Shown here: positions 1-64,000 of the stretch, piece after piece
How the letters are laid out: each line of letters begins with the position of its first letter
Numbering within the stretch: the stretch's first letter is position 1
DNA from: Anaerolineales bacterium
GTDB lineage: Bacteria > Chloroflexota > Anaerolineae > Anaerolineales > Villigracilaceae
Assembly: GCA_016927315.1 (NCBI GenBank)
Contig: JAFGMV010000032.1
Span: 1-64,000 of the forward strand
Length of the DNA: 64,000 nucleotides
Direction: 5' to 3'
The notes under the pieces: model-generated
What the model was told of the DNA's origin: nothing
Seen by the model: the letters and a program-made list of their open reading frames with translations, nothing else
Databases searched by the model: none
Translations under genes and position numbers: made by a program

Positions 1-2
1 AA

Positions 3-905
3 ATTTTCGGGTTTTTAGGTCCAAACGGCGCCGGGAAAACAACCACGCAGCGCATGATAACCACCTTGTTAAAACCAACCGGCGGGCAGATACTCATCAA
101 CGGGCATGATATCGCTTACGATGCTTATCCTGCTAAAAGAGTAATGGGACTGGTACCTGAAGAATCGTGTGTCTACACGGAGTTATCTGCCTGGGATAAT
201 CTCATGTTCACATCAAGCCTGTATCTTGTCCCTCGGAGGGAACGCACCGAGCGTGCTCGTTATTTGCTGGATGTATTCGGACTTTTAGAAAAGAAAGATG
301 TGAAGGTTGAAAAATTCTCCAAAGGTATGCGTCGCCGGCTCAGTATTGCAATGGCAATCATTCATAGACCGGACTTATTATTTTTGGATGAGCCTACACC
401 GGGGTTAGATGCGCAGAGCGCCAGGGATATTCTGGGATTGATCCGCCAGCTGAATGCAGAAGGGACAACCGTCTTTCTGACCACCCACCTGATTGAAGAA
501 GCAAACCAACTGTGCGACCGGGTTGCCATTATAGACAATGGAAAGATTGCCAGGATCGACACCCCTGAAAACTTAAAATTGACCTTCCAACGAGTTCAAT
601 CAGTAGAGATGGCTATCAAACCAAACGGACAAAACTGTGGTGACGGATTGAGAAAACTTTCTGGTGTAACATCTCTGGTGAAAATGGGAGATAAATGGCG
701 CCTGTACACAGAAGATCCTTCCCGGTTATTGCCAGTAGTCATTAAATTCGCCGAAGAACGCAATTTATCGATCGTCAGCCTGAATACTTTAGCCCCAAGC
801 CTTGAAGATGTATTTTTGGCGATCACCGGGAAACCGGTGGGAGTGGTCAGGCAGAAATCAAACAATTACCCCACCAGAAAACGCGGAATGGGAGAGCCAA
901 AATGA
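3..905 (+). CDS. ABC transporter ATP-binding protein (5' end outside window)
   Basis: This is the nucleotide-binding subunit of an ABC-2 type exporter. The reading frame is already open at base 3, and the Walker A motif GPNGAGKTT lies at about 18-44, so the true start is upstream of the window. Further on are a degenerate signature FSKGMRRRL, Walker B LLFLDEPT and the switch histidine in TTHL. A C-terminal extension of about 90 residues follows the ATPase core, as in the CcmA/DrrA-type subfamily. It overlaps the next gene by 4 bases (ATGA), so the two are translationally coupled. The family exports drugs, lipids or glycans; the substrate cannot be told from sequence. Confidence 0.93.
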   Translation: MFGFLGPNGAGKTTTQRMITTLLKPTGGQILINGHDIAYDAYPAKRVMGLVPEESCVYTELSAWDNLMFTSSLYLVPRRERTERARYLLDVFGLLEKKDVKVEKFSKGMRRRLSIAMAIIHRPDLLFLDEPTPGLDAQSARDILGLIRQLNAEGTTVFLTTHLIEEANQLCDRVAIIDNGKIARIDTPENLKLTFQRVQSVEMAIKPNGQNCGDGLRKLSGVTSLVKMGDKWRLYTEDPSRLLPVVIKFAEERNLSIVSLNTLAPSLEDVFLAITGKPVGVVRQKSNNYPTRKRGMGEPK

Positions 906-1666
906 TGCACATGACAATTCAAAGATTAAAAAATGAATTTGCACAAGCATGGACCGTGGTCGTTAAGGATATTCGGGTTTATTATCTGCGCCCAGGTATG
1001 ATCATGTTTGGTTTTTTGATGCCATTTTTCATGTTTTTTTCATTTTCAGTAAGACGACAAATGGAAGCCGGAGATGGTCTGGCGCGGTTATTGGCATTGA
1101 CAGTATTTTTTACGGCTGCAGCAGCTGGGCCATTTATTATCCCGACTGAAAGACGCGTTCGTACATATGACCGGTTACTTGCCGCGCCAATGTCTTTAAT
1201 AACACTGTTGTTGGGGAAAATTGCCGTAGGATCATTTTTCGCCATCGCGGTATCAACCGTTGCTTTGACTGCCGGTTTACTCATCTTTGATGTGAAAATT
1301 GCACAGCCTGGTTTCCTTGCCCTTGGTGTTATGCTGGGTGCACTGGCATTTTCGGCTTTAGGTTTGATCTTTGGCTCCATTCCGACCAACAACCCGGGGG
1401 ATGTCCAGATGCCGAGCACACTCCTTCGCTGGGGATTATTGTTTATCAGCGGTGTTTTTGTGCCTTTAAATGAAATGGCGCCCGCAGCACAAGTCATTGC
1501 TTATTTTTCACCATTGACTTATGCCCAAGATTTAATGAATCATTCGGTGGTGGGAAGCGGGACAATCAATGTATGGCTTGATGTGTCAGTACTCCTGTTG
1601 ACCAGCATCCTGCTGTTATGGCCTTCGATCTGGCTGCACAAGCGGGCTCAGGTATTGGGAAATTAA
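902..1666 (+). CDS. ABC-2 type transporter permease
   Basis: Integral membrane partner of the preceding ATPase. The 254-residue protein has a short cytosolic N-terminus and about six hydrophobic segments. It includes a run rich in Met and Phe near residues 35-50 and a final segment near 225-245, which is the usual size and layout of ABC-2 (DrrB/NodJ-like) permeases. The start codon overlaps the stop of the ATPase gene. With it, this protein should form a two-gene exporter. Nothing in the sequence identifies the cargo. Confidence 0.9.
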   Translation: MMHMTIQRLKNEFAQAWTVVVKDIRVYYLRPGMIMFGFLMPFFMFFSFSVRRQMEAGDGLARLLALTVFFTAAAAGPFIIPTERRVRTYDRLLAAPMSLITLLLGKIAVGSFFAIAVSTVALTAGLLIFDVKIAQPGFLALGVMLGALAFSALGLIFGSIPTNNPGDVQMPSTLLRWGLLFISGVFVPLNEMAPAAQVIAYFSPLTYAQDLMNHSVVGSGTINVWLDVSVLLLTSILLLWPSIWLHKRAQVLGN

Positions 1667-2322
1667 CACGAACCGGGAAGGAAAAATCAATGCTGCTGGT
1701 TTATTCCCAGTCATCCTCAAGATGACAAAATAGGATAGCGTCAAGGGAAAGTCGCGGAAAGAAAAACAAGGCAATAAGAACTCCGTGCGGCGGGGATACT
1801 CCGCCTCGCTGGCAGGTCTGCCCCGCGGCCTGAACAAGACACCTTAGGATGTGTTTCTGTTCAGCTTACTTTGATTAAAGGCAGCCAATTGCAGGAGGAA
1901 ATGGCTTATATCCTGCATCAGCCTGACCCAATAGAGACCATCGGCAAGGCTTTATATCAGCCATAACGATCTATTTGCTTGCAGCCCTGGTAACTTACAT
2001 TGGTTGGATTTATTTGTGGGCAGAACCCGGGTCGCGATAAACCCCATCCAAAATAAGGCGCCGTTCACTTAAGAAATGATGGTTGCCTTATTTTGGGTGC
2101 ACTGGGGAAGAAATACCTGTTCAAGGGCGGTGATTACTTTGTTTCGTCCCCAATGACATCCCCAATTTCCGGTGACGATCACTTGAAGAACACCGCTGGC
2201 CTGACTGCCTTCCCATTTCCAACCGCTTCGACTAACATAAATACAGATCCTACTGTGAAAGGGATTTCCCCGACCGGGACCAACAGCCAGGCCGGTTGAA
2301 GTCCAGAAAGGAGTGGTGTGCT
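1667..2322. other. Intergenic region with hairpins, no convincing gene
   Basis: About 650 bases without a supported gene. The region contains several inverted repeats. The clearest is a perfect 12-bp pair at 2048-2059 and 2085-2096 (CCAAAATAAGGC / GCCTTATTTTGG). A GC-rich patch around 1780-1860 can fold on itself. A short open frame at 2093-2299 has no recognisable domain and no good ribosome binding site. This may be the residue of an old insertion or an unrecognised structured RNA. I see no protein homology. Confidence 0.4.
2048..2096. repeat. Perfect 12-bp inverted repeat
   Basis: CCAAAATAAGGC at 2048-2059 is exactly complementary to 2085-2096, separated by 25 bases. No T-run follows on either strand, so it is not a typical terminator. 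It sits in the gene-free stretch and could be the end of a degraded element. Confidence 0.5.
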
Positions 2323-3177
2323 ATGGCCGCAAGATCAGGTCTCTGGTTCGGGGTGCTGACACTGTTTGTGGTTTGCAGCCTGACTGCCTGCAGCCCGGCG
2401 GCGCAGCCCCAGGCGGCGGCGGCTGTGGAAAGCGAACCGGAAAGGCCGGCGCAGCCCCAGGCGGCAGACTGGTGGCATCCCGCGTCAGGATCGACCTGGC
2501 AGTGGCAGCTGACCGGGGAACTTGGGCTCGACCTGCAGGTCGAGGTCTATGATATCGACCTGCAGGTCGAGAAGTCGGTCGTAGATTATTTGCACACCCA
2601 GGGGGCCAGGGTGATCTGCTATATCAGTGTCGGTTCGTATGAAGACTGGCGGGCAGACGCAAGCGACTTTCCGCCTGAGGTACTCGGTAAGGATTATGAA
2701 GGCTGGCCTGGGGAGAAGTGGCTGGATATCCGCCGGATCGATATTCTGGCTCCGATCCTGCGCGCCCGGTTGGACCGGTGCGCCGCCAGGGGGTTCGATG
2801 CTGTCGAACCGGATAACATGGAGGTCTATACCAACGATACCGGATTCCCGCTGACGTATGAGGACCAGCTGGCTTATGCCCTGTGGCTGGCGGAAGAGGC
2901 GCACGCCCGCGGGCTGGCGATCGGGCAGAAGAATGCTCCTGAGCAGGTCCGCGACTTGGTTGGGAGCTACGACTTTGCCATCATCGAAGATGCCTTTTAT
3001 TATGGTTGGGCAGAGGAAATGCTGCCCTATATCCAGGCGGGCAAACCGGTATTCGCAGCTGAATATACAGACCTGCCAGGAGATTTCGAGCTGTTTTGCC
3101 GGCAGTCCCGTGAATTTGGTTTTTCGATCATCCTCAAGAAACGGGACCTGAACGCCTGGCTGGAGACCTGCCCGTAA
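2323..3177 (+). CDS. Secreted lipoprotein, GH114 / TM1410-like putative glycosidase
   Basis: The N-terminus is a lipoprotein signal peptide ending in the lipobox LTAC, so the protein should be anchored outside the cell membrane. The body is a TIM-barrel of the endo-alpha-1,4-polygalactosaminidase (GH114, TM1410-like) family. It contains the conserved segments CYISVGSYEDWR, GFDAVEPDNME and IGQKNAPEQ, and the acidic residues in EPDN and IIEDAF are the expected catalytic region. I place the start at ATG 2323 because AAAGGAG at 2307-2313 is well spaced; an upstream in-frame TTG at 2296 is less likely. Predicted length is 284 residues. The substrate is unproven; galactosaminoglycan cleavage is inferred from the family. 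Confidence 0.85.
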   Translation: MAARSGLWFGVLTLFVVCSLTACSPAAQPQAAAAVESEPERPAQPQAADWWHPASGSTWQWQLTGELGLDLQVEVYDIDLQVEKSVVDYLHTQGARVICYISVGSYEDWRADASDFPPEVLGKDYEGWPGEKWLDIRRIDILAPILRARLDRCAARGFDAVEPDNMEVYTNDTGFPLTYEDQLAYALWLAEEAHARGLAIGQKNAPEQVRDLVGSYDFAIIEDAFYYGWAEEMLPYIQAGKPVFAAEYTDLPGDFELFCRQSREFGFSIILKKRDLNAWLETCP

Positions 3178-3261
3178 GTCCTGGCAGCCGGGGTTAGAAG
3201 TCAAACCCCGGGCGATTTGTGCATAAGGTATCCATCCTATGTACCGGGTGCATTGCTCTGG

Positions 3262-3283
3262 GGCCATCGCGCGGCCTTTTTTT
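3262..3283 (+). terminator. Weak intrinsic terminator
   Basis: A GGCC/GGCC stem (3262-3265 with 3273-3276) is followed directly by seven T residues. The stem is only four base pairs, so efficiency is doubtful. It lies downstream of the GH114-like gene. Confidence 0.45.
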
Positions 3284-3309
3284 GAGTGAGATAAAACTTC
3301 CTTTATAAT
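3282..3309 (+). promoter_or_regulatory. Sigma-70-type promoter for the MgtC-like gene
   Basis: TTGAGT at 3282-3287 and a perfect TATAAT at 3304-3309 are separated by 16 bases. Transcription would begin near 3316, about 50 bases before the start codon at 3366. Confidence 0.6.
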
Positions 3310-3365
3310 AAAGGCGGCATAGTACGAAAAAAATCATCCCGTCGTGATACAAGTAAGGACTTCTA

Positions 3366-4622
3366 ATGGAAAATGTTGACCTGTTCCTGCGTTTTGGCGC
3401 TGCGCTTGCGATCGGGTTCCTGATCGGCTTGCAGCGAGAGTATGCCCACGGCGGTCAGGGTCGCCCGATCATTGCCGGGGAGCGGACCTTCGCGCTTTTT
3501 AGCCTGGCAGGCGCCCTGGCCGCGCTGGTTGCTGACCAGCTTGGCTCAGCCCTGGCTTTTACCGGAATCTTGCTGTTGTTGGGGTCGATTCTGGCGGTGG
3601 CCTACTACCTGGATGCCCGGGAGGGGAAAATTGGCCTGACCAGTGAAGTGGCGGTTGTGATTGCCATGGGGATCGGCGCAATGTGCTATTGGGGATACCT
3701 GACCCTGGGGATCGCATTGGGGATTGTCACCATGGTGATCCTCTCGCTGAAGCTGGAAACCGACCGGCTGGCCCGCGCCCTGACCCGCGAGGATGTTGTT
3801 GCTGCGCTGCAGCTGGCCGTGATCAGCGCCATTATCCTGCCGATCCTGCCCAACCAGGGCTTCCTGCCTCCGCCTTTTGATGTGCTCAATCCCTTCAAAA
3901 TCTGGCTGATGGTGGTCTTTATTTCAGGGATCAGCTTCCTGGGCTATGTGGCCATCAAGGTCGCCGGTCCGGAGCAAGGTATCGGGATCACCGGGCTGTT
4001 AGGGGGCATGGTCTCCAGCACCGCAGTGACACTCAGCTTTTCGGAACGCAGCAACCGTGAACCGGACCTGTCGCGGCCGTTTGTGCTGGCGATTACAGTC
4101 GCCTGGACTGTGATGTTCGCCCGGGTGTTGGTCGAAGTGAGTGTGGTCAACCTTGCGCTTTTGGGAGTCGTGTGGCTCCCGATTGCCTGTGCCGGCCTGG
4201 TAGGCCTGCTGTACTGTGCCTATCTGTTCTTCAGGCAGCGCACCACCGAGAAGGGCGAGGTCCGCTTCTCCAATCCTTTTGACCTGATGTCGGCGATCAA
4301 GTTCGGCTTATTGTATGCGCTGGTGTTGTTGGTCTCAAGAGCGGCGCAGATGTACCTGGGCGATGCCGGCCTGTATCTGTCCAGCATCCTTTCTGGTGTA
4401 GCAGATGTGGATGCCATCACCCTGTCGATGGCGGAGTTGAGCAAGACGGGTGTGCTGGAAGTGGATAAGGCTTCCCTGGGCATCGTCCTGGCCACCATGT
4501 CCAATACATTGGTTAAGGGCGCCATTGCCCTGCTGGCCGGTTCCACGGCCTTGCGTAAGTCCCTGGTTCCGGTTATCGTTTTGATCCTGGCAGCCGGCAT
4601 AGGAACCGCACTGTTGTTATAA
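3366..4622 (+). CDS. MgtC/SapB family membrane protein with DUF4010 domain
   Basis: This 418-residue polytopic membrane protein starts with an MgtC/SapB N-terminal module (FGAALAIGFLIGLQRE). It continues with a long C-terminal DUF4010 region containing GLLGGMVSSTAVTLSFSER. About 11-12 hydrophobic segments are visible. The AREG.IGLTSEVA stretch is typical of the group. MgtC-type proteins are linked to magnesium limitation and membrane potential, but the role of the long DUF4010 version is not established. It has its own promoter and is not obviously in an operon. Confidence 0.88.
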   Translation: MENVDLFLRFGAALAIGFLIGLQREYAHGGQGRPIIAGERTFALFSLAGALAALVADQLGSALAFTGILLLLGSILAVAYYLDAREGKIGLTSEVAVVIAMGIGAMCYWGYLTLGIALGIVTMVILSLKLETDRLARALTREDVVAALQLAVISAIILPILPNQGFLPPPFDVLNPFKIWLMVVFISGISFLGYVAIKVAGPEQGIGITGLLGGMVSSTAVTLSFSERSNREPDLSRPFVLAITVAWTVMFARVLVEVSVVNLALLGVVWLPIACAGLVGLLYCAYLFFRQRTTEKGEVRFSNPFDLMSAIKFGLLYALVLLVSRAAQMYLGDAGLYLSSILSGVADVDAITLSMAELSKTGVLEVDKASLGIVLATMSNTLVKGAIALLAGSTALRKSLVPVIVLILAAGIGTALLL

Positions 4623-5030
4623 CTGCGGTTTCCTTTTTAATGGAACTCTCGTAAAAGTATCTGCACGCCGAAATATCAAATCATCAGGCTGCAAGCCCGC
4701 CCTGCACTTGATTGGTGGTCTGCATCGCAGTCGGAAGCGGCTGAATACCTCGATCATGTGATAGGGTTGGAATTTTCTCAGATGAGGCGGGTCCTTGGGA
4801 GGCTCGCACAGAGGACCGGATTTCCGGGTTGCAGATGGCGGTAATTGTGCTCCAGGGCTTGGATCGCTGTCATGGGGGTGTTTCTCAACAGGACTTTCTC
4901 CGGGTGTTTTTTGTGACATAAGTCACAAAAAAATGAAGTGGGAGCTGATAAGATTAAAACCAGATGAGAAAACGATTTGTTGCCTCTCAGGTTTCCAAAC
5001 CCGATTTCAATTGCAGGCAGTGGAGGTGGA
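4623..5030 (+). other. Intergenic region and leader of the nitrogen-cytochrome operon
   Basis: There is no supported coding sequence in this 408-base stretch. Its right half holds a CRP/FNR-type palindrome and a possible -10 element leading into the tetraheme cytochrome gene. A short open frame from 4795 across this leader has no recognisable features. Confidence 0.5.
4912..4927 (+). promoter_or_regulatory. CRP/FNR-family operator upstream of the cytochrome pair
   Basis: TGTGACATAAGTCACA is a perfect palindrome, extended by T-runs and A-runs to 4907-4932. It fits the CRP-type pattern TGTGA-N6-TCACA. A -10-like TAAGAT lies at 4949-4954. With transcription starting near 4961, the palindrome centre (4919.5) would be at -41.5, the classic class II activator position. 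The regulator itself is not in the window. Confidence 0.7.
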
Positions 5031-5564
5031 ATGAAAAAACGGATAATATACTGGCTGGGCGGTGCAGCGGTTTTCTTCGTCCTGGTGATTCTCTCCTGGA
5101 TGACAGTTGAAACCGGTATTGAGGTTTCATCCCGGGCTACTTTTTGCGGCGCCTGTCATGCAATGGAACCAATGGTGAACTCCTATCGCGACAATACGCA
5201 CGGCGGGAACAATCCTCGCGGGATTACGGCTGCCTGCACCGATTGTCACGTTTCGCATGAAAATTTATTAGCCCATTTTGTCGGTAAGGCCAGGTCCGGG
5301 ACCCATGATATCTGGGTTACAGTGACTCGGGATGAGATGGCGATTGACTGGCAGGCAAAACGTGCGGAGCACAACGAGTATGTGTACGACTCAGGCTGCC
5401 TGACCTGCCATCAGGAATTGGAGAAAGCCACACAAGACAAAGGCCAGCACGAAAATTACTTTGTGGGTATCACAGATTCTCAATGTGTAGATTGTCATGC
5501 GGAGATCGGTCACTCCAATCTCAATATGTATTTGCTCGAAACAAAATATCAGTATGGTGACTAG
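5031..5564 (+). CDS. NapC/NrfH-type membrane tetraheme cytochrome c
   Basis: A 177-residue protein with one N-terminal membrane anchor (residues 5-25) and four heme-binding CxxCH motifs: CGACH, CTDCH, CLTCH and CVDCH. This is the NapC/NirT/NrfH quinol dehydrogenase family, which takes electrons from membrane quinol and passes them to a periplasmic-side reductase. GGAGG at 5022-5026 supports ATG 5031 rather than upstream in-frame starts. The gene lies 39 bases before an octaheme HAO-like gene, the standard pairing for such electron delivery. The size matches NrfH more than the longer NapC. Confidence 0.92.
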   Translation: MKKRIIYWLGGAAVFFVLVILSWMTVETGIEVSSRATFCGACHAMEPMVNSYRDNTHGGNNPRGITAACTDCHVSHENLLAHFVGKARSGTHDIWVTVTRDEMAIDWQAKRAEHNEYVYDSGCLTCHQELEKATQDKGQHENYFVGITDSQCVDCHAEIGHSNLNMYLLETKYQYGD

Positions 5565-5603
5565 TTTGCTGGACTGCCTGGAACTTACGGAAAGAGGTGA
5601 AGA

Positions 5604-6926
5604 ATGAAATATTTCAAATGGTTCGTGATTATTCTGTCTGTTATCTTGGTGAGCATGATCACAGTATCTTGTGGCGGGAAACCCGTTGAGCCACAGGAGG
5701 ATGATCTCCAGGGTCCACAGGTTTCACAACTCAGTGAAGAGGCCCGCGCCTGTGTGGCGTGCCATGCAACCGAGACTCACGGCGTGGTTGAGGATTGGGA
5801 CAAGAGCCGCCATGCACAAGAAGCGGTCAGCTGTACCGACTGTCACGAAGCGGTCCCCGGATCTCCAATGGCTCTCAAGGAAGTCGAAGGTCACGAAGAC
5901 CTGACCATTGCCGTTTCTATGCTGGTCCCGCCTTCCAGGTGCGCCGAATGCCATGAAGACCAGGCGGCGCAATTCGACGCCAGCGGGCACTACCGGGCTG
6001 GTCTGCAGTATTTTGAGAAAGAATCCATGCAAACCCTGATCAATGTTCATGAAGGGCAAAATCATCCCGAATTGAGCGACGCCTCAGACAAGACCGGGTG
6101 TATGCAGTGCCACGGCAGCCAGATCGAAGTGAACGAAACCGGTCATGCTACTGTAGACAGCTACCCGTCTTCCGGGATTGGCAATGTCTATCCCAATGGT
6201 GAAGTGGGCAACTGCACCGTTTGTCACACCCGTCACAGCTTTGATATTGCAGAGGCGCGCAAGCCGGAAGCCTGTGCAAGCTGCCATCTGGGTCCGGACC
6301 ATCCGGACATTGAAATCTATGAGAACAGTAAGCACGGACAGATCTATGCCACTGAAGGCGAAACCTGGGTTTGGGACAGTTCTCCCGGTGAATGGGAGCC
6401 AGGAGATTACCGTGCGCCGACCTGCGCCACCTGCCATATGAGCGGCATCGGAAACCTGGAATCCACACATAACATCTCTGCCCGCCTGTACTGGAACCTG
6501 TGGGAGCCCGAATCGACTGTGCGCAACAGCAGCGATGTCATGAGCGGGTCCTATGGCGATGGCGAAGCCGGCCGCGAAATGATGGAAGCTGTTTGTTCTG
6601 AATGCCACTCGACCACATTCTACACGGGCTTTTTCAAGAGCGGGGACGATGCAGTCAGGTTGTACAACGAGGCTTACTACATCCCGGCTGAAAAGATGCG
6701 TGCAGAACTGGCACAGAAAGACCTGCTGGGAGAAAATCCCTGGACCGATGAATTCCAGGTGCTGTACTATTACCTGTGGCATCATGAGGGTCGCCGCACC
6801 CGCCAGGGAGCCATGATGGGCGGTCCGGATTGGGCTCACTGGCACGGATTCTTCGAACTGCAGCAGGATATTTACCGCATGAAAGAAATTTACGAACAGC
6901 GCATCGAAACCGGTGTGATCGAATAA
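5604..6926 (+). CDS. HAO-like octaheme cytochrome c lipoprotein
   Basis: The 440-residue protein has a signal peptide and a Cys at residue 23 fitting a lipobox. It carries eight CxxCH motifs (CVACH, CTDCH, CAECH, CMQCH, CTVCH, CASCH, CATCH, CSECH). The spacing, the THNISARLYWNL block and the final GPDWAHWHGFFE block fit the hydroxylamine oxidoreductase (HAO)-like octaheme family. Where oxidative HAOs carry a cross-linking Tyr in the last block, a Trp seems to be present. If my remembered alignment is right, this points to a reductive enzyme acting on nitrite, hydroxylamine or similar. It is paired with the NrfH-like protein, which would feed it quinol electrons. Confidence 0.87.
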   Translation: MKYFKWFVIILSVILVSMITVSCGGKPVEPQEDDLQGPQVSQLSEEARACVACHATETHGVVEDWDKSRHAQEAVSCTDCHEAVPGSPMALKEVEGHEDLTIAVSMLVPPSRCAECHEDQAAQFDASGHYRAGLQYFEKESMQTLINVHEGQNHPELSDASDKTGCMQCHGSQIEVNETGHATVDSYPSSGIGNVYPNGEVGNCTVCHTRHSFDIAEARKPEACASCHLGPDHPDIEIYENSKHGQIYATEGETWVWDSSPGEWEPGDYRAPTCATCHMSGIGNLESTHNISARLYWNLWEPESTVRNSSDVMSGSYGDGEAGREMMEAVCSECHSTTFYTGFFKSGDDAVRLYNEAYYIPAEKMRAELAQKDLLGENPWTDEFQVLYYYLWHHEGRRTRQGAMMGGPDWAHWHGFFELQQDIYRMKEIYEQRIETGVIE

Positions 6927-7006
6927 AGCCGCAGAAAAGGCGAAAGATTCCCTGATTTGAAAGGGGATTTTCTGGCCTTTTGTACGGATGTGGGCGAGAG
7001 TACCTT

Positions 7007-7012
7007 TATAAT
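7007..7012 (+). promoter_or_regulatory. -10 element of the aldo/keto reductase gene
   Basis: A perfect TATAAT lies 51 bases before ATG 7064. No good -35 hexamer is visible at the expected distance, so the promoter may need an activator. Confidence 0.4.
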
Positions 7013-7063
7013 ACGATGAAACATATCTTGTTGAGAAAAGATCAGGACGGAAGGAGAGCATTC

Positions 7064-8233
7064 ATGCAGTATCGCAAGTTTGGCAGTTTGGAATGGCCGG
7101 TATCCGCGTTGGGGTTTGGGTGTATGCGCTTCCCGCTCACCGGAACGGATAACTCTCAAATCGATGAAAAGCAATCGACCGGAATGCTGGCATATGCTCT
7201 CGAACGCGGCGTCAACTATATCGATACAGCGTACACCTATCACGGTGGTCAGAGTGAGCGTTTTGTCGGAAAATTCCTTAAGTCTGGTTACAGGGATAAG
7301 GTCAGGCTGGCGACCAAGCTGCCCTGCTGGGAAGTAGAGGCAAGCAAGGATTTCGACCGTTTGTTGAATGAACAGCTTGCCAAACTTCAGGTGGAGCATA
7401 TCGATTTCTATCTGCTGCATGCACTGAACAAGGATTCGTGGAAGAAAATGTATGAATTGGATGTACTCCCCTGGGCAGAAGCGGCGCTGGCGGATGGCCG
7501 TATCGGGTATCTGGGCTTTTCCTTCCACGATGATTACGATGCATTCAAGACGATCGTGGACGCCGGCGACCAATGGACGTTCTGCCAGATCCAGTACAAC
7601 TACATGGATATCGAGAACCAGGCTGGGACGAGAGGCCTGCGCTATGCAGCTTCCAAAGGACTGGCCGTGGTGATCATGGAACCCATCCTGGGCGGGCGGA
7701 TCGTCAACCCGCCTCCATCGGTTCAAGCCATCTGGGATACCGCCGAAAGCGGGCGCAGCCCCGCCGACTGGGCCCTGCAGTGGCTTTGGGACCAGCCGGA
7801 AGTATCTACCGTGTTGAGCGGGATGAGCAGTTTGCAGCAGGTGGAAGAAAACGTGACCAGCGCTGCCCGCTCGGGCGTCAGCACATTGACCAGTGATGAA
7901 CTGAAGCTCATCGACCAGATCCGGGACCAATACGATGCCTTGTCTCCCATCCCGTGCACTAAATGCCAGTACTGCCTGCCCTGCCCGAACGGGGTCAATA
8001 TTCCACGCGCTTTCGAGATCTATAACCAGGGCATCATGTATGAAAAGCTGGATGGGGCCAGGATCGATTACAACCAATGGTTCGACGAAGACCAGCGCGC
8101 CCATCACTGTATCGAATGCCGGGAGTGCGAAGAGAAGTGCCCCCAGCACATCCCCATCTCGGAATGGATGCCCCATCTCCATGCGGTACTGGGGGAAGGG
8201 AAAGCCATCCAGGATGTTCCACGGCCGGCGTGA
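7064..8233 (+). CDS. Aldo/keto reductase with C-terminal 4Fe-4S ferredoxin-like domain
   Basis: The 389-residue protein starts with an AKR TIM barrel (FGSLEWPVSALGFGCMRFP). It carries the active-site segment NYIDTAYTYHGGQSE with the catalytic Tyr. The last 80 residues hold two Cys clusters, CTKCQYC..C and CIECREC..CP, that should bind two 4Fe-4S clusters. This architecture is the COG1453 type of predicted oxidoreductase, common in anaerobes, and probably couples carbonyl reduction to ferredoxin-like electron carriers. AAGGAGAG at 7051-7058 supports ATG 7064. It is monocistronic: a promoter-like TATAAT precedes it and a strong terminator follows. Confidence 0.9.
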   Translation: MQYRKFGSLEWPVSALGFGCMRFPLTGTDNSQIDEKQSTGMLAYALERGVNYIDTAYTYHGGQSERFVGKFLKSGYRDKVRLATKLPCWEVEASKDFDRLLNEQLAKLQVEHIDFYLLHALNKDSWKKMYELDVLPWAEAALADGRIGYLGFSFHDDYDAFKTIVDAGDQWTFCQIQYNYMDIENQAGTRGLRYAASKGLAVVIMEPILGGRIVNPPPSVQAIWDTAESGRSPADWALQWLWDQPEVSTVLSGMSSLQQVEENVTSAARSGVSTLTSDELKLIDQIRDQYDALSPIPCTKCQYCLPCPNGVNIPRAFEIYNQGIMYEKLDGARIDYNQWFDEDQRAHHCIECRECEEKCPQHIPISEWMPHLHAVLGEGKAIQDVPRPA

Positions 8234-8257
8234 GTTTCCAATATCGCTTGTTTAATA

Positions 8258-8298
8258 AAACAGCCAGGGGCGGCATACACTGCCGCCCCTGGCTGTTT
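8258..8298 (+). terminator. Strong intrinsic terminator after the aldo/keto reductase
   Basis: A perfect 15-bp GC-rich stem (8261-8275 with 8281-8295), extended by AAA/TTT, has a 5-base loop and ends in TTT. It separates the aldo/keto reductase gene from the ubiquitin-like operon. Confidence 0.85.
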
Positions 8299-8403
8299 CT
8301 AAAACAATCATTGGGACGACCCTCTGGTTCCCACGATTGTGTGGAGGCTGTCATAGTACCAATGTCCTAAAAAGGTGGTAGGACTTTTGTACTGCGTAAG
8401 TAG

Positions 8404-8432
8404 TTGACTCGGGCAGGTTTATTTTCTATACT
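8404..8432 (+). promoter_or_regulatory. Sigma-70 promoter of the ubiquitin-like operon
   Basis: TTGACT at 8404-8409 and TATACT at 8427-8432 are separated by exactly 17 bases. Transcription should start near 8439, giving a leader of about 34 bases before ATG 8473. No other promoter of this quality was noticed inside the operon. Confidence 0.75.
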
Positions 8433-8443
8433 TGTGGTATCTT

Positions 8444-8454
8444 TGGTCTGACCA
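8444..8454 (+). promoter_or_regulatory. FadR/GntR-type operator TGGTCTGACCA
   Basis: TGGTC-T-GACCA is a perfect 5-1-5 palindrome matching the FadR-subfamily recognition pattern TGGTCnGACCA. It sits about 5-15 bases after the predicted transcription start and directly before the gene whose product carries a FadR/GntR winged helix. Overlapping weaker inverted repeats (CTTTGG/CCAAAG and TTGTGG/CCACAA) extend over 8432-8465. Autoregulation is the simplest reading. Confidence 0.7.
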
Positions 8455-8472
8455 CAATACCAAAGCGTGCCT

Positions 8473-10233
8473 ATGAAAATAAAGCCGATCACTTACAAAA
8501 CCCTGTCTGAAGCGGCTGCCAGCAAGCTGGCAGCCTCGATCCTGGGCGGCAGCCTGCCTCCCGGAACCCAGCTGCCGCCAGAACGCGAGTTGATCAATCA
8601 ACTGGGGGTCAGCCGCACAACCGTGCGTGAAGCGCTCAAGACGCTGGAAGAGAACCGCCTGATCGAATCACGCCCAAATGTCGGCTGGTTTGCAATGTCT
8701 ATCGATGAGACCAATATCACCCAGGCCAAGGAACTGGCCGGGGAAGCAGGCCAGGCTTCCAGGCTCGTCAAAGACGAGCCCATGACCCGGCCGCGGCGCG
8801 TCCCGGTGGGTCCGGAGAAGCCGCTGCACATTCCAAACCTGCAGCAGGATCGCCTGGGCACCTTTGAGTTCATCTCCTGGTGGGAGCGTGAAAAGGTGCA
8901 GGAGGCCAGGGTGCTGGTGGTCGGTGCAGGAGCATTGGGGAATGAAGTCATCAAAAACCTGGCTTTAATGGGTGTGGGGTATATCTTTGTGATTGATTTC
9001 GATAATGTCGAAGCGGCCAACCTGAGCCGCTCGGTGCTCTTCCGGGAGACGGATAACAACCGCAGCAAGGCAGAAATTGTGGCCGCCCGGGCCAAGGCTA
9101 TCAACCCACAGATCCATATCCAGTATCTCAATGGGGATGTCACCACCGGACTCGGGCTGGGGATCATCCGCCGTATGGATGTGGTCATCGGCTGCCTGGA
9201 TAACCGCGAAGCACGCCTGGCTGTTAACCGCTTCTGCTATTGGATGGACAAACCCTGGGTAGACGGCGCCATCCAGGAACTACTCGGGCTGATGCGAGTT
9301 TTCATTCCGGGGGAGGGGGCCTGTTATGAATGTACGCTGACCGAACAGGCCCTGCGCGACCTGTCCCTGCGGTACTCCTGCCAGCTGCTGGCGCGCAAGA
9401 ACGTGCTGCTGGGGAAGGTGCCCACCACCCCGACCATTGCTTCGATCATCGGCGGCATGCAGTCCCAGGAAGCCCTGAAGTTGATCCATGATATGCCGGT
9501 TGAGGCGGGCAAGGTTGTACACTTCAACGGCCTGACCAATGATATGCATACTACTGCGTACAACCCGCGTGAAGAATGTGAAAGCCACTGGACCTACGGG
9601 GAGATCACAGAACTGCCGGCGCGTGCTGAACGCGCTACGCTGGAAGATTTGATCCGGATTGCACGCGCCGATCTTGGCCCTGATGCGGTCATCGAATTGG
9701 ACCAGGAACTGGTCACTTCGCTGGAATGCTCCCAATGCCATGCCGTGGAAGCAGTGATACGGCCGGTCAGTGAGATCACCTTCGAAGCCGGTCACTGCCC
9801 GACCTGTAAAGTGCTGCGGGATGCCCAGTTCTCTCACATGATCACTGGGGAAGAGAATTTTTTGCACCGCACACTGTCCAATGTCGGGATTCCCCCACTG
9901 CATATCATCCGGGCCCACAATGGCCTGGAATACCGTTTCTACGAGTTGACCGGCGATTTACCCGAAGCGCTGCATTTTAATCACTTCGAAAAGCCGGAAA
10001 CTGAAGCGCCGCTGAAAGTTGGCAGGCGCATCCGGCTGAAAGATGGACCTGGCGGGTCTGATGCGCCCGGAAGCCCGGCGCAAAACCGCATCCATCTCAA
10101 AGATGATCAGCCGCAGGGCAAACTGACGATCCAGTCGGATCGCGGGAAAAACGGAAAGAACGGGAAGTCGAAACTGGTAAAGCTGGAAAAAGCCAAGCGC
10201 AATCGTTATCCGCAGCGTGCCGGGAAAAAATGA
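8473..10233 (+). CDS. E1-like ubiquitin-activating enzyme fused to a GntR/FadR winged helix
   Basis: A 586-residue two-function protein. Residues 7-75 are a GntR winged helix (LPPERELINQLGVSRTTVRE). Residues 128-350 are a ThiF/E1 adenylation domain, with GAGALGNEV (151-159) binding ATP, DFDNVEAANLSR with the conserved Asp, Asn and Arg, SKAE and GCLDN. Cys284, Cys287 and Cys303 are candidates for the thioester or a metal site. Cys419/422 and Cys442/445 form a zinc ribbon. The basic tail (515-586) has RIRLKD and RIHLKD motifs shared with other operon products. It should adenylate the C-terminus of the Ubl and pass it to the E2. ATG 8473 fits the short leader; GTG 8467 is an alternative. It is the first gene of a seven-gene operon. 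Confidence 0.92.
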   Translation: MKIKPITYKTLSEAAASKLAASILGGSLPPGTQLPPERELINQLGVSRTTVREALKTLEENRLIESRPNVGWFAMSIDETNITQAKELAGEAGQASRLVKDEPMTRPRRVPVGPEKPLHIPNLQQDRLGTFEFISWWEREKVQEARVLVVGAGALGNEVIKNLALMGVGYIFVIDFDNVEAANLSRSVLFRETDNNRSKAEIVAARAKAINPQIHIQYLNGDVTTGLGLGIIRRMDVVIGCLDNREARLAVNRFCYWMDKPWVDGAIQELLGLMRVFIPGEGACYECTLTEQALRDLSLRYSCQLLARKNVLLGKVPTTPTIASIIGGMQSQEALKLIHDMPVEAGKVVHFNGLTNDMHTTAYNPREECESHWTYGEITELPARAERATLEDLIRIARADLGPDAVIELDQELVTSLECSQCHAVEAVIRPVSEITFEAGHCPTCKVLRDAQFSHMITGEENFLHRTLSNVGIPPLHIIRAHNGLEYRFYELTGDLPEALHFNHFEKPETEAPLKVGRRIRLKDGPGGSDAPGSPAQNRIHLKDDQPQGKLTIQSDRGKNGKNGKSKLVKLEKAKRNRYPQRAGKK

Positions 10234-10283
10234 TTGCCGCGGCTGCTTCCCGGTAATCGGAAGAAACATCAGGTGTAGATACT

Positions 10284-11126
10284 ATGGCTTTGCGTGTTGA
10301 TACCATGAACCCTGCAAACATGCCACCGCAGAGAAGAATATCGCAGTATTTGGGGCGAAAATTTTTGCTGCTGCTGCTGCTTACCATTGCCTGCTCGCTG
10401 GCGCTGGTACTGCTGTATCGGAAGGATTTAGGACTGCCGCTGTTTGTATTCACTTATTTTGCAGACAGTATCCTGGCCTTGGTGGCAGGCCTGGGGACAC
10501 GACTCTTGTTGTCGAAACGCAGCTGGTTGATCAAAACACTTATCGTCCCGGTGCTGCCGGTCGCAGGCCTGGCCTGCCTGGGATATTTTTCGAACTGGAA
10601 GCTGGGGATTGATGTGCTGGTACTTCTGGATGGGTATGTCAGTTATGAAGACCTGGCTCACCTGGTTATCGGGATAACAGTATCCATGCTGGCGTTGTGG
10701 GCCTGGCGCCGACGGAGGCTGAATGAAGTGGAATCCCAGGTGATCGAACCCGTCCGCCAGGAGGTTGCGGCCCACTTCCCACGGCTCCGGACGCCTCAGA
10801 CCGGGGCGCTGCGCCCGGATATTGATTCCAGCCCGCGGATTGCCTCGCGCTTAATCAATACCAGCCGGTTGTTACGGCGTCCAAAGCTGGTTTTGGAGCA
10901 ACCAGTACGGCAGCCGCGCCCAAAGAGGTCTGCCGCCGCCGTCCGCAAGCCGCAAATTCAACTGGCGTTGGTCGAAGAACACCGCTGCCCGTATTGCCTG
11001 GAACCTGTGAAGAATAACGATGAGCGGGGCGTCAGGAAATGCGAAATCTGTCATACCCTGCATCATGCCGATTGTTGGGAAGTTACCGGTATGTGCCAGG
11101 TACCGCACTTGAATACCAAGAATTAG
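10284..11126 (+). CDS. Membrane RING-finger-like protein, candidate E3
   Basis: Four hydrophobic segments (about 27-45, 52-75, 82-101 and 125-140) are followed by a charged, Pro/Arg-rich cytosolic linker. A C-terminal metal-binding module follows: Cys235-PY-Cys238, Cys253-EI-Cys256, His260/261, Cys264-Trp and Cys271. The C..C / C..C..HH..CW order is that of prokaryotic RING-like treble clefs. Its position between E1 and E2 genes suggests a membrane-bound ubiquitin-ligase-like E3 of 280 residues. The last ligand may be Cys271 or His275, so the fold could instead be a related zinc finger. The linker has RPKLVLEQP, resembling the tail motif of its partners. It is 50 bases after the E1 gene and 8 bases before the E2 gene. 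Confidence 0.8.
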   Translation: MALRVDTMNPANMPPQRRISQYLGRKFLLLLLLTIACSLALVLLYRKDLGLPLFVFTYFADSILALVAGLGTRLLLSKRSWLIKTLIVPVLPVAGLACLGYFSNWKLGIDVLVLLDGYVSYEDLAHLVIGITVSMLALWAWRRRRLNEVESQVIEPVRQEVAAHFPRLRTPQTGALRPDIDSSPRIASRLINTSRLLRRPKLVLEQPVRQPRPKRSAAAVRKPQIQLALVEEHRCPYCLEPVKNNDERGVRKCEICHTLHHADCWEVTGMCQVPHLNTKN

Positions 11127-11134
11127 GAGACCCT

Positions 11135-12127
11135 ATGTCGGATATTAACATCACCCTGATTCTTCCCAGTGGAGGGACACGTAATGCTGAAATGCCTGAC
11201 GACATCAGCATCCGTGATCTGCTGGAAGAGCTGGCATCGCTGCTCCAACTGCCTACGGTCGGACCTGACGGCCGGCCAATGGGGTACCGTCTTGACAGCA
11301 AGGCGCTCGGACGAGAACTCAAGGAGGATGAAACCCTGTCTGATGCCGGCGTCCCTGAAAATGATCACCTGATGATCACGGCAGATATCACTGCCGGGGC
11401 AGGGACATCCGTGGCCGGAACCCCGCGTATGCGCCGGCTGCGAGGCGACTATGAGTTGATGCTTGAACTGGCTGCCCGCAGTAACCTGATCTCTTTCAAA
11501 GAGTTTTCCAAGCATCCCAACCTGCCGCCGGAGCGTTATATCGTTACATATAAGTGCAAGAGTATTGTAGGGATCGATGCACACGGCAAACCGAAATACA
11601 GCGAACACCACCAGGTTGAAATCTACCTGCATAACCAGTATCCACAGCGCTGGCCGGGTATGAAATGGATGACCCCCATCTGGCATCCAAATATCAACCA
11701 TGTGAATGGCAGTGTGTGTATCGATGCCGCCTGGTGGGCAGCCAGCCGCTCGTTAGACCGCCTGGTCATCATGCTTGGTGAAATGCTCCAGTGGAAGAAT
11801 TTTCACGATGACCCTACCAAGCCGCCGTTTCCCTGGGATGCAGATGCCGCCCGCTGGTCACGTGAATACCGTAAGAAACACCCGGATGCTTTCCCTCTAG
11901 ACCAGCGTGAACTGCTGCGTCCGGAGCGCGTCAAGCTGAATTCGCCTGCTGCAGGCAACAAGGCAAAAGCGGGGCTCAAGCTAACGCCGGCAGAGCAAAC
12001 CCCCAAAACCAGGTTGAAAATCGGGCCGGCGGGTCCTGCAGGTCCTGCGAAAGGTGTTTCGAGCGGCCTGGTGAAGATCAAACCGCTGGATTTACTGAAG
12101 AAGAAACCGAAAATCAATTTGAAATGA
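11135..12127 (+). CDS. Ubl-E2 fusion: ubiquitin-like domain plus ubiquitin-conjugating enzyme
   Basis: 330 residues. Residues 1-88 are a YukD-like ubiquitin fold, about 69% identical to the separate Ubl gene by my count. Residues 98-250 are an E2 (UBC) domain with the HPN motif at 184-186 and the catalytic Cys195 in GSVCID. The E2 therefore has the key residues expected for accepting a Ubl thioester from E1. Residues 260-330 are a Lys/Pro-rich tail with five copies of the motif seen in the E1 and vWA tails (RVKLNSP, GLKLTP, RLKIGP, LVKIKP, KINLK). TAGGAG at 11124-11129 supports ATG 11135; longer upstream frames run into the RING gene. The fused Ubl could be a built-in substrate, a docking domain or a precursor. 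Confidence 0.93.
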   Translation: MSDINITLILPSGGTRNAEMPDDISIRDLLEELASLLQLPTVGPDGRPMGYRLDSKALGRELKEDETLSDAGVPENDHLMITADITAGAGTSVAGTPRMRRLRGDYELMLELAARSNLISFKEFSKHPNLPPERYIVTYKCKSIVGIDAHGKPKYSEHHQVEIYLHNQYPQRWPGMKWMTPIWHPNINHVNGSVCIDAAWWAASRSLDRLVIMLGEMLQWKNFHDDPTKPPFPWDADAARWSREYRKKHPDAFPLDQRELLRPERVKLNSPAAGNKAKAGLKLTPAEQTPKTRLKIGPAGPAGPAKGVSSGLVKIKPLDLLKKKPKINLK

Positions 12128-12208
12128 TTACCGTGCTGAATGTACATCAGTAAATAAAAACCGACCGGCTGAAGATCAGCCAACCTATACGTAAGAAAGG
12201 AGATTACC

Positions 12209-12475
12209 ATGTCCGATATTCCTGTCACCCTTGTACTCCCATCCGGAGGCAGCCGTAATGCCGAGGTGCCTGACGATGTGCAGGTCAAAGAGTTGCTCCC
12301 AGAGTTAACCACCTCGCTGGAACTCCCGGTTACTGGTCCGGATGGCCGGCCGATGTCTTATCGACTGGACAGCAAGGCCTTGGGTCGAGAACTCCAGGAA
12401 GAAGAAACCCTGGCAGACGCTGGTATACCCGAAGGCGATCGTTTGATGATGACCGCCGATGTGACTGCTGGGTAA
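12209..12475 (+). CDS. Free ubiquitin-like protein (YukD-like Ubl)
   Basis: An 88-residue beta-grasp protein and presumed modifier of the system. It ends in ADVTAG, so the C-terminal residue is a single exposed Gly and no proteolytic maturation would be needed. The sequence resembles YukD/EsaB-type Ubls (PSGGSRNAEVPDDVQVKELL and ALGRELQEEETLADAGI). It is the same length as, and about 61/88 identical to, the Ubl domain fused to E2, which implies a recent duplication. A strong AAAGGAG at 12196-12202 precedes ATG 12209. An 11-bp hairpin lies just after the stop. Conjugation is inferred from the E1, E2 and JAMM neighbours; YukD itself is not known to be conjugated. Confidence 0.9.
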   Translation: MSDIPVTLVLPSGGSRNAEVPDDVQVKELLPELTTSLELPVTGPDGRPMSYRLDSKALGRELQEEETLADAGIPEGDRLMMTADVTAG

Positions 12476-12484
12476 GTTCTGCAT

Positions 12485-12524
12485 TTTCCCTGGGCTGCCG
12501 GTATGGCCCGGAGGCCCAGGGAAA
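12485..12524 (+). other. Intercistronic hairpin between Ubl and JAMM genes
   Basis: TTTCCCTGGGC (12485-12495) pairs perfectly with 12514-12524, and an inner CCGG/CCGG pair is possible. No T-run follows, so this is more likely an mRNA stabiliser or partial attenuator than a full terminator. It would favour high expression of the Ubl over the downstream JAMM, FHA and vWA genes. Confidence 0.65.
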
Positions 12525-12543
12525 GATTTGAATCGAGAGAATA

Positions 12544-13197
12544 ATGCCCGGACTTGGTATCCGTATTGAGCCGCCAGATATTCTGCAGCCTCAAATTGCC
12601 GCCAAACCTCTTGAGAATGCGCTGCGTTGGGAATCTCAGCATGAGTCGGCCGAGATCATCCCGACGGTGTCGGTTTTCCTTCACCGGTCAGCGTATATCC
12701 GTGTCAGCGTGCATGCTTGCAGCGCTTCGGATGAAGTGGGGGGCGTTCTGGTTGGCGAGTGGCGCCAGGAGGAAGAGTCAGGTGAACAGTACCTGGTTGT
12801 AAAACACGCTCTGCCTGCCCGTCATACACGTCAGGGCAGTGTTTACCTGACGTTTACCCAAGACAGTCTTGTCGATCTGCACGAACAGATCGATAAACGC
12901 TACCAGGGTGAGCGGATCATTGGCTGGTATCACACCCATCCCCGTATGGGTATCTTCCTATCTCATTATGATACCTGGCTGCATAGTAATTTCTTCCCAG
13001 AACCCTGGCAGGTAGCTCTGGTGGTCGAACCTTATTCATCATTAGGTGGTTTTTTTATCCGTCAACGCGACGGTGAACTGGATCCACACCGTTATTTCGG
13101 GTTTTATGAAGCGGATGGGGCAAATGGCGGCAGCATTGCACGCTGGAAGAATTTGTCCCGGGTGGAAAATGGTTCTGAAAGGAGAAGTGTCCTATGA
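12544..13197 (+). CDS. JAB/MPN (JAMM) metalloprotease, candidate deubiquitinase
   Basis: A 217-residue protein with the complete JAMM zinc motif: His130-x-His132, then seven residues, Ser140-x-x-Asp143 (HTHPRMGIFLSHYD). The partner Glu is in DEVGGVLVGE, probably Glu64. JAMM enzymes of the Rpn11/AMSH type cut isopeptide or peptide bonds after ubiquitin-like proteins. Here the likely roles are removing Ubl from targets or cutting the Ubl-E2 fusion after TAG. The N-terminal 40 residues have no assigned domain. The ribosome binding site is weak (GAGAGA). The gene overlaps the FHA gene by four bases (ATGA), so the two are translationally coupled. Confidence 0.92.
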   Translation: MPGLGIRIEPPDILQPQIAAKPLENALRWESQHESAEIIPTVSVFLHRSAYIRVSVHACSASDEVGGVLVGEWRQEEESGEQYLVVKHALPARHTRQGSVYLTFTQDSLVDLHEQIDKRYQGERIIGWYHTHPRMGIFLSHYDTWLHSNFFPEPWQVALVVEPYSSLGGFFIRQRDGELDPHRYFGFYEADGANGGSIARWKNLSRVENGSERRSVL

Positions 13198-14051
13198 GTA
13201 GACGAATGCGTTCTTATTATTATGCGCTGCTCGGCGCCTTAGGAGGATTGTTCGGCTGGCAGATCAGTGACCGGCTTGGTCTTTCATTTTCTACAAATCT
13301 GTATTTGAGTGAACTGGTGGTTGGTGCACTGGTCGGTTTGAGCGTTGGTGTGTGTATTGGCCTGACAGAAGGTATGCTGACTCGTAACCCGGTGCAGGCC
13401 GTGAAGTCGGGCCTGTTCAGCGGCCTGTTGGGCCTGGGGGCCGGTGCAATCGGTCTGCCGTTGAGTGAAATCCTGTTCCAATTTGTGGGCGCCGGTATCT
13501 TTGGGCGCATCCTCGGTTGGGCTCTGTTCGGCCTGCTGATCGGCCTGGCGGAAGGGGTGGTTGGGAAAAGCCAGGTCTGGAAGGGGATGCTGGGCGGCCT
13601 GCTGGGTGGTGCACTGGGCGGCTTCCTGCTCGAATCGGCGCACAGCTGGCTTGCAGACCCGCTGGCCGGGAAAGCCGCCGGCCTGGTCCTGTTGGGCGCT
13701 TCTGTGGGAGCATTCATCTCCCTGATCGTTGTCCTGCTGTCGAAAGCCTGGCTGGAAGTTGCTTCCGGCAAGCTCAAGGGCACTGAATTCATCCTGGATA
13801 AATTCCTGAAGGCCGGTGGGCCGGCGATTGCAATCGGCAGTTCCCCGCTCAAGTCGGAAATTGTCCTGCCCGACCCAGATATCGCTCCTCAGCACGCCAT
13901 GCTGACCGGGGATGGGGTGCGTTTCACACTCAAGGACATCAGTCTTTCGGGCACCTACTGTAATAACAAACGGATCGAGCAGGCCTCCCTGGTCAATGGT
14001 CAAAAAATCCGTATGGGTAACACCGAACTGGTGTACCACGAAAAGAGGTAA
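13194..14051 (+). CDS. Gly-rich membrane protein with C-terminal FHA domain
   Basis: A 285-residue protein. Residues 1-185 are a repetitive Gly/Leu-rich membrane domain with several segments containing GxxxG packing motifs, such as GLFSGLLGLGAGAIGL. Residues 205-285 are an FHA domain: IAIGSSPLKSEIVL, the histidine of PQHAML, the SGTYCNN block and LVNGQKIRMGNTEL. FHA domains bind phosphothreonine peptides. The Arg normally following the first Gly (GR..S) is replaced here (IGSSP), so binding may be weak or altered. It may recruit phosphorylated partners to the membrane beside the ubiquitin-like machinery. It overlaps the JAMM gene and lies 2 bases before the vWA gene. Confidence 0.85.
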   Translation: MSRRMRSYYYALLGALGGLFGWQISDRLGLSFSTNLYLSELVVGALVGLSVGVCIGLTEGMLTRNPVQAVKSGLFSGLLGLGAGAIGLPLSEILFQFVGAGIFGRILGWALFGLLIGLAEGVVGKSQVWKGMLGGLLGGALGGFLLESAHSWLADPLAGKAAGLVLLGASVGAFISLIVVLLSKAWLEVASGKLKGTEFILDKFLKAGGPAIAIGSSPLKSEIVLPDPDIAPQHAMLTGDGVRFTLKDISLSGTYCNNKRIEQASLVNGQKIRMGNTELVYHEKR

Positions 14052-14053
14052 CC

Positions 14054-15214
14054 ATGCTTGCAAGAAAATGGTCGTCTTTCTTGTTGCTCTCAATTCTCTT
14101 TGCCTGGGTTGGTCTGCAGCCATGCTCGCAGGCAGCTGCGCAGGGGGATATTCAGGTGCGAATAACGCAGGTGGATAATTCACAATTCCCGCGTGTGACG
14201 GTTTATGTTTCGGTCACGAATGCGGCCGGGGAACCGGTCGGCGTGGATCCCGCCACGATCCAGATTTTCGAGAACGGTGAAGCGGTTGCGCCCGTGGATA
14301 TGCGCGGCGGAGGGGAACTGCTTGGCGGCGAATCGATCCCTGTTACAACCATGCTGGTCATGGATATCTCCGGCAGCATGGAGAAAAATGATAAGATCGG
14401 TGCGGCCAAGGAAGCGGCCAGGTCTTATGTCAATGCCATCCGTTCCGGAGACCAGGTGGGCATCATTTCCTACGATACGCATGTCTATACTGTCCAGCCG
14501 GTTACTTCGGATATTCCCACGCTGGTCACTGCCATCGACGGGTTGCAAACCGGCAGCGATACGGCCATGTACAATGCCCTGATGGAAGCAGAAATGGCGC
14601 TGGAAAATGTCACCGACCGCAAAGCAATTATCGTGCTGACCGATGGGATGGACAACCAGAGCATCTATAATGCAGAAGATGTGGTCAATGGGATCGGCGA
14701 AAGCGGTCTGTCTATCTCTGCAATTGGCTTTGGTGATATCAATGCTGCCGGCCAGGAGGGACTGGATGAAGAAGGGTTGAAATTCCTGGCAGAGATGTCA
14801 GGAGGCCAGTATGCCTTTGCCACCGATGCCCAGACGCTGAACACGCTGTACCACCAGTATGGTCAGTCACTGCAGAGTGAATATGCCATCACTTACATTT
14901 CCCCGGCGACGCTCAGGGATGGGATCAACCGCCAGTTGACGGTATCGCTGACCGAGGTCGGTGTGCTGGCAGAGGAAGCCTATAACCCGGGCGGTGTCCT
15001 GCCGGAAGTCTCCAGTTCCTCATGGCCGTTGTTCGGCGGTATCCTGGTTGTCCTGCTGGTGCTGCTGGTAGTGCCTTTGGCGATCAACCGCATTGTGCAG
15101 GCCTTCAGCCCGGCATCTTCCGGTGATCGGGCTTCAAAAAGGCCAAAGGGCAGGATTAAGATGGATCGTCCCCCCATGGAGAGTGGGAAACGACCACGGG
15201 TGAAGCTCAAATAA
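14054..15214 (+). CDS. Membrane-anchored von Willebrand factor A protein
   Basis: 386 residues. An N-terminal signal peptide is followed by a beta-rich segment (35-90) and a vWA domain with an intact MIDAS metal site: DISGS, the Thr in GSDTAMYN and LTDGMDN. A C-terminal membrane helix (about 326-347) leaves a roughly 40-residue basic cytosolic tail containing RIKMD (367-371) and ending in RVKLK. The same short motifs repeat in the E1 and E2 tails. The vWA domain should face outside and the tail inside, so this protein could tie the conjugation machinery to an external ligand or to cell-envelope assembly. It is the last gene of the operon, with a terminator 12 bases after the stop. Confidence 0.88.
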   Translation: MLARKWSSFLLLSILFAWVGLQPCSQAAAQGDIQVRITQVDNSQFPRVTVYVSVTNAAGEPVGVDPATIQIFENGEAVAPVDMRGGGELLGGESIPVTTMLVMDISGSMEKNDKIGAAKEAARSYVNAIRSGDQVGIISYDTHVYTVQPVTSDIPTLVTAIDGLQTGSDTAMYNALMEAEMALENVTDRKAIIVLTDGMDNQSIYNAEDVVNGIGESGLSISAIGFGDINAAGQEGLDEEGLKFLAEMSGGQYAFATDAQTLNTLYHQYGQSLQSEYAITYISPATLRDGINRQLTVSLTEVGVLAEEAYNPGGVLPEVSSSSWPLFGGILVVLLVLLVVPLAINRIVQAFSPASSGDRASKRPKGRIKMDRPPMESGKRPRVKLK

Positions 15215-15226
15215 TCTGCGTTCAAT

Positions 15227-15267
15227 AAGGACTTTTCCAATGAAGACAGGAAGAGTCCTTTTCTTTT
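15227..15267 (+). terminator. Intrinsic terminator of the ubiquitin-like operon
   Basis: A 12-bp stem with one U-G pair (15227-15238 with 15249-15260) has a 10-base loop and is followed by TTCTTTT. It closes the operon and separates it from the convergent HAD gene. Confidence 0.8.
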
Positions 15268-15324
15268 GGAGCATGGAAGATCGGAAAGGAACGAACAAGT
15301 CCGGGCAGGATCTCTGGGGACCAG

Positions 15325-15987
15325 TTATTTTAATAGCTCCAGGAAAGTTTCCTGGTCTAAACCTACCAGGTCAGGAAATATCAGATCGGCTTTTGATAAG
15401 GCTTCCGCTGGATTTGTTGTGGTGACGGCAATACATTTCATGCCTGCATTTTTAGCGCCTTGTACGCCTGGTATAGCATCTTCGATGACAATGCAGTTTT
15501 CCGGTCTGATATCCAACTGGCTGGCAGCTTCCAGGAATACAGCTGGATCAGGTTTGCCAGGAATGTCGCTTCCCGAAACAATTGCATCGAAATATTTACT
15601 GATCTTTAATTCGTTGACCAGGACATCGATATTTTGGGGCGGCGCCGAAGATGCGATGGCCTGTTTCAGGCTCCATTTCGAGAAGGCTTCAAGTGTGTTG
15701 GCAATACCGGGCAGCAGGGCAGCCTTTCCTTTCACTGCCTGGCGGAAGAGTCTTTCCTTACGGTCACTGATTTTTTGTGTCTGGCCTGGAGGAAGGTTTT
15801 GATGAAGGATAACTTCCAAAATCCCGGCGTTGTTCATCCCAAACGTTTCCTTGAACTGGTTTTCTGAAAATGGAAACCCTAATTCGTTAAAAATGCTTTC
15901 CCAGGCCTGGTAATGGAATTCACCAGTGTTTACCAGGACCCCATCCATATCCCAAATGACTGCATATCGAAGATCAAAGTTCAACAT
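15325..15987 (-). CDS. HAD-superfamily phosphatase / phosphomutase-like hydrolase
   Basis: A 220-residue HAD enzyme of the beta-phosphoglucomutase subgroup. It has motif I DMDGVLVNT with the nucleophilic Asp, motif II Ser in ASSAPP, motif III Lys in GKPDPAVF and motif IV IEDAIPGVQGAK. A helical cap sits between motifs I and II. It acts on a small phosphorylated metabolite, probably a sugar phosphate, in the cytosol. Whether it is a phosphatase or mutase cannot be settled from sequence. The gene stands alone on the minus strand. A TAAACTG/CAGTTTA palindrome lies upstream at 16021-16037. Confidence 0.88.
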   Translation of the reverse strand: MLNFDLRYAVIWDMDGVLVNTGEFHYQAWESIFNELGFPFSENQFKETFGMNNAGILEVILHQNLPPGQTQKISDRKERLFRQAVKGKAALLPGIANTLEAFSKWSLKQAIASSAPPQNIDVLVNELKISKYFDAIVSGSDIPGKPDPAVFLEAASQLDIRPENCIVIEDAIPGVQGAKNAGMKCIAVTTTNPAEALSKADLIFPDLVGLDQETFLELLK

Positions 15988-16020
15988 TACTCAGTACCTG
16001 TCTTGTGGAAGATTATGCTG

Positions 16021-16037
16021 TAAACTGTTACAGTTTA
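16021..16037 (-). promoter_or_regulatory. Palindrome upstream of the HAD gene
   Basis: TAAACTG-TTA-CAGTTTA is a perfect 7-3-7 inverted repeat 34 bases upstream of the HAD start codon. It is a candidate repressor operator; no regulator is identified. Confidence 0.35.
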
Positions 16038-16111
16038 TCACGTACGCGTAAATTCAATTTCTGGCCTGGAAATATCAGTTGCTTTGGAATGCGGTCTTTG
16101 AACATAATCAG

Positions 16112-16421
16112 TCAGCTGTGCCGTGGTTTCTTCTTCTTTGGGATTGGGTCAAGCTTTAATTCCCCTCGGGAAAGCATTGCCATGATCTGTGCTGGGGGAC
16201 AGTGGACTTTCAGCAGGCTGGCCATGATCCGCATGGGGCGGTCAATGTAGGTGAAGAAGGAGCGATATCCGGCGCACAGCCAGTTCAAACCCGGCTCACC
16301 GTCTGGGGTGATCAGGATGCGGTTCTTGGGGCAGCCCCCATTGCAGGTAAAGCGAACCGGGCATTCCTGGCAGTATCCCGGCAGTTTGCTGCGTTTTGCC
16401 AGTCCAAAAGCAGCCTGTTGT
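16112..16421 (-). pseudogene. C-terminal fragment of anaerobic sulfatase-maturating enzyme (radical SAM/SPASM)
   Basis: About 103 codons match only the end of the anSME family: AFGLAKRSKLPGYCQECP, RFTCNGGCPKNR and WLCAGYRSFFTYID. The first two carry SPASM iron-sulfur cluster cysteines. The radical SAM domain, normally about 250 residues upstream, is missing. The reading frame on the minus strand runs straight into the 5' end of the group II intron at 16422, and the sequence beyond the intron is an unrelated gene end. The enzyme is therefore truncated and should be dead. The rest was probably lost by a rearrangement at the intron. Confidence 0.85.
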
Positions 16422-17055
16422 GTGCGCCCAGCATGGGCGTTGACTAGAGGGTGAAAGATCCTTATGGAGGTTGATTGCACCAACCATTAGCGGAAGGCAA
16501 GGGCGTCATCGCGAGGTGAGGTCTGGAGGAAGCCGGGAGCAAACTTGCGGTTTGAGGAACACAAACCCGATAAGAGGCCGTGAGGCAGGGCGAGTTGGCA
16601 CGAGACAACGAAGCCCGATGCAATCAAGAGCCGAAGCGGTAAATTGGGCAAACGTGCAAGGAAAGTCAACGTTCTTACCTGGGGAGACCTGCTATTAGAC
16701 CAGAAAACTGGGAACCCTGACCGAGAGGTCAGGCTGGATTGGCAGGGGTCAGCCGAGGCCATAGTACCGGAGTTTTCGGGAAGGGCTGAACAATGAGAGG
16801 ATGAGTACAGTGAGCAGTTCGAGGAATGAACCCGGAAGGCAGAAACTCTCGGATAGGGAGACTACTGAGCCAACGAAGCAGGTGAAGCCTGCGGGAATGG
16901 GTCAGAGCGCCGAGCCGTTCCCGGTACGAGACAGTGGAAAATCCGACGCAGGAGAACGATACAACCAACTGCGTTATTCTTATTGAACCGCCGGATGCGG
17001 ACCCGCATGTCCGGTGGTGTGAGAGGGAGCGGTTAGCCGCCGCTCCCTACTCGAT
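16422..17055 (+). mobile_element. ORF-deleted bacterial group II intron
   Basis: The element starts with GTGCG at 16422. The 3' end has a domain V-like hairpin at 16985-17018, with two stem halves and a 2-base bulge, and a domain VI-like hairpin at 17025-17047 (GGGAGCGG / CCGCTCCC). A terminal CTACTCGAT ends at 17055. The body (16440-16800) looks like ribozyme domains I-III. A normal bacterial intron of this kind carries a reverse transcriptase of 400 or more residues in domain IV; here only about 60 codons of its beginning remain, so the element is only about 634 bases and cannot move by itself. Boundaries are judged by eye. Confidence 0.8.
16801..16989 (+). pseudogene. N-terminal remnant of a group II intron reverse transcriptase
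   Basis: The open frame begins MSTVSSSRNEPGRQKLSD, which resembles the leader peptide region of intron-encoded reverse transcriptases. It stops after about 60 codons at the edge of domain V. No reverse transcriptase, maturase or endonuclease motifs remain, which suggests an internal deletion. Confidence 0.6.
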
Positions 17056-17063
17056 TCGTATCG

Positions 17064-20000
17064 CTACTTGTTCTTTCGATTCAGCGGCACAACCACGCTG
17101 GCCTCTGTATACGTTTCATTGCCGCAGGCATCCACAGCCATATAGGTGAGGGTATAGATACGCCCGCTGCCTTGCATAGACCTCTCAGCACGCAGCAGGA
17201 TCGTGGTATCGTCTAGGATCACGATGTCGTTTATTGTATTTCCATCCCCCGTCCCATTATCCGGTTCATTGGAGGTTACCGAAACAAGGCTGACGGTTGG
17301 GTTCGGATCGAAATTATCTGCCGCCGCTGGGGCCGCGGTGACTTCAACGTATTTGTGATTGGCAGGCCACAGTGTATCCGGTGTTACGGTAACTTCCAGG
17401 GTGGGGGCGATTTCATCACACAGGTTCAACCCAATAATGATCGGGTCGTGATCAGACGAGCGGAACGCATTGGGTTCGAAGATTGCATCCTGGGCATCCT
17501 CTTTGTAATCCATGTCGTAATCCAGCAGGTCGGGTTCATCTGCATTGATGTGCCATTCGGTTATCCCGGTGATTTCATCCAGGAGTTCATTGTTCGCCAG
17601 TGCATGATCCAGGTACCCCAACTTCCCATCAAAGACATAAGAATAGGCATACTCACCTTTGAAGTAGTCGTTCATGTCGGTGTAGTCGTCGTCCGTACCC
17701 GGGATGTCATCAGACCCTGCCCGGATGGCGTCTATGGGATCTTCCTTGTCATAGGAATTCAGATCACCAAGGATCAGGAAATCGCTGTCTCCACTGTTGG
17801 TCGGGTCTGAGGCCAGCCAATCGACCAGGGCTTCGGCCGCCGCGGTGCGGGTCAGGTTGCAGTTCCCGGCTCCGTCGCCAATGTCTGGATCGCCAATGTC
17901 TTCACAGGAGGACCCTTTTGACTTCAGATGGTTGATCACCACAGTGGCCATGCCGCCGGTGGAGTTCTCCATAAATGTCTGGGCCAGGGCCGGACGGTTT
18001 TTGGAATCGATGAAACGCGGATCGATACTGGAGTCCAGGACTGCATAGTCACCGACCAGTGATACAGCAGCCGGTTTGTAAATGAATGCGACTTTGATCT
18101 CATCCTGTCCAATCACACCGGTATTGACAAATGCGTAGGTATCGGCCCCCATGGCATCATTGAGACCAGTCACCAGGTCTTGGATGGCTTCGGTGTTGTT
18201 CTCGATTTCCAGCAGGCCCACCACATCCGCATTCATAGCTGCGATCGCAGCTATGATCTTGGTACGCTGACGGTTAAATTCTTCCGGCGTATTGGCCCCG
18301 CGGCTGTTGAGTGTCGTGAAGTAGTTCAACACGTTGAAGGAAGCGACCTTGATCCTGCCGCCGACATCTTCCGGGTTTTCCGGGCGTGTGTTTTCTACTG
18401 TGTAGTCTGCTCCCTGGGTCGGCTGGATCCGATAGAGGTCATGGGAATAATCCAGGATCCCGGTGACATTCTGCAGGGTATCCCCGCCGCGGAAGAGATT
18501 GGTCAGGTCGAAGACCCCGCCGTTGGGATGCAGCGCTGGATCCGGATTCTGGTACGTGCGCCCGTCATCCAGTGTAATGCGGTTCAGAACGTATTCTCCT
18601 GCCAGGGCAATGGCATCCGGGCCGGGTTCTACCACGCTGGTGGGTGTGAACTGGCGAGAGGTGCTCAAGACGATCTCCCCGTAGCGGTCGTAATTGTAGT
18701 ATTCAGAGATATAGAGGGTTTGTGGCAGGGCGACCAGCATCCCCTCGTAAATTTCTAAATCTTCCAGGCTGGTGACTGGTAAGGAGATTGTCGTGGGGAG
18801 CAAGCTGTTGCCGGTTGAGCAGTTCCAGACCTGGCTGACGGCGGTGACCTCGGTCAGGTCGTAGTACTCGTCTACAATACCGCGTACCCGAACATGGTTG
18901 CCAACATTGACATCCGTACTGGTATGGTAGACGAAAATACCGTCAGATGTTGCCGGGTCCCCATCTCCACTGGCATCCTGGATGTAGAAGCCGCCCTTTC
19001 CTCCTGTCTGGAAATCGCCGACAACAATTCCCTCTGTTGCGACTTCATTACCATCCATGGCGCTGAGCATCTCATTGCCTTGAATGACGTAAATCGGTGT
19101 GAATGGGTCGCCGCAGCTCTCGGCCGGGGGAATGTACACGGCATTTGGAGCACCAGGGGTGTTATAAGCCTCTCCGGGCTCGATTGAACCCGTATATCCG
19201 GGAATGCCGGCCAGATCGAAATCATTGCGTACCCAATCGCGGTCTGTTTCTGTATCGAACCCATCCGGGATACGGGAAGCGCCGCCGGGTGCATAGCTGG
19301 CTCCATCGTAATACCTTCCCAGTACGGGAAGGCCATAGACGATATCGCTGCTGCCTCCGTCGTTAACGGCTGCACAATCGACGATTGCTTCCCATGGAAC
19401 GACATCAAAAACCCCGTCGTCATCAGTATCCAGGTCGGTTCCGCTGGAACTGGAAAAGTTCTTCACCAGCAGCAGTGTCAGACTGCCATTTTCAAGTGCA
19501 TTGGCAGGCAGGCTGGCCAGGTAAATGCCATTGGCATCGGTACTGCCGACAAGGATGACTTCATCGACCACACCGGTGTTGCCGCTGTCTCCTTCCAGTT
19601 CCAGAACGGAATATTCACTGTAATCGCTATCGGGGGTTCCAATGATTTCTACGTATTCCACATCTGTGCCTGTGGTGCTGGCGGAAAACTCGTTGATTTT
19701 GGGATCCACAGCGGCTGCACTACAATCCGAAATGTGGACGCCCAGTCCGTCGAATGTGTTCTGGGTAAACCCGTCCCATTCAAGGGCCGGATCGAAGGGA
19801 TCACTGCCGTCTGTATCTCCGGCGCAGGTTGCGGCCTTGCGCTGGAGTGTGTTATCCTGGGTGCTTTCCAGGTCGCTGCCCCATTGACTTCCGGGATCAG
19901 TACCGATCTGTCCGATCACATCCAGGGTCTGTGTATCTTTCACCAGGACAACCGCATCATCCCCGTTAAAGAAACCAGCCCCACTGGTCTGGTTGGCCTG

Positions 20001-20330
20001 GGCAAGGATTTCTGCAACTGCAGATGAATGAGCCAGTACAAATACATCGCCGGCTGCAACGGTTCCATTCAGGTTGACAGTCAGGCCGGGTGAGGCATTG
20101 CCATTGAAATACATTTGGACTTTGTATGCACCTGCGGCGAGATCGATATTTTCCCCGGTTCCGTTAAAAATCTCCAGCGCTTTGTTATTACTGGAGCCCT
20201 CAATATACTCCGAAAAAAACAGCTCCGCTGCCGGTGCAGCCAACGTGGGTTGGGGTGCGGGTATCAGAGCTGTTACCAGCGCCAGGGTTAAGGCAAGCGA
20301 AAACACTTTCGTTAGCTGGTGGTGTTTCAT
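17064..20330 (-). CDS. ExeM/NucH-type secreted endonuclease
   Basis: A 1088-residue secreted protein. After a signal peptide (cleavage near LAAPAAE) comes a lamin-tail-like domain (FFSEYIEGSSNNKALEIFN) and a second similar domain around residues 205-320. An OB-like region follows, then a DNase I-type endonuclease/exonuclease/phosphatase domain (about 680-1020) with VASFNVLNYF, GLLEIEN, NHLKSKG, LGDLNSY and SSDHDPI. These carry the expected metal-binding and catalytic residues. The last 80 residues are Ig-like. ExeM/NucH enzymes degrade extracellular DNA for nutrients. GAGGAG just before ATG 20330 supports that start over an upstream TTG. The stop lies 8 bases from the intron end. Confidence 0.9.
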   Translation of the reverse strand: MKHHQLTKVFSLALTLALVTALIPAPQPTLAAPAAELFFSEYIEGSSNNKALEIFNGTGENIDLAAGAYKVQMYFNGNASPGLTVNLNGTVAAGDVFVLAHSSAVAEILAQANQTSGAGFFNGDDAVVLVKDTQTLDVIGQIGTDPGSQWGSDLESTQDNTLQRKAATCAGDTDGSDPFDPALEWDGFTQNTFDGLGVHISDCSAAAVDPKINEFSASTTGTDVEYVEIIGTPDSDYSEYSVLELEGDSGNTGVVDEVILVGSTDANGIYLASLPANALENGSLTLLLVKNFSSSSGTDLDTDDDGVFDVVPWEAIVDCAAVNDGGSSDIVYGLPVLGRYYDGASYAPGGASRIPDGFDTETDRDWVRNDFDLAGIPGYTGSIEPGEAYNTPGAPNAVYIPPAESCGDPFTPIYVIQGNEMLSAMDGNEVATEGIVVGDFQTGGKGGFYIQDASGDGDPATSDGIFVYHTSTDVNVGNHVRVRGIVDEYYDLTEVTAVSQVWNCSTGNSLLPTTISLPVTSLEDLEIYEGMLVALPQTLYISEYYNYDRYGEIVLSTSRQFTPTSVVEPGPDAIALAGEYVLNRITLDDGRTYQNPDPALHPNGGVFDLTNLFRGGDTLQNVTGILDYSHDLYRIQPTQGADYTVENTRPENPEDVGGRIKVASFNVLNYFTTLNSRGANTPEEFNRQRTKIIAAIAAMNADVVGLLEIENNTEAIQDLVTGLNDAMGADTYAFVNTGVIGQDEIKVAFIYKPAAVSLVGDYAVLDSSIDPRFIDSKNRPALAQTFMENSTGGMATVVINHLKSKGSSCEDIGDPDIGDGAGNCNLTRTAAAEALVDWLASDPTNSGDSDFLILGDLNSYDKEDPIDAIRAGSDDIPGTDDDYTDMNDYFKGEYAYSYVFDGKLGYLDHALANNELLDEITGITEWHINADEPDLLDYDMDYKEDAQDAIFEPNAFRSSDHDPIIIGLNLCDEIAPTLEVTVTPDTLWPANHKYVEVTAAPAAADNFDPNPTVSLVSVTSNEPDNGTGDGNTINDIVILDDTTILLRAERSMQGSGRIYTLTYMAVDACGNETYTEASVVVPLNRKNK

Positions 20331-20562
20331 CCTCATCTCCTCTTTCAAATGGTTGCTGCTGTTATAAATATTGTAAGCGCATTCCTAACAAAAATGCAAA
20401 TAAATTGGATGGTTCTTTGGTAAGGGGAGAAAATTCCGGGCTGACCGCTATTGTACTTTTGTCTACTTGCGCTTCCGGAGACAGGTCTCTATAATCAATA
20501 TGTAATGGAAAAAACCTGATCGAGGCTTGGTGGATCAGCCTGCAGGTTCAAAGGAGAGAGAG

Positions 20563-21540
20563 ATGAATTTAAAACAGTGCAAGTTGTTATTCATGATGGC
20601 GGTTTCTATATTCCTGGTTTCCTGTAACCTTCCCAAAGGGGCGCCGCCGACGCAAACTGAAGAAGTGGATTTTAATACTGCGGCTGCTATAACCGCAGCC
20701 GTCAGGTTGACGGAAATCGCCCTGACAGACCTGGCCTCAGCGGCATCTCCAACTGTTTCACCGGTACCGACAAATACCCCCGCGCCCACTCACACTCCGT
20801 TCGCCAATTCCACCCCGGTGCCGGTACCCTGCAACCGGGCTTCTTTTGTCGCTGATGTTAATTATCCGGATGGGAGTGAAGTTGATGCCGGTACTAATTT
20901 TACGAAGGTCTGGCGCCTGAAAAATAACGGTTCCTGTACCTGGACATCGGGATATCGGGTGATCTTCGACCATGGCGACCAGATGAATGCCCCTGCCAAC
21001 ATACAATTAACCAGCGGTTCTGTGGCTCCTGGTGGTACGGTTGATATCTCGATGGATATGAAAGCTCCCGGTTCAGCGGGCGAATACGAAGGACATTTCA
21101 TGCTGCGTTCCGCAGATAATATTGTCTTTGGTATCAATTCAGATGGACAGGGGTCTTTCTGGGTCAATATCATTGTCCCCGCAGCAACCGCAGCCCCAGC
21201 GCCCTCTGGTCCGGACCTGGTGATCACTGAGATGACCGTATCCACGGACCCGGCTCAAAAGGGTGTACCCTTTGATGTAACAGTTAAGGTCAAAAATAAA
21301 GGGGACCAGGACGCCGGGAATTTCCCGGTCCAGTGGTGGTCATCCTGGGCAGTCGTGGCCTGCAACTGGTCGGTGCCTTCCCTGGCCGCCGGGGCAGAGA
21401 CAACGCTGACCTGTACGTATACCTATGGCGGTTGGTCGACATATGATATCAAAGCCGTTGCCGACGGCGGCGACCTGGTGGATGAGACGAATGAAGGAAA
21501 TAATTCGAAAGAGGCCATATTAAAGGTATTAGGACCATAA
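20563..21540 (+). CDS. Lipoprotein with NBR1-like Ig domain and CARDB domain
   Basis: A 325-residue protein with lipobox LVSC (Cys21 from ATG 20563), a Thr/Pro-rich spacer and an NBR1-like (FW) Ig domain around 90-200. The FW domain carries the typical Trp pattern KVWRLKNNGSCTWTSGY. A CARDB-like adhesion domain (about 215-325) is shown by VTVKVKNKGDQDAG and VDETNEGNN. Such proteins are common surface lipoproteins in Chloroflexota and probably bind glycans or other proteins outside the cell. AAGGAG at 20551-20556 supports this start. Confidence 0.82.
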   Translation: MNLKQCKLLFMMAVSIFLVSCNLPKGAPPTQTEEVDFNTAAAITAAVRLTEIALTDLASAASPTVSPVPTNTPAPTHTPFANSTPVPVPCNRASFVADVNYPDGSEVDAGTNFTKVWRLKNNGSCTWTSGYRVIFDHGDQMNAPANIQLTSGSVAPGGTVDISMDMKAPGSAGEYEGHFMLRSADNIVFGINSDGQGSFWVNIIVPAATAAPAPSGPDLVITEMTVSTDPAQKGVPFDVTVKVKNKGDQDAGNFPVQWWSSWAVVACNWSVPSLAAGAETTLTCTYTYGGWSTYDIKAVADGGDLVDETNEGNNSKEAILKVLGP

Positions 21541-21714
21541 AGGAACGGCGATCAAGTATTCGACATTCCCCGGCGTCAGTGGTTGCAGGACTCTGTAGTA
21601 CCGGAGAAGGTTGAGAAGCCTCCTGCTGGATTGGAGATTGTCTCTTCCAATTGAGTGTTGTTTTGGATACAATGGTACTGATGGTGAGTGGAAGAAAAGG
21701 AAGACGGGAAGAAT

Positions 21715-22851
21715 ATGCTTGAACAAAGTTCGATAGGAAAATCACTGCTGAAGAGTTTGCTCCAGCCTCTGGCATTGGGATCTTTTAAAAACTGGCTGCG
21801 CTTATTAAAGGAGAACAAACATATCGATCCGCGTTTTTTGGGCCGGGCGCTTTATGTTTCTATGGTCAGTTTCTTTACCGGCCCAATGCGCATGTACCAG
21901 CGCCTGAAATACCGCGATACTTTTGGGAATGTCCGTATCCGGAAAGCGCCCGTCTTCATATTGGGTCACTGGCGCAGCGGGACGACCCATCTCCATAACC
22001 TGATGTGCCAGGACCCGCGTCTGGGATATGTTTCAGCCTTACAAGTGATTGCCCCAGATTTCTTTTACGTTGCCAGCGATGCCTTCAAAAAGTTCTTGCG
22101 GTCGGGGACACCGGGAACCCGCCTGATTGATAACATGAGTTGGTCGATTGACGGTCCGCAGGAAGAAGAAATGGCGCTGGGCAATATGTCACCCTATTCG
22201 CTTTACCACTTCTGGAGTTTCCCCCAGAATGCCAGGCGTTATTTCGATCGTTATGCGATCTTCAAGGATGCCACTTGTGAAGAGATTGACATCTGGAAGG
22301 AAAAATACCTGGACGTGTTGAAAATGGCGACCTTCAACATGCGGGGCCGGCGCCTGGTGATCAAGAATCCCGCGAATACCGGCCGTATCCCGATCCTGCT
22401 TGAGTTGTTCCCGGATGCGAAATTTGTATTCCTCCACCGGGATCCCTACAGGGTTTTCCTTTCAACTCGCAACCTGCACGAAAAGACGTATGAATATTCA
22501 GCCTTGCAGGAAATTTCACATGAGGAAATCGAAAATAATATTCTTAAGTTCTATGAAGAGGTCATGCGGCATTACCTGAAGGATCGTTCATTGATCCCGC
22601 CTGAAAACCTGGTTGAAATTGGGTATGACGAACTGGATCAAACCCCCATGCAGGTGCTGAAGAAGATTTACAATGGCCTGAAACTGCCTTCTTTTTCCAA
22701 GGCAAAACGGCCTGTGCGGCGCTATTTGAAATTGCAGAAGGGCTACCAGAAAAACTCCTATAAAATTTCAGTATCGGATATCACGAAGGTAAACCAGAAC
22801 TGGGGTTTTGCATTTGATGAATGGGGTTATTCGATGCGCATACCTGAATAA
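21715..22851 (+). CDS. Sulfotransferase family protein
   Basis: A 378-residue PAPS-dependent sulfotransferase (type PF13469). The 5'-phosphosulfate loop is GHWRSGTTHL near residue 84, and the 3'-phosphate motif is near LFPDAKFVFLHRDPYRVFLST. It should transfer sulfate from PAPS to a small molecule, lipid or glycan. Membrane-lipid or cell-surface glycan sulfation is possible; the acceptor is unknown. I chose ATG 21715; a GTG at 21688 in frame is possible. The last 25 bases overlap the convergent rsmA gene. Confidence 0.85.
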   Translation: MLEQSSIGKSLLKSLLQPLALGSFKNWLRLLKENKHIDPRFLGRALYVSMVSFFTGPMRMYQRLKYRDTFGNVRIRKAPVFILGHWRSGTTHLHNLMCQDPRLGYVSALQVIAPDFFYVASDAFKKFLRSGTPGTRLIDNMSWSIDGPQEEEMALGNMSPYSLYHFWSFPQNARRYFDRYAIFKDATCEEIDIWKEKYLDVLKMATFNMRGRRLVIKNPANTGRIPILLELFPDAKFVFLHRDPYRVFLSTRNLHEKTYEYSALQEISHEEIENNILKFYEEVMRHYLKDRSLIPPENLVEIGYDELDQTPMQVLKKIYNGLKLPSFSKAKRPVRRYLKLQKGYQKNSYKISVSDITKVNQNWGFAFDEWGYSMRIPE

Positions 22852-23687
22852 ATCTCCACCAGTCTTCCCCATTCTTCCAAACTGACCGTTTCAGCACGCC
22901 GCTGTGGATCAATCCCGGCGGCGTGCAGTATTTTTTCAGCATTCAGGATGGCCATGCGCATCCCGGCGGAGAGCGAGTTCCGCAGTTTTTTGCGTTTCTG
23001 GCTGAAGCCGGCCTTTGTCAGGCGGAAGAAATCTGGCAGCAGGTCATCACGAACCAGGGGCTCCGGGTAAATATCCACAACCAGGACGGAGGAATCTACT
23101 TTAGGGGCCGGGTAAAATGACCCGGCCGGAATATGCGCCGAAACACAGGCTTTTCCATAAACCTGGACACTCAACGCCAGCAGGCTCAACTCTCCAGCTT
23201 CTGCGCAGATACGCCCGGCAACTTCTTTCTGGATCGTCAGCACCATGCGCCGGGGGCGTTGTTCGGCAGACAGCAGGTGTCTCAATACGGCCGAGGTGAT
23301 GTAGTAAGGGATATTGGCCGCTACCAGGTAGTCGGATTTGGTGATCAATTGATTGGGATTGAGTTTCAGGATGTCACCCTGGATGATTTTCACATTGGCA
23401 TAGGGTGACAGGACTTCCTGCAAGGGAGGCAGCAAACGTTGATCCAGCTCGACAGCGATCACTTCACGGGCAGCCTGCGCCAGGTAGCGTGTCAGGCTGC
23501 CAAGGCCTGGCCCGATCTCGAGTACACTGTCTTCTTCTTTGATCCCGGCTGCGGCAGTGATGTTCTTCAGAATACCAGGTTCCTGCAGGAAGTTTTGCCC
23601 CAGGCGTTTGTCCGGGTGCAGCCCATAAACGCGCAGCAGCCGGGACACACTCAGGAATTCAGGTTCCCTTGCAAATGTTGAGCTCAA
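22827..23687 (-). CDS. rsmA: 16S rRNA dimethyladenosine transferase RsmA (KsgA)
   Basis: Methylates two adjacent adenines in helix 45 of 16S rRNA with SAM during 30S assembly. The sequence shows HPDKRLGQNFL, the SAM-binding EIGPGLGSLTRYLA, QGDILK and NIPYYIT (the NxPY catalytic motif), and a C-terminal helical domain. I favour TTG 23687, because GAGGA at 23700-23696 overlaps the stop of the preceding LCP gene and is properly spaced. ATG 23738, giving 17 more residues inside that gene, is the alternative. It is the last gene of a three-gene run with LCP and YabE-like proteins. Confidence 0.93.
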   Translation of the reverse strand: MSSTFAREPEFLSVSRLLRVYGLHPDKRLGQNFLQEPGILKNITAAAGIKEEDSVLEIGPGLGSLTRYLAQAAREVIAVELDQRLLPPLQEVLSPYANVKIIQGDILKLNPNQLITKSDYLVAANIPYYITSAVLRHLLSAEQRPRRMVLTIQKEVAGRICAEAGELSLLALSVQVYGKACVSAHIPAGSFYPAPKVDSSVLVVDIYPEPLVRDDLLPDFFRLTKAGFSQKRKKLRNSLSAGMRMAILNAEKILHAAGIDPQRRAETVSLEEWGRLVEIYSGMRIE

Positions 23688-23691
23688 AAGG

Positions 23692-24969
23692 CTATTCCTC
23701 TTCCGGGGGCTTAGGACATACAAATCCCGGGTTATCATCCGGTTCGGGTGTCAGGCCGGCTGCCAGGGGTAGGGTGGGCCAGGAGCCGTTATTGAAGCGG
23801 ATAATATAGTCGCGCATCAGGTCATAGTCGGCGGCCCAGATGAAGACCCGCCCTTTGAAGACCGGATCATAGATGCGAGTACCTTCGAACATCTCTTCTG
23901 GGAAGCCGGTGAAGATCAGGTTCTGATCTTTCAGATATGGGGCCAGGCAGGTCAATTGACTGATCTGTTCGGGGGTGAGATCGGTCTGGACGGAATCTTC
24001 AAACGCTTCGATCAGGGCGGGAATCTTGGTGACGCTTGAAGGACTCAGCAGTGTATCCCGCAGGCCGCATAAGACATAATTCTGCTGCTCAGTTCGGGCA
24101 AAAACTCCTTCCAGCCGCAGGCGTCCCAGCATCAAGGCCCGCTCTCCATATAAATGATGGGTCCCCCGGGTAAAGAGCAGATCGGTTCTGCCTGTTTGGT
24201 CAGCCATGCGTCCATCCACTGCGTGGGGGAGATAAACGTCGATCCCTCCCAGGGCGTCGACGATCTTTACGAAAACACGCATATTGATTGCAACGTAATG
24301 ATCTGGCTGCACCCCAAAATTCAGGGCCAGGGTGCGCGCCAGCAGGCCGGGACCTTCCCCGGGGCCATCATAATAATCAAAACCAGGATTGCCGTACAGG
24401 TAGGCCTGGTTCAACCTTTCGTGGGTTACACCGGCATAAGGTTCGATGCCGGGGATTTCGACCCATAGATCCCGTGGAAAGCTTAACACGCTTACCCGCG
24501 GCGTAATAAAATCTACCCGAACGATCCGGATCATATCGGCCAAGCCGTAGGTATATGTACCTGAGCGGGCATCGGTGCCGATTGCCAAAATGGTCATGGT
24601 TGCCGGGCCATTGCAGAGGGGGGTTGTGCGTACAATCGTATTGGAAAGTGGGGCAGCACTGTCACTGCCGGCCGTGTAGATTTGTTCTACGATTATTTCG
24701 CCGTTGTTGGCGCCATTTACCTGGGAGGGGATATTGGTGGCTGTGTCGGTCGTTTCCCTGGTATTCTCAACCGCTGTCAAAGCCGGGAGAGGCGTGCCTG
24801 GGGTGGGGCTGGGCATGTCAAGACCGGGTCCCAGCGGTGTTTTCCACAATTGGTAAGCATCATAGAGGTTAAATCCCAGCACCAGGCATAATATTGAGGT
24901 GATCAGGCCCATGATGGTCAAAATACGGCGTTGTGAGGAAGTAAATCGGGCAGAATTACGCTTAGACAT
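23692..24969 (-). CDS. LytR-CpsA-Psr family cell-wall ligase
   Basis: A 425-residue protein with a short cytosolic start, one membrane helix (about 18-38), a Thr/Pro linker and an extracytosolic LCP domain (about 125-330). The LCP domain has IGTDARSGTYTYGLADMIR, SFPRDLWVEIPG, ERLNQAYLYG and the RTEQQNYVL block, including the Arg residues that bind the polyprenyl pyrophosphate. LCP enzymes attach glycopolymers to the cell wall or another acceptor. The gene lies between the YabE-like protein and rsmA with spacings of 12 and 4 bases, so it is probably co-transcribed. Confidence 0.88.
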   Translation of the reverse strand: MSKRNSARFTSSQRRILTIMGLITSILCLVLGFNLYDAYQLWKTPLGPGLDMPSPTPGTPLPALTAVENTRETTDTATNIPSQVNGANNGEIIVEQIYTAGSDSAAPLSNTIVRTTPLCNGPATMTILAIGTDARSGTYTYGLADMIRIVRVDFITPRVSVLSFPRDLWVEIPGIEPYAGVTHERLNQAYLYGNPGFDYYDGPGEGPGLLARTLALNFGVQPDHYVAINMRVFVKIVDALGGIDVYLPHAVDGRMADQTGRTDLLFTRGTHHLYGERALMLGRLRLEGVFARTEQQNYVLCGLRDTLLSPSSVTKIPALIEAFEDSVQTDLTPEQISQLTCLAPYLKDQNLIFTGFPEEMFEGTRIYDPVFKGRVFIWAADYDLMRDYIIRFNNGSWPTLPLAAGLTPEPDDNPGFVCPKPPEEE

Positions 24970-24981
24970 AAGATCATCCTC

Positions 24982-26181
24982 TTACGGGAATACATAGGGT
25001 CCGGCAGGGGCCGGTTCAAGGAAGTATACCGTAACCCACTCTGACCATGAGACCCATTCTTCATCACTGTAACCCAGGTCGATCCACAGTTTTCCGGGAA
25101 TTCCGCCGCCTACATCTTCAATCGTGGCCAGTCCATATCCGGGAATGTACACAGCCTGTCCTTGCATGGCCTGGTACATGTCGTACGTAACTGCCACGAC
25201 GCCCTTTTGAACCGGTTTCCCGCTGGCAGTGCCAGGATAACAGCGGTCCGCACCCGAGTTGCAGGGCGAGTACGATGTTGCGTACATCTGGACAGCCCGC
25301 CAGTAACTTACCTGGCCACCGGGGATATCCAGCGTTTTGGAAACGATTTTGGTGCCATACCCTACGATGCGCGTCTGCGGTGGGCGTACCAGGTTCTCAC
25401 TCTCGGTCTCGCGCGAGACTTCCTGGCCGTCTTCGTAGCGGATGCGCACCCGGCTGATTGATAGACCCGGCTGCCCGGGCTGCAGGACCTGCTCCAGATC
25501 CAGTTCAACTTCATCCGAAGCGACATATTCCGTATCGTACGGGAGAACTTTCTGGGTCAGCTGGATATTCTCTTGGACGCGAATAACCCGGATCCGGCCG
25601 TCCTCTGGCAGCCCCTCATCTTCACCCGGCTGGCTGATATCCAGTCCGACCAACGGGAGCCCGGCCTCTGCCAGGGCTTCAGAGACTGTCTCTGCTGACG
25701 ATAAGATGGAGATCACCTGGTCGCCGACTTGCACACTGTAAGGCTTTGCCTGGGAATACGTGACGGTCAGCGGGCTGGAGAGGATCGTGTTTGCTGGTGG
25801 TTCTACCCGGTCGGAGGCCTTGAGTTGGAAACCGTTTTCAGTCAGCGCTTCTCCAACTGTCCGGGCGGAGGTTTGGATGATTTGCTGGCCGCCATTGGCA
25901 TACAGGATCATATCCCTGGCCCGGCGAAGCTGCAGGGTGTGACTGGATGCGTTTGGCAGGGGTTGATCCATTGGAACCGGTAATCCATGGTACAGTACCC
26001 TGTCGGCCGGGGAGAATTCCAGCCCGGCCTGTGCCAGCAGACCGGCCGGCGTGCGCTCGCTGCTTTGCAGGGTAATCACATCTTCGCCGTCGATGATTGT
26101 AAAGCTGGCGGATGGATTTGCCGCAGCACAGGCAGAGAACAGGCAAACGAACACCAGCGTGACCCACAGTGTGCCTTTCAT
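24982..26181 (-). CDS. YabE-like lipoprotein with DUF348, G5 and 3D domains
   Basis: A 399-residue lipoprotein (lipobox FSAC). Three DUF348 repeats (ERTPAGLLAQAG, ARTVGEALTENG and AETVSEALAEAG regions) are followed by a G5 domain (about 225-295). A C-terminal 3D domain contains YATSYSPCNSGADRCYPGTASG with the conserved Asp residues. The architecture is that of YabE/Rpf-like cell-wall remodelling factors, probably murein lytic. Proximity to ksgA is also seen in Firmicutes. It is the first gene of the run toward rsmA. Confidence 0.86.
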   Translation of the reverse strand: MKGTLWVTLVFVCLFSACAAANPSASFTIIDGEDVITLQSSERTPAGLLAQAGLEFSPADRVLYHGLPVPMDQPLPNASSHTLQLRRARDMILYANGGQQIIQTSARTVGEALTENGFQLKASDRVEPPANTILSSPLTVTYSQAKPYSVQVGDQVISILSSAETVSEALAEAGLPLVGLDISQPGEDEGLPEDGRIRVIRVQENIQLTQKVLPYDTEYVASDEVELDLEQVLQPGQPGLSISRVRIRYEDGQEVSRETESENLVRPPQTRIVGYGTKIVSKTLDIPGGQVSYWRAVQMYATSYSPCNSGADRCYPGTASGKPVQKGVVAVTYDMYQAMQGQAVYIPGYGLATIEDVGGGIPGKLWIDLGYSDEEWVSWSEWVTVYFLEPAPAGPYVFP

Positions 26182-26248
26182 ATGCGTATTCTAATTCAAA
26201 ATCGGAATTAATTCCTGCCGCCTGCTGCACTTTTGTGTACCGGCAAGT

Positions 26249-26716
26249 TTACTCCCGGTTCTCCGGTTTATCACGGAAGGATTTCGCTTCCACCCATCCG
26301 TTGCTTGCTTCTGGACGGTAATCGAATTTAGGTACATAGGGTTTGATATCGAGCAACGGGGTTCTGTCCAGGACGTCGATCTGGCTGACTTGCAGGATAT
26401 TTTCCTGCCTGCTTTCCAGTTTCACAATCGAAATCCCGATACTGTTTGGGCGGCAGGGGTGCCGGGTGGCAAAAACCCCATGCGGGGCGTCGTCCAGGAA
26501 TGGAGGTCGGGATAATGTCACTTCTCCTGCCCGGTCGAAAAGATAGATTAGTATGAGGTGTGAGAAGGTTTCGATGGTTTCAAGCCCTTCTTCATATTCC
26601 GGGAAGAGTTCAACTCGACCAACGCCTCCTGGCGCGGCTGTCCCCTGAATGGGGCAATCTTCTTTGGTTGGATAAGGGGTAAAGATGGTTCCGATTTGGG
26701 TGAGTTCGAATTTCAT
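26249..26716 (-). CDS. trmO: TrmO-family tRNA methyltransferase
   Basis: A 155-residue TrmO (YaeB/UPF0066) protein, which methylates N6-threonylcarbamoyladenosine at position 37 of tRNA. Visible family signatures are IGTIFTPY at the start, FSHLILIYLFD, FATRHPCRPNSIGISIVKL and LDIKPYVPKFD. The C-terminal domain of the E. coli enzyme is absent, as in many archaeal and bacterial short forms. It is a single gene. Confidence 0.87.
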   Translation of the reverse strand: MKFELTQIGTIFTPYPTKEDCPIQGTAAPGGVGRVELFPEYEEGLETIETFSHLILIYLFDRAGEVTLSRPPFLDDAPHGVFATRHPCRPNSIGISIVKLESRQENILQVSQIDVLDRTPLLDIKPYVPKFDYRPEASNGWVEAKSFRDKPENRE

Positions 26717-26852
26717 TGCTCGCTCCTGTCATGGTAACATACCCGGTGGTGGATGGTTTTCGTTGGTGTCTTGGTGCGTGTATTGTAAATCTGAGCGGAA
26801 CTGATGACAAGGACAGGGCATCCTGAATCGGCTGTTTGTCGCCGGCGCTAAT

Positions 26853-27000
26853 GGGTGCACTAAAATGTTGTAGCTTTTTCGCAGCGATGATATCCTCGGA
26901 CCAGCACCCCGATGGTTGATGCCTGGTAGAGGGCTTGATAGTAACCCTGCGGGACGTTCGAATCTGGTTATTTTACGGATTATTCGTATTCTCGCACTGA
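26853..27000 (+). repeat. Diverged copy of a small mobile-like element
   Basis: The left 18 bases, GGGTGCACTAAAATGTTG, are identical to the start of the element at 40771. Internal blocks also match, for example GGGACGTTC and the TGATAG-AACCCT area. The right terminal repeat has decayed, so the right boundary is approximate. Confidence 0.6.
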
Positions 27001-27030
27001 CCATATACCAGTGGATGAGTTTCAAAAGAG

Positions 27031-27036
27031 TATAAT
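27031..27036 (+). promoter_or_regulatory. -10 element, likely leaderless start of the cytochrome b gene
   Basis: TATAAT ends only 9 bases before ATG 27046, so the transcript would begin at or a base or two before the start codon. No Shine-Dalgarno sequence is seen. Confidence 0.45.
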
Positions 27037-27045
27037 TACTCAATC

Positions 27046-28767
27046 ATGGTGCGCTACCTGGAACTCATTGCAATCGTCTTTCTGGCAGTGGGGGGAATTT
27101 TACTGGCTTCAACTTCTGCGACAGCCTCTCCATCCCTGCAGGACACGGCGGTCGCACAGGCAACCCCGACATTCGCTCCTGCCCGACTCGACCGGCCGGC
27201 GACTGTTTTCCCGCCTTCCCAAGCGGATATTGGTGCACAGACGTATTGGGGCATGTGCATGGACTGTCATGGAGACCACGGCCAGGGCTTGACCGAAGAA
27301 TGGCTCAATTCTTATAAACCTGAGCTGCGGGATTGCTGGCAGTCCGGCTGCCATGGCGCGGATTATCCCGAGAACAGTTTCGAGATTCTAAAGGGTGGTG
27401 TGCCGGCCCTTTCCGGCCCGGGCAGCCTGGCCCGTTTCTCGAATGCCTATGAGCTGCAGGTCTTTATCCAGGAAAACATGCCGTTCTTCCCAACCGGGTC
27501 GCTGACCCCCGACGAGGCCTGGCCGCTGACGGCTTATGTCATGCGCTTGAACGACAGGCAGTTGGATACTCTGAATCTGGACGAAGTCAACGGCTCGGTA
27601 ATTCCTGTTCACCGGGATGTATCCCTGCCTGGTAAGCAGCTGCCGGGTGTTTTGATCCTGTCCACCGTGTTGCTGTTGGCTGCGGTTGGGCTGGCAGCCC
27701 GCAATAAACTGCTCTCAGGCGAATCTGTCCCGAAAGGACAGAGAGCAAATTTCTTCCACCATTTACACCCGGTGCGCATCCCTGCCCGGCAGTCTCGCTT
27801 TTGGTACACCCTGGGTGCGGGTGGACTGGCGGTCTTTCTGTCACTGGTCCTGTTGTTCACCGGTTTGCTGGAAATGTATTACTACATTCCAACACCGGAT
27901 CAGGCGGCTGTTTCAGTTGCAATGATCACAACGCTGGTGCCGTTTGGCAGCCTGGTCCGCAACCTGCATTTTTGGTCGGCACAGTTCTTGGTGATCGTAA
28001 TGACGATCCATTTGCTGCGGGTTACCCTGACCGGGGCATATGCTCCCCCGCGGCGTTTCAATTACCTCTTAGGGTTGGGGCTGCTGGTCTTGATCCTGCT
28101 GCTCGATTTTACCGGTTACGTGCTGCGCTGGGATGAGGGGATACGCTGGGCGCTGGTAGTGGGGACCAATCTGTTGAAGACCATTCCGTGGGTGGGAGAG
28201 GCCTTGTATCGGTTTGTGATTGGCGGAGATATTCCCGGTTCGGCTGCCCTGACGCGCTTCTATGCCTGGCACATATTCGGTCTGACGCTGGGAGCGGGAA
28301 TTCTGATCGTCTGGCATGCTTTCCGGGTGCGCCGCGATGGAGGGATCGCTGTCTCGCCTCCGGAGGTGCGGGCAGGGAAAGACCACATTACACGGTTTGA
28401 ACTGGTTCGAAGGGAGGGTCTGGCAATGGTGATCGCCGGCCTGGTGCTGGTGCTTTTCTCCCTGGCGGTTCCGGCTCCAATCGCCCCACCCATTTCGGAT
28501 GCCAGCGCGATGACCGGCGATTCCCGGGCGCCCTGGTTCTTCCTGTGGATACAACAGCTGCTGAAGTTTGGGGACCCGTTCCTATGGGGTGTCCTTGTTC
28601 CGGTACTGGTTGTTGTGGTCCTGGGCTTGCTGCCGTACCTGCTGCCCAATGCCAAAGCGGATGAGTTAGGCCGCTGGTTCCCGCCGGGTAACCGGATCGC
28701 CCAGGGGTTGTCTGTATTGATGATTCTGGCGATCCTGCTCTTGACGGTTTTAGGGGCGTTTCAATGA
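27046..28767 (+). CDS. Cytochrome b/b6-like protein with N-terminal cytochrome c domain
   Basis: A 573-residue fusion. After a signal anchor, residues 60-175 form a cytochrome c domain with CMDCH and a second possible heme site CWQSGCH (CX4CH). Residues 245-570 are a cytochrome b-type membrane domain. Its two His pairs are HFWSAQFLVIVMTIH and HIFGLTLGAGILIVWH, which should bind the two b hemes, and about eight helices are visible. With the next two genes it makes a cytochrome bc-type quinol oxidase module. It has a four-base overlap with the Rieske gene. Confidence 0.88.
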   Translation: MVRYLELIAIVFLAVGGILLASTSATASPSLQDTAVAQATPTFAPARLDRPATVFPPSQADIGAQTYWGMCMDCHGDHGQGLTEEWLNSYKPELRDCWQSGCHGADYPENSFEILKGGVPALSGPGSLARFSNAYELQVFIQENMPFFPTGSLTPDEAWPLTAYVMRLNDRQLDTLNLDEVNGSVIPVHRDVSLPGKQLPGVLILSTVLLLAAVGLAARNKLLSGESVPKGQRANFFHHLHPVRIPARQSRFWYTLGAGGLAVFLSLVLLFTGLLEMYYYIPTPDQAAVSVAMITTLVPFGSLVRNLHFWSAQFLVIVMTIHLLRVTLTGAYAPPRRFNYLLGLGLLVLILLLDFTGYVLRWDEGIRWALVVGTNLLKTIPWVGEALYRFVIGGDIPGSAALTRFYAWHIFGLTLGAGILIVWHAFRVRRDGGIAVSPPEVRAGKDHITRFELVRREGLAMVIAGLVLVLFSLAVPAPIAPPISDASAMTGDSRAPWFFLWIQQLLKFGDPFLWGVLVPVLVVVVLGLLPYLLPNAKADELGRWFPPGNRIAQGLSVLMILAILLLTVLGAFQ

Positions 28768-29207
28768 GTGATCGCCGGCCGTTCTCCCGGCGTGATTTCG
28801 TCAACATGGCGGTCCATGCCCTACTGAGTCTGGGTGGTGTAATCGGGTTGGGTGGCTTGGTGCGTTTTTTCAGTTATGAACCTGATCCAGGTCCTCCCGA
28901 CGAGTATAACCTGGGTGCGGCTGTGGATTACCCGCCTGGTTCACGAACGGTCCGGCTGGATATTCCGGCAGTGATCTACAACCGTGATGGGAAACTTGTG
29001 GCCTACAGCCTGACCTGCACCCACCTGGGCTGCACAGTGGAAGAAGATAAACAGGGAGGTTTTGTCTGTCCCTGCCACCAATCCCGCTTTGATGCAGATG
29101 GAAGCGTGCTGGCAGGGCCGGCACAGAAGTCACTGCCTGAACTGCGCCTGGAGGTACAGGAAGACGGCGCCCTGCACCTGTATGCTCCTGGTGGAGGGCA
29201 TCGATGA
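28764..29207 (+). CDS. Rieske iron-sulfur protein
   Basis: A 147-residue protein with an N-terminal membrane anchor (about 8-33, preceded by the twin-Arg-like segment RRDF). The Rieske 2Fe-2S motifs are CTHLGC and CPCHQSRF. It is the electron acceptor from quinol in a cytochrome bc complex. Both ends overlap neighbouring genes by ATGA, so the three subunits are made in step. Confidence 0.94.
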   Translation: MSDRRPFSRRDFVNMAVHALLSLGGVIGLGGLVRFFSYEPDPGPPDEYNLGAAVDYPPGSRTVRLDIPAVIYNRDGKLVAYSLTCTHLGCTVEEDKQGGFVCPCHQSRFDADGSVLAGPAQKSLPELRLEVQEDGALHLYAPGGGHR

Positions 29208-30112
29208 AGACAGCCATGAAGTGGGTTGGAATACTCCTGGGGGCCGTGCTTGGCTTATGGGTGATCGTTGTTCTGGTCCTGTACAGTATCGGGCAGGCGC
29301 GCCTGAACAAGAAATATGATATCGTTGTTGGGCTGGTTTCCGTCCCGGCTGAGGCTGAGGCGCTGGCAGAAGGCAGGCGCATCTTCCGTTATCGCGGCTG
29401 TGAGGCCTGTCATGGTGAGCAGCTCGAGGGTGTGGTCTACCTGGATAACCCGGCGCTGGGGCAGGTCATCACCCCTAACCTGACTGGCGGGCTGGGGGGC
29501 ATCGGCTTGCAGCGCAGCGATCAGGACCTGATCAGGTCTATTAAACACGGGGTCGGCCCGGATGGCACACCGCTGCTTTTCATGCCTTCGACTGAGTTTT
29601 ATTACCTGAGCGATGAAGACCTGGGGAAGATACTGGCCTATATCCGCAGTGTTCCCCCGGTCAACAACCAGCCGCAGCCCAGCCAGCTGTCCTTTACCGG
29701 GTTTGTAGTGATGAACGTTACCAAAGCCATTACCTTCCTGCCGGCAGAACTGGTCCCGCATGACCAGGAAGCGCCTGCCCCACCGGAGCCAGGAACCACC
29801 GCAGAATATGGTCAATATCTGTCGATCTCTTGCATGGTTTGTCATGGCCCGGCCCTCTCGGGTGGGGATATCCCCGGTTTTCCTCCGGAATGGCCGGCGC
29901 CTCCCAACCTGACCTCCGGGGCGGGCAGCCGCCTGCCGGCCTGGGGCGAGGACGGCTTTATCGAGATCATCCGTATGGGAAAGAAACACGGACGAAGGAT
30001 CAACCCGGATTACATGCCCTGGACTTCCTACCGGCACATGACTGATGATGAACTGCGGGCAGTTTACACCTACCTGATGTCACTGCCTCCGGAAGAGTTT
30101 GGTAATCGCTAG
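29204..30112 (+). CDS. Membrane-anchored diheme cytochrome c
   Basis: A 302-residue protein with one N-terminal helix (about 6-27) and two class I cytochrome c domains, marked by CEACH and CMVCH. Likely axial Met residues lie in LLFMPSTEF and DYMPWTSY. It would carry electrons from the Rieske protein to a terminal acceptor, replacing cytochrome c1. The gene ends in a four-base overlap with the convergent GH5 gene. Confidence 0.9.
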   Translation: MKTAMKWVGILLGAVLGLWVIVVLVLYSIGQARLNKKYDIVVGLVSVPAEAEALAEGRRIFRYRGCEACHGEQLEGVVYLDNPALGQVITPNLTGGLGGIGLQRSDQDLIRSIKHGVGPDGTPLLFMPSTEFYYLSDEDLGKILAYIRSVPPVNNQPQPSQLSFTGFVVMNVTKAITFLPAELVPHDQEAPAPPEPGTTAEYGQYLSISCMVCHGPALSGGDIPGFPPEWPAPPNLTSGAGSRLPAWGEDGFIEIIRMGKKHGRRINPDYMPWTSYRHMTDDELRAVYTYLMSLPPEEFGNR

Positions 30113-31443
30113 GGCGATGGGGTGTATTTCGTTACAAGTTGTTTTATACCCTCCCAGGTTTCACAGCGGTCGAACTCAAAAGAATCCAGTGCGCCCATCA
30201 GCGTTTCAAAGGGGAGTTCTTCAAAGACGCTGGTGTAGCCTTCTTTCAGGATGATCTGATTGCTGGCCAGGTAACGGAAACCAATCCTCAGCTTTTCGAG
30301 CCGCGTGATTTCAATGCTGTAACGCTTCAAGGCTTCCTCTGCATACCTTTCGCGCGCTTCGAATTCATCCCAGAAGAGCCAGCCATGATTGGCCTGCCTG
30401 GCAAACTGCATCCAGGAGGAATCGGCTTTGGGATGCAGTGTGCCCATGCTGCGTGCATCTTTATAAGCCCAGATCGACCAGGAGATGCCGCGCGCTTCGT
30501 AGATATCCAGGATATCTTCCAGCAAGCTTTCGTGCTTCTCACGATCCCCACGGCTGAACAACGCTCCGGTTTCCCCACACCACAAGGGACGTTTCAACCT
30601 TTGAAGCAGGTCATCCAACTGGACATCGATGGACAATTCTTCTTCAACCCTTTCTTTCTGGGTGGCTTTGGTAGAGATATCCTGGTGCAGGAAGGGATAA
30701 AAGTGGAAGCTGCAGGCCACGTTCGGATCTTCGAATGAGTCGAGCATATCAAAGCGGGCGGCGTACATATCCCCTTCGATGAACAGGATGTGGTTGGTGT
30801 CTACCGTGCGGATTTCACGGATCATTTCTTTATAGAAGCGGTTCAACAGGTCTTTATCCGGGACGAGCAGGACTGGTTCATTGAGCAGGTCGTAGGCTGC
30901 CACCCAGGGGTCATTGGCATAATGCCGGGCAATGTGTTTCCACAGCGCAATGGTTCGTCTGCGGAAGTCGGCATACTCCCACAGCAGGCTTTCTCCCAGG
31001 GCATTATCAGAGTGCCAGTCCGGGTTCTGCCCCCCGGGAGCGGCGTGCAGGTCCAGGATGGCGAAGATTTTGAATCGTCTGCATAATGCCAGGATGCGGT
31101 CAATCTGTTTGAAGCCGTCCTCTTTATACTGGTACGGGTTTTGGTCATCTTCAAACAGCCGGTAGTTGAAGGATACTCGCAGGGAATTGACGCCCAGACT
31201 CTTCAGGAAGGTAAAATCTTTTACATCAAGCAGGACCTGGTAGAAGCGCTCCCAGAACCTGGCTGCCCGCTTTTCTCCATAGGCCTTTGTAATGGCTGTT
31301 CGTATCTGCAGGTCTGTCCCCGGTATGCCGATCATGAAGTGTTCCAGGTTCAGCAGCGGTCCCAATCCGTAGCCGCGTAAGATGATTTTCTTGCTTCCCA
31401 GATAGAAATCCTGGCCTTGTACACGTAAATATTCAGTGCTCAT
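30109..31443 (-). CDS. Glycoside hydrolase family 5 protein
   Basis: A 444-residue TIM-barrel enzyme without a signal peptide, so probably cytosolic. GH5 landmarks are SLGVNSLRVSFNYR, AILDLHAAPGGQN, YDLLNEPVL with the acid/base Glu, and WCGETGALF with the nucleophile Glu. GH5 acts on beta-glucans, mannans or related glycosides; the subfamily is not clear. The start at 31443 is supported by AAGGAA just upstream. Confidence 0.87.
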   Translation of the reverse strand: MSTEYLRVQGQDFYLGSKKIILRGYGLGPLLNLEHFMIGIPGTDLQIRTAITKAYGEKRAARFWERFYQVLLDVKDFTFLKSLGVNSLRVSFNYRLFEDDQNPYQYKEDGFKQIDRILALCRRFKIFAILDLHAAPGGQNPDWHSDNALGESLLWEYADFRRRTIALWKHIARHYANDPWVAAYDLLNEPVLLVPDKDLLNRFYKEMIREIRTVDTNHILFIEGDMYAARFDMLDSFEDPNVACSFHFYPFLHQDISTKATQKERVEEELSIDVQLDDLLQRLKRPLWCGETGALFSRGDREKHESLLEDILDIYEARGISWSIWAYKDARSMGTLHPKADSSWMQFARQANHGWLFWDEFEARERYAEEALKRYSIEITRLEKLRIGFRYLASNQIILKEGYTSVFEELPFETLMGALDSFEFDRCETWEGIKQLVTKYTPSP

Positions 31444-31565
31444 TTGTGGTTCCTTCCTGTTTGTGCATGATGCGAAGCTGAGAGGATTCTACTGTAAACA
31501 AGGCTGGATGGGAACTTTTCTGTTCAACCAGGCGTCTTACTCAGGAGTCGAAAGGAGTTTGAGAA

Positions 31566-31988
31566 ATGAAGCGATTCAATTGGCTAACAGCCCTGGTTTG
31601 CTCTGCTGTCTTGGTATCGTCGTGCAGCCCGATCGGGGTAACCAATGATCCCCTGGACGAGACTTCCTGGGAACTTTATGCCTATCGAAAAACTGCCCTG
31701 CTCGAAGGCAGTACGATTACGATCCGATTTGAAGATGGACAGGTGAGTGGTAATTCAGGTTGTAACGGATATGGCGGCCGTTATGAAGTCTATGGGGACA
31801 GGATTACTGTCTCCGAGTTGTTTTCGACCATGATGGCCTGTCTGGGCCCTGAGGGACTCATGGAGCAGGAACAGCGATACCTGGGTTATCTGGGGACTGC
31901 AAGAACATACCGCTTGAAAGATGGGCAGTTGTTGGTTTACTGGAATGAGCACGAAGCCCTGACGTTTGTGCCTGCTGTCCAGGAATAA
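31566..31988 (+). CDS. META-domain lipoprotein (HslJ-like)
   Basis: A 140-residue lipoprotein (lipobox VSSC) with a single META domain: SWELYAYR, the GNSGCNGYGGRYE core and MMACLGPEGLMEQEQRYL. META proteins such as HslJ occur in the envelope and are linked to heat and antibiotic stress. The exact role is unknown. AAAGGAG at 31550-31556 precedes ATG 31566. Confidence 0.85.
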   Translation: MKRFNWLTALVCSAVLVSSCSPIGVTNDPLDETSWELYAYRKTALLEGSTITIRFEDGQVSGNSGCNGYGGRYEVYGDRITVSELFSTMMACLGPEGLMEQEQRYLGYLGTARTYRLKDGQLLVYWNEHEALTFVPAVQE

Positions 31989-32049
31989 GAAATCCCCGGG
32001 TTATACCGGGTTGGAATACCTTCTATGGATTAAACGGTCTCGATTGCTT

Positions 32050-32240
32050 TCTGCATTTTTCCTTCACCTGGCGGTGACCTCTGTCTGGCCGTTTTCCCCT
32101 TACTGGATGATGCCATTGCAGGGCAGCAGCAGTCCCAGGTTGTATCCTTCAGCTTGCAGGGTACGGGATGCAAAGTGTGGGTTGCAGGCGCCCAGCCTCT
32201 TTTTCAAGGCGGCCTGCACATTGATTCCGGTCAGATGCCG
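32050..32240 (-). pseudogene. Remnant of a DUF302 protein
   Basis: The minus-strand frame reads VQAALKKRLG, ACNPHFASRTLQAE and GLLLPCNGIIQ, matching the core of DUF302 proteins. The frame is broken by a TAA after IIQ and by further stops downstream, and several residues between the two core blocks are missing. It is part of a decaying stretch that includes the interrupted membrane protein upstream. Confidence 0.55.
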
Positions 32241-32364
32241 GCTGGAGGCAGGAAGACTTGATACGTTTCTTCCTGAACAGTTACTCAGTATTGACGGACA
32301 TCCTGGAAAGTGGAAGCAGCAGTACGATCCTGGCAATCATGGCTGCCAGTCCCCTGCCAATCAG

Positions 32365-32883
32365 CTAGCCAAGTCCAAAACCAAAGGTATCGAAGATCGG
32401 TTCAACAAGTACAAAGCCCATCAGACCGCCCACTGTCCAGGCCACCAGGCTGCCGTCGATCCACCAGCCCTTCCTGGCGGCCTTCAAACCGATTGTCTGC
32501 AAGATGCCGCTCATCAGACTGGCAATTGGCCGGCCGATTGGACTGCCTCCTCCAAGGATATATGCCGTCCAGCCGATGGCGCTAGCCAGCGCCCACCAGC
32601 CGCCAAGTGGAAGGTACCCGCGCGGTGCAAACCACTGCATAATCCCCAGTCAGGCGCCGAACGCTGCCCAGTTGCCCATATTACCAAATCCCCGGGATCC
32701 CATCACGGCGCTGATTCCTCCACCCAGGGCGCCGTCGATCAGGCAGGCGGTCAGCCATTGGAACCAGGGTAGTGGATCGTGGGCTGCCTGTGTGGGTTTG
32801 AGTGCTCCTTCAATACCACTGAGTAAGCATGGGATGGCATAGGCAACCACAACGCTGGCGATCATCATCAGGATTTCTTCCAT
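32365..32883 (-). pseudogene. Small membrane protein interrupted by one in-frame UGA
   Basis: Two minus-strand frames (32883-32650 and 32640-32365) lie in the same phase, separated by a single TGA (32652-32650) and three further codons. Together they would encode about 170 residues, with several Gly-rich hydrophobic segments and no domain I recognise. The interruption lies in the middle of the chain, between AAFGA and LGIMQW. Either the gene has a nonsense mutation or the UGA is read through (it is followed by C, a leaky context). Confidence 0.55.
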
Positions 32884-32947
32884 AACTCCCTCCAGTGAAA
32901 GGTTGCTTTCTCCGTGTATATCATTTTCGAGCAGCTTACAACAAAAA

Positions 32948-32976
32948 TTGACATTCCACCGGTTTTCGCTTATAAG
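32948..32976 (+). promoter_or_regulatory. Sigma-70 promoter of the HhH protein
   Basis: A perfect TTGACA at 32948-32953 and TATAAG at 32971-32976 are spaced by 17 bases. The transcript would start near 32983, giving a leader of about 30 bases before ATG 33014. Confidence 0.75.
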
Positions 32977-33013
32977 TAGGGCAGCACGGTCTTATTTGAT
33001 TATTGGAGGTGTT

Positions 33014-33415
33014 ATGTACTCGATCATACTGTTCAGTGAGGAAAATACAGGACAGAATTTGGTCTGGTGGCTGGCTGCTGCCCTGGCCTTTTTCTTTTTA
33101 ATGTCACTGATTGGTTGGTGGGTCAGCCGTAAAGAAGGTGTTGGAACCGAGGTTGGAAAAACCGTTGCGGATGATCTGACAAAGATCGAGGGGATTGGAC
33201 CGAAGGTGAAGAAGATTCTCAACTCGGCCGGTATTACGACCTTTGCAGACTTGGCAAAAGCCAAGGCGAAGGATATTGATAAACTCCTGGATGCCGAAGG
33301 GTTGCAGATGATGGACTCAATCGAGTGGATCCAGCAGGCCAAACTGGCGGCGAAAGGGGATTGGAACGCGCTGCAGAAATTACAGGACGGACTCAAAGGC
33401 GGACGCCGTGCCTGA
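33014..33415 (+). CDS. Membrane-anchored helix-hairpin-helix protein
   Basis: A 133-residue protein with one N-terminal membrane helix (about 14-36) and a C-terminal helix-hairpin-helix domain (DLTKIEGIGPKVKKILNSAG, then ITTFADLAKA). Related HhH modules follow membrane helices in ribosomal L21-like or DUF4332 proteins. Nucleic-acid binding is possible but unproven. GGAGG at 33005-33009, the clear promoter and a strong terminator make this a well-defined single gene. Confidence 0.83.
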   Translation: MYSIILFSEENTGQNLVWWLAAALAFFFLMSLIGWWVSRKEGVGTEVGKTVADDLTKIEGIGPKVKKILNSAGITTFADLAKAKAKDIDKLLDAEGLQMMDSIEWIQQAKLAAKGDWNALQKLQDGLKGGRRA

Positions 33416-33427
33416 GTTCGCTGACTG

Positions 33428-33461
33428 GAACCTCGAGATCGCTCGGGGTTCTTTTTTTTTT
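33428..33461 (+). terminator. Strong intrinsic terminator
   Basis: A 10-bp stem (33428-33437 with 33442-33451), a 4-base loop and ten T residues, immediately after the HhH gene. Confidence 0.92.
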
Positions 33462-33646
33462 ATAATGCCATTGGGCGTTCCTGGCTGACCGTCTCAATCA
33501 GTTCGTGGGGAGTATCGTTCATAAGAACATTTCCGAAAAGTGATGGCCTTGTGCCAAGTTGATAATTCGATATAATCAGGAAAAGTTATCAAACTATTTG
33601 CCTGCGGTCAATGCGTGTGAGAATACATTCCTTGGAGGTCACATTG

Positions 33647-34126
33647 ATGAAGCGGTTGTTTTGTCTGTTTGTTATTAGCATAATACTTTTGATCAATCTG
33701 GCAGCCTGTTCACCGGGGAATACTGAACCGGAAGTTGACACTGCCGGAACACTTGCAGCGCAAATGGCACAGGAAATTCTGGTTCAGACCGCGGCTGCAG
33801 CTTCGCCAACTCCTTTGCCGCCGACAGCAACCCTAACGCCAACTGCAACACTTACCCCTGAACCTACTGCAACTCAGGGAACGCTTTCGCCGTCCAGGGT
33901 AAACAAGTTTGCTTCTTGCTGGTTTGGACCCGGATCCAGTTATCAGCTCGATAGTAATATTTCCGAAAAAAAGAAAGTTGAAATTGTTGGTCTTGGCAGT
34001 GAACCGGGTTGGTATGTGATTATCAATCCCTATTTTCATAAGCAGTGCTGGATCAGAATGGAAGATGTTGATGTAGACCCGGCCAGGGATCTTTCCGTCT
34101 TACCAGTGATGACCCCAAAGCCTTAA
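33647..34126 (+). CDS. SH3-like domain lipoprotein
   Basis: A 159-residue lipoprotein (lipobox LAAC) with a Thr/Pro spacer of repeated TPTAT type. A compact SH3-like domain follows, with the FGPGSSYQL turn, two Cys residues (SCWF and KQCWI) and GSEPGWYVI. It is one of several related surface lipoproteins in this window and may bind cell-wall glycans. GGAGG at 33632-33636 supports ATG 33647. Confidence 0.75.
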   Translation: MKRLFCLFVISIILLINLAACSPGNTEPEVDTAGTLAAQMAQEILVQTAAAASPTPLPPTATLTPTATLTPEPTATQGTLSPSRVNKFASCWFGPGSSYQLDSNISEKKKVEIVGLGSEPGWYVIINPYFHKQCWIRMEDVDVDPARDLSVLPVMTPKP

Positions 34127-34328
34127 TTGTGTGCATGAAGTGGTTTGACAAGAATACAGGTTTCAATATTTTCCGAACCTGTGTTCTTGTTGTGCGTCAA
34201 TTTGAAATCCTGTATACTACTTTTATCTGAGCCTGGGTTATGGGAAGTAAATTCATTTCCTTGCCGAACGATAAGATACATTTGCGTGCAACTCTTTTTG
34301 TCAGGTATTGTTGGAGATGGAGACTGGA

Positions 34329-35240
34329 ATGAACTGTTCAAATTGTGGTATTCCAAATCAGGCAGGAGCCCGCTTCTGCTCCAATTGCGGTGCACCTCTG
34401 CAGGCTGCCTACCCGCAAGTTCCACAGCCGGTTTCCAGAACAGGGGGTGGTTTTCCCTGGGGCGCGCTGGTGATCGGTCTGGCGATTTTTTTTGGTATTA
34501 TTGTTCTGGCCGGTATTCTTTTCGGAGGCATGTTCTTGTTCGGCAGCGGGATGTTGAATTCAGGACCGGCGCCAACCCAACAGGTCATTGTTGTGGTTCC
34601 CAATGCGGACACGGGCGCCGCCCAGCCCGGACAGCAGGCCTCACAAACTACGCCTGATACTTCGCAGTTGAATGCGCCGGCAGCCCCGACCAACACGCCG
34701 GAGCCATCAACCACAGCCACACTGGGTGCGCCAGCCTTCACCGCAGATAAGGATGCGCTGTGTCGAAAGGGACCCAGTACGATATACGATGTGCGTACCA
34801 GTATGAACAAAGGGGATACGGTTCCAATCATCGGGAAGAGCGGCCCCGAATGGGAAGAGTGGTGGCTGGTGGAAGTGCTGGGTTCCAAGTGCTGGATTTG
34901 GAGCGGGTTGGGACAGGCGCATGGAGACCTGAATGGGCTGCAGGTTGTGCAAGCCCCACCGACGCCGACAGCAACTGTTGTCAATGCGAAAATGACCATC
35001 ACGAATAACTTTATCGTACCGATTTGCTATGTTTATCTCTACGACGTAAATAATCCGGCTTCAGGGTGGAGTACAGATATTTTAGGCCCGGCGAATACGA
35101 TTGCCCCTGGAAAGAGTTATACCTTGACTGGCATAACACCCGGAACCTATAATATTTCTGTATCAGATTGTAATAATTCAAGCCTGGACACGAAATCGAA
35201 TGTTCAATTGAACGGGATTGTCGTTGTGAACTTTCCGTAG
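34329..35240 (+). CDS. Zinc-ribbon, membrane-spanning SH3-like protein
   Basis: 303 residues. It starts with a zinc ribbon (CSNCG and CSNCGAP), followed by a short linker, a membrane helix (about 45-70) and a Thr/Pro spacer. An SH3-like domain (about 135-200, with CRKGPSTIYDV and GSKCWIW) and a C-terminal beta-sandwich of about 85 residues complete the chain. The ribbon lies inside and the SH3 and C-terminal domains outside. Function unknown; the double-ended layout suggests a sensor or scaffold. GGAG at 34319-34322 favours ATG 34329 over upstream starts. Confidence 0.75.
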   Translation: MNCSNCGIPNQAGARFCSNCGAPLQAAYPQVPQPVSRTGGGFPWGALVIGLAIFFGIIVLAGILFGGMFLFGSGMLNSGPAPTQQVIVVVPNADTGAAQPGQQASQTTPDTSQLNAPAAPTNTPEPSTTATLGAPAFTADKDALCRKGPSTIYDVRTSMNKGDTVPIIGKSGPEWEEWWLVEVLGSKCWIWSGLGQAHGDLNGLQVVQAPPTPTATVVNAKMTITNNFIVPICYVYLYDVNNPASGWSTDILGPANTIAPGKSYTLTGITPGTYNISVSDCNNSSLDTKSNVQLNGIVVVNFP

Positions 35241-35287
35241 CTGTTGTCTGCAGAAGGCTCAGCCATAAGATTTCATAAGATTCGTCT

Positions 35288-35316
35288 TTGACAAGCGTCC
35301 TGTACCATGTTAAACT
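35288..35316 (+). promoter_or_regulatory. Sigma-70 promoter of the mtnA-ahcY operon
   Basis: A perfect TTGACA at 35288-35293, a 17-base spacer and TAAACT at 35311-35316. A GC-rich hairpin (35332-35353) lies just inside the transcript. Confidence 0.65.
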
Positions 35317-35331
35317 TTGACTATTGCAGCC

Positions 35332-35353
35332 GGCGCTCTCGCGAGAGGGCGCC
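35332..35353 (+). other. GC-rich hairpin in the mtnA leader
   Basis: GGCGCTCTC pairs with GAGAG-GGCGCC around a tight centre. It lies between the promoter and ATG 35377. It is followed by only three T residues and does not match a SAM or SAH riboswitch that I recognise. Confidence 0.4.
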
Positions 35354-35376
35354 TTTCCTTGCGAATAGAGAGTCTG

Positions 35377-36423
35377 ATGAGAACGGTCTTCTGGAATTAC
35401 GATACCAATGAAACCAAAATGATCGACCAGCGTATCCTGCCGGGTGAGTTGGCGATTGTTTCGTTTAAAGACCATGTTTCTCTTGGCCATGCAATCACCA
35501 ATATGACCGTGCGAGGCGCTCCGGCCATCGGTGCTGCGGCGGCTTTTGGGCTGGCATTGGCCGGGTTCGAATCCTTGGCTTCCAGCACCTCGACACTGTT
35601 GGAAGACCTGGAGGCTGCTTCCGCAACCTTGAAAAAGGCCCGCCCGACGGCGGTCAACCTGGCTTGGGCGCTGGATCGTATTCTTGACAGGCTGCGTGGT
35701 TTCAGCGGCGGAGCGGATGATTTACGGCAGGCTGTCCTGGAAGAAGCCCAGCGCATCGCTGACGAGGATGTCGAGATCAATCAACGTATGGCTCAACACG
35801 GGGCTGCGTTGATCGATGACGGTGATACGATAATTCACCATTGCAATACAGGTGCACTGGCGACCGTGGACTGGGGGACAGCCCTGGGTGTCATCCGGAC
35901 CGCCCATGAACAGGGCAAGAAGGTGCATGTCCTGGTGGATGAGACCCGGCCGCGCCTGCAGGGCGCCCGCCTGACTGCCTGGGAATTACAGCAGTATGGG
36001 ATTCCCTTTGATCTGATCAGCGACAATATGGCCGGTACGTTTCTGCATACCGGACAGGTGCAGAAGGTGCTCTTTGGCGCCGACCGGGTCGCTGCTAATG
36101 GAGATGTGGCCAACAAAGTCGGCACCTATATGCTGGCCCTGGCTGCCAGGGACAATGATGTCCCGGCTTACTCGGTTGTTCCAACCTCGACAGTTGATCT
36201 GTCGCTTGCGCATGGCGGCCTGATCCCAATTGAAGAAAGAGACCAGGCCGAAGTCCTGGAGATCCGATTCATGGGACAAACAGCAACGCCCAAGGGTGTA
36301 ACTGCACGCAACATAGCTTTTGATGTGACTCCCCACCGGCTGCTGTCCGGCATTATTACGGAAAATGGTGTTGTTTACCCGCCCTTTGATGAAAACTTGC
36401 CGAGATTTGTAAAAACAACTTGA
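35377..36423 (+). CDS. mtnA: S-methyl-5-thioribose-1-phosphate isomerase MtnA
   Basis: A 348-residue methionine-salvage enzyme that converts 5-methylthioribose-1-phosphate to the ribulose form. Diagnostic blocks are NMTVRGAPAIGAAAAFG, HHCNTGALATVDWGTALGV with the catalytic Cys, VLVDETRPRLQGARLTAWE and GADRVAANGDVANKVGTY with the catalytic Asp. It is the first gene of a three-gene operon with an adenosine-kinase-like gene and ahcY, so it fits SAM by-product recycling. Confidence 0.95.
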   Translation: MRTVFWNYDTNETKMIDQRILPGELAIVSFKDHVSLGHAITNMTVRGAPAIGAAAAFGLALAGFESLASSTSTLLEDLEAASATLKKARPTAVNLAWALDRILDRLRGFSGGADDLRQAVLEEAQRIADEDVEINQRMAQHGAALIDDGDTIIHHCNTGALATVDWGTALGVIRTAHEQGKKVHVLVDETRPRLQGARLTAWELQQYGIPFDLISDNMAGTFLHTGQVQKVLFGADRVAANGDVANKVGTYMLALAARDNDVPAYSVVPTSTVDLSLAHGGLIPIEERDQAEVLEIRFMGQTATPKGVTARNIAFDVTPHRLLSGIITENGVVYPPFDENLPRFVKTT

Positions 36424-36446
36424 ATCTCTGCAAGTCCCGCAGGGGT

Positions 36447-36479
36447 GCAGCAATTCCCCAGATGCCGGGGCAATGCTGC
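36447..36479 (+). other. Intercistronic hairpin in the mtnA operon
   Basis: GCAGCAATTCCCC pairs (11 of 13) with GGGGCAATGCTGC around a 7-base loop. It is probably an mRNA processing or stability element between mtnA and the kinase gene. Confidence 0.5.
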
Positions 36480-36522
36480 GCCGCTTTGTGTCTTGCAGGA
36501 TCACACGAACAGGACTTTCTCT

Positions 36523-37476
36523 ATGGACATTCTATTAACTGGCTCGGTTGCTTATGACTACCTGATGACCTTCCCGGGTCATTTCAAGGAACAAATCCTT
36601 CCTGAACGCCTGGCCTCGATCAGCCTTTCATTCCTGGTTGATTCGATGTCCCGCCAGCGCGGCGGCACGGCGCCCAATATCGCTTATACCCTGGCCCTGC
36701 TGGGTGGTAAACCGCGTGTCATGGCCACTGTTGGTGAGGACTTCGGCGATTATCGCCATTGGCTGGAAGAGAACGGTGTGAATACAACCGCTATGGAAGT
36801 CATTCCAGGTGATTTCACTGCATCTTTCTTTGCCACCACCGATCTGGACAATGCCCAGATCGCTTCCTTTTATCCGGGGGCGATGGCCCAGGCGGCCAGG
36901 CAGTCTCTCAAGGATGTCGCCAAACCAGACCTGGTGATTATTTCACCCAATGATCCTGCTGCGATGAAAAACTTTGCCGCCGAATGTCGCGAACTGGGAA
37001 TCAGGTACCTTTATGACCCCAGCCAGCAGGTTCTGCGCCTGGATGGAGATGAATTGGCCCGGGATATGACTGGGGCGCATTTCCTGTTTGTCAATGACTA
37101 TGAATATGGCCTGGTCTCCAAGAAGACAGGTCTGGAATTGGATGGCATCCTCGAGCGGGTGGAAATCCTGGTGATTACGCGCGGCAAGGATGGGGCCGAT
37201 ATCTATGTAGATGGGCAGAAGATATTTGCCCAGGTCTTCCCGACCGAAAAGATTGTCGATCCGACCGGAGTGGGGGATGCATTCCGGGGTGGTTTCCTGG
37301 TGGCCTATTCGCATGGCCTGGACTGGGAACTGTGTGGCCAGGTGGGTGCACTGGCGGCGGCATACTGCCTGGAACAGAAAGGCACCCAGAACCATACCTA
37401 TACACCCGCTGAATTTGTCACACGCTTCCGCACTGAGTATGATGATGGCGGTAAGTTAGATCAATTACTCGGGTAG
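36523..37476 (+). CDS. PfkB-family kinase, probable adenosine kinase
   Basis: A 317-residue ribokinase-fold enzyme. It shows the substrate-binding GGTAPNIAYTLALLGG block and the C-terminal PfkB signature DPTGVGDAFRGGF with the catalytic Asp and anion hole. The family covers sugar and nucleoside kinases. The neighbours MtnA and AhcY favour adenosine, because AhcY releases adenosine and its removal pulls the reaction forward. ATG 36523 is chosen; the coding region is 34 bases before ahcY. Confidence 0.82.
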   Translation: MDILLTGSVAYDYLMTFPGHFKEQILPERLASISLSFLVDSMSRQRGGTAPNIAYTLALLGGKPRVMATVGEDFGDYRHWLEENGVNTTAMEVIPGDFTASFFATTDLDNAQIASFYPGAMAQAARQSLKDVAKPDLVIISPNDPAAMKNFAAECRELGIRYLYDPSQQVLRLDGDELARDMTGAHFLFVNDYEYGLVSKKTGLELDGILERVEILVITRGKDGADIYVDGQKIFAQVFPTEKIVDPTGVGDAFRGGFLVAYSHGLDWELCGQVGALAAAYCLEQKGTQNHTYTPAEFVTRFRTEYDDGGKLDQLLG

Positions 37477-37498
37477 CATTAAGAAATACCCATAATAA

Positions 37499-38776
<1,278 letters not shown>

Positions 38777-38805
38777 TTCCTGCCTGATCTACATCTCAAC
38801 AGATA

Positions 38806-38851
38806 CAGGCGACGGTCGCCTCGAAGGTGACCGTCGCCTGTGTTACTTTTT
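38806..38851 (+). terminator. Terminator of the ahcY operon (GGCGAC repeat family)
   Basis: A 16-bp stem with one mismatch (38806-38821 with 38825-38840), a 3-base loop and T residues at 38846-38851. The core CAGGCGACGGTCGCC recurs in two other terminators in this window. Confidence 0.85.
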
Positions 38852-38901
38852 ATGAATCCTCAACCTTTGATCACTAATCACTCCTCCCTGATTACGAATA
38901 A

Positions 38902-40545
38902 CTACTGCCTCTTTACCTGCTGCATATAATCGCTGTACCCTCCTCCGAATTCCATTAACTGCCCGTTTTCCAGCAGGAGGATGCGGTCGACGACCTGGTC
39001 CAGGAAATAGCGATCATGTGAGATGACCAGCACCGTTCCGACAAAGTCTTCCAGGGCGGTTTCCAGAACTTCTGCAGAGGCGATATCCAGGTTGTTGGTG
39101 GGTTCATCCAGCAGCAGGAAATTCGCGCCCGAGAGCACCAGCAGTGCAAGCTGTATCCGGCTGCGCTCGCCGCCCGACAACTGACGGATCTTCTGGGTGG
39201 TCTGCTGGTAGGTGAACTGGTAGCGCATCAGCAGGGCGACTGCATTGGATTCGCTCATGTTGCCGCCCAGGCGGATTGCGTCCAATACGGTCTGGTCATT
39301 GTTAAGGGTCTCGTGTTCCTGGGAATAATAACCGGTTTTCACGCTGGGACCGATCCTGACCTCGCCTGCATCCGGATCGATCTGCTTCAGGATCAGGCGC
39401 ATCAGCACCGACTTCCCAGATCCATTCGGGCCAATCAACCCGACCCGTTCTCCATGTTCGAACAGCAGGGTAATGCCTTTCAAGACTGGCTGTGTTCCCC
39501 CAGACCCCTGGAAGGACTTTGTAATGTCCACCAGTTCAAGCACCTTGTGGGAACCGCGCCAGCCGTTCAACTCAAGGTTTATTCTGCGGCGCTCAAGCTG
39601 TGGACGTTCGATTTTCTCTACCCGTGACAGCCGGGTTTCCATGGCGTGCATGCGGCTGGCGAATTTGGAGTTCTTGACGGTCCACTGCTGGTAACGCTGG
39701 ATGGCTTTCTCCATACGGTTGATGGCTCGCTGTTGGATTTTGTGCAGTTCATCCCGGCGTGCCAACCGTTCCTGTTTGTCGATAATATAGGATGTGTAGC
39801 TGCCGGGGGAGGTGGTCAGGCAGCCGTCTTCGATCTCGGCTATATGCGTGACGACCGCATCCAGTAAGTAGCGATCATGTGAAATGATCACGACCGCACC
39901 CTGGTAGTCGGTGATCAGATCTTGCAGGAAGTCTTTGGCTTTCAGGTCCAGGTGGTTGTCCGGTTCATCGAGCAGCAGCACAGAAGGTTTGACCAACAGC
40001 ATGCGTGCCAGCCCGACCAGCTTCTTCTGCCCGCCGCTCATCTGCCCAACGGGTTTGTCCATATCCTCCCGAGCCAGTCCCAACCCCAACAGGACCTGGC
40101 GGGCATTCTCCGGGTAACTGTCGCCGCCCAGGGCATTGTATTCATCCAAGGCCCTTTGCTGCAGGTCGACCGTGCGTGCCAGTGCTGCGGGATCGTTGTA
40201 CACCTCAGGATTGCTGAAGCGGGCTTCGATGCGTTCGAGTTCGTTTCCCAGCTCTGCAACCCGCGGGTTGCCATCCAGGACGATCTGGAGAGCCGTGTAC
40301 CGGGGGTCGAATTCCGGGTGCTGGGGCAGGTAACCGATGCTGGTGTCTTTTGCAAAAATAACCTTGCCTCCAGGTTCGGGTTGGTGTTCACCGGTAATTA
40401 CCCTGAGCAGGGAAGATTTACCGGCTCCGTTCGGGCCGATCAGCCCAATGACCTGGTTGTCTTGGATCTCCCAGGTGAGATCGGCAAAAATGGTGTGAGC
40501 CCCAAGGACCAGGCTGAGGTTAGAAAGTGAGATCGAAATCATCAT
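38902..40545 (-). CDS. ABC-F family ATPase (ribosome-associated type)
   Basis: A 547-residue soluble protein with two ABC domains and no membrane part. The first has GPNGAGKSSLL, MSGGQKK and LLLDEPDNHLD. The second has GPNGSGKSVLM, LSGGERSRIQ and LLLDEPTNNLD. A linker of about 80 residues between them is the P-site tRNA interaction motif region. ABC-F proteins work on stalled ribosomes, and some give antibiotic resistance. The final domain is short, unlike Uup. TGGAG precedes ATG 40545; ATG 40542 is nearly as good. The leader has an upstream ORF and a terminator-like hairpin. Confidence 0.92.
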   Translation of the reverse strand: MMISISLSNLSLVLGAHTIFADLTWEIQDNQVIGLIGPNGAGKSSLLRVITGEHQPEPGGKVIFAKDTSIGYLPQHPEFDPRYTALQIVLDGNPRVAELGNELERIEARFSNPEVYNDPAALARTVDLQQRALDEYNALGGDSYPENARQVLLGLGLAREDMDKPVGQMSGGQKKLVGLARMLLVKPSVLLLDEPDNHLDLKAKDFLQDLITDYQGAVVIISHDRYLLDAVVTHIAEIEDGCLTTSPGSYTSYIIDKQERLARRDELHKIQQRAINRMEKAIQRYQQWTVKNSKFASRMHAMETRLSRVEKIERPQLERRRINLELNGWRGSHKVLELVDITKSFQGSGGTQPVLKGITLLFEHGERVGLIGPNGSGKSVLMRLILKQIDPDAGEVRIGPSVKTGYYSQEHETLNNDQTVLDAIRLGGNMSESNAVALLMRYQFTYQQTTQKIRQLSGGERSRIQLALLVLSGANFLLLDEPTNNLDIASAEVLETALEDFVGTVLVISHDRYFLDQVVDRILLLENGQLMEFGGGYSDYMQQVKRQ

Positions 40546-40560
40546 CGTACTCCAGAAAAC

Positions 40561-40588
40561 AAAAAACGCCGCAGGCTTGCCTGCGGCG
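40561..40588 (-). terminator. Attenuator-type terminator in the ABC-F leader
   Basis: On the minus strand, CGCCGCAGGC pairs with GCCTGCGGCG (40588-40579 with 40576-40567) and is followed by T6. It lies only about 15 bases before the ABC-F start codon, so it would stop transcription before the gene unless it is opened. Confidence 0.75.
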
Positions 40589-40615
40589 GATAGGGTCAAT
40601 AAGAACCGGAATCGG

Positions 40616-40717
40616 TTAAGTCGGGCTGCAGGCGCGTTTCGAGGAAGCCCCGGTGAAAATAAAACCGCGAACCTGGATGAATAGGATGGTGTGACTTGAC
40701 AGCTTCTTAAACATCAT
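40616..40717 (-). CDS. Putative leader peptide ORF upstream of ABC-F
   Basis: A 33-codon frame, ATG 40717 to TAA 40618-40616, encodes a peptide with MMFKKLSSHTILF at the start and SSKRACSPT at the end. Its ATG would be only about 3 bases after the predicted transcription start, so translation would be leaderless. Codons for Arg-Ala-Cys-Ser carry GCCTGC, which can pair with GCAGGC in the terminator stem. This fits ribosome-mediated attenuation. It is not proven to be translated. Confidence 0.5.
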   Translation of the reverse strand: MMFKKLSSHTILFIQVRGFIFTGASSKRACSPT

Positions 40718-40726
40718 AGCGCCGGG

Positions 40727-40735
40727 ATTATATCA
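40727..40735 (-). promoter_or_regulatory. Extended -10 promoter of the ABC-F leader
   Basis: On the minus strand TGATATAAT matches the extended -10 consensus TGnTATAAT. Transcription should begin near 40720. No clear -35 hexamer is seen. Confidence 0.6.
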
Positions 40736-40770
40736 TGGTTTGTTACTCTTGGGCCTGAAATTGACGGGCG

Positions 40771-40914
40771 GGGTGCACTAAAATGTTGGAGATTTTATTA
40801 CAGTGCTGGCATCCTCAGTGCAGCATCCCGAAGGTTGATCTGCCCGTTAGAGGGTTCGATAGAAACCCTTCGGGACGTTCAGATCTTGTGATTCTACAGA
40901 TTTTTAGTGTACCC
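40771..40914 (+). mobile_element. MITE-like element with inverted ends and 8-bp duplication
   Basis: This 144-base element starts GGGTGCACTAAAAT and ends with the near-complement ATTTTTAGTGTACCC. It is flanked by the direct repeat GACGGGCG at 40763-40770 and 40915-40922. It has no coding capacity. A degraded relative lies at 26853-27000. The layout suggests a non-autonomous transposon moved by a transposase that makes 8-bp (or 9-bp) target duplications. Confidence 0.75.
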
Positions 40915-40922
40915 GACGGGCG

Positions 40923-41221
40923 GTGGATACCTCTTTAGCCTCTAGACCGGATACCGGGCATACCGCAGGCAGATGTAGCACAGTTTATGACCAAAACAGT
41001 CAATGATCTGGCTGTGAAGCGCCACAGTTTCCCGGCAGGGTGAATGCGGAGCGCCCCGTTCTAGGACTGGTTTACGAACAAAACCACCCTGTTCAGGTCC
41101 TCACAGGCGGCTGGGCTCAAGAAAGGATAACTTATCGGAAATTGTTAGCTGGTTGATAGGACAACGGTGATACCCGGCGGTATGATTCCAATGGAAGACA
41201 AATTCACTCACAAGGAAACTC
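40923..41221. other. Intergenic region, nothing recognised
   Basis: About 300 bases between the MITE-like element and the hemolysin III gene. No convincing ORF, promoter or RNA was seen. Confidence 0.4.
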
Positions 41222-41869
41222 ATGCTTGCTAAACTTCGCGAACCCATCAGCGGTCTGACCCACCTGGGCGGCGCCGTTGCAGCTTTTATCGGGCAGATTG
41301 CTATGTTGATCATCGGTTGGGATGGAACCGCCAAGATCGTTTCCATCCTGATCTATACCTCCAGCCTGATCGGTTTGTTTGCCGCTAGTGCCGTTTATCA
41401 CCTGGTCAAGGCCAGACCCAAGGTGGTTGAAGTGCTGCGCAAGGTCGATCATTCCGCCATCTATTTGCTGATAGCGGGCACGTATACGCCCATCTGCGTC
41501 AATGCCTTTACCGGTTTCTGGAAATGGGGTCTGCTGGCCATCATCTGGACCCTGGCTGCGGTTGGTATTCTGGTCAAGGTGTTTGTGATCCGGGCTCCCC
41601 GCTGGTTGACCGCCGGCGTCTATGTGGTCATGGGCTGGCTGTGCCTGGCGGCCATCGGCGAGATGATGGCCCGGCTGCCTGTATTTGTGCTGATCTGGCT
41701 TCTAATCGGTGGGGTGATCTACACACTCGGGGCGCTGGTTTATATCACCAGGTGCCTGGACTTCTGGCCGGGAACTTTTGGTTTCCATGAGGTCTGGCAT
41801 ATCTTTGTCCTGCTGGGGGCGCTGGCTCATTTCATCGCCGTAATGGGCGTGATCTGGCCTTTGGCCTGA
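41222..41869 (+). CDS. Hemolysin III family (PAQR-type) membrane protein
   Basis: A 215-residue protein with seven predicted membrane helices. The conserved metal-binding signatures of the HlyIII/PAQR family are present: SAVYH, VDHSAIYLLIAGTYTP and the GFHEVWHIFVLLGALAHF end with two His residues. Members are related to eukaryotic progestin and adiponectin receptors and are suspected zinc-dependent membrane hydrolases. The bacterial role is not settled. The gene is single and is followed by a terminator. Confidence 0.9.
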   Translation: MLAKLREPISGLTHLGGAVAAFIGQIAMLIIGWDGTAKIVSILIYTSSLIGLFAASAVYHLVKARPKVVEVLRKVDHSAIYLLIAGTYTPICVNAFTGFWKWGLLAIIWTLAAVGILVKVFVIRAPRWLTAGVYVVMGWLCLAAIGEMMARLPVFVLIWLLIGGVIYTLGALVYITRCLDFWPGTFGFHEVWHIFVLLGALAHFIAVMGVIWPLA

Positions 41870-41872
41870 TCG

Positions 41873-41907
41873 GGTGACAGTCGCTGAGAAAGCGACTGTC
41901 ACCTTTT
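41873..41907 (+). terminator. Terminator of the hemolysin III gene (GGCGAC repeat family)
   Basis: A perfect 13-bp stem, GGTGACAGTCGCT (41873-41885) with 41891-41903, a 5-base loop and T4. The arms match the other two members of this terminator family. Confidence 0.75.
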
Positions 41908-41924
41908 CCTCAGCCTGCCCTCAG

Positions 41925-41965
41925 CCCTGTCAACACAGCCCTGTCAACCCTGTCAACCCTGTCAA
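41925..41965 (+). repeat. Short tandem repeat CCCTGTCAA
   Basis: Three consecutive copies of the 9-base unit at 41939-41965 and one more copy at 41925-41933. It lies in the leader region of the typA gene. Slippage-prone; no function suggested. Confidence 0.7.
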
Positions 41966-42103
41966 CCCTTTCCAGATCGGACATATTCTGGTAAGATACA
42001 GCCCGCAATGCCGGATTTTTCGCCTCGGCCCCAGGCCGGGGTTTTCTGTTGTTTGGATTATGATACTGGCTATCGTCCAGCAACGATTTTTGCAGGTGAT
42101 TTA

Positions 42104-43960
42104 ATGTTACAGGAACGAACTGATCTAAGAAATATAGCGATAATCGCGCACGTCGACCATGGGAAAACTACCCTGGTGGATGGTCTCCTGCGGCAGGCCC
42201 GCGTCTTCCGGGAAAACCAGCAGGTAGCGGTACGCGTGATGGATTCCAATGACCTCGAACGTGAACGCGGGATTACCATCCTGTCCAAGAACACTGCCAT
42301 TGTCATCCCGGATCCTGAAAATCGGCAGAACGTCAAGATCAATATTGTCGATACACCCGGCCATTCTGATTTTGGGGGCGAGGTTGAGCGGGTGCTCAAT
42401 ATGGTGGATGGCGTCCTCCTGCTGGTCGATGCAGCGGAAGGTCCCATGCCCCAGACCCGTTTTGTTCTCAAGAAGGCGCTTGAAATGGGTCATAAGGCAG
42501 TTGTGGTGATCAACAAGGTCGATCGCAGGGATGCTGAACCTGACCGGGTGCTCAACCAGACCTTTGATTTATTCATTGAATTGGGGGCAACAGACGAGCA
42601 GGCTGATTTTCCGGTAGTATATGCCAAGGCAACCACAGCCCAGGCTGGTCTGACTCCGGATCTGGGGCCAGACCTGGCGCCGCTTTTTGAGGTCATCTTG
42701 CGCCATATCCCTGCCCCGCAGGTTGATCCGGATGCGCCCTTGCAGCTGCTGGTAACGACCCTCGGTTATGATGACTATCGCGGTGTAACTGCCGTCGGAC
42801 GCATCTTTGCGGGTACCATCCGGGCTGGCCAGCCGCTGGCCCGCCTGACAGCCGATGGCCAGGTCCTGCCTGAGAAAGCCCGCTATCTGTATGTCCACCA
42901 GGGGTTGGACCGGGTAGAAGTAACGGAAGCAGGCGCGGGTGAGATCGTGTCACTGGCCGGCCTGGAGGGGATCTCGATCGGGGAGACCCTGGCAGATCCT
43001 GAAAACCCGGCACCCCTGCCGACCATCCGGGTCGAAGAGCCAACTGTCCGGATGACCTTTGGGGTTAATACCTCACCCTTTGCCGGGCAGGAAGGGAAAT
43101 GGGGCACCTCCCGCCGGCTGCGTGAGCGCCTGTTTGAAGAACTGCGCACCAATGTATCGCTGCGGGTTGAAGAGACTGACAGCGGTGAAACTTTTATCGT
43201 ATCCGGGCGCGGCGAACTGCACCTGGCGATCCTGATCGAAACCATGCGGCGGGAAGGGTACGAATTCCAGGTTTCACAACCCGAAGTGATCTTTCGCAAG
43301 GTTGAAGACGGGACGATCCTGGAGCCGTTCGAGGAAGTCCACATTGAGACCAGCCCCGATACGATCGGTGCGGTGGTGGAGATGTTAGGCTCACGGCGCG
43401 GTCAAATGCTGGATATGCAGGAGATGGATGATGGTCATGTCCGGGTGGTGTATGTTGTACCGACCCGCGGCCTGCTGGGATTCCGCTACCAGTTCCTGAC
43501 CGCTACACGCGGGATGGGGATTATGAACACCCTTTTCCATGGCTATGAGCCAATGGCAGGCACAATGCACACGCGTTCCAATGGATCACTGGTTGCCTGG
43601 GAGGCCGGCCAGACCACGGCGTACGCCCTGAAAGGCGCTGAAGACCGCGGGATCCTGTTCATTGATCCCGGCATCCAGGTATACGAAGGTATGGTGGTCG
43701 GTGAGAACGCCCGCCCGGGAGATATTCCGATCAATGTCTGCAAGAAAAAGCACCTGACCAATATGCGCTCGTCCCGGGGTGAGATGGAGATTCGCCTAAC
43801 ACCCCCGCGCCAGATGAGCCTGGATGAGGCGATTGAATACCTGGCTGAAGACGAACTACTTGAAGTGACGCCGGAGAATTTCCGTATACGCAAACGGATC
43901 TTGGATACCGATGAACGTGGTAAACAAACCAAGAAGGCCAAAGAGATCCTGGCTGCTTAG
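42104..43960 (+). CDS. typA: Translational GTPase TypA (BipA)
   Basis: A 618-residue ribosome-associated GTPase of the elongation factor family. G1 is [10 protein letters not shown], with G2 RGITI, G3 DTPGHSDF, and G4 NKVD. EF-G-like domains III and V (residues about 300-480) and the TypA-specific C-terminal domain with [14 protein letters not shown] follow. It helps 50S assembly and stress adaptation. ATG 42104 is supported by the conserved start of the family and AGGTGAT upstream; longer upstream frames are unlikely. Confidence 0.95.
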
Positions 43961-44010
43961 CATATGGAAGCTCCTGCAGTAACTACTGCAAGAGTTTGTT
44001 TGTACAGACA

Positions 44011-44058
44011 CCAGGCGACAGTCGCTTTAAAAGCGACTGTCGCCTGGACGTTTTTTTT
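44011..44058 (+). terminator. Terminator of typA (GGCGAC repeat family)
   Basis: A long perfect stem, CCAGGCGACAGTCGCTT with its complement through 44047, is followed by ACG and eight T residues. The convergent lipoprotein gene ends inside the T-run. It belongs to the family also at 38806 and 41873. Confidence 0.9.
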
Positions 44059-44809
44059 ATTTGCAGGCGAAACTGAAGGAATTCCTGGCTGATTTACCGC
44101 CGTTGTTCCAGGCTTGCAGGCTGTACGTAATGCTTTCCCCTCCCGTGGTGATTGAAATATCGGTGTAGTTGGTGATGTTTGGGGTCAGGTCGGCAATCTG
44201 GACATCATTCCGGTAGAGAAGATATCCCAGGACATTGGAAGCGCCGTTCCAACTGAGGGATACTTTTGCTTCAAGGTTGGCGCCATTCCATTCGCAGACA
44301 TATTCATATTTGAGGTTCACAGGGGTAGCCGGGGGGGCGATGGTGGGGAACGGGGGCGCGGTCATGGTCGGTGCGGTCCAATGGCTGCCGGAAGCTTCTG
44401 CGTATTCTCCCCAGACCCAGCACGATTTGCTTTCCTCGTACTCAACAATCCAGTAGCCGGGATAAGCGCCCAGGATTTTTACCGAAGCCCCGGGCAGGAA
44501 GGTGTTCAGGATTTCAAATTCCTGTCCTGGTCCGGAGCGGCAGTTGGTGCTTTCGTTGATTTTCAACATTGGTAGTGAATAGGTTGGTTCGGTGGTTGGC
44601 GTGATGGTTGCAGTCGGCTTGAGGGTGGCAGTCGCTTTTGCGGTAGGGGTTTCTGACGGCGGACCGATCGCAGTCAGGGTCTGGGCTACGGCTGTCGCAG
44701 CTTTTTGTTCTGTTGTCAGATCGTCCTTTTTTGGCAGGTTGCAGGCCGGCAGCAGGCTGAATAGCAGCAAGAAACTGACGATAGCTGTTGTCCTCTTGTG
44801 GGGTGTCAT
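44057..44809 (-). CDS. SH3-like and fibronectin-III-like lipoprotein, paralog A
   Basis: A 250-residue lipoprotein (lipobox LPAC). After a Thr/Pro spacer comes an SH3-like domain (STNCRSGPGQEFEIL, GYWIVEYEESKSCWVW). A C-terminal fibronectin-III-like domain has the VSLSWNGASNVLGYLLYRN pattern. It is the paralog of the next gene upstream and was probably duplicated in tandem. Both likely sit on the outer face of the membrane and bind cell-wall or surface ligands. The precise function is unknown. Confidence 0.78.
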   Translation of the reverse strand: MTPHKRTTAIVSFLLLFSLLPACNLPKKDDLTTEQKAATAVAQTLTAIGPPSETPTAKATATLKPTATITPTTEPTYSLPMLKINESTNCRSGPGQEFEILNTFLPGASVKILGAYPGYWIVEYEESKSCWVWGEYAEASGSHWTAPTMTAPPFPTIAPPATPVNLKYEYVCEWNGANLEAKVSLSWNGASNVLGYLLYRNDVQIADLTPNITNYTDISITTGGESITYSLQAWNNGGKSARNSFSFACK

Positions 44810-44859
44810 CTCTCTTCTCCCTGTTTGCTTTTGAACTGATTCTATTTGAAGAATTCACT

Positions 44860-45573
44860 TTACGGGCAGGTCATGGTGATCACATTGCTGCTGGCTGTGC
44901 CTGCAAAATTATATGCTTCGATATTGTATCCGACGCTTTGCCCGGAAAGCAGGGAAATGGTTTCGGTGAAGCTGGTTGAGTTTTGGGCCAGTTCAGCGGC
45001 CAGGTCACCGTTGCGATACACACGGTATCCGGTTTCGCTTTCTATGTCAGACCAGCTGATGGAGATATCAGCCTGGTTGTTTGCACAGAAGTAATCCCAT
45101 TTTTGGATGATGACAGAGAGCGGAGCGGCCCCGGTGGGTGTGGGAGGTTCTGTTACGGTTGGGACGGATTGGTAGCTGCCAGACGGGGTGGCATACGCTG
45201 CATACAACCAGCAGGTGACATTGTTGTTTTTGACCAGCCAGTAACCAGGCAGGAAAGAACCGGCGATCTCGACCTGCGTTCCGGGCTGCAGGGTAAACAG
45301 CTTTTCATAGGCGGGGTCTGGCCCGGAGCGGCAGTTTGTGGCTTCGCTGACACTGAGCCGGGCAGGGGCATAGGTCGTAACTGTTGGGACAGCCAGGGGA
45401 GTCGTGGGCGGGTTAGATTCAGACGGCACGATTGCAGTCAGGGTTTGGGCGACGACGGTGGCGGCTTTTTCCTGTGTTGTTAGCGTTTGTTCAGTGGGAA
45501 GATTGCAGGCAGTGACTACGGCAGCGATTATCAGTAAACAGATGAATATTGTGGGTTTCGTGCGTTCCGTCAT
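44860..45573 (-). CDS. SH3-like and fibronectin-III-like lipoprotein, paralog B
   Basis: A 237-residue lipoprotein (lipobox VTAC) with the same order as paralog A: ATNCRSGPDPAYEKLF, GYWLVKNNNVTCWLY, a Pro linker and ISISWSDIESETGYRVYRNG. It lies 50 bases upstream of paralog A on the same strand. The shared EKAAT.VAQTLTAI segment after the lipobox makes common descent clear. Function unknown. Confidence 0.78.
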   Translation of the reverse strand: MTERTKPTIFICLLIIAAVVTACNLPTEQTLTTQEKAATVVAQTLTAIVPSESNPPTTPLAVPTVTTYAPARLSVSEATNCRSGPDPAYEKLFTLQPGTQVEIAGSFLPGYWLVKNNNVTCWLYAAYATPSGSYQSVPTVTEPPTPTGAAPLSVIIQKWDYFCANNQADISISWSDIESETGYRVYRNGDLAAELAQNSTSFTETISLLSGQSVGYNIEAYNFAGTASSNVITMTCP

Positions 45574-45620
45574 CCTTTGCTCCCTTCAGTTACGATGAAA
45601 TAATTGTACCTGATCTGTCA

Positions 45621-45653
45621 AAAGAGTGTGACCCGAACCGGGTCACACTCTTT
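45621..45653 (-). terminator. Intrinsic terminator after the selenoprotein gene
   Basis: A perfect 15-bp inverted repeat, AAAGAGTGTGACCCG with its complement, has a 3-base loop and T residues on the minus strand. It can work in both directions. Confidence 0.8.
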
Positions 45654-45683
45654 TTGTCGGGAGAAAGCGGTGATATGGGTTGT

Positions 45684-46229
45684 TTACTTCAAATTCGCCC
45701 GGATAAAGCGTACCAGCTCGTTTACCTCAACGTACATCGTGCGGTTAGGATTGTCTGGCGCTCCATAGTCTTTAAACCAGACGATCTGTCCGGTTTTGTC
45801 TACCAGGGCAAATGTATGACTGGGTTCTCCATTGCTCAGGGCAAACTCATCAGCTCCAAAAGCCCGCGTCACACGGCCATCCAGGTCAACCAGCATTGGG
45901 GTTGTAATGCCGAGGGCCTGTGCTTCAGGAGCCTGTTGGTTTGCCGGATCGGCGGCAATACTTAACAAGGCGACGTCCAAAGCCTGGAAATCTGAACTGT
46001 TTTGCAGATCCACGACCTGCTGCATGCAGGGCGGTCAACCAACCGCCATGTGGAAAAACAGGAAAACAGGTTGTTTACCTCGGTAATCAGTTAATGAAAC
46101 TTCACCACCCAGGGCATTGGGAAGTGTAAAGTCGGGGGCTGGCTGTAGTTGGGTCTGAACAGCAGGTTGTCCAGAGCAGGCTGCCAGGGTTGTAATCAGC
46201 AATCCAAGGATTAAGAATATTCGTTTCAT
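45684..46229 (-). CDS. Thioredoxin-like (TlpA/AhpC-type) lipoprotein, probable selenoprotein
   Basis: The frame is continuous for 181 residues if TGA at 46037-46035 is read as an amino acid. It starts at ATG 46229 behind AAGGAG, has lipobox LAAC and a thioredoxin fold with PDFTLPNALGGEVSL. The active site reads FFHMAVG-(UGA)-PPC68, so UGA takes the place of the first Cys of the usual CPPC pair (residue 65). The chain then continues without a break into SIAADPANQQ and VDLDGRVTRAFG. This strongly suggests selenocysteine in a UxxC redox site. A possible SECIS-like hairpin (TGCAG / CTGCA) follows within 35 bases. A nonsense mutation is the alternative. Confidence 0.75.
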
Positions 46230-46336
46230 ACATTTCTCCTTAGGCTTCAAAAGGCTAATTGTGAGATAAAGTATACCTTAAATGTATGAATATTGTTCAG
46301 GATCTCAACAAGGGTTGCAGCATTCGGTTGCGAAGT

Positions 46337-46825
46337 TCATTCTGTGACTTGCAGGGGCCTGGCGTTTGTGATTCGCTGTAATTCTGCAGGGGAAACCTCA
46401 AAGACTGCGTTGGGAGTCCCGGCTGCGGCCCAGACGGTGTCGAACTTCAACAGATCTTGATCCATATAGGTCACAATCGGTTGGGGGTGCCCTACTGGGG
46501 CGACGCCGCCGATGGAAAAACCGGTTACTTCCCGAACGAACTCTGCCTCGGCTCGGCTGGTTTTTTCTCCAATGGCAGCCTGCAGGCGTTTCAGGTCCAC
46601 CCGGTTGGCGCCGCTGGTCAGCACCAGGATGGGGATACCGCTCTTCTTGCCTTTGAAGATAAGCGATTTAACAATTTGTTCCAATTGGCAATTACAGCGA
46701 TCTGCCGCTTCCTGAGCAGTACGTGTACTTTCAGAGAACTCAATCACCTGGCAGTGCAGGCCTTTTTGGTGTAGGGTTTCCTGGATGATTTGGGCGTTTT
46801 TTGAAAGTTTGTTGATCATGCGCAT
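46337..46825 (-). CDS. YbaK/EbsC-family aminoacyl-tRNA deacylase
   Basis: A 162-residue YbaK/ProX-type protein with FSESTRTAQEAADRCNC near the start. It also carries IVKSLIFKG, GANRVDLKRLQAAIG and FSIGGVAPVGHPQPI, including the Gly/Pro loop of the editing site. Such proteins remove wrongly attached amino acids (Cys or Ala on tRNA-Pro, for instance). Exact specificity is unknown. It is a single gene. Confidence 0.86.
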   Translation of the reverse strand: MRMINKLSKNAQIIQETLHQKGLHCQVIEFSESTRTAQEAADRCNCQLEQIVKSLIFKGKKSGIPILVLTSGANRVDLKRLQAAIGEKTSRAEAEFVREVTGFSIGGVAPVGHPQPIVTYMDQDLLKFDTVWAAAGTPNAVFEVSPAELQRITNARPLQVTE

Positions 46826-46856
46826 AAGTTTATCATGTTATCTCATATGTGATACG

Positions 46857-46988
46857 GAATTTTCAATTCGTGAGGTAGTTACACGAGTTGGATATACCGA
46901 CTTGTCACACTTTGGAAGAAAACTCCGAAAACAGACCGGGTATTCTTCTGGTGAGGACCGCCAACAATTCTGCTGGAGGTTTCAATAA
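46857..46988 (+). pseudogene. Remnant of an AraC-type helix-turn-helix
   Basis: SIREVVTRVGYTDLSHFGRKLRKQTG matches the last DNA-binding helix pair of AraC regulators, including the VGYTD..HF..KLRK pattern. No start, no first HTH and no effector domain remain. It is wedged between two minus-strand genes and is a decayed fragment. Confidence 0.6.
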
Positions 46989-47645
46989 CTATACTTTTTG
47001 TGCCAGAACGATGGCAACAGGTAACCCCCACATAACTTTGATCTTTTCTGAAATTACCTGAAAATTTTCCGCTTCGATGCATGTCCGGGTATAGATCGGG
47101 CGGCAGTCCAGCAGTTCTGGCCAGTGTTTGTGTCCCCATTCGTATGCTTTTACTATCAGGCTTTCCACTTTTTCAAGGGAGACCACGCAAAGCCGTCCGC
47201 CTGGTCTCAAGACACGATGACATTCACCCAATACGATTGGGATGTCTGGAGTGTCGAACAGTTCCAACGTAAAACTGATAAAGACTGCGTTAAAGGTATC
47301 ATCAGGGTAAGCCAGAGAAGCCGCACTGCCTTTATGAAATGTGACGATGCCATCCAGGCCGGCAGAGTGGACGCGCCGGCGGGAGATGCGCAGCATCCCT
47401 TCTGAAATATCAACCGCCGAGACACTTCCGCCCTGGCAGGCTTTCCCCAGTTCGATCAGGGCATGCCCGGTTCCACAGCCGATTTCGAGTACCTGTTCCC
47501 CGGGCTGGACAGCGATCATCTGCAGCCCGATGCTGCTGAACTTCTTTTCGCTGCCAGCAAACAGGTCGTACCAGCGCGCCATATTATCGTAGGCTTTTTC
47601 GGCTTGTTTGTGTGTGCGGGGAACAGGTTGGATATTTTGTTCCAC
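46989..47645 (-). CDS. SAM-dependent methyltransferase (UbiE-like)
   Basis: A 218-residue class I methyltransferase. Motif I is LEIGCGTGHALIELG, then motif II VSAVDISEGMLRISR and motif III-like LRPGGRLCVVSLEK. It acts on a small molecule or quinone-like substrate. The family includes UbiE, arsenite and phosphatidylethanolamine methyltransferases, and no further assignment is safe. Confidence 0.85.
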   Translation of the reverse strand: MEQNIQPVPRTHKQAEKAYDNMARWYDLFAGSEKKFSSIGLQMIAVQPGEQVLEIGCGTGHALIELGKACQGGSVSAVDISEGMLRISRRRVHSAGLDGIVTFHKGSAASLAYPDDTFNAVFISFTLELFDTPDIPIVLGECHRVLRPGGRLCVVSLEKVESLIVKAYEWGHKHWPELLDCRPIYTRTCIEAENFQVISEKIKVMWGLPVAIVLAQKV

Positions 47646-47686
47646 AGACAGATCCTTCCTGGGTTAATGATCAAGAATAAAAAAGA

Positions 47687-48451
47687 CTACTCTAAACCAA
47701 ACCCCTGCTGCTTGATAATTTTTTTCAGGTGGGGTCGCAGCGGTTTTGCCAGGCGCCTGGCCGTGTGTTCGGTCCAGCTGTAATCTTCAATTTTGTCCGG
47801 TTTGCCATCCAAGGAAATCTGCCGATTTTTATAGATACCGGTCTTTAACATCGTCAGGTCATATCCCATCAAGTATTCATCCTGGTTGGAGTTGAATTTC
47901 TCCCAATGCAGGACTGCTTTCAGCGGCAGCCGGGGACGGATGTTTGGTTTTTTGGTCGGCCAACCGATGGTCATGCCGGTAATGGGAAAGGTCAGGGGGG
48001 GGAGGTTTAACAACTCGATCACTTCCTGCGGATTATTACGGATTGCACCGATGTAGCAGATACCCAATCCCAACGATTCAGCAGCCAGGGCTGCATTTTG
48101 AGCGGCGATGACTGTATCGGTGGCTGCAAGCAGGAAGGATTCGAGACTGTCTGTGTTCTGGGTATAGCCGCGCAGCTGGCTTGCCCGTTCTGTCCGGGAA
48201 AGATCTGCGCACCAGGCCAGAAAAACTGGAGCTTCGGCAACCTGATGCTGTTTTCCACACAACTCATAAAGCGCCAGGCGTTTCTCCTCTTCTGTTACGG
48301 CAATGACACTGTAGGCCTGGAAATTGGAGGATGTCGAAGCGCGCTGCCCGGCGGTTACAATTGTTTCGATAACAGAGGCTGGTACGGGCCACGTCTCATA
48401 CCGCCGGACTGAACCATGCTTGTGGATCAACTCTAAGGTCGCATTCATCAT
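47687..48451 (-). CDS. Nitroreductase-family FMN oxidoreductase
   Basis: A 254-residue protein of the NfsA/Frp-like nitroreductase type. It has the FMN-binding HGSVRRYE start, QRASTSSNFQAYSVI, AAESLGLGICYIGAIRNNPQEV and GMTIGWP blocks. It reduces flavin-dependent substrates such as nitro compounds or quinones with NAD(P)H. The C-terminal extension of about 70 residues is typical of the longer subgroup. Confidence 0.87.
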   Translation of the reverse strand: MMNATLELIHKHGSVRRYETWPVPASVIETIVTAGQRASTSSNFQAYSVIAVTEEEKRLALYELCGKQHQVAEAPVFLAWCADLSRTERASQLRGYTQNTDSLESFLLAATDTVIAAQNAALAAESLGLGICYIGAIRNNPQEVIELLNLPPLTFPITGMTIGWPTKKPNIRPRLPLKAVLHWEKFNSNQDEYLMGYDLTMLKTGIYKNRQISLDGKPDKIEDYSWTEHTARRLAKPLRPHLKKIIKQQGFGLE

Positions 48452-48509
48452 CTCGCACTCTCCGGTCTCAGGAAGAACAGGTTAATATTATCTTATCATG
48501 CCGTCGAGG

Positions 48510-49124
48510 TTATATTCCATATTCGATCATTTTTGCTTGTAATTCCTCATACTCGTATACAGCGGAGAACTGAGGGAAGTCAGCAACTATATTTTCGGAT
48601 GGGCGGAAGAGGATACCGTTATCTGCTTCAAGCAGCATGGAAGTGTCATTATAGGAATCGCCGACTGCGACCACCCTGAACCCAATACTTTTAAAGGCCA
48701 GCACAGCATGTTTTTTACCATCCCGCTGTCTTAGTACGTAATCGACCACCTGATTATGTCCATTCGTAATTAGTTGATTACAAAAGATGGTTGGATTCCC
48801 CATCTTTTCCTTAAGCGGGGCCACAAATTGATAAAAACTGTCGGTCAGGATGATTAGTGTAGAACGCGTTTCAAGCCAGTTAATGAACTCCACTGCACCG
48901 GGCAGGGGAGCAAGTGTGGAAATCACAGATTGGATGTCTTTCAAAGTCAGGTTATTTTCTTTAAGAAGCTGTAAACGTCCACGCATCAAGACGTCATAAT
49001 CGGAAACATCCCGTGTCGTCAGGCGAAGTTTTTCGATCCCGGTTTTTTTTGAAACCTCAATCCAGATCTCTGGAGTAAAAACACCCTCCATGTCCATGGC
49101 TGCCAATGTCGGTTTTGATTTCAT
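48510..49124 (-). CDS. thrH: ThrH-like HAD phosphatase / phosphotransferase
   Basis: A 204-residue protein of the ThrH group (phosphoserine phosphatase and homoserine phosphotransferase). It has motif I MDMEGVFTPEIW, the VSDYDVLMRGRLQLL cap, motif II Thr in LTDSFYQF, GKKHAVLAFKSIG and motif IV GDSYNDTSML. In the family it acts in Ser/Thr phosphate metabolism. It is single, with no amino acid genes beside it. Confidence 0.88.
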   Translation of the reverse strand: MKSKPTLAAMDMEGVFTPEIWIEVSKKTGIEKLRLTTRDVSDYDVLMRGRLQLLKENNLTLKDIQSVISTLAPLPGAVEFINWLETRSTLIILTDSFYQFVAPLKEKMGNPTIFCNQLITNGHNQVVDYVLRQRDGKKHAVLAFKSIGFRVVAVGDSYNDTSMLLEADNGILFRPSENIVADFPQFSAVYEYEELQAKMIEYGI

Positions 49125-49239
49125 TAAGTATCCTCGAATGAAGAAAATGTTTGAAAGAGTCTATTACAGGATAGGCGAAACGTCAAACGTTTCTCCCCTT
49201 GAATCAAGAGTTGTGGAAGCTTAGCTTAAACAAGACGGG

Positions 49240-49536
49240 TTGGCTGTACGAAAGATGACCTTATTACGCCCATTGAAAACCAGGAAGTTGCTGGCGTTGA
49301 GTTTCCACCCGGCCCTGTGGCTGGATAAGGTTGGGTTACGGATCGGGGAATGCTTGTTGAGCGGCAGTCCAGCTGCTTTGTCTGACATCCGCTGTCCCTC
49401 AATGTGGGGAGAAAGGGATCGTATACCCGAGCTATCGTTCGGGCCTGATGCGGAGAACAGCATCGTTCCAGGAAATCACAACCTGCCGTTTACCAGACTG
49501 GAAGAAGTTTCCACCCTGGTCCTGGATTTTTTTTGA
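49240..49536 (+). pseudogene. Remnant of an alpha/beta hydrolase C-terminus
   Basis: The frame contains WGERDRIPELSFG and NHNLPFTRLEEVSTLVLDFF. These recall the Asp-bearing loop and the last helix of alpha/beta hydrolases. The His is preceded by GN rather than GAGH. The first two thirds of such a protein (oxyanion loop and nucleophile elbow) are absent. Probably a fragment left from a larger gene. Confidence 0.45.
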
Positions 49537-49559
49537 CCGGCCGGCCGCCCGCCCGGTGA

Positions 49560-50030
49560 TTAACGGATAAACGCTGCTGGCTGACCGGCAAGTGTATCCC
49601 GCACACGATCATCGTGATGGGCATGGATTTCCAGGGCATCAAGCTCCTGTGGCGTGAAGAAGCGCACATCCGTTGTCTCGTTGCTGAGCCGCGGTTCACC
49701 ATTGGTGATTTCAGCTTCGAAATTCAAAACGATAAAATGGGCTTTGTTCCCATCCGGGTAGATTACAAGTTGGTCCGGATTGCTGTATACACCGACCAGC
49801 CGCTTGACGACCACTTCCAGGCCGGTTTCTTCGAAGATTTCCCTGAGGCAGGCTTCCTCGACCGATTCCCCTGGTTCGACCATCCCGCCGGGCAGGCACC
49901 ACTTTCCATTGTCAGCCCGCAGCGTAAAAAGAACTTTCTGGCGTAGCCGGTCGAAGATAGTGGCCGAACATCCGATTCGAAGATTCCCCTGTCTGCCAAG
50001 ACGGTTCCCGTAGAGTACCTGTGTCTGCAT
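49560..50030 (-). CDS. NUDIX hydrolase
   Basis: A 156-residue protein with a full Nudix box, [20 protein letters not shown] followed by ETGLE. The first part is [23 protein letters not shown]. Nudix enzymes hydrolyse nucleoside diphosphates linked to another group. The N-terminal 20 residues ([15 protein letters not shown]) are typical of the ADP-ribose-like subgroup, but the substrate is not known. Confidence 0.9.
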
Positions 50031-50046
50031 TGTGCCTCCTGGAAAG

Positions 50047-50077
50047 AAACAGGACGGGATCCGGTCCCGTCCTGTTT
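50047..50077 (-). terminator. Hairpin between the cytochrome lipoprotein and NUDIX genes
   Basis: A perfect 13-bp inverted repeat (50047-50059 with 50065-50077) with a 5-base loop. The downstream T-run is weak, so termination may be incomplete. Confidence 0.65.
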
Positions 50078-50122
50078 GCTGGATCCTGCGGTTAACAGGT
50101 TTAGATTGTACTCAGCTGCGGG

Positions 50123-50614
50123 TTAGTTGTCCAGTGCCCCTGCGTTGATCCAGGCGGCAATTACATTAAGTTGTACGGGCGTCAGCTTTGCTCCTCGCTT
50201 GGGCATTTTTCCACTGGCGACCAGGTCATAGAGATGACTGTTTTCAGCATCACCTGGGGCGATCACTGCCCCGCTTTCCCCGCCGGCCATCAGCGTCGAA
50301 TAGCTGCTGACCGCAAAATTGCCTTCAGTACGTTGTCCACCATGGCATTGCAGGCAGCGGCTTTCAAGGATAGGGAGCACATCTGCTGAGAAATTGATCT
50401 CACTTGTCGTGGATGCCTCTGTTGTCGCGGCTTCGGTTTCAGTAACAGGAGTATCCACGCTAGCGTCACTGTCCCCGGATGCCGGGGCTGCGGTGACAGG
50501 TGCTTCTGCAGCAGTTGTCAAGGTCGCTGGTGTAGACTGTGTTCCGCAGGCGGCCAGTGCAATCGAGAAAATCAGAACAACAATGCCAGGTTGGACAAAT
50601 CGATTTGTAACCAT
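50123..50614 (-). CDS. Lipoprotein with planctomycete-type cytochrome c domain
   Basis: A 163-residue lipoprotein (lipobox LAAC) with a long Thr/Ala spacer and a heme domain. CLQCHG binds the heme and KMPKRGAKL supplies the likely axial Met. The FSADVLPILESRCLQCHGG arrangement matches the PSCyt1-type cytochromes. It should be a surface electron carrier. GAGGAG just before ATG 50614 favours this start over the upstream ATG 50626. The gene downstream of it is NUDIX; upstream is the DUF2231 membrane protein. Confidence 0.85.
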   Translation of the reverse strand: MVTNRFVQPGIVVLIFSIALAACGTQSTPATLTTAAEAPVTAAPASGDSDASVDTPVTETEAATTEASTTSEINFSADVLPILESRCLQCHGGQRTEGNFAVSSYSTLMAGGESGAVIAPGDAENSHLYDLVASGKMPKRGAKLTPVQLNVIAAWINAGALDN

Positions 50615-50738
50615 TATTCTCCTCATTCATTTACAAAGTAAATACAATGTAAGCATAAATGCAGTACTCCTGTTTTCTCCCGATGGGATTAACAGCCGGG
50701 TTTCCTGCAAGAAAGTGTACTATCCGGTGATCTGCGTT

Positions 50739-51182
50739 TTAAAATCCATAAAGAATAACCCCTCCAAGGAATCCCAAAACCAGTGCCAGGATGAAACTAA
50801 CGATGTAAGCGCTGACGTACAGGATTTTTCCGGGGGACTGTTCAAACAGGTCTTGTTTGCGCCAGCGGACAAGCGCTGTCGTGCTGGTAATGACCAGCAG
50901 GATTGATGCCAGGATAATCTTACTGCCTGTATTGGGCGCCTGGTTGCCATAATAAAGCATATTATCGCGTAAGCCGGTGATGCCAGCCGCAATAATGCTG
51001 ACTGCTGCCAATGCAATGTTGGCAAAGGCTGTCTGCTCCAGGTTGCGATTGGTTTTGCGTGCCAGGGATAACAGGATAAAGAATGCTGCTGCGCCGGTCA
51101 ACGCAATAGGAAAATGCACCACCATGGCATGCAGGGGGTGAGTTTCTGTCAGGGCATAAATAAGACGCTCAAAAAAATCCAT
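50739..51182 (-). CDS. DUF2231 membrane protein
   Basis: A 147-residue protein with four membrane helices and the conserved start THPLHAMVVHFPIAL, whose His residues are the DUF2231 hallmark. Related proteins accompany c-type cytochromes and may bind heme. The neighbouring cytochrome lipoprotein, on the same strand 124 bases downstream, supports such a pairing. Function uncertain. Confidence 0.83.
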   Translation of the reverse strand: MDFFERLIYALTETHPLHAMVVHFPIALTGAAAFFILLSLARKTNRNLEQTAFANIALAAVSIIAAGITGLRDNMLYYGNQAPNTGSKIILASILLVITSTTALVRWRKQDLFEQSPGKILYVSAYIVSFILALVLGFLGGVILYGF

Positions 51183-51254
51183 CCTAACTCCTTATGGCAT
51201 AATATTGTTCTTCCTGCTAAGACTGGTTGAACAGCATCAAACTTACCAAAGTAT

Positions 51255-51851
51255 TTATAAGGTTTGGATTTTTTTCAGTAAAGTAGGAATTATGGTTTTA
51301 TAGGATGATTCAATGGCGGTTGTATCAACTTGGAACAATTTGTTAGCTGTAATCGTCGGAATCCAATCGTTTAGCAGGGCATCAATATGATGCAAGTCTG
51401 CAGATTGTGCGATTCTCAATACCTTTCCCCTGGAGTTATAGCGCTGTTGAATAAGTTCTACTGGAGCAGAGAGGAAGATGAAGAGATCCGGATAGGGTAA
51501 CCCCTTGCGAAGTTCCTCGTATAGCCTTTTGCATAGGATAAACTGATCCTGGTTAAGATACCCTTTTTGGAGAAACAACTTGGTGAAGATATAAAAATCC
51601 ATTTCCATGCCACCATCGACCAGCCCCGGTTTTTCCCCGCAGCGGATGTGATGTTCCTGTTCTGCTCGCAAGAGCAGATAATCAACCTGGTTGGCAAGGG
51701 CATACCCGGGATTTTCTTTAAATTGCTGCTGAAAGGGTCGTGCAGTGTGCTGTTCCAGGCCTGTGCTGAAAGGATAGGACTGGCTGATCGCTTTTACAAG
51801 GGTTGTTTTGCCAACGCCTGAGTTCCCAATGACGCAAATAAGGTTTCCCAT
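51255..51851 (-). CDS. Deoxynucleoside-kinase-like P-loop protein
   Basis: A 198-residue P-loop protein with GNSGVGKTTLV near the start and the VDGGMEMDFYIFTK region, followed by LFIFLSAPVELIQQR. The fold resembles deoxyribonucleoside kinases, and no substrate is clear. TATAAT lies exactly 7 bases upstream of ATG 51851, so the transcript is probably leaderless. An ATG at 51875 lies upstream of that -10 box and is unlikely to be used. Confidence 0.7.
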   Translation of the reverse strand: MGNLICVIGNSGVGKTTLVKAISQSYPFSTGLEQHTARPFQQQFKENPGYALANQVDYLLLRAEQEHHIRCGEKPGLVDGGMEMDFYIFTKLFLQKGYLNQDQFILCKRLYEELRKGLPYPDLFIFLSAPVELIQQRYNSRGKVLRIAQSADLHHIDALLNDWIPTITANKLFQVDTTAIESSYKTIIPTLLKKIQTL

Positions 51852-51858
51852 ACATATG

Positions 51859-51864
51859 ATTATA
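51859..51864 (-). promoter_or_regulatory. -10 element of a probable leaderless transcript
   Basis: On the minus strand TATAAT is followed after 7 bases by ATG 51851. No Shine-Dalgarno sequence is seen. No clear -35 is seen. Confidence 0.45.
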
Positions 51865-51954
51865 TGTGTTTTCAACGTTTGGAAAGGTGGTACTCAGGGG
51901 TGGTATGTTTTATGGAAAATCCTTGACTGACAAAAGCGCTGATATATTTATCGT

Positions 51955-52251
51955 ATGATTAACTTTGTATTGGAAGGTACAGTAATCGATCGGGTCATAC
52001 TCGACCCAGCCTGGTTTAGGTTGATGGCGCTGCTTTATATAATCGATAGCGCTGATTTTATATTTTTAATGCAGCAAACCAGTATGACCAGGGGCAACCT
52101 GTATTCACACATGACCAAACTGGAAGCTGCTGGTCACCTGGAAATCGAGTAATTATTTATAGGTCGTCGATCCAATACCGTGCTGAAGCTGACAGAAACA
52201 GGTCGCGAGGCCTTTTGTACTTTCACAGAGCAGAGGAGGTGTTTTTTTTAA
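51955..52251 (+). pseudogene. Winged-helix regulator with premature stop
   Basis: The first 65 codons (MTRGNLYSHMTKLEAAGHLEIE) and the next 32 (FIGRRSNTVLKLTETGREAF) are in the same frame and fit one winged-helix regulator, divided by TAA at 52150-52152. The stop replaces what is normally a Lys codon at that site, a single-base change from AAA. It is probably a recent pseudogene. Confidence 0.7.
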
Positions 52252-52277
52252 TGATTTACCTGAATAATTCCAGAAGT

Positions 52278-53189
52278 TCAGGTATGGCTTTTTACAAAAT
52301 TACCAATATGTTCAATAGCTTGTCTGGCTTCCGGAAAATAATCTGCTGCAAAATGCCATTCGTGGGGCATTTGATCCCAGACTTCGAGCGTAACATCAAC
52401 GCCAACTGCTTTTGCCTGCTCTGCAAAGCGGGTTGAATCCGAGAGAAGGATTTCATCTGACCCAACCTGGATCAGAAGCGGAGGCAGACCCTCCAGATTT
52501 CCATAAAGGGGCGACGCCAGAGGGTTATATGGATCGGTGTCTCCGAGATATAAATTCGCAGAAGCTTTTAAGTGATATGGGTCCAGAACTAGATCTTTTT
52601 TCTGGTTGGCGTTCCACGTTTCTCCCTGGCAGGTCAGGTCTGTCCAGGGGGATAGGCAGACGGCTGCTGCGGGCATGGGGTCGCCTGTCTCTTTGAGTTT
52701 AAGCAATAGCGCCAGGGCGAGACCGCCGCCACAGGAATCCCCTGTCAGGACGATTTTTTGAGGTGGGATATCTCTCGAAAGTAACCACCGATACGCTGCC
52801 AGGGCATCTTCAACTGCTGCAGGAAAGAGATACTCGGGGGCTTTTCTGTATTCAATAATCAGAGAGCGGGCCAGGGCTGCATTGGAGATGTTTGCAACAA
52901 GTGAGCCGTGTGAATTAATTGAACCGCTGTTGTAGCTGCCGCCATGTAGATAGAGGATTGTGCAGCGGTGCGATTGGTGTGCGATTTCGATCCAATCCGC
53001 TGGCGCCTGGTAAGCCTTAACAGGCGTCTGCACTATATCAAGCCGTGATTTGAATTTTTTGGCCAGAGTTTCAGTCTCCTGGCGTTCTTTCCCGATATCA
53101 AATTTTCCATTCGAACGATTTGTGATACGCCGTAGTATAAATATTATTTTTACGATTTTAAATTGCCAGCTGGGCATGATGTACTCCAT
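52278..53189 (-). CDS. Alpha/beta hydrolase of the hormone-sensitive lipase type
   Basis: A 303-residue esterase or lipase. It has oxyanion HGGSYNSGS, nucleophile elbow GDSCGGG, the acid in VGSDEILL and His in MPHEWHF. It should hydrolyse short-chain esters in the cytosol. The start may be ATG 53189 or, twelve bases further in, ATG 53177. Confidence 0.88.
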   Translation of the reverse strand: MEYIMPSWQFKIVKIIFILRRITNRSNGKFDIGKERQETETLAKKFKSRLDIVQTPVKAYQAPADWIEIAHQSHRCTILYLHGGSYNSGSINSHGSLVANISNAALARSLIIEYRKAPEYLFPAAVEDALAAYRWLLSRDIPPQKIVLTGDSCGGGLALALLLKLKETGDPMPAAAVCLSPWTDLTCQGETWNANQKKDLVLDPYHLKASANLYLGDTDPYNPLASPLYGNLEGLPPLLIQVGSDEILLSDSTRFAEQAKAVGVDVTLEVWDQMPHEWHFAADYFPEARQAIEHIGNFVKSHT

Positions 53190-53560
53190 AGTAATTCTAA
53201 GATGAAGTTAATGATCAGGATCAATATTACCAGCTTCCTGGTTTGCTTTTGAAACACTCACCTACCAGGGTTCCCATACAGTCTCCGGTGAGGTAGCCGC
53301 GTCCCTGGCAAAGGGCTTTACGCTTGTTTTTTGAGTATGAGCTTACCCTTTCCCATTTTCGCTGCTACTATCATTTTATCAACAACGATTACTTTTGGGG
53401 ATCAACGCGGAATATTTTGTAAATGATCCAAAGCTTATCAGGTTGATGGGTTATTTTGTTATGACATTTATCTTGCCCGGTCGTGATACATTTCACTATA
53501 TTTGATATTCTTTCGGTGCTAGTATATAAATATATTCGAATATTCAAATATAAGGCTTGT
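53190..53560. other. Intergenic region upstream of the ArsR gene
   Basis: About 370 bases between divergent genes. The right end is A/T-rich and holds the ArsR-type operator. No other gene or RNA was recognised in it. Confidence 0.4.
53532..53554 (+). promoter_or_regulatory. ArsR-type operator overlapping the promoter of the sulfur cytochrome locus
   Basis: ATATTCGAATAT (53532-53543) is a perfect palindrome. It overlaps ATATTCAAATAT (53540-53551), which covers part of the TATAAG -10 element at 53549-53554. This is the usual location and type for ArsR/SmtB operators. The transcript would start near 53561, so GTG 53561 may be leaderless. Confidence 0.6.
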
Positions 53561-53896
53561 GTGAACACAGACACTCTGACAAATGAAGTAATTCAACTGC
53601 ATGCTGATATCTGCTTGGGATTGGCTGACCCGCGGCGGATTTTAATGTTATATGCTGTGAGTGAATCACCGCGTACTGTTGGAGATCTGGTCAGAGAATT
53701 GGGTATCAGCCAGCCTGCGGTTTCTCGGCATTTAAAGATTCTCCGGGATCGGGGTATGGTAAACGCAAGCCGACAGGGCGCCAATGTCGTCTATAACATT
53801 ACTGACCATCGATTGATTGAAGCATTGGATACACTGAGAGACGTTCTGCGTGATCGAATTGTATATCACGCCAGTTTGATTGATGTGAGTAAATAA
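53561..53896 (+). CDS. ArsR-family transcriptional regulator
   Basis: A 111-residue winged-helix repressor with SPRTVGDLVRELGISQPAVS as the recognition region and LKILRDRGMVNASRQGA as the wing. It has one Cys in the DICLGLADPRR segment, so the two-Cys persulfide sensor type does not fit. I chose GTG 53561, because a longer frame from 53483 would begin in the A/T-rich operator. It precedes the octaheme cytochrome gene by 24 bases and probably controls it. Confidence 0.82.
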   Translation: MNTDTLTNEVIQLHADICLGLADPRRILMLYAVSESPRTVGDLVRELGISQPAVSRHLKILRDRGMVNASRQGANVVYNITDHRLIEALDTLRDVLRDRIVYHASLIDVSK

Positions 53897-53920
53897 TCAA
53901 AATTATTTGGGAAGTCCTAA

Positions 53921-55360
53921 ATGAAAATTAAATTTGTTTGGTTATTTGGCGCCTTTGCCATTTTATTGATCCTGATCCTTCCACTGGTATATTTCTGGCC
54001 TAAGGATGTCAGTGATCTGGATGATCCTTGGGCTCATGTTCCTCAAGCGCTTGTCCATACAGATCACACGAAAATAATTTCAGCTCCATTTGAAACAGGG
54101 AGTGATGTAACCAGGGCATGTCTGGAATGTCATCAGGCTGCGGCCTTCGAAGTGATGCAAACCTCCCATTGGACCTGGGAGAGCGCTCCTGTTGACGTTC
54201 CCTGGCGGGATGAACCTGCCACAATTGGAAAAAGGAACCAGATCAATAACTTTTGTATTGGTACTCAAGGCAATGAAAAAAAGTGTATGACCTGTCATAT
54301 CGGATATGGTTGGGAAGATGAGAATTTCGATTTCCAGGACCCAAACAACATAGACTGTTTGGCCTGTCATGCAGATACGAACCTGTATACGAAGGGAGAT
54401 TATGGGTATGTTATGGAGGGGGTAGATCTTTTGGCCGCAGCCCAGAGTGTTCGCTCTCCACAGCGCGATAACTGTGGCGTCTGCCACTTCGATGGCGGCG
54501 GTGGAAATGCGGTCAAGCATGGAGATCTGGACGAACATCTTATTAACCCTAATGAAAAAGTCGATATCCATATGGGCGGTCTGGGTTTTCAATGTATAAG
54601 TTGTCACCGGACGACAGAACACCAGATACTGGGACGGATGTTAGCCGACAATTATACGATTCCTGAAGAGGAACAGGTCACCTGTACAGATTGCCACCTG
54701 GAAACACCACATAATGATGATCGTATCAATGTACATACCAACAGTGTCGCTTGTCAGACGTGTCATATACCCGCAATTGCGTTGAATGATCCCACTAAGA
54801 TCTATTGGGATTGGTCAACCGCCGGTAAGGACAAAGCTGAAGATCATTTCACATACTTAAAGATAAAAGGTGATTTTATCTATGATCGAAATTTCACGCC
54901 AACCTATGTCTGGTTTAACGGCAGTAATGAGTATCGCTACTTGTTAGGGGATAAAATCGATCCAACTCAACCTACCATGATCAATGTACCTTCCGGAAGT
55001 ATCAGTGACGCCAATTCTAAGATATTCCCTTTCAAGGTCCATGTGGCGCTGCAGCCTTATGATGCTGAAAATAATATTCTTATCCAGCCGCTGACCGCAC
55101 GGGATGATGGTTTCTGGACGACTTTTGATTGGCTGTCTGCGTTGGAGATAGGAGCCAAAGAAACCGGGTTGGCATTCTCCGGGCAGTATGGCTTTACTGA
55201 AACCCATATGTACTGGCCAATTACCCATATGGTTGTTCCGGTTGAAGATTCCTTGCAATGTGATCAATGCCATGGCCCGGATGGTCGTATGGATTGGCAG
55301 TCACTAGGATATAAGGGCGATCCCATCGAATGGGGGGGGCGCCATCAACTTACCAGATAG
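53921..55360 (+). CDS. OTR-type octaheme cytochrome c (tetrathionate reductase family)
   Basis: A 479-residue protein with an N-terminal membrane anchor (about 5-27). It has eight CxxCH motifs: CLECH, CMTCH, CLACH, CGVCH, CISCH, CTDCH, CQTCH and CDQCH. The FCIGTQGNEKKCMTCHIGYG block and the GYGWEDENFDF stretch are typical of the octaheme tetrathionate reductase (OTR) group. Purified OTR also reduces nitrite and hydroxylamine, so the physiological substrate is uncertain. The neighbouring YeeE transporters favour sulfur oxyanions here. It is followed after 17 bases by the cytochrome b fusion. Confidence 0.85.
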   Translation: MKIKFVWLFGAFAILLILILPLVYFWPKDVSDLDDPWAHVPQALVHTDHTKIISAPFETGSDVTRACLECHQAAAFEVMQTSHWTWESAPVDVPWRDEPATIGKRNQINNFCIGTQGNEKKCMTCHIGYGWEDENFDFQDPNNIDCLACHADTNLYTKGDYGYVMEGVDLLAAAQSVRSPQRDNCGVCHFDGGGGNAVKHGDLDEHLINPNEKVDIHMGGLGFQCISCHRTTEHQILGRMLADNYTIPEEEQVTCTDCHLETPHNDDRINVHTNSVACQTCHIPAIALNDPTKIYWDWSTAGKDKAEDHFTYLKIKGDFIYDRNFTPTYVWFNGSNEYRYLLGDKIDPTQPTMINVPSGSISDANSKIFPFKVHVALQPYDAENNILIQPLTARDDGFWTTFDWLSALEIGAKETGLAFSGQYGFTETHMYWPITHMVVPVEDSLQCDQCHGPDGRMDWQSLGYKGDPIEWGGRHQLTR

Positions 55361-55377
55361 GGAAGAGGACACCTGAT

Positions 55378-58128
55378 ATGCGATTTGATTTCAAGCCAGA
55401 TTTTAAGAAGTTAGCTTTGGGAGTGCTTTTTCTGGGAGGATTGCTTATAGCCTTTGGAGGATTCAAGTATGCCTCGGCAAAACCAGCTGTTTCCACCCTG
55501 GAACAACTTTCAGTGATTCATCCTGCTTTTGTGTTTTTGGATGAGAATGGTGAAAGTGTCCTGGACTCAGGCTTGCCGATTTCGACCATGAATACTTGTG
55601 GCGCCTGTCATGATTCTGGTTTTATTGTCGAGCACAGTTTCCATGCCCAGGTCGGGTTGAACGAATTTTCTGCCCCTGGCGAGATGCTCGGCGGGCATTC
55701 ATGGGATTCCAGCCCGGGGACATTTGGTAAGTGGAATCCCCTGGGATATCGTTATTTGTCGCCAATTGGAGATGAGCAGATTGACATCACAACGCCTGAA
55801 TGGGTCATGTCCTTTGGCCTTCGCCATGCCGGTGGCGGGCCGGCTTACTTCAGCCGGGACGGGAAGTTGCTGACCAGTCTCAGACCCGATCAAAACAATC
55901 CTGAGACATCTGTTCACGATCCCAAGACTGGTGAATTGGTCGCCTGGGATTGGCAAGAATCTGGTGTGGTTGAAATGAACTGCTTTCTTTGTCATACACC
56001 AGAACCCAACAATGATGCTCGTATGGAAGCGCTCAAATCCGGGAATTTCAAATGGGCCAACACGGCAACACTGGTTGGGACAGGGCTGGTGACAGGTGAG
56101 AATGATGAATATGCTTGGAATGCGAGTGCCTTTGATGAAGCCGGTCAGCTAAAATCTGACTATGTTCGTATCCAGGATCCCACAAACCAGAATTGCGGAT
56201 TTTGTCATGGTCTGGTTCAGGACAACCTGAAAGAACCGGTTGTCATAACCAGTTGTTCCCCAGAACGTTATTCGACCATTACCACGGGTCAAATTATCAC
56301 CGGACAGCGTCCCAAAGATTCCGGGTTGAACCTTGCGGATAAGGATTCAATCGACCGGTCTTGGGATATTCATGCTGAACGGCTGGTAGAATGCACCGAC
56401 TGCCATTTCTCGCTTAATAATCCGGTCTACTTTCAGGAAAATGATATAACCAAACCAGATCACCTGGATTTTGATCCCAGAAGATTGGAGTTGGGAGAAT
56501 ATCTATACCAACCTTTGCATCAATTTGCTCGCGGGCAAAGCGCACAGGGAACGATTTTTCCTGAATTGAAAGACACCATGCGGCGTTGTGAAAGCTGCCA
56601 TCGTCTTGATGATACTCATAACTGGCTGCCGTACAAAGAGAACCATTTTGAGGCTGTCAGTTGTGAAACCTGTCATATCCCGAAGGTTTACTCCTCGGCT
56701 GCCCGGCTATACGACTGGACTGTACTTAATCTGGATGGCACTGCAAACGCTCAGTGTCGCGGGATCGAAGGCGATAGAATGGATATCGGAACGCTGGTTT
56801 ATGGCTATGAACCGGTGTTGTTGCCCCGTCTGGATGTCAATAACGATCTTAAGATATCACCATACAATTTGATTACCTACTTTTATTGGATATATGGAAA
56901 TCCACCACGTCCTGTACCATTGCAGGCTTTGCAGTCTGTCTGGCTTGATGATCATACGTACCAGTCTGATATTTTTGCCGCCTTTGACGGCAATGGTGAT
57001 AACGAACTTAATAGCTCTGAACTCGTGATCGATACAGCAGAGAAAGAAAGTCTGATCGCTGGCAAGCTTCAGATGTTAGGCTTAAAGAATCCACGGATTG
57101 TTGGTGAGGTGCAGCCTTATAGTATTAACCATACTGTTGCCCATGGAGATTGGTCTTTAAGGGACTGCAAAACCTGCCATAGTGAAGAATCCCGCCTGAA
57201 CCAGGCGATGCAGCTTGCTTCTTATTCGCCGATGGGAATAACTCCTGAGTTCGTCACAGCAACGAATGTAATCACCACTGGCGATATTGATACGACTGAA
57301 AGTGGTGAAATTTACTTCCGGCCAAGGCTTTCTGACTCAGGCTATTACATCTTTGGGCTAGATTATGTCGATTGGATTGATCTCTTGGGCGGCTTCTTGT
57401 TTGCGGGTGTCCTGGTAGGGGTCTTGGGGCACAGTACCCTGCGCTATATAGGTTCAAAACGCAAAACAAAGCCTCCTGGTGTGATCGAAAAAGTATATAT
57501 GTATGCAGCTTACGAACGCTTGTGGCATTGGTTGCAAACCTTTGCAATTGTGATCCTGCTCTTTTCCGGGTTGATCATTCATAAGCCAGATGTATTTAGA
57601 ATATTCAGCTTCCAGGGTGTCGTTGTAGTTCATAATGTGATCGCTGGCGTCCTGGTTGTGAATGCCGTGCTGGCATTGTTCCATAATCTGGTCAGTGGTG
57701 AGATCATGCAGTATATCCCGCGCCCGCGAGGCTTCTTTGACCAGGCGATCCGGCAGACGATGTACTACCTGAGAGGAATATTCAATCATGACCCTCATCC
57801 GTTTGAAAAGACGCCGCAGAAAAAACTCAATCCCCTGCAGCAAATAACATATTTTGGAATCCTGAATGTATTGCTCCCGCTGCAGGTAGTAACAGGGATC
57901 ATGATGTGGGGTACCCAGCGATGGCCTGACGTAGTCTCCCGGTTGGGTGGGCTGCCTTTCTTGAGCCCATTGCATACCCTGATCGCCTGGGCCTTTGCGT
58001 CCTTTATCGTGGGGCATGTTTACCTGACGACAACAGGGCATGAACCCCTGGCGGGTATTCGGGCGATGGTTACTGGTTGGGATGAATTGGAAATTCACGA
58101 TCCCAGTACTGAAGAAAAGAACAAATAA
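55378..58128 (+). CDS. Heptaheme cytochrome c / cytochrome b fusion
   Basis: A 916-residue protein. It has a membrane anchor (about 10-31) and seven CxxCH motifs: CGACH, CFLCH, CGFCH, CTDCH, CESCH, CETCH and CKTCH. A membrane helix around 665-685 is followed by a C-terminal cytochrome b domain (about 702-900) with several His residues on membrane helices. An EF-hand-like loop lies at 537-548 (DGNGDNELNSSE). It should take electrons from membrane quinol through heme b and pass them to the partner octaheme protein. GAGGA precedes ATG 55378. It is 24 bases before the YeeE gene. Confidence 0.86.
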   Translation: MRFDFKPDFKKLALGVLFLGGLLIAFGGFKYASAKPAVSTLEQLSVIHPAFVFLDENGESVLDSGLPISTMNTCGACHDSGFIVEHSFHAQVGLNEFSAPGEMLGGHSWDSSPGTFGKWNPLGYRYLSPIGDEQIDITTPEWVMSFGLRHAGGGPAYFSRDGKLLTSLRPDQNNPETSVHDPKTGELVAWDWQESGVVEMNCFLCHTPEPNNDARMEALKSGNFKWANTATLVGTGLVTGENDEYAWNASAFDEAGQLKSDYVRIQDPTNQNCGFCHGLVQDNLKEPVVITSCSPERYSTITTGQIITGQRPKDSGLNLADKDSIDRSWDIHAERLVECTDCHFSLNNPVYFQENDITKPDHLDFDPRRLELGEYLYQPLHQFARGQSAQGTIFPELKDTMRRCESCHRLDDTHNWLPYKENHFEAVSCETCHIPKVYSSAARLYDWTVLNLDGTANAQCRGIEGDRMDIGTLVYGYEPVLLPRLDVNNDLKISPYNLITYFYWIYGNPPRPVPLQALQSVWLDDHTYQSDIFAAFDGNGDNELNSSELVIDTAEKESLIAGKLQMLGLKNPRIVGEVQPYSINHTVAHGDWSLRDCKTCHSEESRLNQAMQLASYSPMGITPEFVTATNVITTGDIDTTESGEIYFRPRLSDSGYYIFGLDYVDWIDLLGGFLFAGVLVGVLGHSTLRYIGSKRKTKPPGVIEKVYMYAAYERLWHWLQTFAIVILLFSGLIIHKPDVFRIFSFQGVVVVHNVIAGVLVVNAVLALFHNLVSGEIMQYIPRPRGFFDQAIRQTMYYLRGIFNHDPHPFEKTPQKKLNPLQQITYFGILNVLLPLQVVTGIMMWGTQRWPDVVSRLGGLPFLSPLHTLIAWAFASFIVGHVYLTTTGHEPLAGIRAMVTGWDELEIHDPSTEEKNK

Positions 58129-58152
58129 TCACTTTTCACTGAGGAGGATGCA

Positions 58153-58728
58153 ATGACTGTTGATACTCAAACGCAGCCCAGGAAAAGCAGATTTTCCTTG
58201 AAGAAGCTTTTCCAACGCGAGGGAAAACCATACACCAATCCCTATTTGGGCGGCATATTGCTCGGGATTGTCCTGTTTCTGTCATTTCTGATCACAGGTC
58301 AGGGATTGGGTGCATCCGGCACACTTAGCCGGGTAGCGGTATTTGTTGAAGACCTGGTTGCCCCGGATCATGTAGACAGGGTACCCTATTTGCTTGAAAT
58401 GGCCGGCGGTAAAACAAACCCACTGGATTATTGGATCGTGTTTGTTACTATTGGGACGATCCTGGGCGGTTTTACTTCTGGTTTGATTCATGGGCGTACC
58501 AAGTGGGAAACAACCAGGGGACCGAATATATCGAACCGTACCCGCTGGATGTTGGCCTTTGTAGGTGGGATCCTGTTCGCCTATGGCGCCCGTATGGCTC
58601 GCGGCTGTACGTCCGGACAGGCGCTATCAGGTGGCGCTTCGCTTTCGGCTGGTAGTTGGGTAGTTATGTTTGCAATCTTTGGTGGAGCGTATGGGCTGGC
58701 GTATTTCCTTCGTAAGGTTTGGAACTGA
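58153..58728 (+). CDS. YeeE/YedE-type sulfur transporter, short subunit
   Basis: A 191-residue membrane protein of the YeeE/YedE (TsuA-like) family with conserved ARMARGCTSGQALSGG, whose Cys handles sulfur. It is one of a pair: the next gene is a longer relative. It probably moves thiosulfate or a similar sulfur compound. AGGAGG at 58141-58146 precedes ATG 58153. The stop overlaps the ribosome binding site of the next gene. Confidence 0.85.
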   Translation: MTVDTQTQPRKSRFSLKKLFQREGKPYTNPYLGGILLGIVLFLSFLITGQGLGASGTLSRVAVFVEDLVAPDHVDRVPYLLEMAGGKTNPLDYWIVFVTIGTILGGFTSGLIHGRTKWETTRGPNISNRTRWMLAFVGGILFAYGARMARGCTSGQALSGGASLSAGSWVVMFAIFGGAYGLAYFLRKVWN

Positions 58729-58739
58729 GGAGTAACAGA

Positions 58740-59978
58740 ATGACAATTTTTCCTCTTCATCTTGAAGCCTTGATCGGGAAACCACTGATGTACCTGGTTT
58801 ACCTGCTGATTGGATTTGGCTTTGGCTATGTACTCGAGATATCCGGCTTCAGCGATTCCCCGGTATTGGCAGCCCAGTTCTATTTCAAAGACCTGCGAGT
58901 ACTCAAGGTTATGTTCACAGCCATTGTGGTCGCTATGGTTTTGATCTTTCTATCCACCGCTCTTGGCATTTTGGATTACAACCTGATCTGGGTGAATCCA
59001 ACCTATCTTTGGTCTGGAATTATTGGCGGCCTGATCATGGGGGTTGGGTTCATTGTCGGCGGCTTTTGCCCGGGCACATCCATTGTCGCCGCTTCTACAC
59101 TGAAAATCGATGGGATTATCTTTGTGCTTGGTGGGCTGGTTGGTGTGACCCTGTTCGGTGAGAGCGAGAAATTCTTTCAGGAATTCTACCATGGCAGTTA
59201 CTATGGCCGCCTGACTTTGATGGATTTCCTCAACCTGCCTACGGGCATTGTGGTCTTGCTGGTCGTTTTAATGGCGCTGTTCATGTTCTGGGGCGGGGAA
59301 CAGCTTGAGCGCATTATTGGAAAGAAGGATCTAAGTAAAGAGCCTGCACTGCGCTATGCCGGTGCGGGCGCCCTGGTAGTAGGCGCTCTGGTGGTTCTGC
59401 TCATCGGACAGCCGGCCAATAGCGATCGATGGGATTCGATGGCCTCTCAACAAGAACGTAGACTACAGGAACGTTCTGTCTATGTGCAGCCGGGTGAGTT
59501 ACTTCAGACCATGCACGACCATAAACTAAACCTGATCATGATTGATGTTCGTCCAGAAACGGATTACAACATGTTCCATATTGCTCGTTCGCGGCATATT
59601 CCACTGGAAGAACTGCCGGAGTATGTTGGAGGATTTCATCTGGAACCCGCGCGCACACTTTTTGTGTTGATCAGTAATGATGAAACTACATCTACACAGG
59701 CCTGGAAGTACCTGGTGGCGGAAAGCATTCCGAATGTTTATATTCTGGATGGTGGTATTAATCATTGGTTAACAACCTTCTGGGATAATGAAGCCGGAAT
59801 TGAACCCCAGGTCGCAGATACAGCAGACGAAACGCTGGCGTTCGATTTTGCAGCTGTGTTGGGGGCCTCTTATGTTGCTGCAGATCCCGATCCTCATCAA
59901 TGGGAAGGAAAAATTGAATATATCCCGACAATAAAAATGGACCTCAAGCGGGCTCCAACCAGCGGCGGTTGTGGGTAA
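58740..59978 (+). CDS. YeeE/YedE transporter fused to a rhodanese-like domain
   Basis: A 412-residue protein. Residues 1-225 form the YeeE/YedE membrane domain with VGGFCPGTS (Cys110). Residues 262-350 form a rhodanese fold (MIDVRPETDYNMFHI, VYILDGGINHW). The catalytic Cys of the rhodanese loop is replaced by Ser312 in LISNDETTS, so the domain is unlikely to transfer sulfur through the usual Cys. The chain ends in GGCG, leaving Cys411 near the C-terminus as a possible substitute. GAGGAG at 58727-58732 precedes ATG 58740. Last gene of the locus. Confidence 0.86.
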   Translation: MTIFPLHLEALIGKPLMYLVYLLIGFGFGYVLEISGFSDSPVLAAQFYFKDLRVLKVMFTAIVVAMVLIFLSTALGILDYNLIWVNPTYLWSGIIGGLIMGVGFIVGGFCPGTSIVAASTLKIDGIIFVLGGLVGVTLFGESEKFFQEFYHGSYYGRLTLMDFLNLPTGIVVLLVVLMALFMFWGGEQLERIIGKKDLSKEPALRYAGAGALVVGALVVLLIGQPANSDRWDSMASQQERRLQERSVYVQPGELLQTMHDHKLNLIMIDVRPETDYNMFHIARSRHIPLEELPEYVGGFHLEPARTLFVLISNDETTSTQAWKYLVAESIPNVYILDGGINHWLTTFWDNEAGIEPQVADTADETLAFDFAAVLGASYVAADPDPHQWEGKIEYIPTIKMDLKRAPTSGGCG

Positions 59979-60001
59979 CCGTCGAATCTTCCATTCGTAT
60001 C

Positions 60002-60052
60002 AACAATAAAACTCCCCTGGTTGGTTTTCGGTCTCAGGGGAGTTTTATTGTT
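60002..60052 (+). terminator. Strong bidirectional terminator
   Basis: A perfect 18-bp stem, AACAATAAAACTCCCCTG (60002-60019) with 60035-60052, has a 15-base loop. A- and T-rich flanks let it act on both strands. It ends the sulfur locus. Confidence 0.85.
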
Positions 60053-60090
60053 CTGATGGTGGTTTACATACGGCAGGTCCCAGTAAAAAA

Positions 60091-60516
60091 TCAATTCTCC
60101 TGAATGTTCAATTTGAAATCCGGTTGAAGGCCGTATACCCGCCGAAAAATGTCCATGCAGGCTTGTGCGGCGCGGTGTATTTCGCTCCCGAAATCAACCT
60201 GAAAAGAGGTTTGTGTATCGGAGGCCGAACTCATACTATTGTCGGTATAGGGATCGTAGACCTGCGGGTTAGAAGTTCCGAATTCTTCGAAAAGCACCCT
60301 GGCCTTTTCGACTTCAGCCTCTGAAAGCGCCTGGAATGGCAGGTCTAACAACAGGCTTTCGCTCGCGGATCCAGCAAACTGGACAAATTTCCCAGACCTT
60401 TTCTCCTCGATGATCACAAAAGCATCTTGGCTTTTTCTTTGCAGTAAGGAAGATAAAGCTTCGGTAACCCTCGACAGATTGTCGGGCGTTGTCCTCTGTG
60501 AAAACAAATTTTGCAT
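60091..60516 (-). CDS. Hypothetical protein
   Basis: A 141-residue soluble protein without a signal peptide or membrane segment. A first half (VTEALSSLLQ, AFVIIEEKRSGKFVQFA) resembles a small alpha/beta fold. A linker rich in Ser and Asp follows, and the C-terminal helix is AAQACMDIFRRVYGLQPDF. I do not recognise the family. It sits between a terminator and an MFS exporter gene on the same strand. Confidence 0.6.
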   Translation of the reverse strand: MQNLFSQRTTPDNLSRVTEALSSLLQRKSQDAFVIIEEKRSGKFVQFAGSASESLLLDLPFQALSEAEVEKARVLFEEFGTSNPQVYDPYTDNSMSSASDTQTSFQVDFGSEIHRAAQACMDIFRRVYGLQPDFKLNIQEN

Positions 60517-60541
60517 TTATCGGCTCCTTGACGCCATGTGC

Positions 60542-61948
60542 TCAGTTCTTCATTGGGCTGTCATTTCCGCGGGAATAGGTTATCAGTGCCGCCAGCAGGG
60601 CTGTCCCGCCTGCGAATACCATCCCGGCCTTTACCGCCTGGACGATCGTGGCAGGATCGTTTTCTCCGCCGGAGGCCAGGGCAGTGGTGAATATTGCTCC
60701 CGTCAGGCCTACTCCCAAGACCATCCCGGTTGTTCGGGAGAGTGCCAGAACCCCGGATGCAATTCCCTGCCGGTTGAGCGGAGCAGCGCCCATCAGTGCA
60801 CTGTTATTGGGGGCGACGAACAGGCCGGTTCCAAGGCCGCATAACATCAGGCCGGGTACGATCTGTGCAATAGGGGCCTGCAGACCCAGGCGGCTGAGCC
60901 AGAAGATTCCGGTTGCCAGGATCACCATCCCCAGGGTTGTCGGTTTTTGAGAGCCGATCCGATCGGATATGGCGCCGGCCAGAGGCGCGGTCAAAGCCAT
61001 CATCAGCGGCTGGGAGGTCAGGATCAACCCGGTTTGCGAAGGGGAAAACCCGCGCCCCCGGATTAGATAAAACGGCAGCAGGAATAGAACACTGTAAACA
61101 CAGATGTAATTCAGGAGTGGGCTGGCGCTGGAGGTCCGGAAGATGCGGTTGCGGAAGAGTGATAGGTCCAGCATGGGGGCTTTTGAATGGGCTTCTATCC
61201 AGATAAACGCCCCCAGGATCAAGAGTGAAGCACTTAGCAATCCCAGCACAACCCCCGATCCCCAGCCCCAGTGATGACCCTGGTTCAACCCCAACAGCAG
61301 GGCAATGAGCCCGGCCATAAAGGAGACCGCTCCCCACAGATCGAAGGGTTCACTTTCTCCCACTGGTTTGTCTTCAGGAATAAAAAACCAGCTCAGGAGG
61401 ATGGCCAGCAGGCCGACGGGTACATTGATATAAAAAACTGCCTGCCAGCCGAAGCTCTCGGCCAGCCAGCCGCCCAGAAAGGGGCCGGTGGTCAGGCCAA
61501 GGTAGGTCATCATTCCCTGAAGCCCCAACACCTGACCGCGCTGTATGGCCGGGAAGTTTTTTGTCAGTATCGCTGGAGAATTGGCAAACAGCATAGCTGC
61601 CCCGAAAGCCTGCAGCCCACGTCCGGCAATCAGGAAGATGGGGCGAGGGGCCAGCCCGCACAGAGCCGAACTCAGCACAAAAAGGATGAATCCTGCCACA
61701 TAGGTGTTCTTGTTGCCGCGCAGGTCTCCTAACCGGCCAACACTTAACAAGAGACCACTGACCAGCAGCAGGTAAACTGTGACCACCCACTCGATGGTGG
61801 CTACATCGGTCTGGAAATGATTTTGGAGTACTGGCAGTATCGTGTTGACGACACTGCCGTCCAGCGCAGACATGAAAGTGCCGACACCCATAGCCAGCAG
61901 GATCAGCCATTGGTTCCTTGTAAAGTTGTATTTTGGGGGTTTAATCAT
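60542..61948 (-). CDS. MFS drug exporter of the EmrB/QacA (DHA2) type
   Basis: A 468-residue transporter with about 14 membrane helices. Motif A is GRLGDLRGNKNTYVAGF, and a second GAISDRIGSQK loop lies at the midpoint. Asp in SALDGSVV near the first helix fits the DHA2 group. It should export toxic organic compounds with proton exchange. The substrate is unknown. Confidence 0.9.
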   Translation of the reverse strand: MIKPPKYNFTRNQWLILLAMGVGTFMSALDGSVVNTILPVLQNHFQTDVATIEWVVTVYLLLVSGLLLSVGRLGDLRGNKNTYVAGFILFVLSSALCGLAPRPIFLIAGRGLQAFGAAMLFANSPAILTKNFPAIQRGQVLGLQGMMTYLGLTTGPFLGGWLAESFGWQAVFYINVPVGLLAILLSWFFIPEDKPVGESEPFDLWGAVSFMAGLIALLLGLNQGHHWGWGSGVVLGLLSASLLILGAFIWIEAHSKAPMLDLSLFRNRIFRTSSASPLLNYICVYSVLFLLPFYLIRGRGFSPSQTGLILTSQPLMMALTAPLAGAISDRIGSQKPTTLGMVILATGIFWLSRLGLQAPIAQIVPGLMLCGLGTGLFVAPNNSALMGAAPLNRQGIASGVLALSRTTGMVLGVGLTGAIFTTALASGGENDPATIVQAVKAGMVFAGGTALLAALITYSRGNDSPMKN

Positions 61949-61987
61949 TATTAAATGATAGTCGCGAGCAGTTTGTTTCCCGTATGC

Positions 61988-63355
61988 TTATTTTTCTTTC
62001 TTGCCCTTCAGTACTACCCGGATTGGTGTACCGACGAAACTATAAGTATCCCGAATTCGGTTTTCAAGATAGCGGCGGTAGGTGAAGTGGGCTAGTTTGG
62101 GATCATTGACAAAGACCAGGAAAGTCGGCGGATCAGAACGCACCTGGGTGCCATAGTACATTTTCAATGACCGTCCCGACTTCGAAGGGGCCGGATGGGC
62201 GTCCTGGGCCAGTTGGATGACCTGGTTAATCTGTGATGTTGTCAGTCGCGCCAGCCGTTCTTCCTGTACGCGCAGGGCGATTGGCAGTACCTGGTTCACC
62301 CGCTGTCCGGTCTTGGCCGAGATGAACAGCAGGGGAACATAATCCATAAAATTCAGGTCGGTTTTGATGCGCCGGGAATAATCTTCCATTGTGTAGTTGT
62401 CTTTTTCGATGGCGTCCCATTTATTGACCAGTACCACACACGATTTCCAGGCATCCTTGATGAACCCGGCGATATGGGCATCCTGTGCGGTGATACCAGT
62501 AGTCGCATCGATCAGCAGCAGCGCAACGTCAGCTCGCTCGATCGCCTTCATCGAACGCAGTACACTGAACTTCTCTACCCCGGGGGCGATCCTGCCGCGC
62601 CTGCGGATGCCGGCTGTGTCGATCAGGGTGATGGGCAGGCCATCAAACTCGATTTGGGTGTCGACGGCGTCCCGGGTTGTTCCGGGAATCGGGCTGACAA
62701 TTGCCCGTTCTTCCCCCACCAGGCGGTTCAGCAAACTGGATTTCCCGGCATTGGGTTTGCCGGCGATAGCGATTTTGATGTTCTGGTCTTCTTCGCTTTC
62801 CTGTTCCGGAAAAGATGCCACCAGGTCATCCAGTATGTCACCGGTGTTGGTGCCGTGAATGGCTGAGATGGGGTAGGGTTCACCCAGGCCTAATTCGTAG
62901 AACTCTCCAACCAGATCACGACGCGCCTGGCTTTCGCATTTGTTTACTACCAGGAAAACCGGCGGTTTGAAGCTTCCGTCGGGTTGTTTCTTCTGGCTGC
63001 GGCGCAGGATTTCAGCCACTTCAATATCTGGGGGGGTAACGCCTGCTTCACCATCCACAACCAGGATAACAGCATCTGCGTCATGAACGGCGACCTCGGC
63101 CTGGAACCGGATTTGCTCGATGAAGTCCGCAGAGCCGATCGAAAGCGGGGTATGCCCACCATGGGTAGGATCGATCCCACCAGTGTCGACAATATTGAAT
63201 GCCCTTCCGTTCCAGTCCGACTCGGCAAACAGACGGTCGCGGGTTGTACCAGGGGTGTCATCGACAATTGCCAGGCGTTCTCCCGCCAGGCGGTTGAACA
63301 AAGTACTTTTTCCTACGTTAGGCCGCCCGACAAGGGCGACGGTTGGTTTGGGCAT
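61988..63355 (-). CDS. der: Ribosome-assembly GTPase Der (EngA)
   Basis: A 455-residue protein with two GTPase domains and a C-terminal KH-like domain. The first domain has GRPNVGKSTLFNRL, DTPGTTRD and NKCE; the second has GKPNAGKSSLLNRL, PIPGTTRD and NKWD. It works in 50S ribosomal subunit assembly. It is 23 bases downstream of the YbbR gene on the same strand, so the two are probably co-transcribed. Confidence 0.96.
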   Translation of the reverse strand: MPKPTVALVGRPNVGKSTLFNRLAGERLAIVDDTPGTTRDRLFAESDWNGRAFNIVDTGGIDPTHGGHTPLSIGSADFIEQIRFQAEVAVHDADAVILVVDGEAGVTPPDIEVAEILRRSQKKQPDGSFKPPVFLVVNKCESQARRDLVGEFYELGLGEPYPISAIHGTNTGDILDDLVASFPEQESEEDQNIKIAIAGKPNAGKSSLLNRLVGEERAIVSPIPGTTRDAVDTQIEFDGLPITLIDTAGIRRRGRIAPGVEKFSVLRSMKAIERADVALLLIDATTGITAQDAHIAGFIKDAWKSCVVLVNKWDAIEKDNYTMEDYSRRIKTDLNFMDYVPLLFISAKTGQRVNQVLPIALRVQEERLARLTTSQINQVIQLAQDAHPAPSKSGRSLKMYYGTQVRSDPPTFLVFVNDPKLAHFTYRRYLENRIRDTYSFVGTPIRVVLKGKKEK

Positions 63356-63378
63356 AACTTCCTCAGTAAGTCTGCTTT

Positions 63379-64000
63379 TTACGGCATGGGGGTAGGTGTA
63401 GGGGTAATCGAGGTGGTGCTCGCCAGGATAATTTCAACAGTGGTCGGCAGGATTGCCTCGACTTTAATATCAGAAACCAGTACGGTTACCTCAGGAGTAA
63501 GCTGGTGAGTACCGGCCTCCAGGTTGGCCAGGTCGATGGAAACGATGAGATCCTGTGTGGAAAGGGTTTCTAACAGCGGCAGCGGTCCGGAAAGGATCAC
63601 ATCCACTGTCTCAGGTGTATTCATCAGAATCAGTCCACCAGGGAGCCCGTTGATGTTGACTTCCTGGTTCGAAATCGTCAGGCTGCCCTGGATAGGGGAA
63701 ATGTCAACCTTTACCAAGACTGTCTGGTCGCCAACAATCGAGATATCCGGAGGCAGGTTGAGTTCAAGCCGGGTGTTGATTTCGTCACTGGCGTTGTTCA
63801 GATCCAGCTGTGTAGTCTCGATAACACTGGGCAGATCGTTGACCAGTTGGGGGTCGGCAGAGAACAGGGTTATCACCGGTGGAAATACAGAGATGTTGGT
63901 CAATTGGTACCCATTTGAGATTTGCCCGGTAACGACCACTTTTACCGCCACATCCCGGTAGCCGCCCTGCTGGCTGACAGGAATTGTAACCGCAGCCTTT
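63379..64000 (-). CDS. YbbR/CdaR-like protein (5' end outside window)
   Basis: The open frame on the minus strand continues past the window edge, so GTG 63951 is not the real start. The sequence has YbbR repeats with the pattern VKVVVTGQISNGYQLTNISV followed by PQLVNDLPSVIET. A short Thr/Pro tail ends the chain. YbbR proteins are secreted or membrane-anchored; CdaR regulates the c-di-AMP cyclase CdaA in Firmicutes. Whether a cdaA gene lies upstream is not visible. Confidence 0.8.
   Translation of the reverse strand, partial: KAAVTIPVSQQGGYRDVAVKVVVTGQISNGYQLTNISVFPPVITLFSADPQLVNDLPSVIETTQLDLNNASDEINTRLELNLPPDISIVGDQTVLVKVDISPIQGSLTISNQEVNINGLPGGLILMNTPETVDVILSGPLPLLETLSTQDLIVSIDLANLEAGTHQLTPEVTVLVSDIKVEAILPTTVEIILASTTSITPTPTPMP

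Follow-up and report, generated by a model that had tools for sequence, protein, structure and literature searches.

The window analysed here, the 64,000-nt stretch at positions 1 to 64,000 (forward strand) of Anaerolineales bacterium contig JAFGMV010000032.1, raises the question of what a bacterium would do with a full set of ubiquitin-type enzymes encoded beside membrane proteins, and of how such a set is controlled. Between 8404 and 15267, seven near-contiguous or overlapping genes run on one strand, from promoter through terminator, in the order GntR-ThiF E1, membrane Prok-RING_1 protein, Ubl-E2, free YukD-like Ubl, JAMM, membrane FHA and vWA (Table 1). An earlier, sequence-only reading had described an operon with its own promoter and terminator encoding an E1, a RING-like protein, an E2, a Ubl and a JAMM together with membrane FHA and vWA proteins, and this description stands: both signals were located, and all seven genes lie there with Pfam matches. 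It is very likely that some Chloroflexota (class Anaerolineae) encode, in seven genes, a full membrane-linked apparatus that attaches a Ubl to proteins.

Table 1. Positions of the operon features in window coordinates.
Feature	Position	Strand	Description
Sigma-70 type promoter	8404..8432	+	TTGACT-17-TATACT; most relatives have a similar -10 in this position
Operator	8444..8462	+	TGGTCTGACCA-CA-ATACCA; predicted site for the GntR domain of the E1 itself; shortly after the -10
E1	8473..10233	+	GntR (aa 12-73), ThiF/E1 adenylation domain (133-370), C-terminal domain (about 378-494), disordered tail
Membrane RING protein	10284..11126	+	About 4 hydrophobic helices, C-terminal Prok-RING_1 domain
Ubl-E2	11135..12127	+	YukD-like Ubl (aa 1-88), E2/UBC (about 96-262), HPN 184-186, Cys195, tail end KPKINLK
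Free YukD-like Ubl	12209..12475	+	88 aa, C-terminus TADVTAG
JAB/JAMM isopeptidase	12544..13197	+	E64, H130, H132, S140, D143
FHA protein	13194..14051	+	Multi-pass membrane, C-terminal degenerate FHA domain
vWA protein	14054..15214	+	N-terminal signal-like segment, vWA domain, one C-terminal TM helix, cytosolic tail ending RPRVKLK
Intrinsic terminator	15227..15267	+	12-bp stem 15227-15238 / 15249-15260, one G-T pair, then T-rich tail; read from sequence

A search for the same gene order, as the sequence-only reading had proposed, covered 74 other loci, almost all of them from Anaerolineae, and found that order kept in practically all intact copies; recurrence on this scale is far beyond chance for the loci compared. 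Named carriers include Pelolinea submarina, Leptolinea tardivitalis and Leptolinea sp. HRD-7. Among 150 family genomes, about a quarter carry the operon, and because this pattern is patchy the operon is not essential. Neighbouring genes differ between loci, and no additional conserved operon member was found among them. A link to the proteasome was set aside, as the genome has no PF00227 match.

The residues required for conjugation are in place, and the earlier claim that those of the E1, the E2 (HPN/Cys195) and the JAMM (HxH/S/D) are all present is now backed by their invariance across relatives. The E1 (Pfam GntR 1.9e-19, ThiF 9.3e-56) has one ThiF module and a fold resembling MoeB/ThiF/UBA3/UBA2 (Z about 28-31); some alignments of the whole fold, against UBA2 and UBA1, extend to residue 495, across the zinc-bearing C-terminal domain. 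In eukaryote-like E1s a C-terminal ubiquitin-fold domain (UFD) recruits the E2. GxGxxG, D175, R186, K199, RYSC303, CxxC and CxxH are invariant; Cys303 is the predicted thioester cysteine, and CYEC 284/287 with C369/H372 forms a probable Zn site. A separate ThiF-family gene lies elsewhere in the genome. The start of Ubl-E2 (YukD 2.6e-9, UQ_con 1e-10) is corrected to 11135, in place of the upstream ATG at 11039. H184, P185, N186 and C195 are invariant across relatives, and the E2 domain has fold and profile matches to eukaryotic UBC. The fusion of Ubl to E2 is real in this operon but not universal, since at a distant locus (L141) the E2 is unfused. The free Ubl (YukD 8.3e-14) ends in Ala-Gly, not Gly-Gly: in 69 of 70 loci it closes with Thr-Ala-Gly, as TAD[VI]TAG, nearly always at residue 88, with the C-terminal Gly fixed and exposed, and a divergent minimal variant likewise ends EVTAG. 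A Bil-like Ubl that needs processing was rejected because the protein terminates exactly at this Gly. The JAMM protein (JAB 1.4e-9) has the full ExnHxHx7Sx2D pattern in 70/70 cases. The RING zinc ligands (C235, C238, C253, C256, H260/H261, C264, C271, H275) are invariant among relatives; the window's own member scores 9.6e-5 against Prok-RING_1, under the Pfam cut-off, and all 34 of the 34 family members scanned match that model, the best at 6.1e-12.

The membrane anatomy earlier assigned to the RING, FHA and vWA proteins was borne out for all three; the further suggestion, that conjugation occurs at the envelope or reports on it, stays a conjecture. The FHA domain itself (1.5e-11) had to be reread, its phosphothreonine-binding residues being lost: GS replaces GR (69/69), Ala mostly replaces Ser, and the Asn before GT is substituted in nearly all relatives, so that a phospho-reading role is weakened. 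The vWA protein (VWA_2 5.7e-18) has an intact MIDAS (D104, S106, S108, T170, D197), and its vWA domain is probably extracytoplasmic.

Three of the seven proteins share a C-terminal motif, [RK][IV][RKH][LI][KRHD]. It falls within the last 9 aa of the E2 in 51/74 cases, of the vWA protein in 36/62 and of the E1 in 30/70, where it is carried by the disordered tail; in the last 9 aa of the FHA, JAB, RING and Ubl proteins it was found 0 times. Shuffled sequences contain it at about 0.1-0.3%, and flanking control ORFs in 0/472 cases. Operon variants that lack FHA and vWA also lack these tails. In the AlphaFold model the E2 tail is unfolded and undocked from its own Ubl domain (pLDDT 44). The pattern points, with fair likelihood, to a docking element. 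One could instead suppose that these tails bind anionic lipids or serve as acceptor sites for conjugation, given that the motif is basic and hydrophobic, often has Lys, and has two membrane proteins among its bearers, the others being possible membrane recruits. The specific alternation [RK][IV][RK]L, its place at the extreme C-terminus and the frequent replacement of Lys by Arg speak against this alternative, which we consider unlikely.

The E1 also appears to be a DNA-binding protein. Within this lineage the E1 always has its GntR domain: in the 150 family genomes, every full-length E1 has it, 37/37 full-length matches beginning at model position 1. No standard GntR-family effector domain (FadR, HutC, MocR and others) was found by Pfam; the E1 domain occupies that place. 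Directly after the -10 box, in front of the GntR-E1 gene, stands a conserved operator, TGGTCTGACCAnnATACCA, whose core occurs in 58/62 loci, near-invariant at positions 0-10, 13 and 15-18. A GntR winged helix and a palindromic operator are both found, and DNA binding is predicted from them. At L141, GntR domain and operator are both present; at another locus (L139), where the E1 is without GntR, no operator match was found upstream of the E1. The proposal of a DNA-binding E1 is confirmed as to its domain, and is stronger than first stated because the conserved operator stands in front of the E1 gene. Autoregulation of the E1 through this operator is likely, and the E1 probably acts as the repressor of its own gene, the GntR domain switching its own operon off; we infer repression rather than activation from the operator's position. 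What is known of the operator is its position and conservation, which would also allow the GntR domain to govern other genes or to activate, with no autorepression by the E1. This possibility is improbable, as in 58/62 loci the operator lies across the point where transcription of the E1 gene is predicted to begin, and the extended form of the site was found once in this genome. A wider GntR-E1 regulon was rejected: the remaining TGGTCNGACCA sites in the genome are not commoner than control and have no ATACCA half.

Readings of the operon as a whole other than conjugation fare less well. Defence against phage, in the manner of Bil, Bub or type II CBASS, would account for the patchy distribution and for matches of the E1 and JAB to the PADLOC E1-E2 and JAB models, and similar enzymes, often with their own transcriptional regulators, occur in those systems (PMC13373217). 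Yet by Pfam, PADLOC and the conserved gene set across loci, the operon lacks a Cap regulator and also the CD-NTase and effector that distinguish type II CBASS; the gene order is almost frozen; and copies often adjoin rplK-A-J-L ribosomal genes (16-17 loci) or lexA (21 loci). It also counts against defence that no relative was found among the viral contigs searched, and a mobile or viral origin was rejected on this result. BilABCD likewise combines a bacterial Ubl, E1, E2 and JAMM, with a tandem-Ubl BilA that needs processing, a CEHH-type E2 and a two-module E1 (PMC11354881), whereas the present operon has a single Ubl, an HPN E2 and one ThiF module, and adds the RING, FHA and vWA that BilABCD is without. 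We give a defence role a low probability. Lower still is that of a MoaD/ThiS-like sulfur-carrier system, in which the E1 would make a Ubl thiocarboxylate for biosynthesis and the E2, RING and JAMM would be accessory. The ThiF/MoeB-like E1 fold and the single, small Ubl suit this idea, and JAMM proteins accompany sulfur carriers too (PMC1779556), but a full UBC in which HPN and Cys195 are invariant, the RING, a conserved operon without a sulfur-metabolism gene, a Ubl ending AG and not GG, and the separate ThiF-family gene all argue against it. An unconjugated accessory of type VII secretion, suggested by the YukD family of the Ubl and by FHA and membrane proteins as in the Yuk/Ess locus, is very improbable, and such a link was dropped: no WXG100 protein was found in the genome (92.7% complete), and that system has no role for an E1, E2, JAMM or RING.

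Burroughs, Iyer and Aravind (Mol BioSyst, 2011) reportedly proposed prokaryotic YukD-Ubl / E1 / E2 / RING / JAB neighbourhoods from comparative genomics, and such predicted neighbourhoods share with this operon the E1, UBC-type E2, JAB, YukD-like Ubl and prokaryotic RING. The novelty claimed for the combination holds in part: the parts list resembles those proposals, but the regulatory fusion with its operator and the shared tails are known to us from nowhere else, nor do we know of an account of the degenerate FHA or of a Ubl end that is invariantly Ala-Gly. E1-E2-JAB-Ubl operon types were set out in 2006, with YukD treated as unconjugated (PMC1779556). Caldiarchaeum subterraneum has a compact operon of Ub, E1, UBC E2, small RING and JAMM (PMC5654768, PMC6043591). 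That operon is the closest functional analogue; in the present genome no proteasome-type protease was found. To our knowledge the Caldiarchaeum operon has no GntR-E1, FHA, vWA, membrane RING or Ubl-E2 fusion.

Taken together, we lean, with modest confidence, towards a chromosomal, membrane-tethered Ubl-conjugation system whose E1 doubles as a transcriptional repressor. The E1 would adenylate the 88-aa Ubl at its C-terminal Gly, hold the Ubl as a thioester on Cys303 and pass it to Cys195 of Ubl-E2. With help from the membrane RING it would then be transferred to proteins on the cytosolic side of the membrane, the acceptor nucleophile probably being Lys, and the JAMM protein would remove it again. 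The tails may bring the E1, E2, RING linker and vWA protein onto one common partner, for which the acidic Ubl or a non-phospho FHA scaffold is a candidate. An E1 dimer would bind TGGTCTGACCA and reduce its own transcription; engagement with Ubl and ATP may alter this binding, and therefore the operon would sense its own conjugation load. The feedback logic is modelled on BirA, which adenylates, has a winged helix at its N-terminus and is the repressor of its own pathway, or on MocR regulators, which combine a GntR domain with an enzyme. Where those proteins have a biotin ligase and an aminotransferase, the present one has a ubiquitin-type E1. That Ubl charging directly controls expression via the E1 as transcription factor, within a membrane complex of E1, E2, RING linker and an extracytoplasmic-sensor vWA held by the tail motif, is a tentative step further, to which we give slightly less than even chances.

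We know of no other ubiquitin-type system in which an E1 fused to a DNA-binding domain probably represses its own operon. The operon yields specific predictions for purified proteins (operator, Cys303, Cys195, Ala-Gly end, tail motif) and offers a compact system for studying Ubl tagging without proteasomal degradation. Bacterial, membrane-coupled and apparently lacking a proteasome, this E1-E2-RING-JAMM pathway would use HPN chemistry like that of eukaryotes and would have feedback as a built-in property of its E1. If true, this would be BirA-like logic for ubiquitin, the E1 itself being the transcription factor of its conjugation operon.

The seven genes of the operon all lie on the + strand, with a promoter at one end of the set and a terminator at the other. 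The gene coordinates proposed in the sequence-only reading were all kept except for the start of the E2 gene, which is now placed at 11135, directly 3′ of the RING stop codon (11124-11126) and a GGAG ribosome site.

Features of the Ubl conjugation operon (window coordinates)
Feature	Position	Description	Source
Promoter	8404-8432	sigma-70 type, TTGACT-17-TATACT	
Predicted operator	8444-8462	TGGTCTGACCA-CA-ATACCA; just 3′ of the -10 box, 5′ of the E1 start codon	
E1	8473-10233	GntR winged helix + ThiF	Pfam
RING protein		membrane protein with Prok-RING_1-like end	Pfam
Ubl-E2	11135-12127	YukD-like Ubl fused to UBC E2	Pfam
Free Ubl	12209-12475	YukD-like	Pfam
JAB (JAMM) protein	12544-13197	JAB	Pfam
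FHA protein		membrane protein + FHA	Pfam
vWA protein		vWA	Pfam
Terminator	15227-15267	12-bp hairpin + T-rich tail	read from sequence

Elsewhere in the window, two CxxCH-rich, multihaem cytochrome-like proteins are encoded at 4977-6926, upstream of an aldo-keto reductase-like gene. A large, probably secreted protein at 17064-20348 (- strand) resembles, by eye, the endonuclease/exonuclease/phosphatase family.

Matches to the E2 were found in 15 of 61 related genomes and at 74 loci of public genomes, all titled Anaerolineae, Anaerolineales, Leptolinea, Pelolinea, Ardenticatenales or Chloroflexota. The order E1-RING-UblE2-Ubl-JAB-FHA-vWA is kept in practically every locus that is not broken by a contig end, and three loci (L074, L086, L094) carry a second JAB gene between Ubl and FHA. 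When 150 same-family genomes were searched with a profile, presence and absence of GntR-E1 split cleanly: 37 full-length copies scored about 1000 bits, every one from model position 1, a few fragments were found besides, and the remaining genomes held only MoeB/ThiF-like genes at about 100 bits or less. Ubl-E2 profile matches occurred in 18 of 400 sampled Chloroflexota genomes. The flanks of related loci (for example L037, L039 and L102) place the operon downstream of the rplK-rplA-rplJ-rplL ribosomal genes in 16-17 loci and beside an opposite-strand lexA-like gene in 21; a search of viral contigs found no relatives. Because it is present in only part of the genomes and sits beside such genes, the operon is accessory yet chromosomal.

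The residues expected of a working cascade are conserved among relatives. The invariant residues of E1 are GxGxxG, D175, R186, K199 and RYSC303. A structural zinc site is suggested by C284/C287 with C369/H372, and another, within the C-terminal domain, by C419/C422/C442/C445, which leaves C303 as the candidate thioester cysteine. In the structure model C303 falls within a low-confidence loop (residues 301-316), in keeping with a crossover loop. MoeB, ThiF, UBA3 and UBA2 match the model with Z of 28-31; against UBA2 and UBA1 some alignments run as far as residue 495, a hint of a UFD-like domain at the C-terminus. The E2 invariably has H184-P185-N186 and C195, and both its fold and its sequence profile match eukaryotic UBC enzymes. 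The RING pattern, C-x2-C-x14-C-x2-C-x3-HH-x2-C-x6-C-x3-H, keeps its ligands in 71/71 members, and all 34 scanned members match Prok-RING_1. The Ubl (88 aa, net charge about -8) has TAD[VI]TAG as its very C-terminus in nearly all of 70 loci and ends in TAG in 69; other termini of the operon proteins vary, whereas this one is fixed to the residue, as selection by E1 activation would give. Since the Ubl ends exactly at TAG, no processing would be needed and the JAMM protein, with E64, H130, H132, S140 and D143 in 70/70 loci, should be a deconjugase.

Two variants differ in gene content. A minimal version in another Anaerolineae family (L139:3997-9088 and L140:5979-11204), preceded by a CAP/SCP-like gene, has a GntR-less E1, a free Ubl ending EVTAG, an unfused E2, two JABs, one of which carries a hydrophobic helix and an additional domain at its C-terminus, and a soluble RING-like protein; FHA and vWA are absent. 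A full system in another Chloroflexota class (L141:122-6757) has an E2 that lacks the Ubl fusion yet still ends KKRIKIK, which shows that the fusion is dispensable. In another Chloroflexota genome, a protein with WD40-like repeats (L143:7118-8050) gave a weak YukD-like match, and no E1/E2 relative was seen in its neighbourhood.

Exact TGGTnnnACCA occurs in 52 of the 62 loci with readable upstream DNA and a slightly relaxed core in 58; operator positions 0-10, 13 and 15-18 are near invariant, and the flanks are variable. Elsewhere in this genome the 11-bp core is no more frequent than the control, and the ATACCA half was absent from all of these other core sites. L141, of a different class and with a GntR-E1, has the site; upstream of the L139 E1, which has no GntR domain, no operator match was found. 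The simplest reading is that E1 binds the predicted operator and represses its own operon. GntR proteins need dimerisation, which the ThiF domain could supply; MoeB, ThiF and UBA5 are dimers. We infer that charging of E1 would alter its DNA binding.

The disordered C-terminal tails of E1, Ubl-E2 and vWA align poorly by ordinary means, yet have similar ends (for example KPKIRLK, RPRVKLK and GRVKLHD). Within the last nine residues, [RK][IV][RKH][LI][KRHD] occurs in 51/74 E2, 36/62 vWA and 30/70 E1 proteins, in none of the FHA, JAB, RING or Ubl proteins of the loci, in 0/472 flanking ORFs and in 0.1-0.3% of composition-preserving shuffles. The L092 JAB tail contains RVRIKLG, and in RING proteins a comparable [ILV]-x-[LFV] stretch precedes the first RING cysteine by about nine residues. 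As the vWA tail follows a C-terminal TM helix, the tail would be exposed to the cytosol in all its bearers. The tails go with the membrane module, since L139 and L140, which lack FHA and vWA, also showed none. The FHA domain is degenerate at its phosphothreonine site and may therefore bind unphosphorylated tail peptides. A second candidate partner is the acidic Ubl; in an AlphaFold model the E2 tail stayed unfolded (pLDDT 44) and did not dock on its own Ubl domain.

A 2011 paper from the group behind a 2006 account is reported to have added prokaryotic RING fingers and proposed conjugation of YukD-like Ubls. Pfam Prok-RING_1 derives from that line of work. The 2006 account described operons of E1, E2, JAB and Ubl from genomics and considered YukD unconjugated (PMC1779556). 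Systems of a related kind, namely Bil, Bub and CBASS (PMC11354881, PMC13373217) and the Caldiarchaeum operon (PMC5654768), differ from the operon described here. This genome, which is 92.7% complete, yielded neither a proteasome nor HslV, and a simple role for the tag as a mark for either is therefore improbable. The vWA domain, with an intact MIDAS, is probably extracytoplasmic and might recognise a metal or a ligand in the envelope; speculatively, its state might be passed to the RING/E2 complex through the cytosolic vWA tail. The operon probably encodes a membrane-tethered cycle of Ubl conjugation and deconjugation with transcriptional feedback built in.
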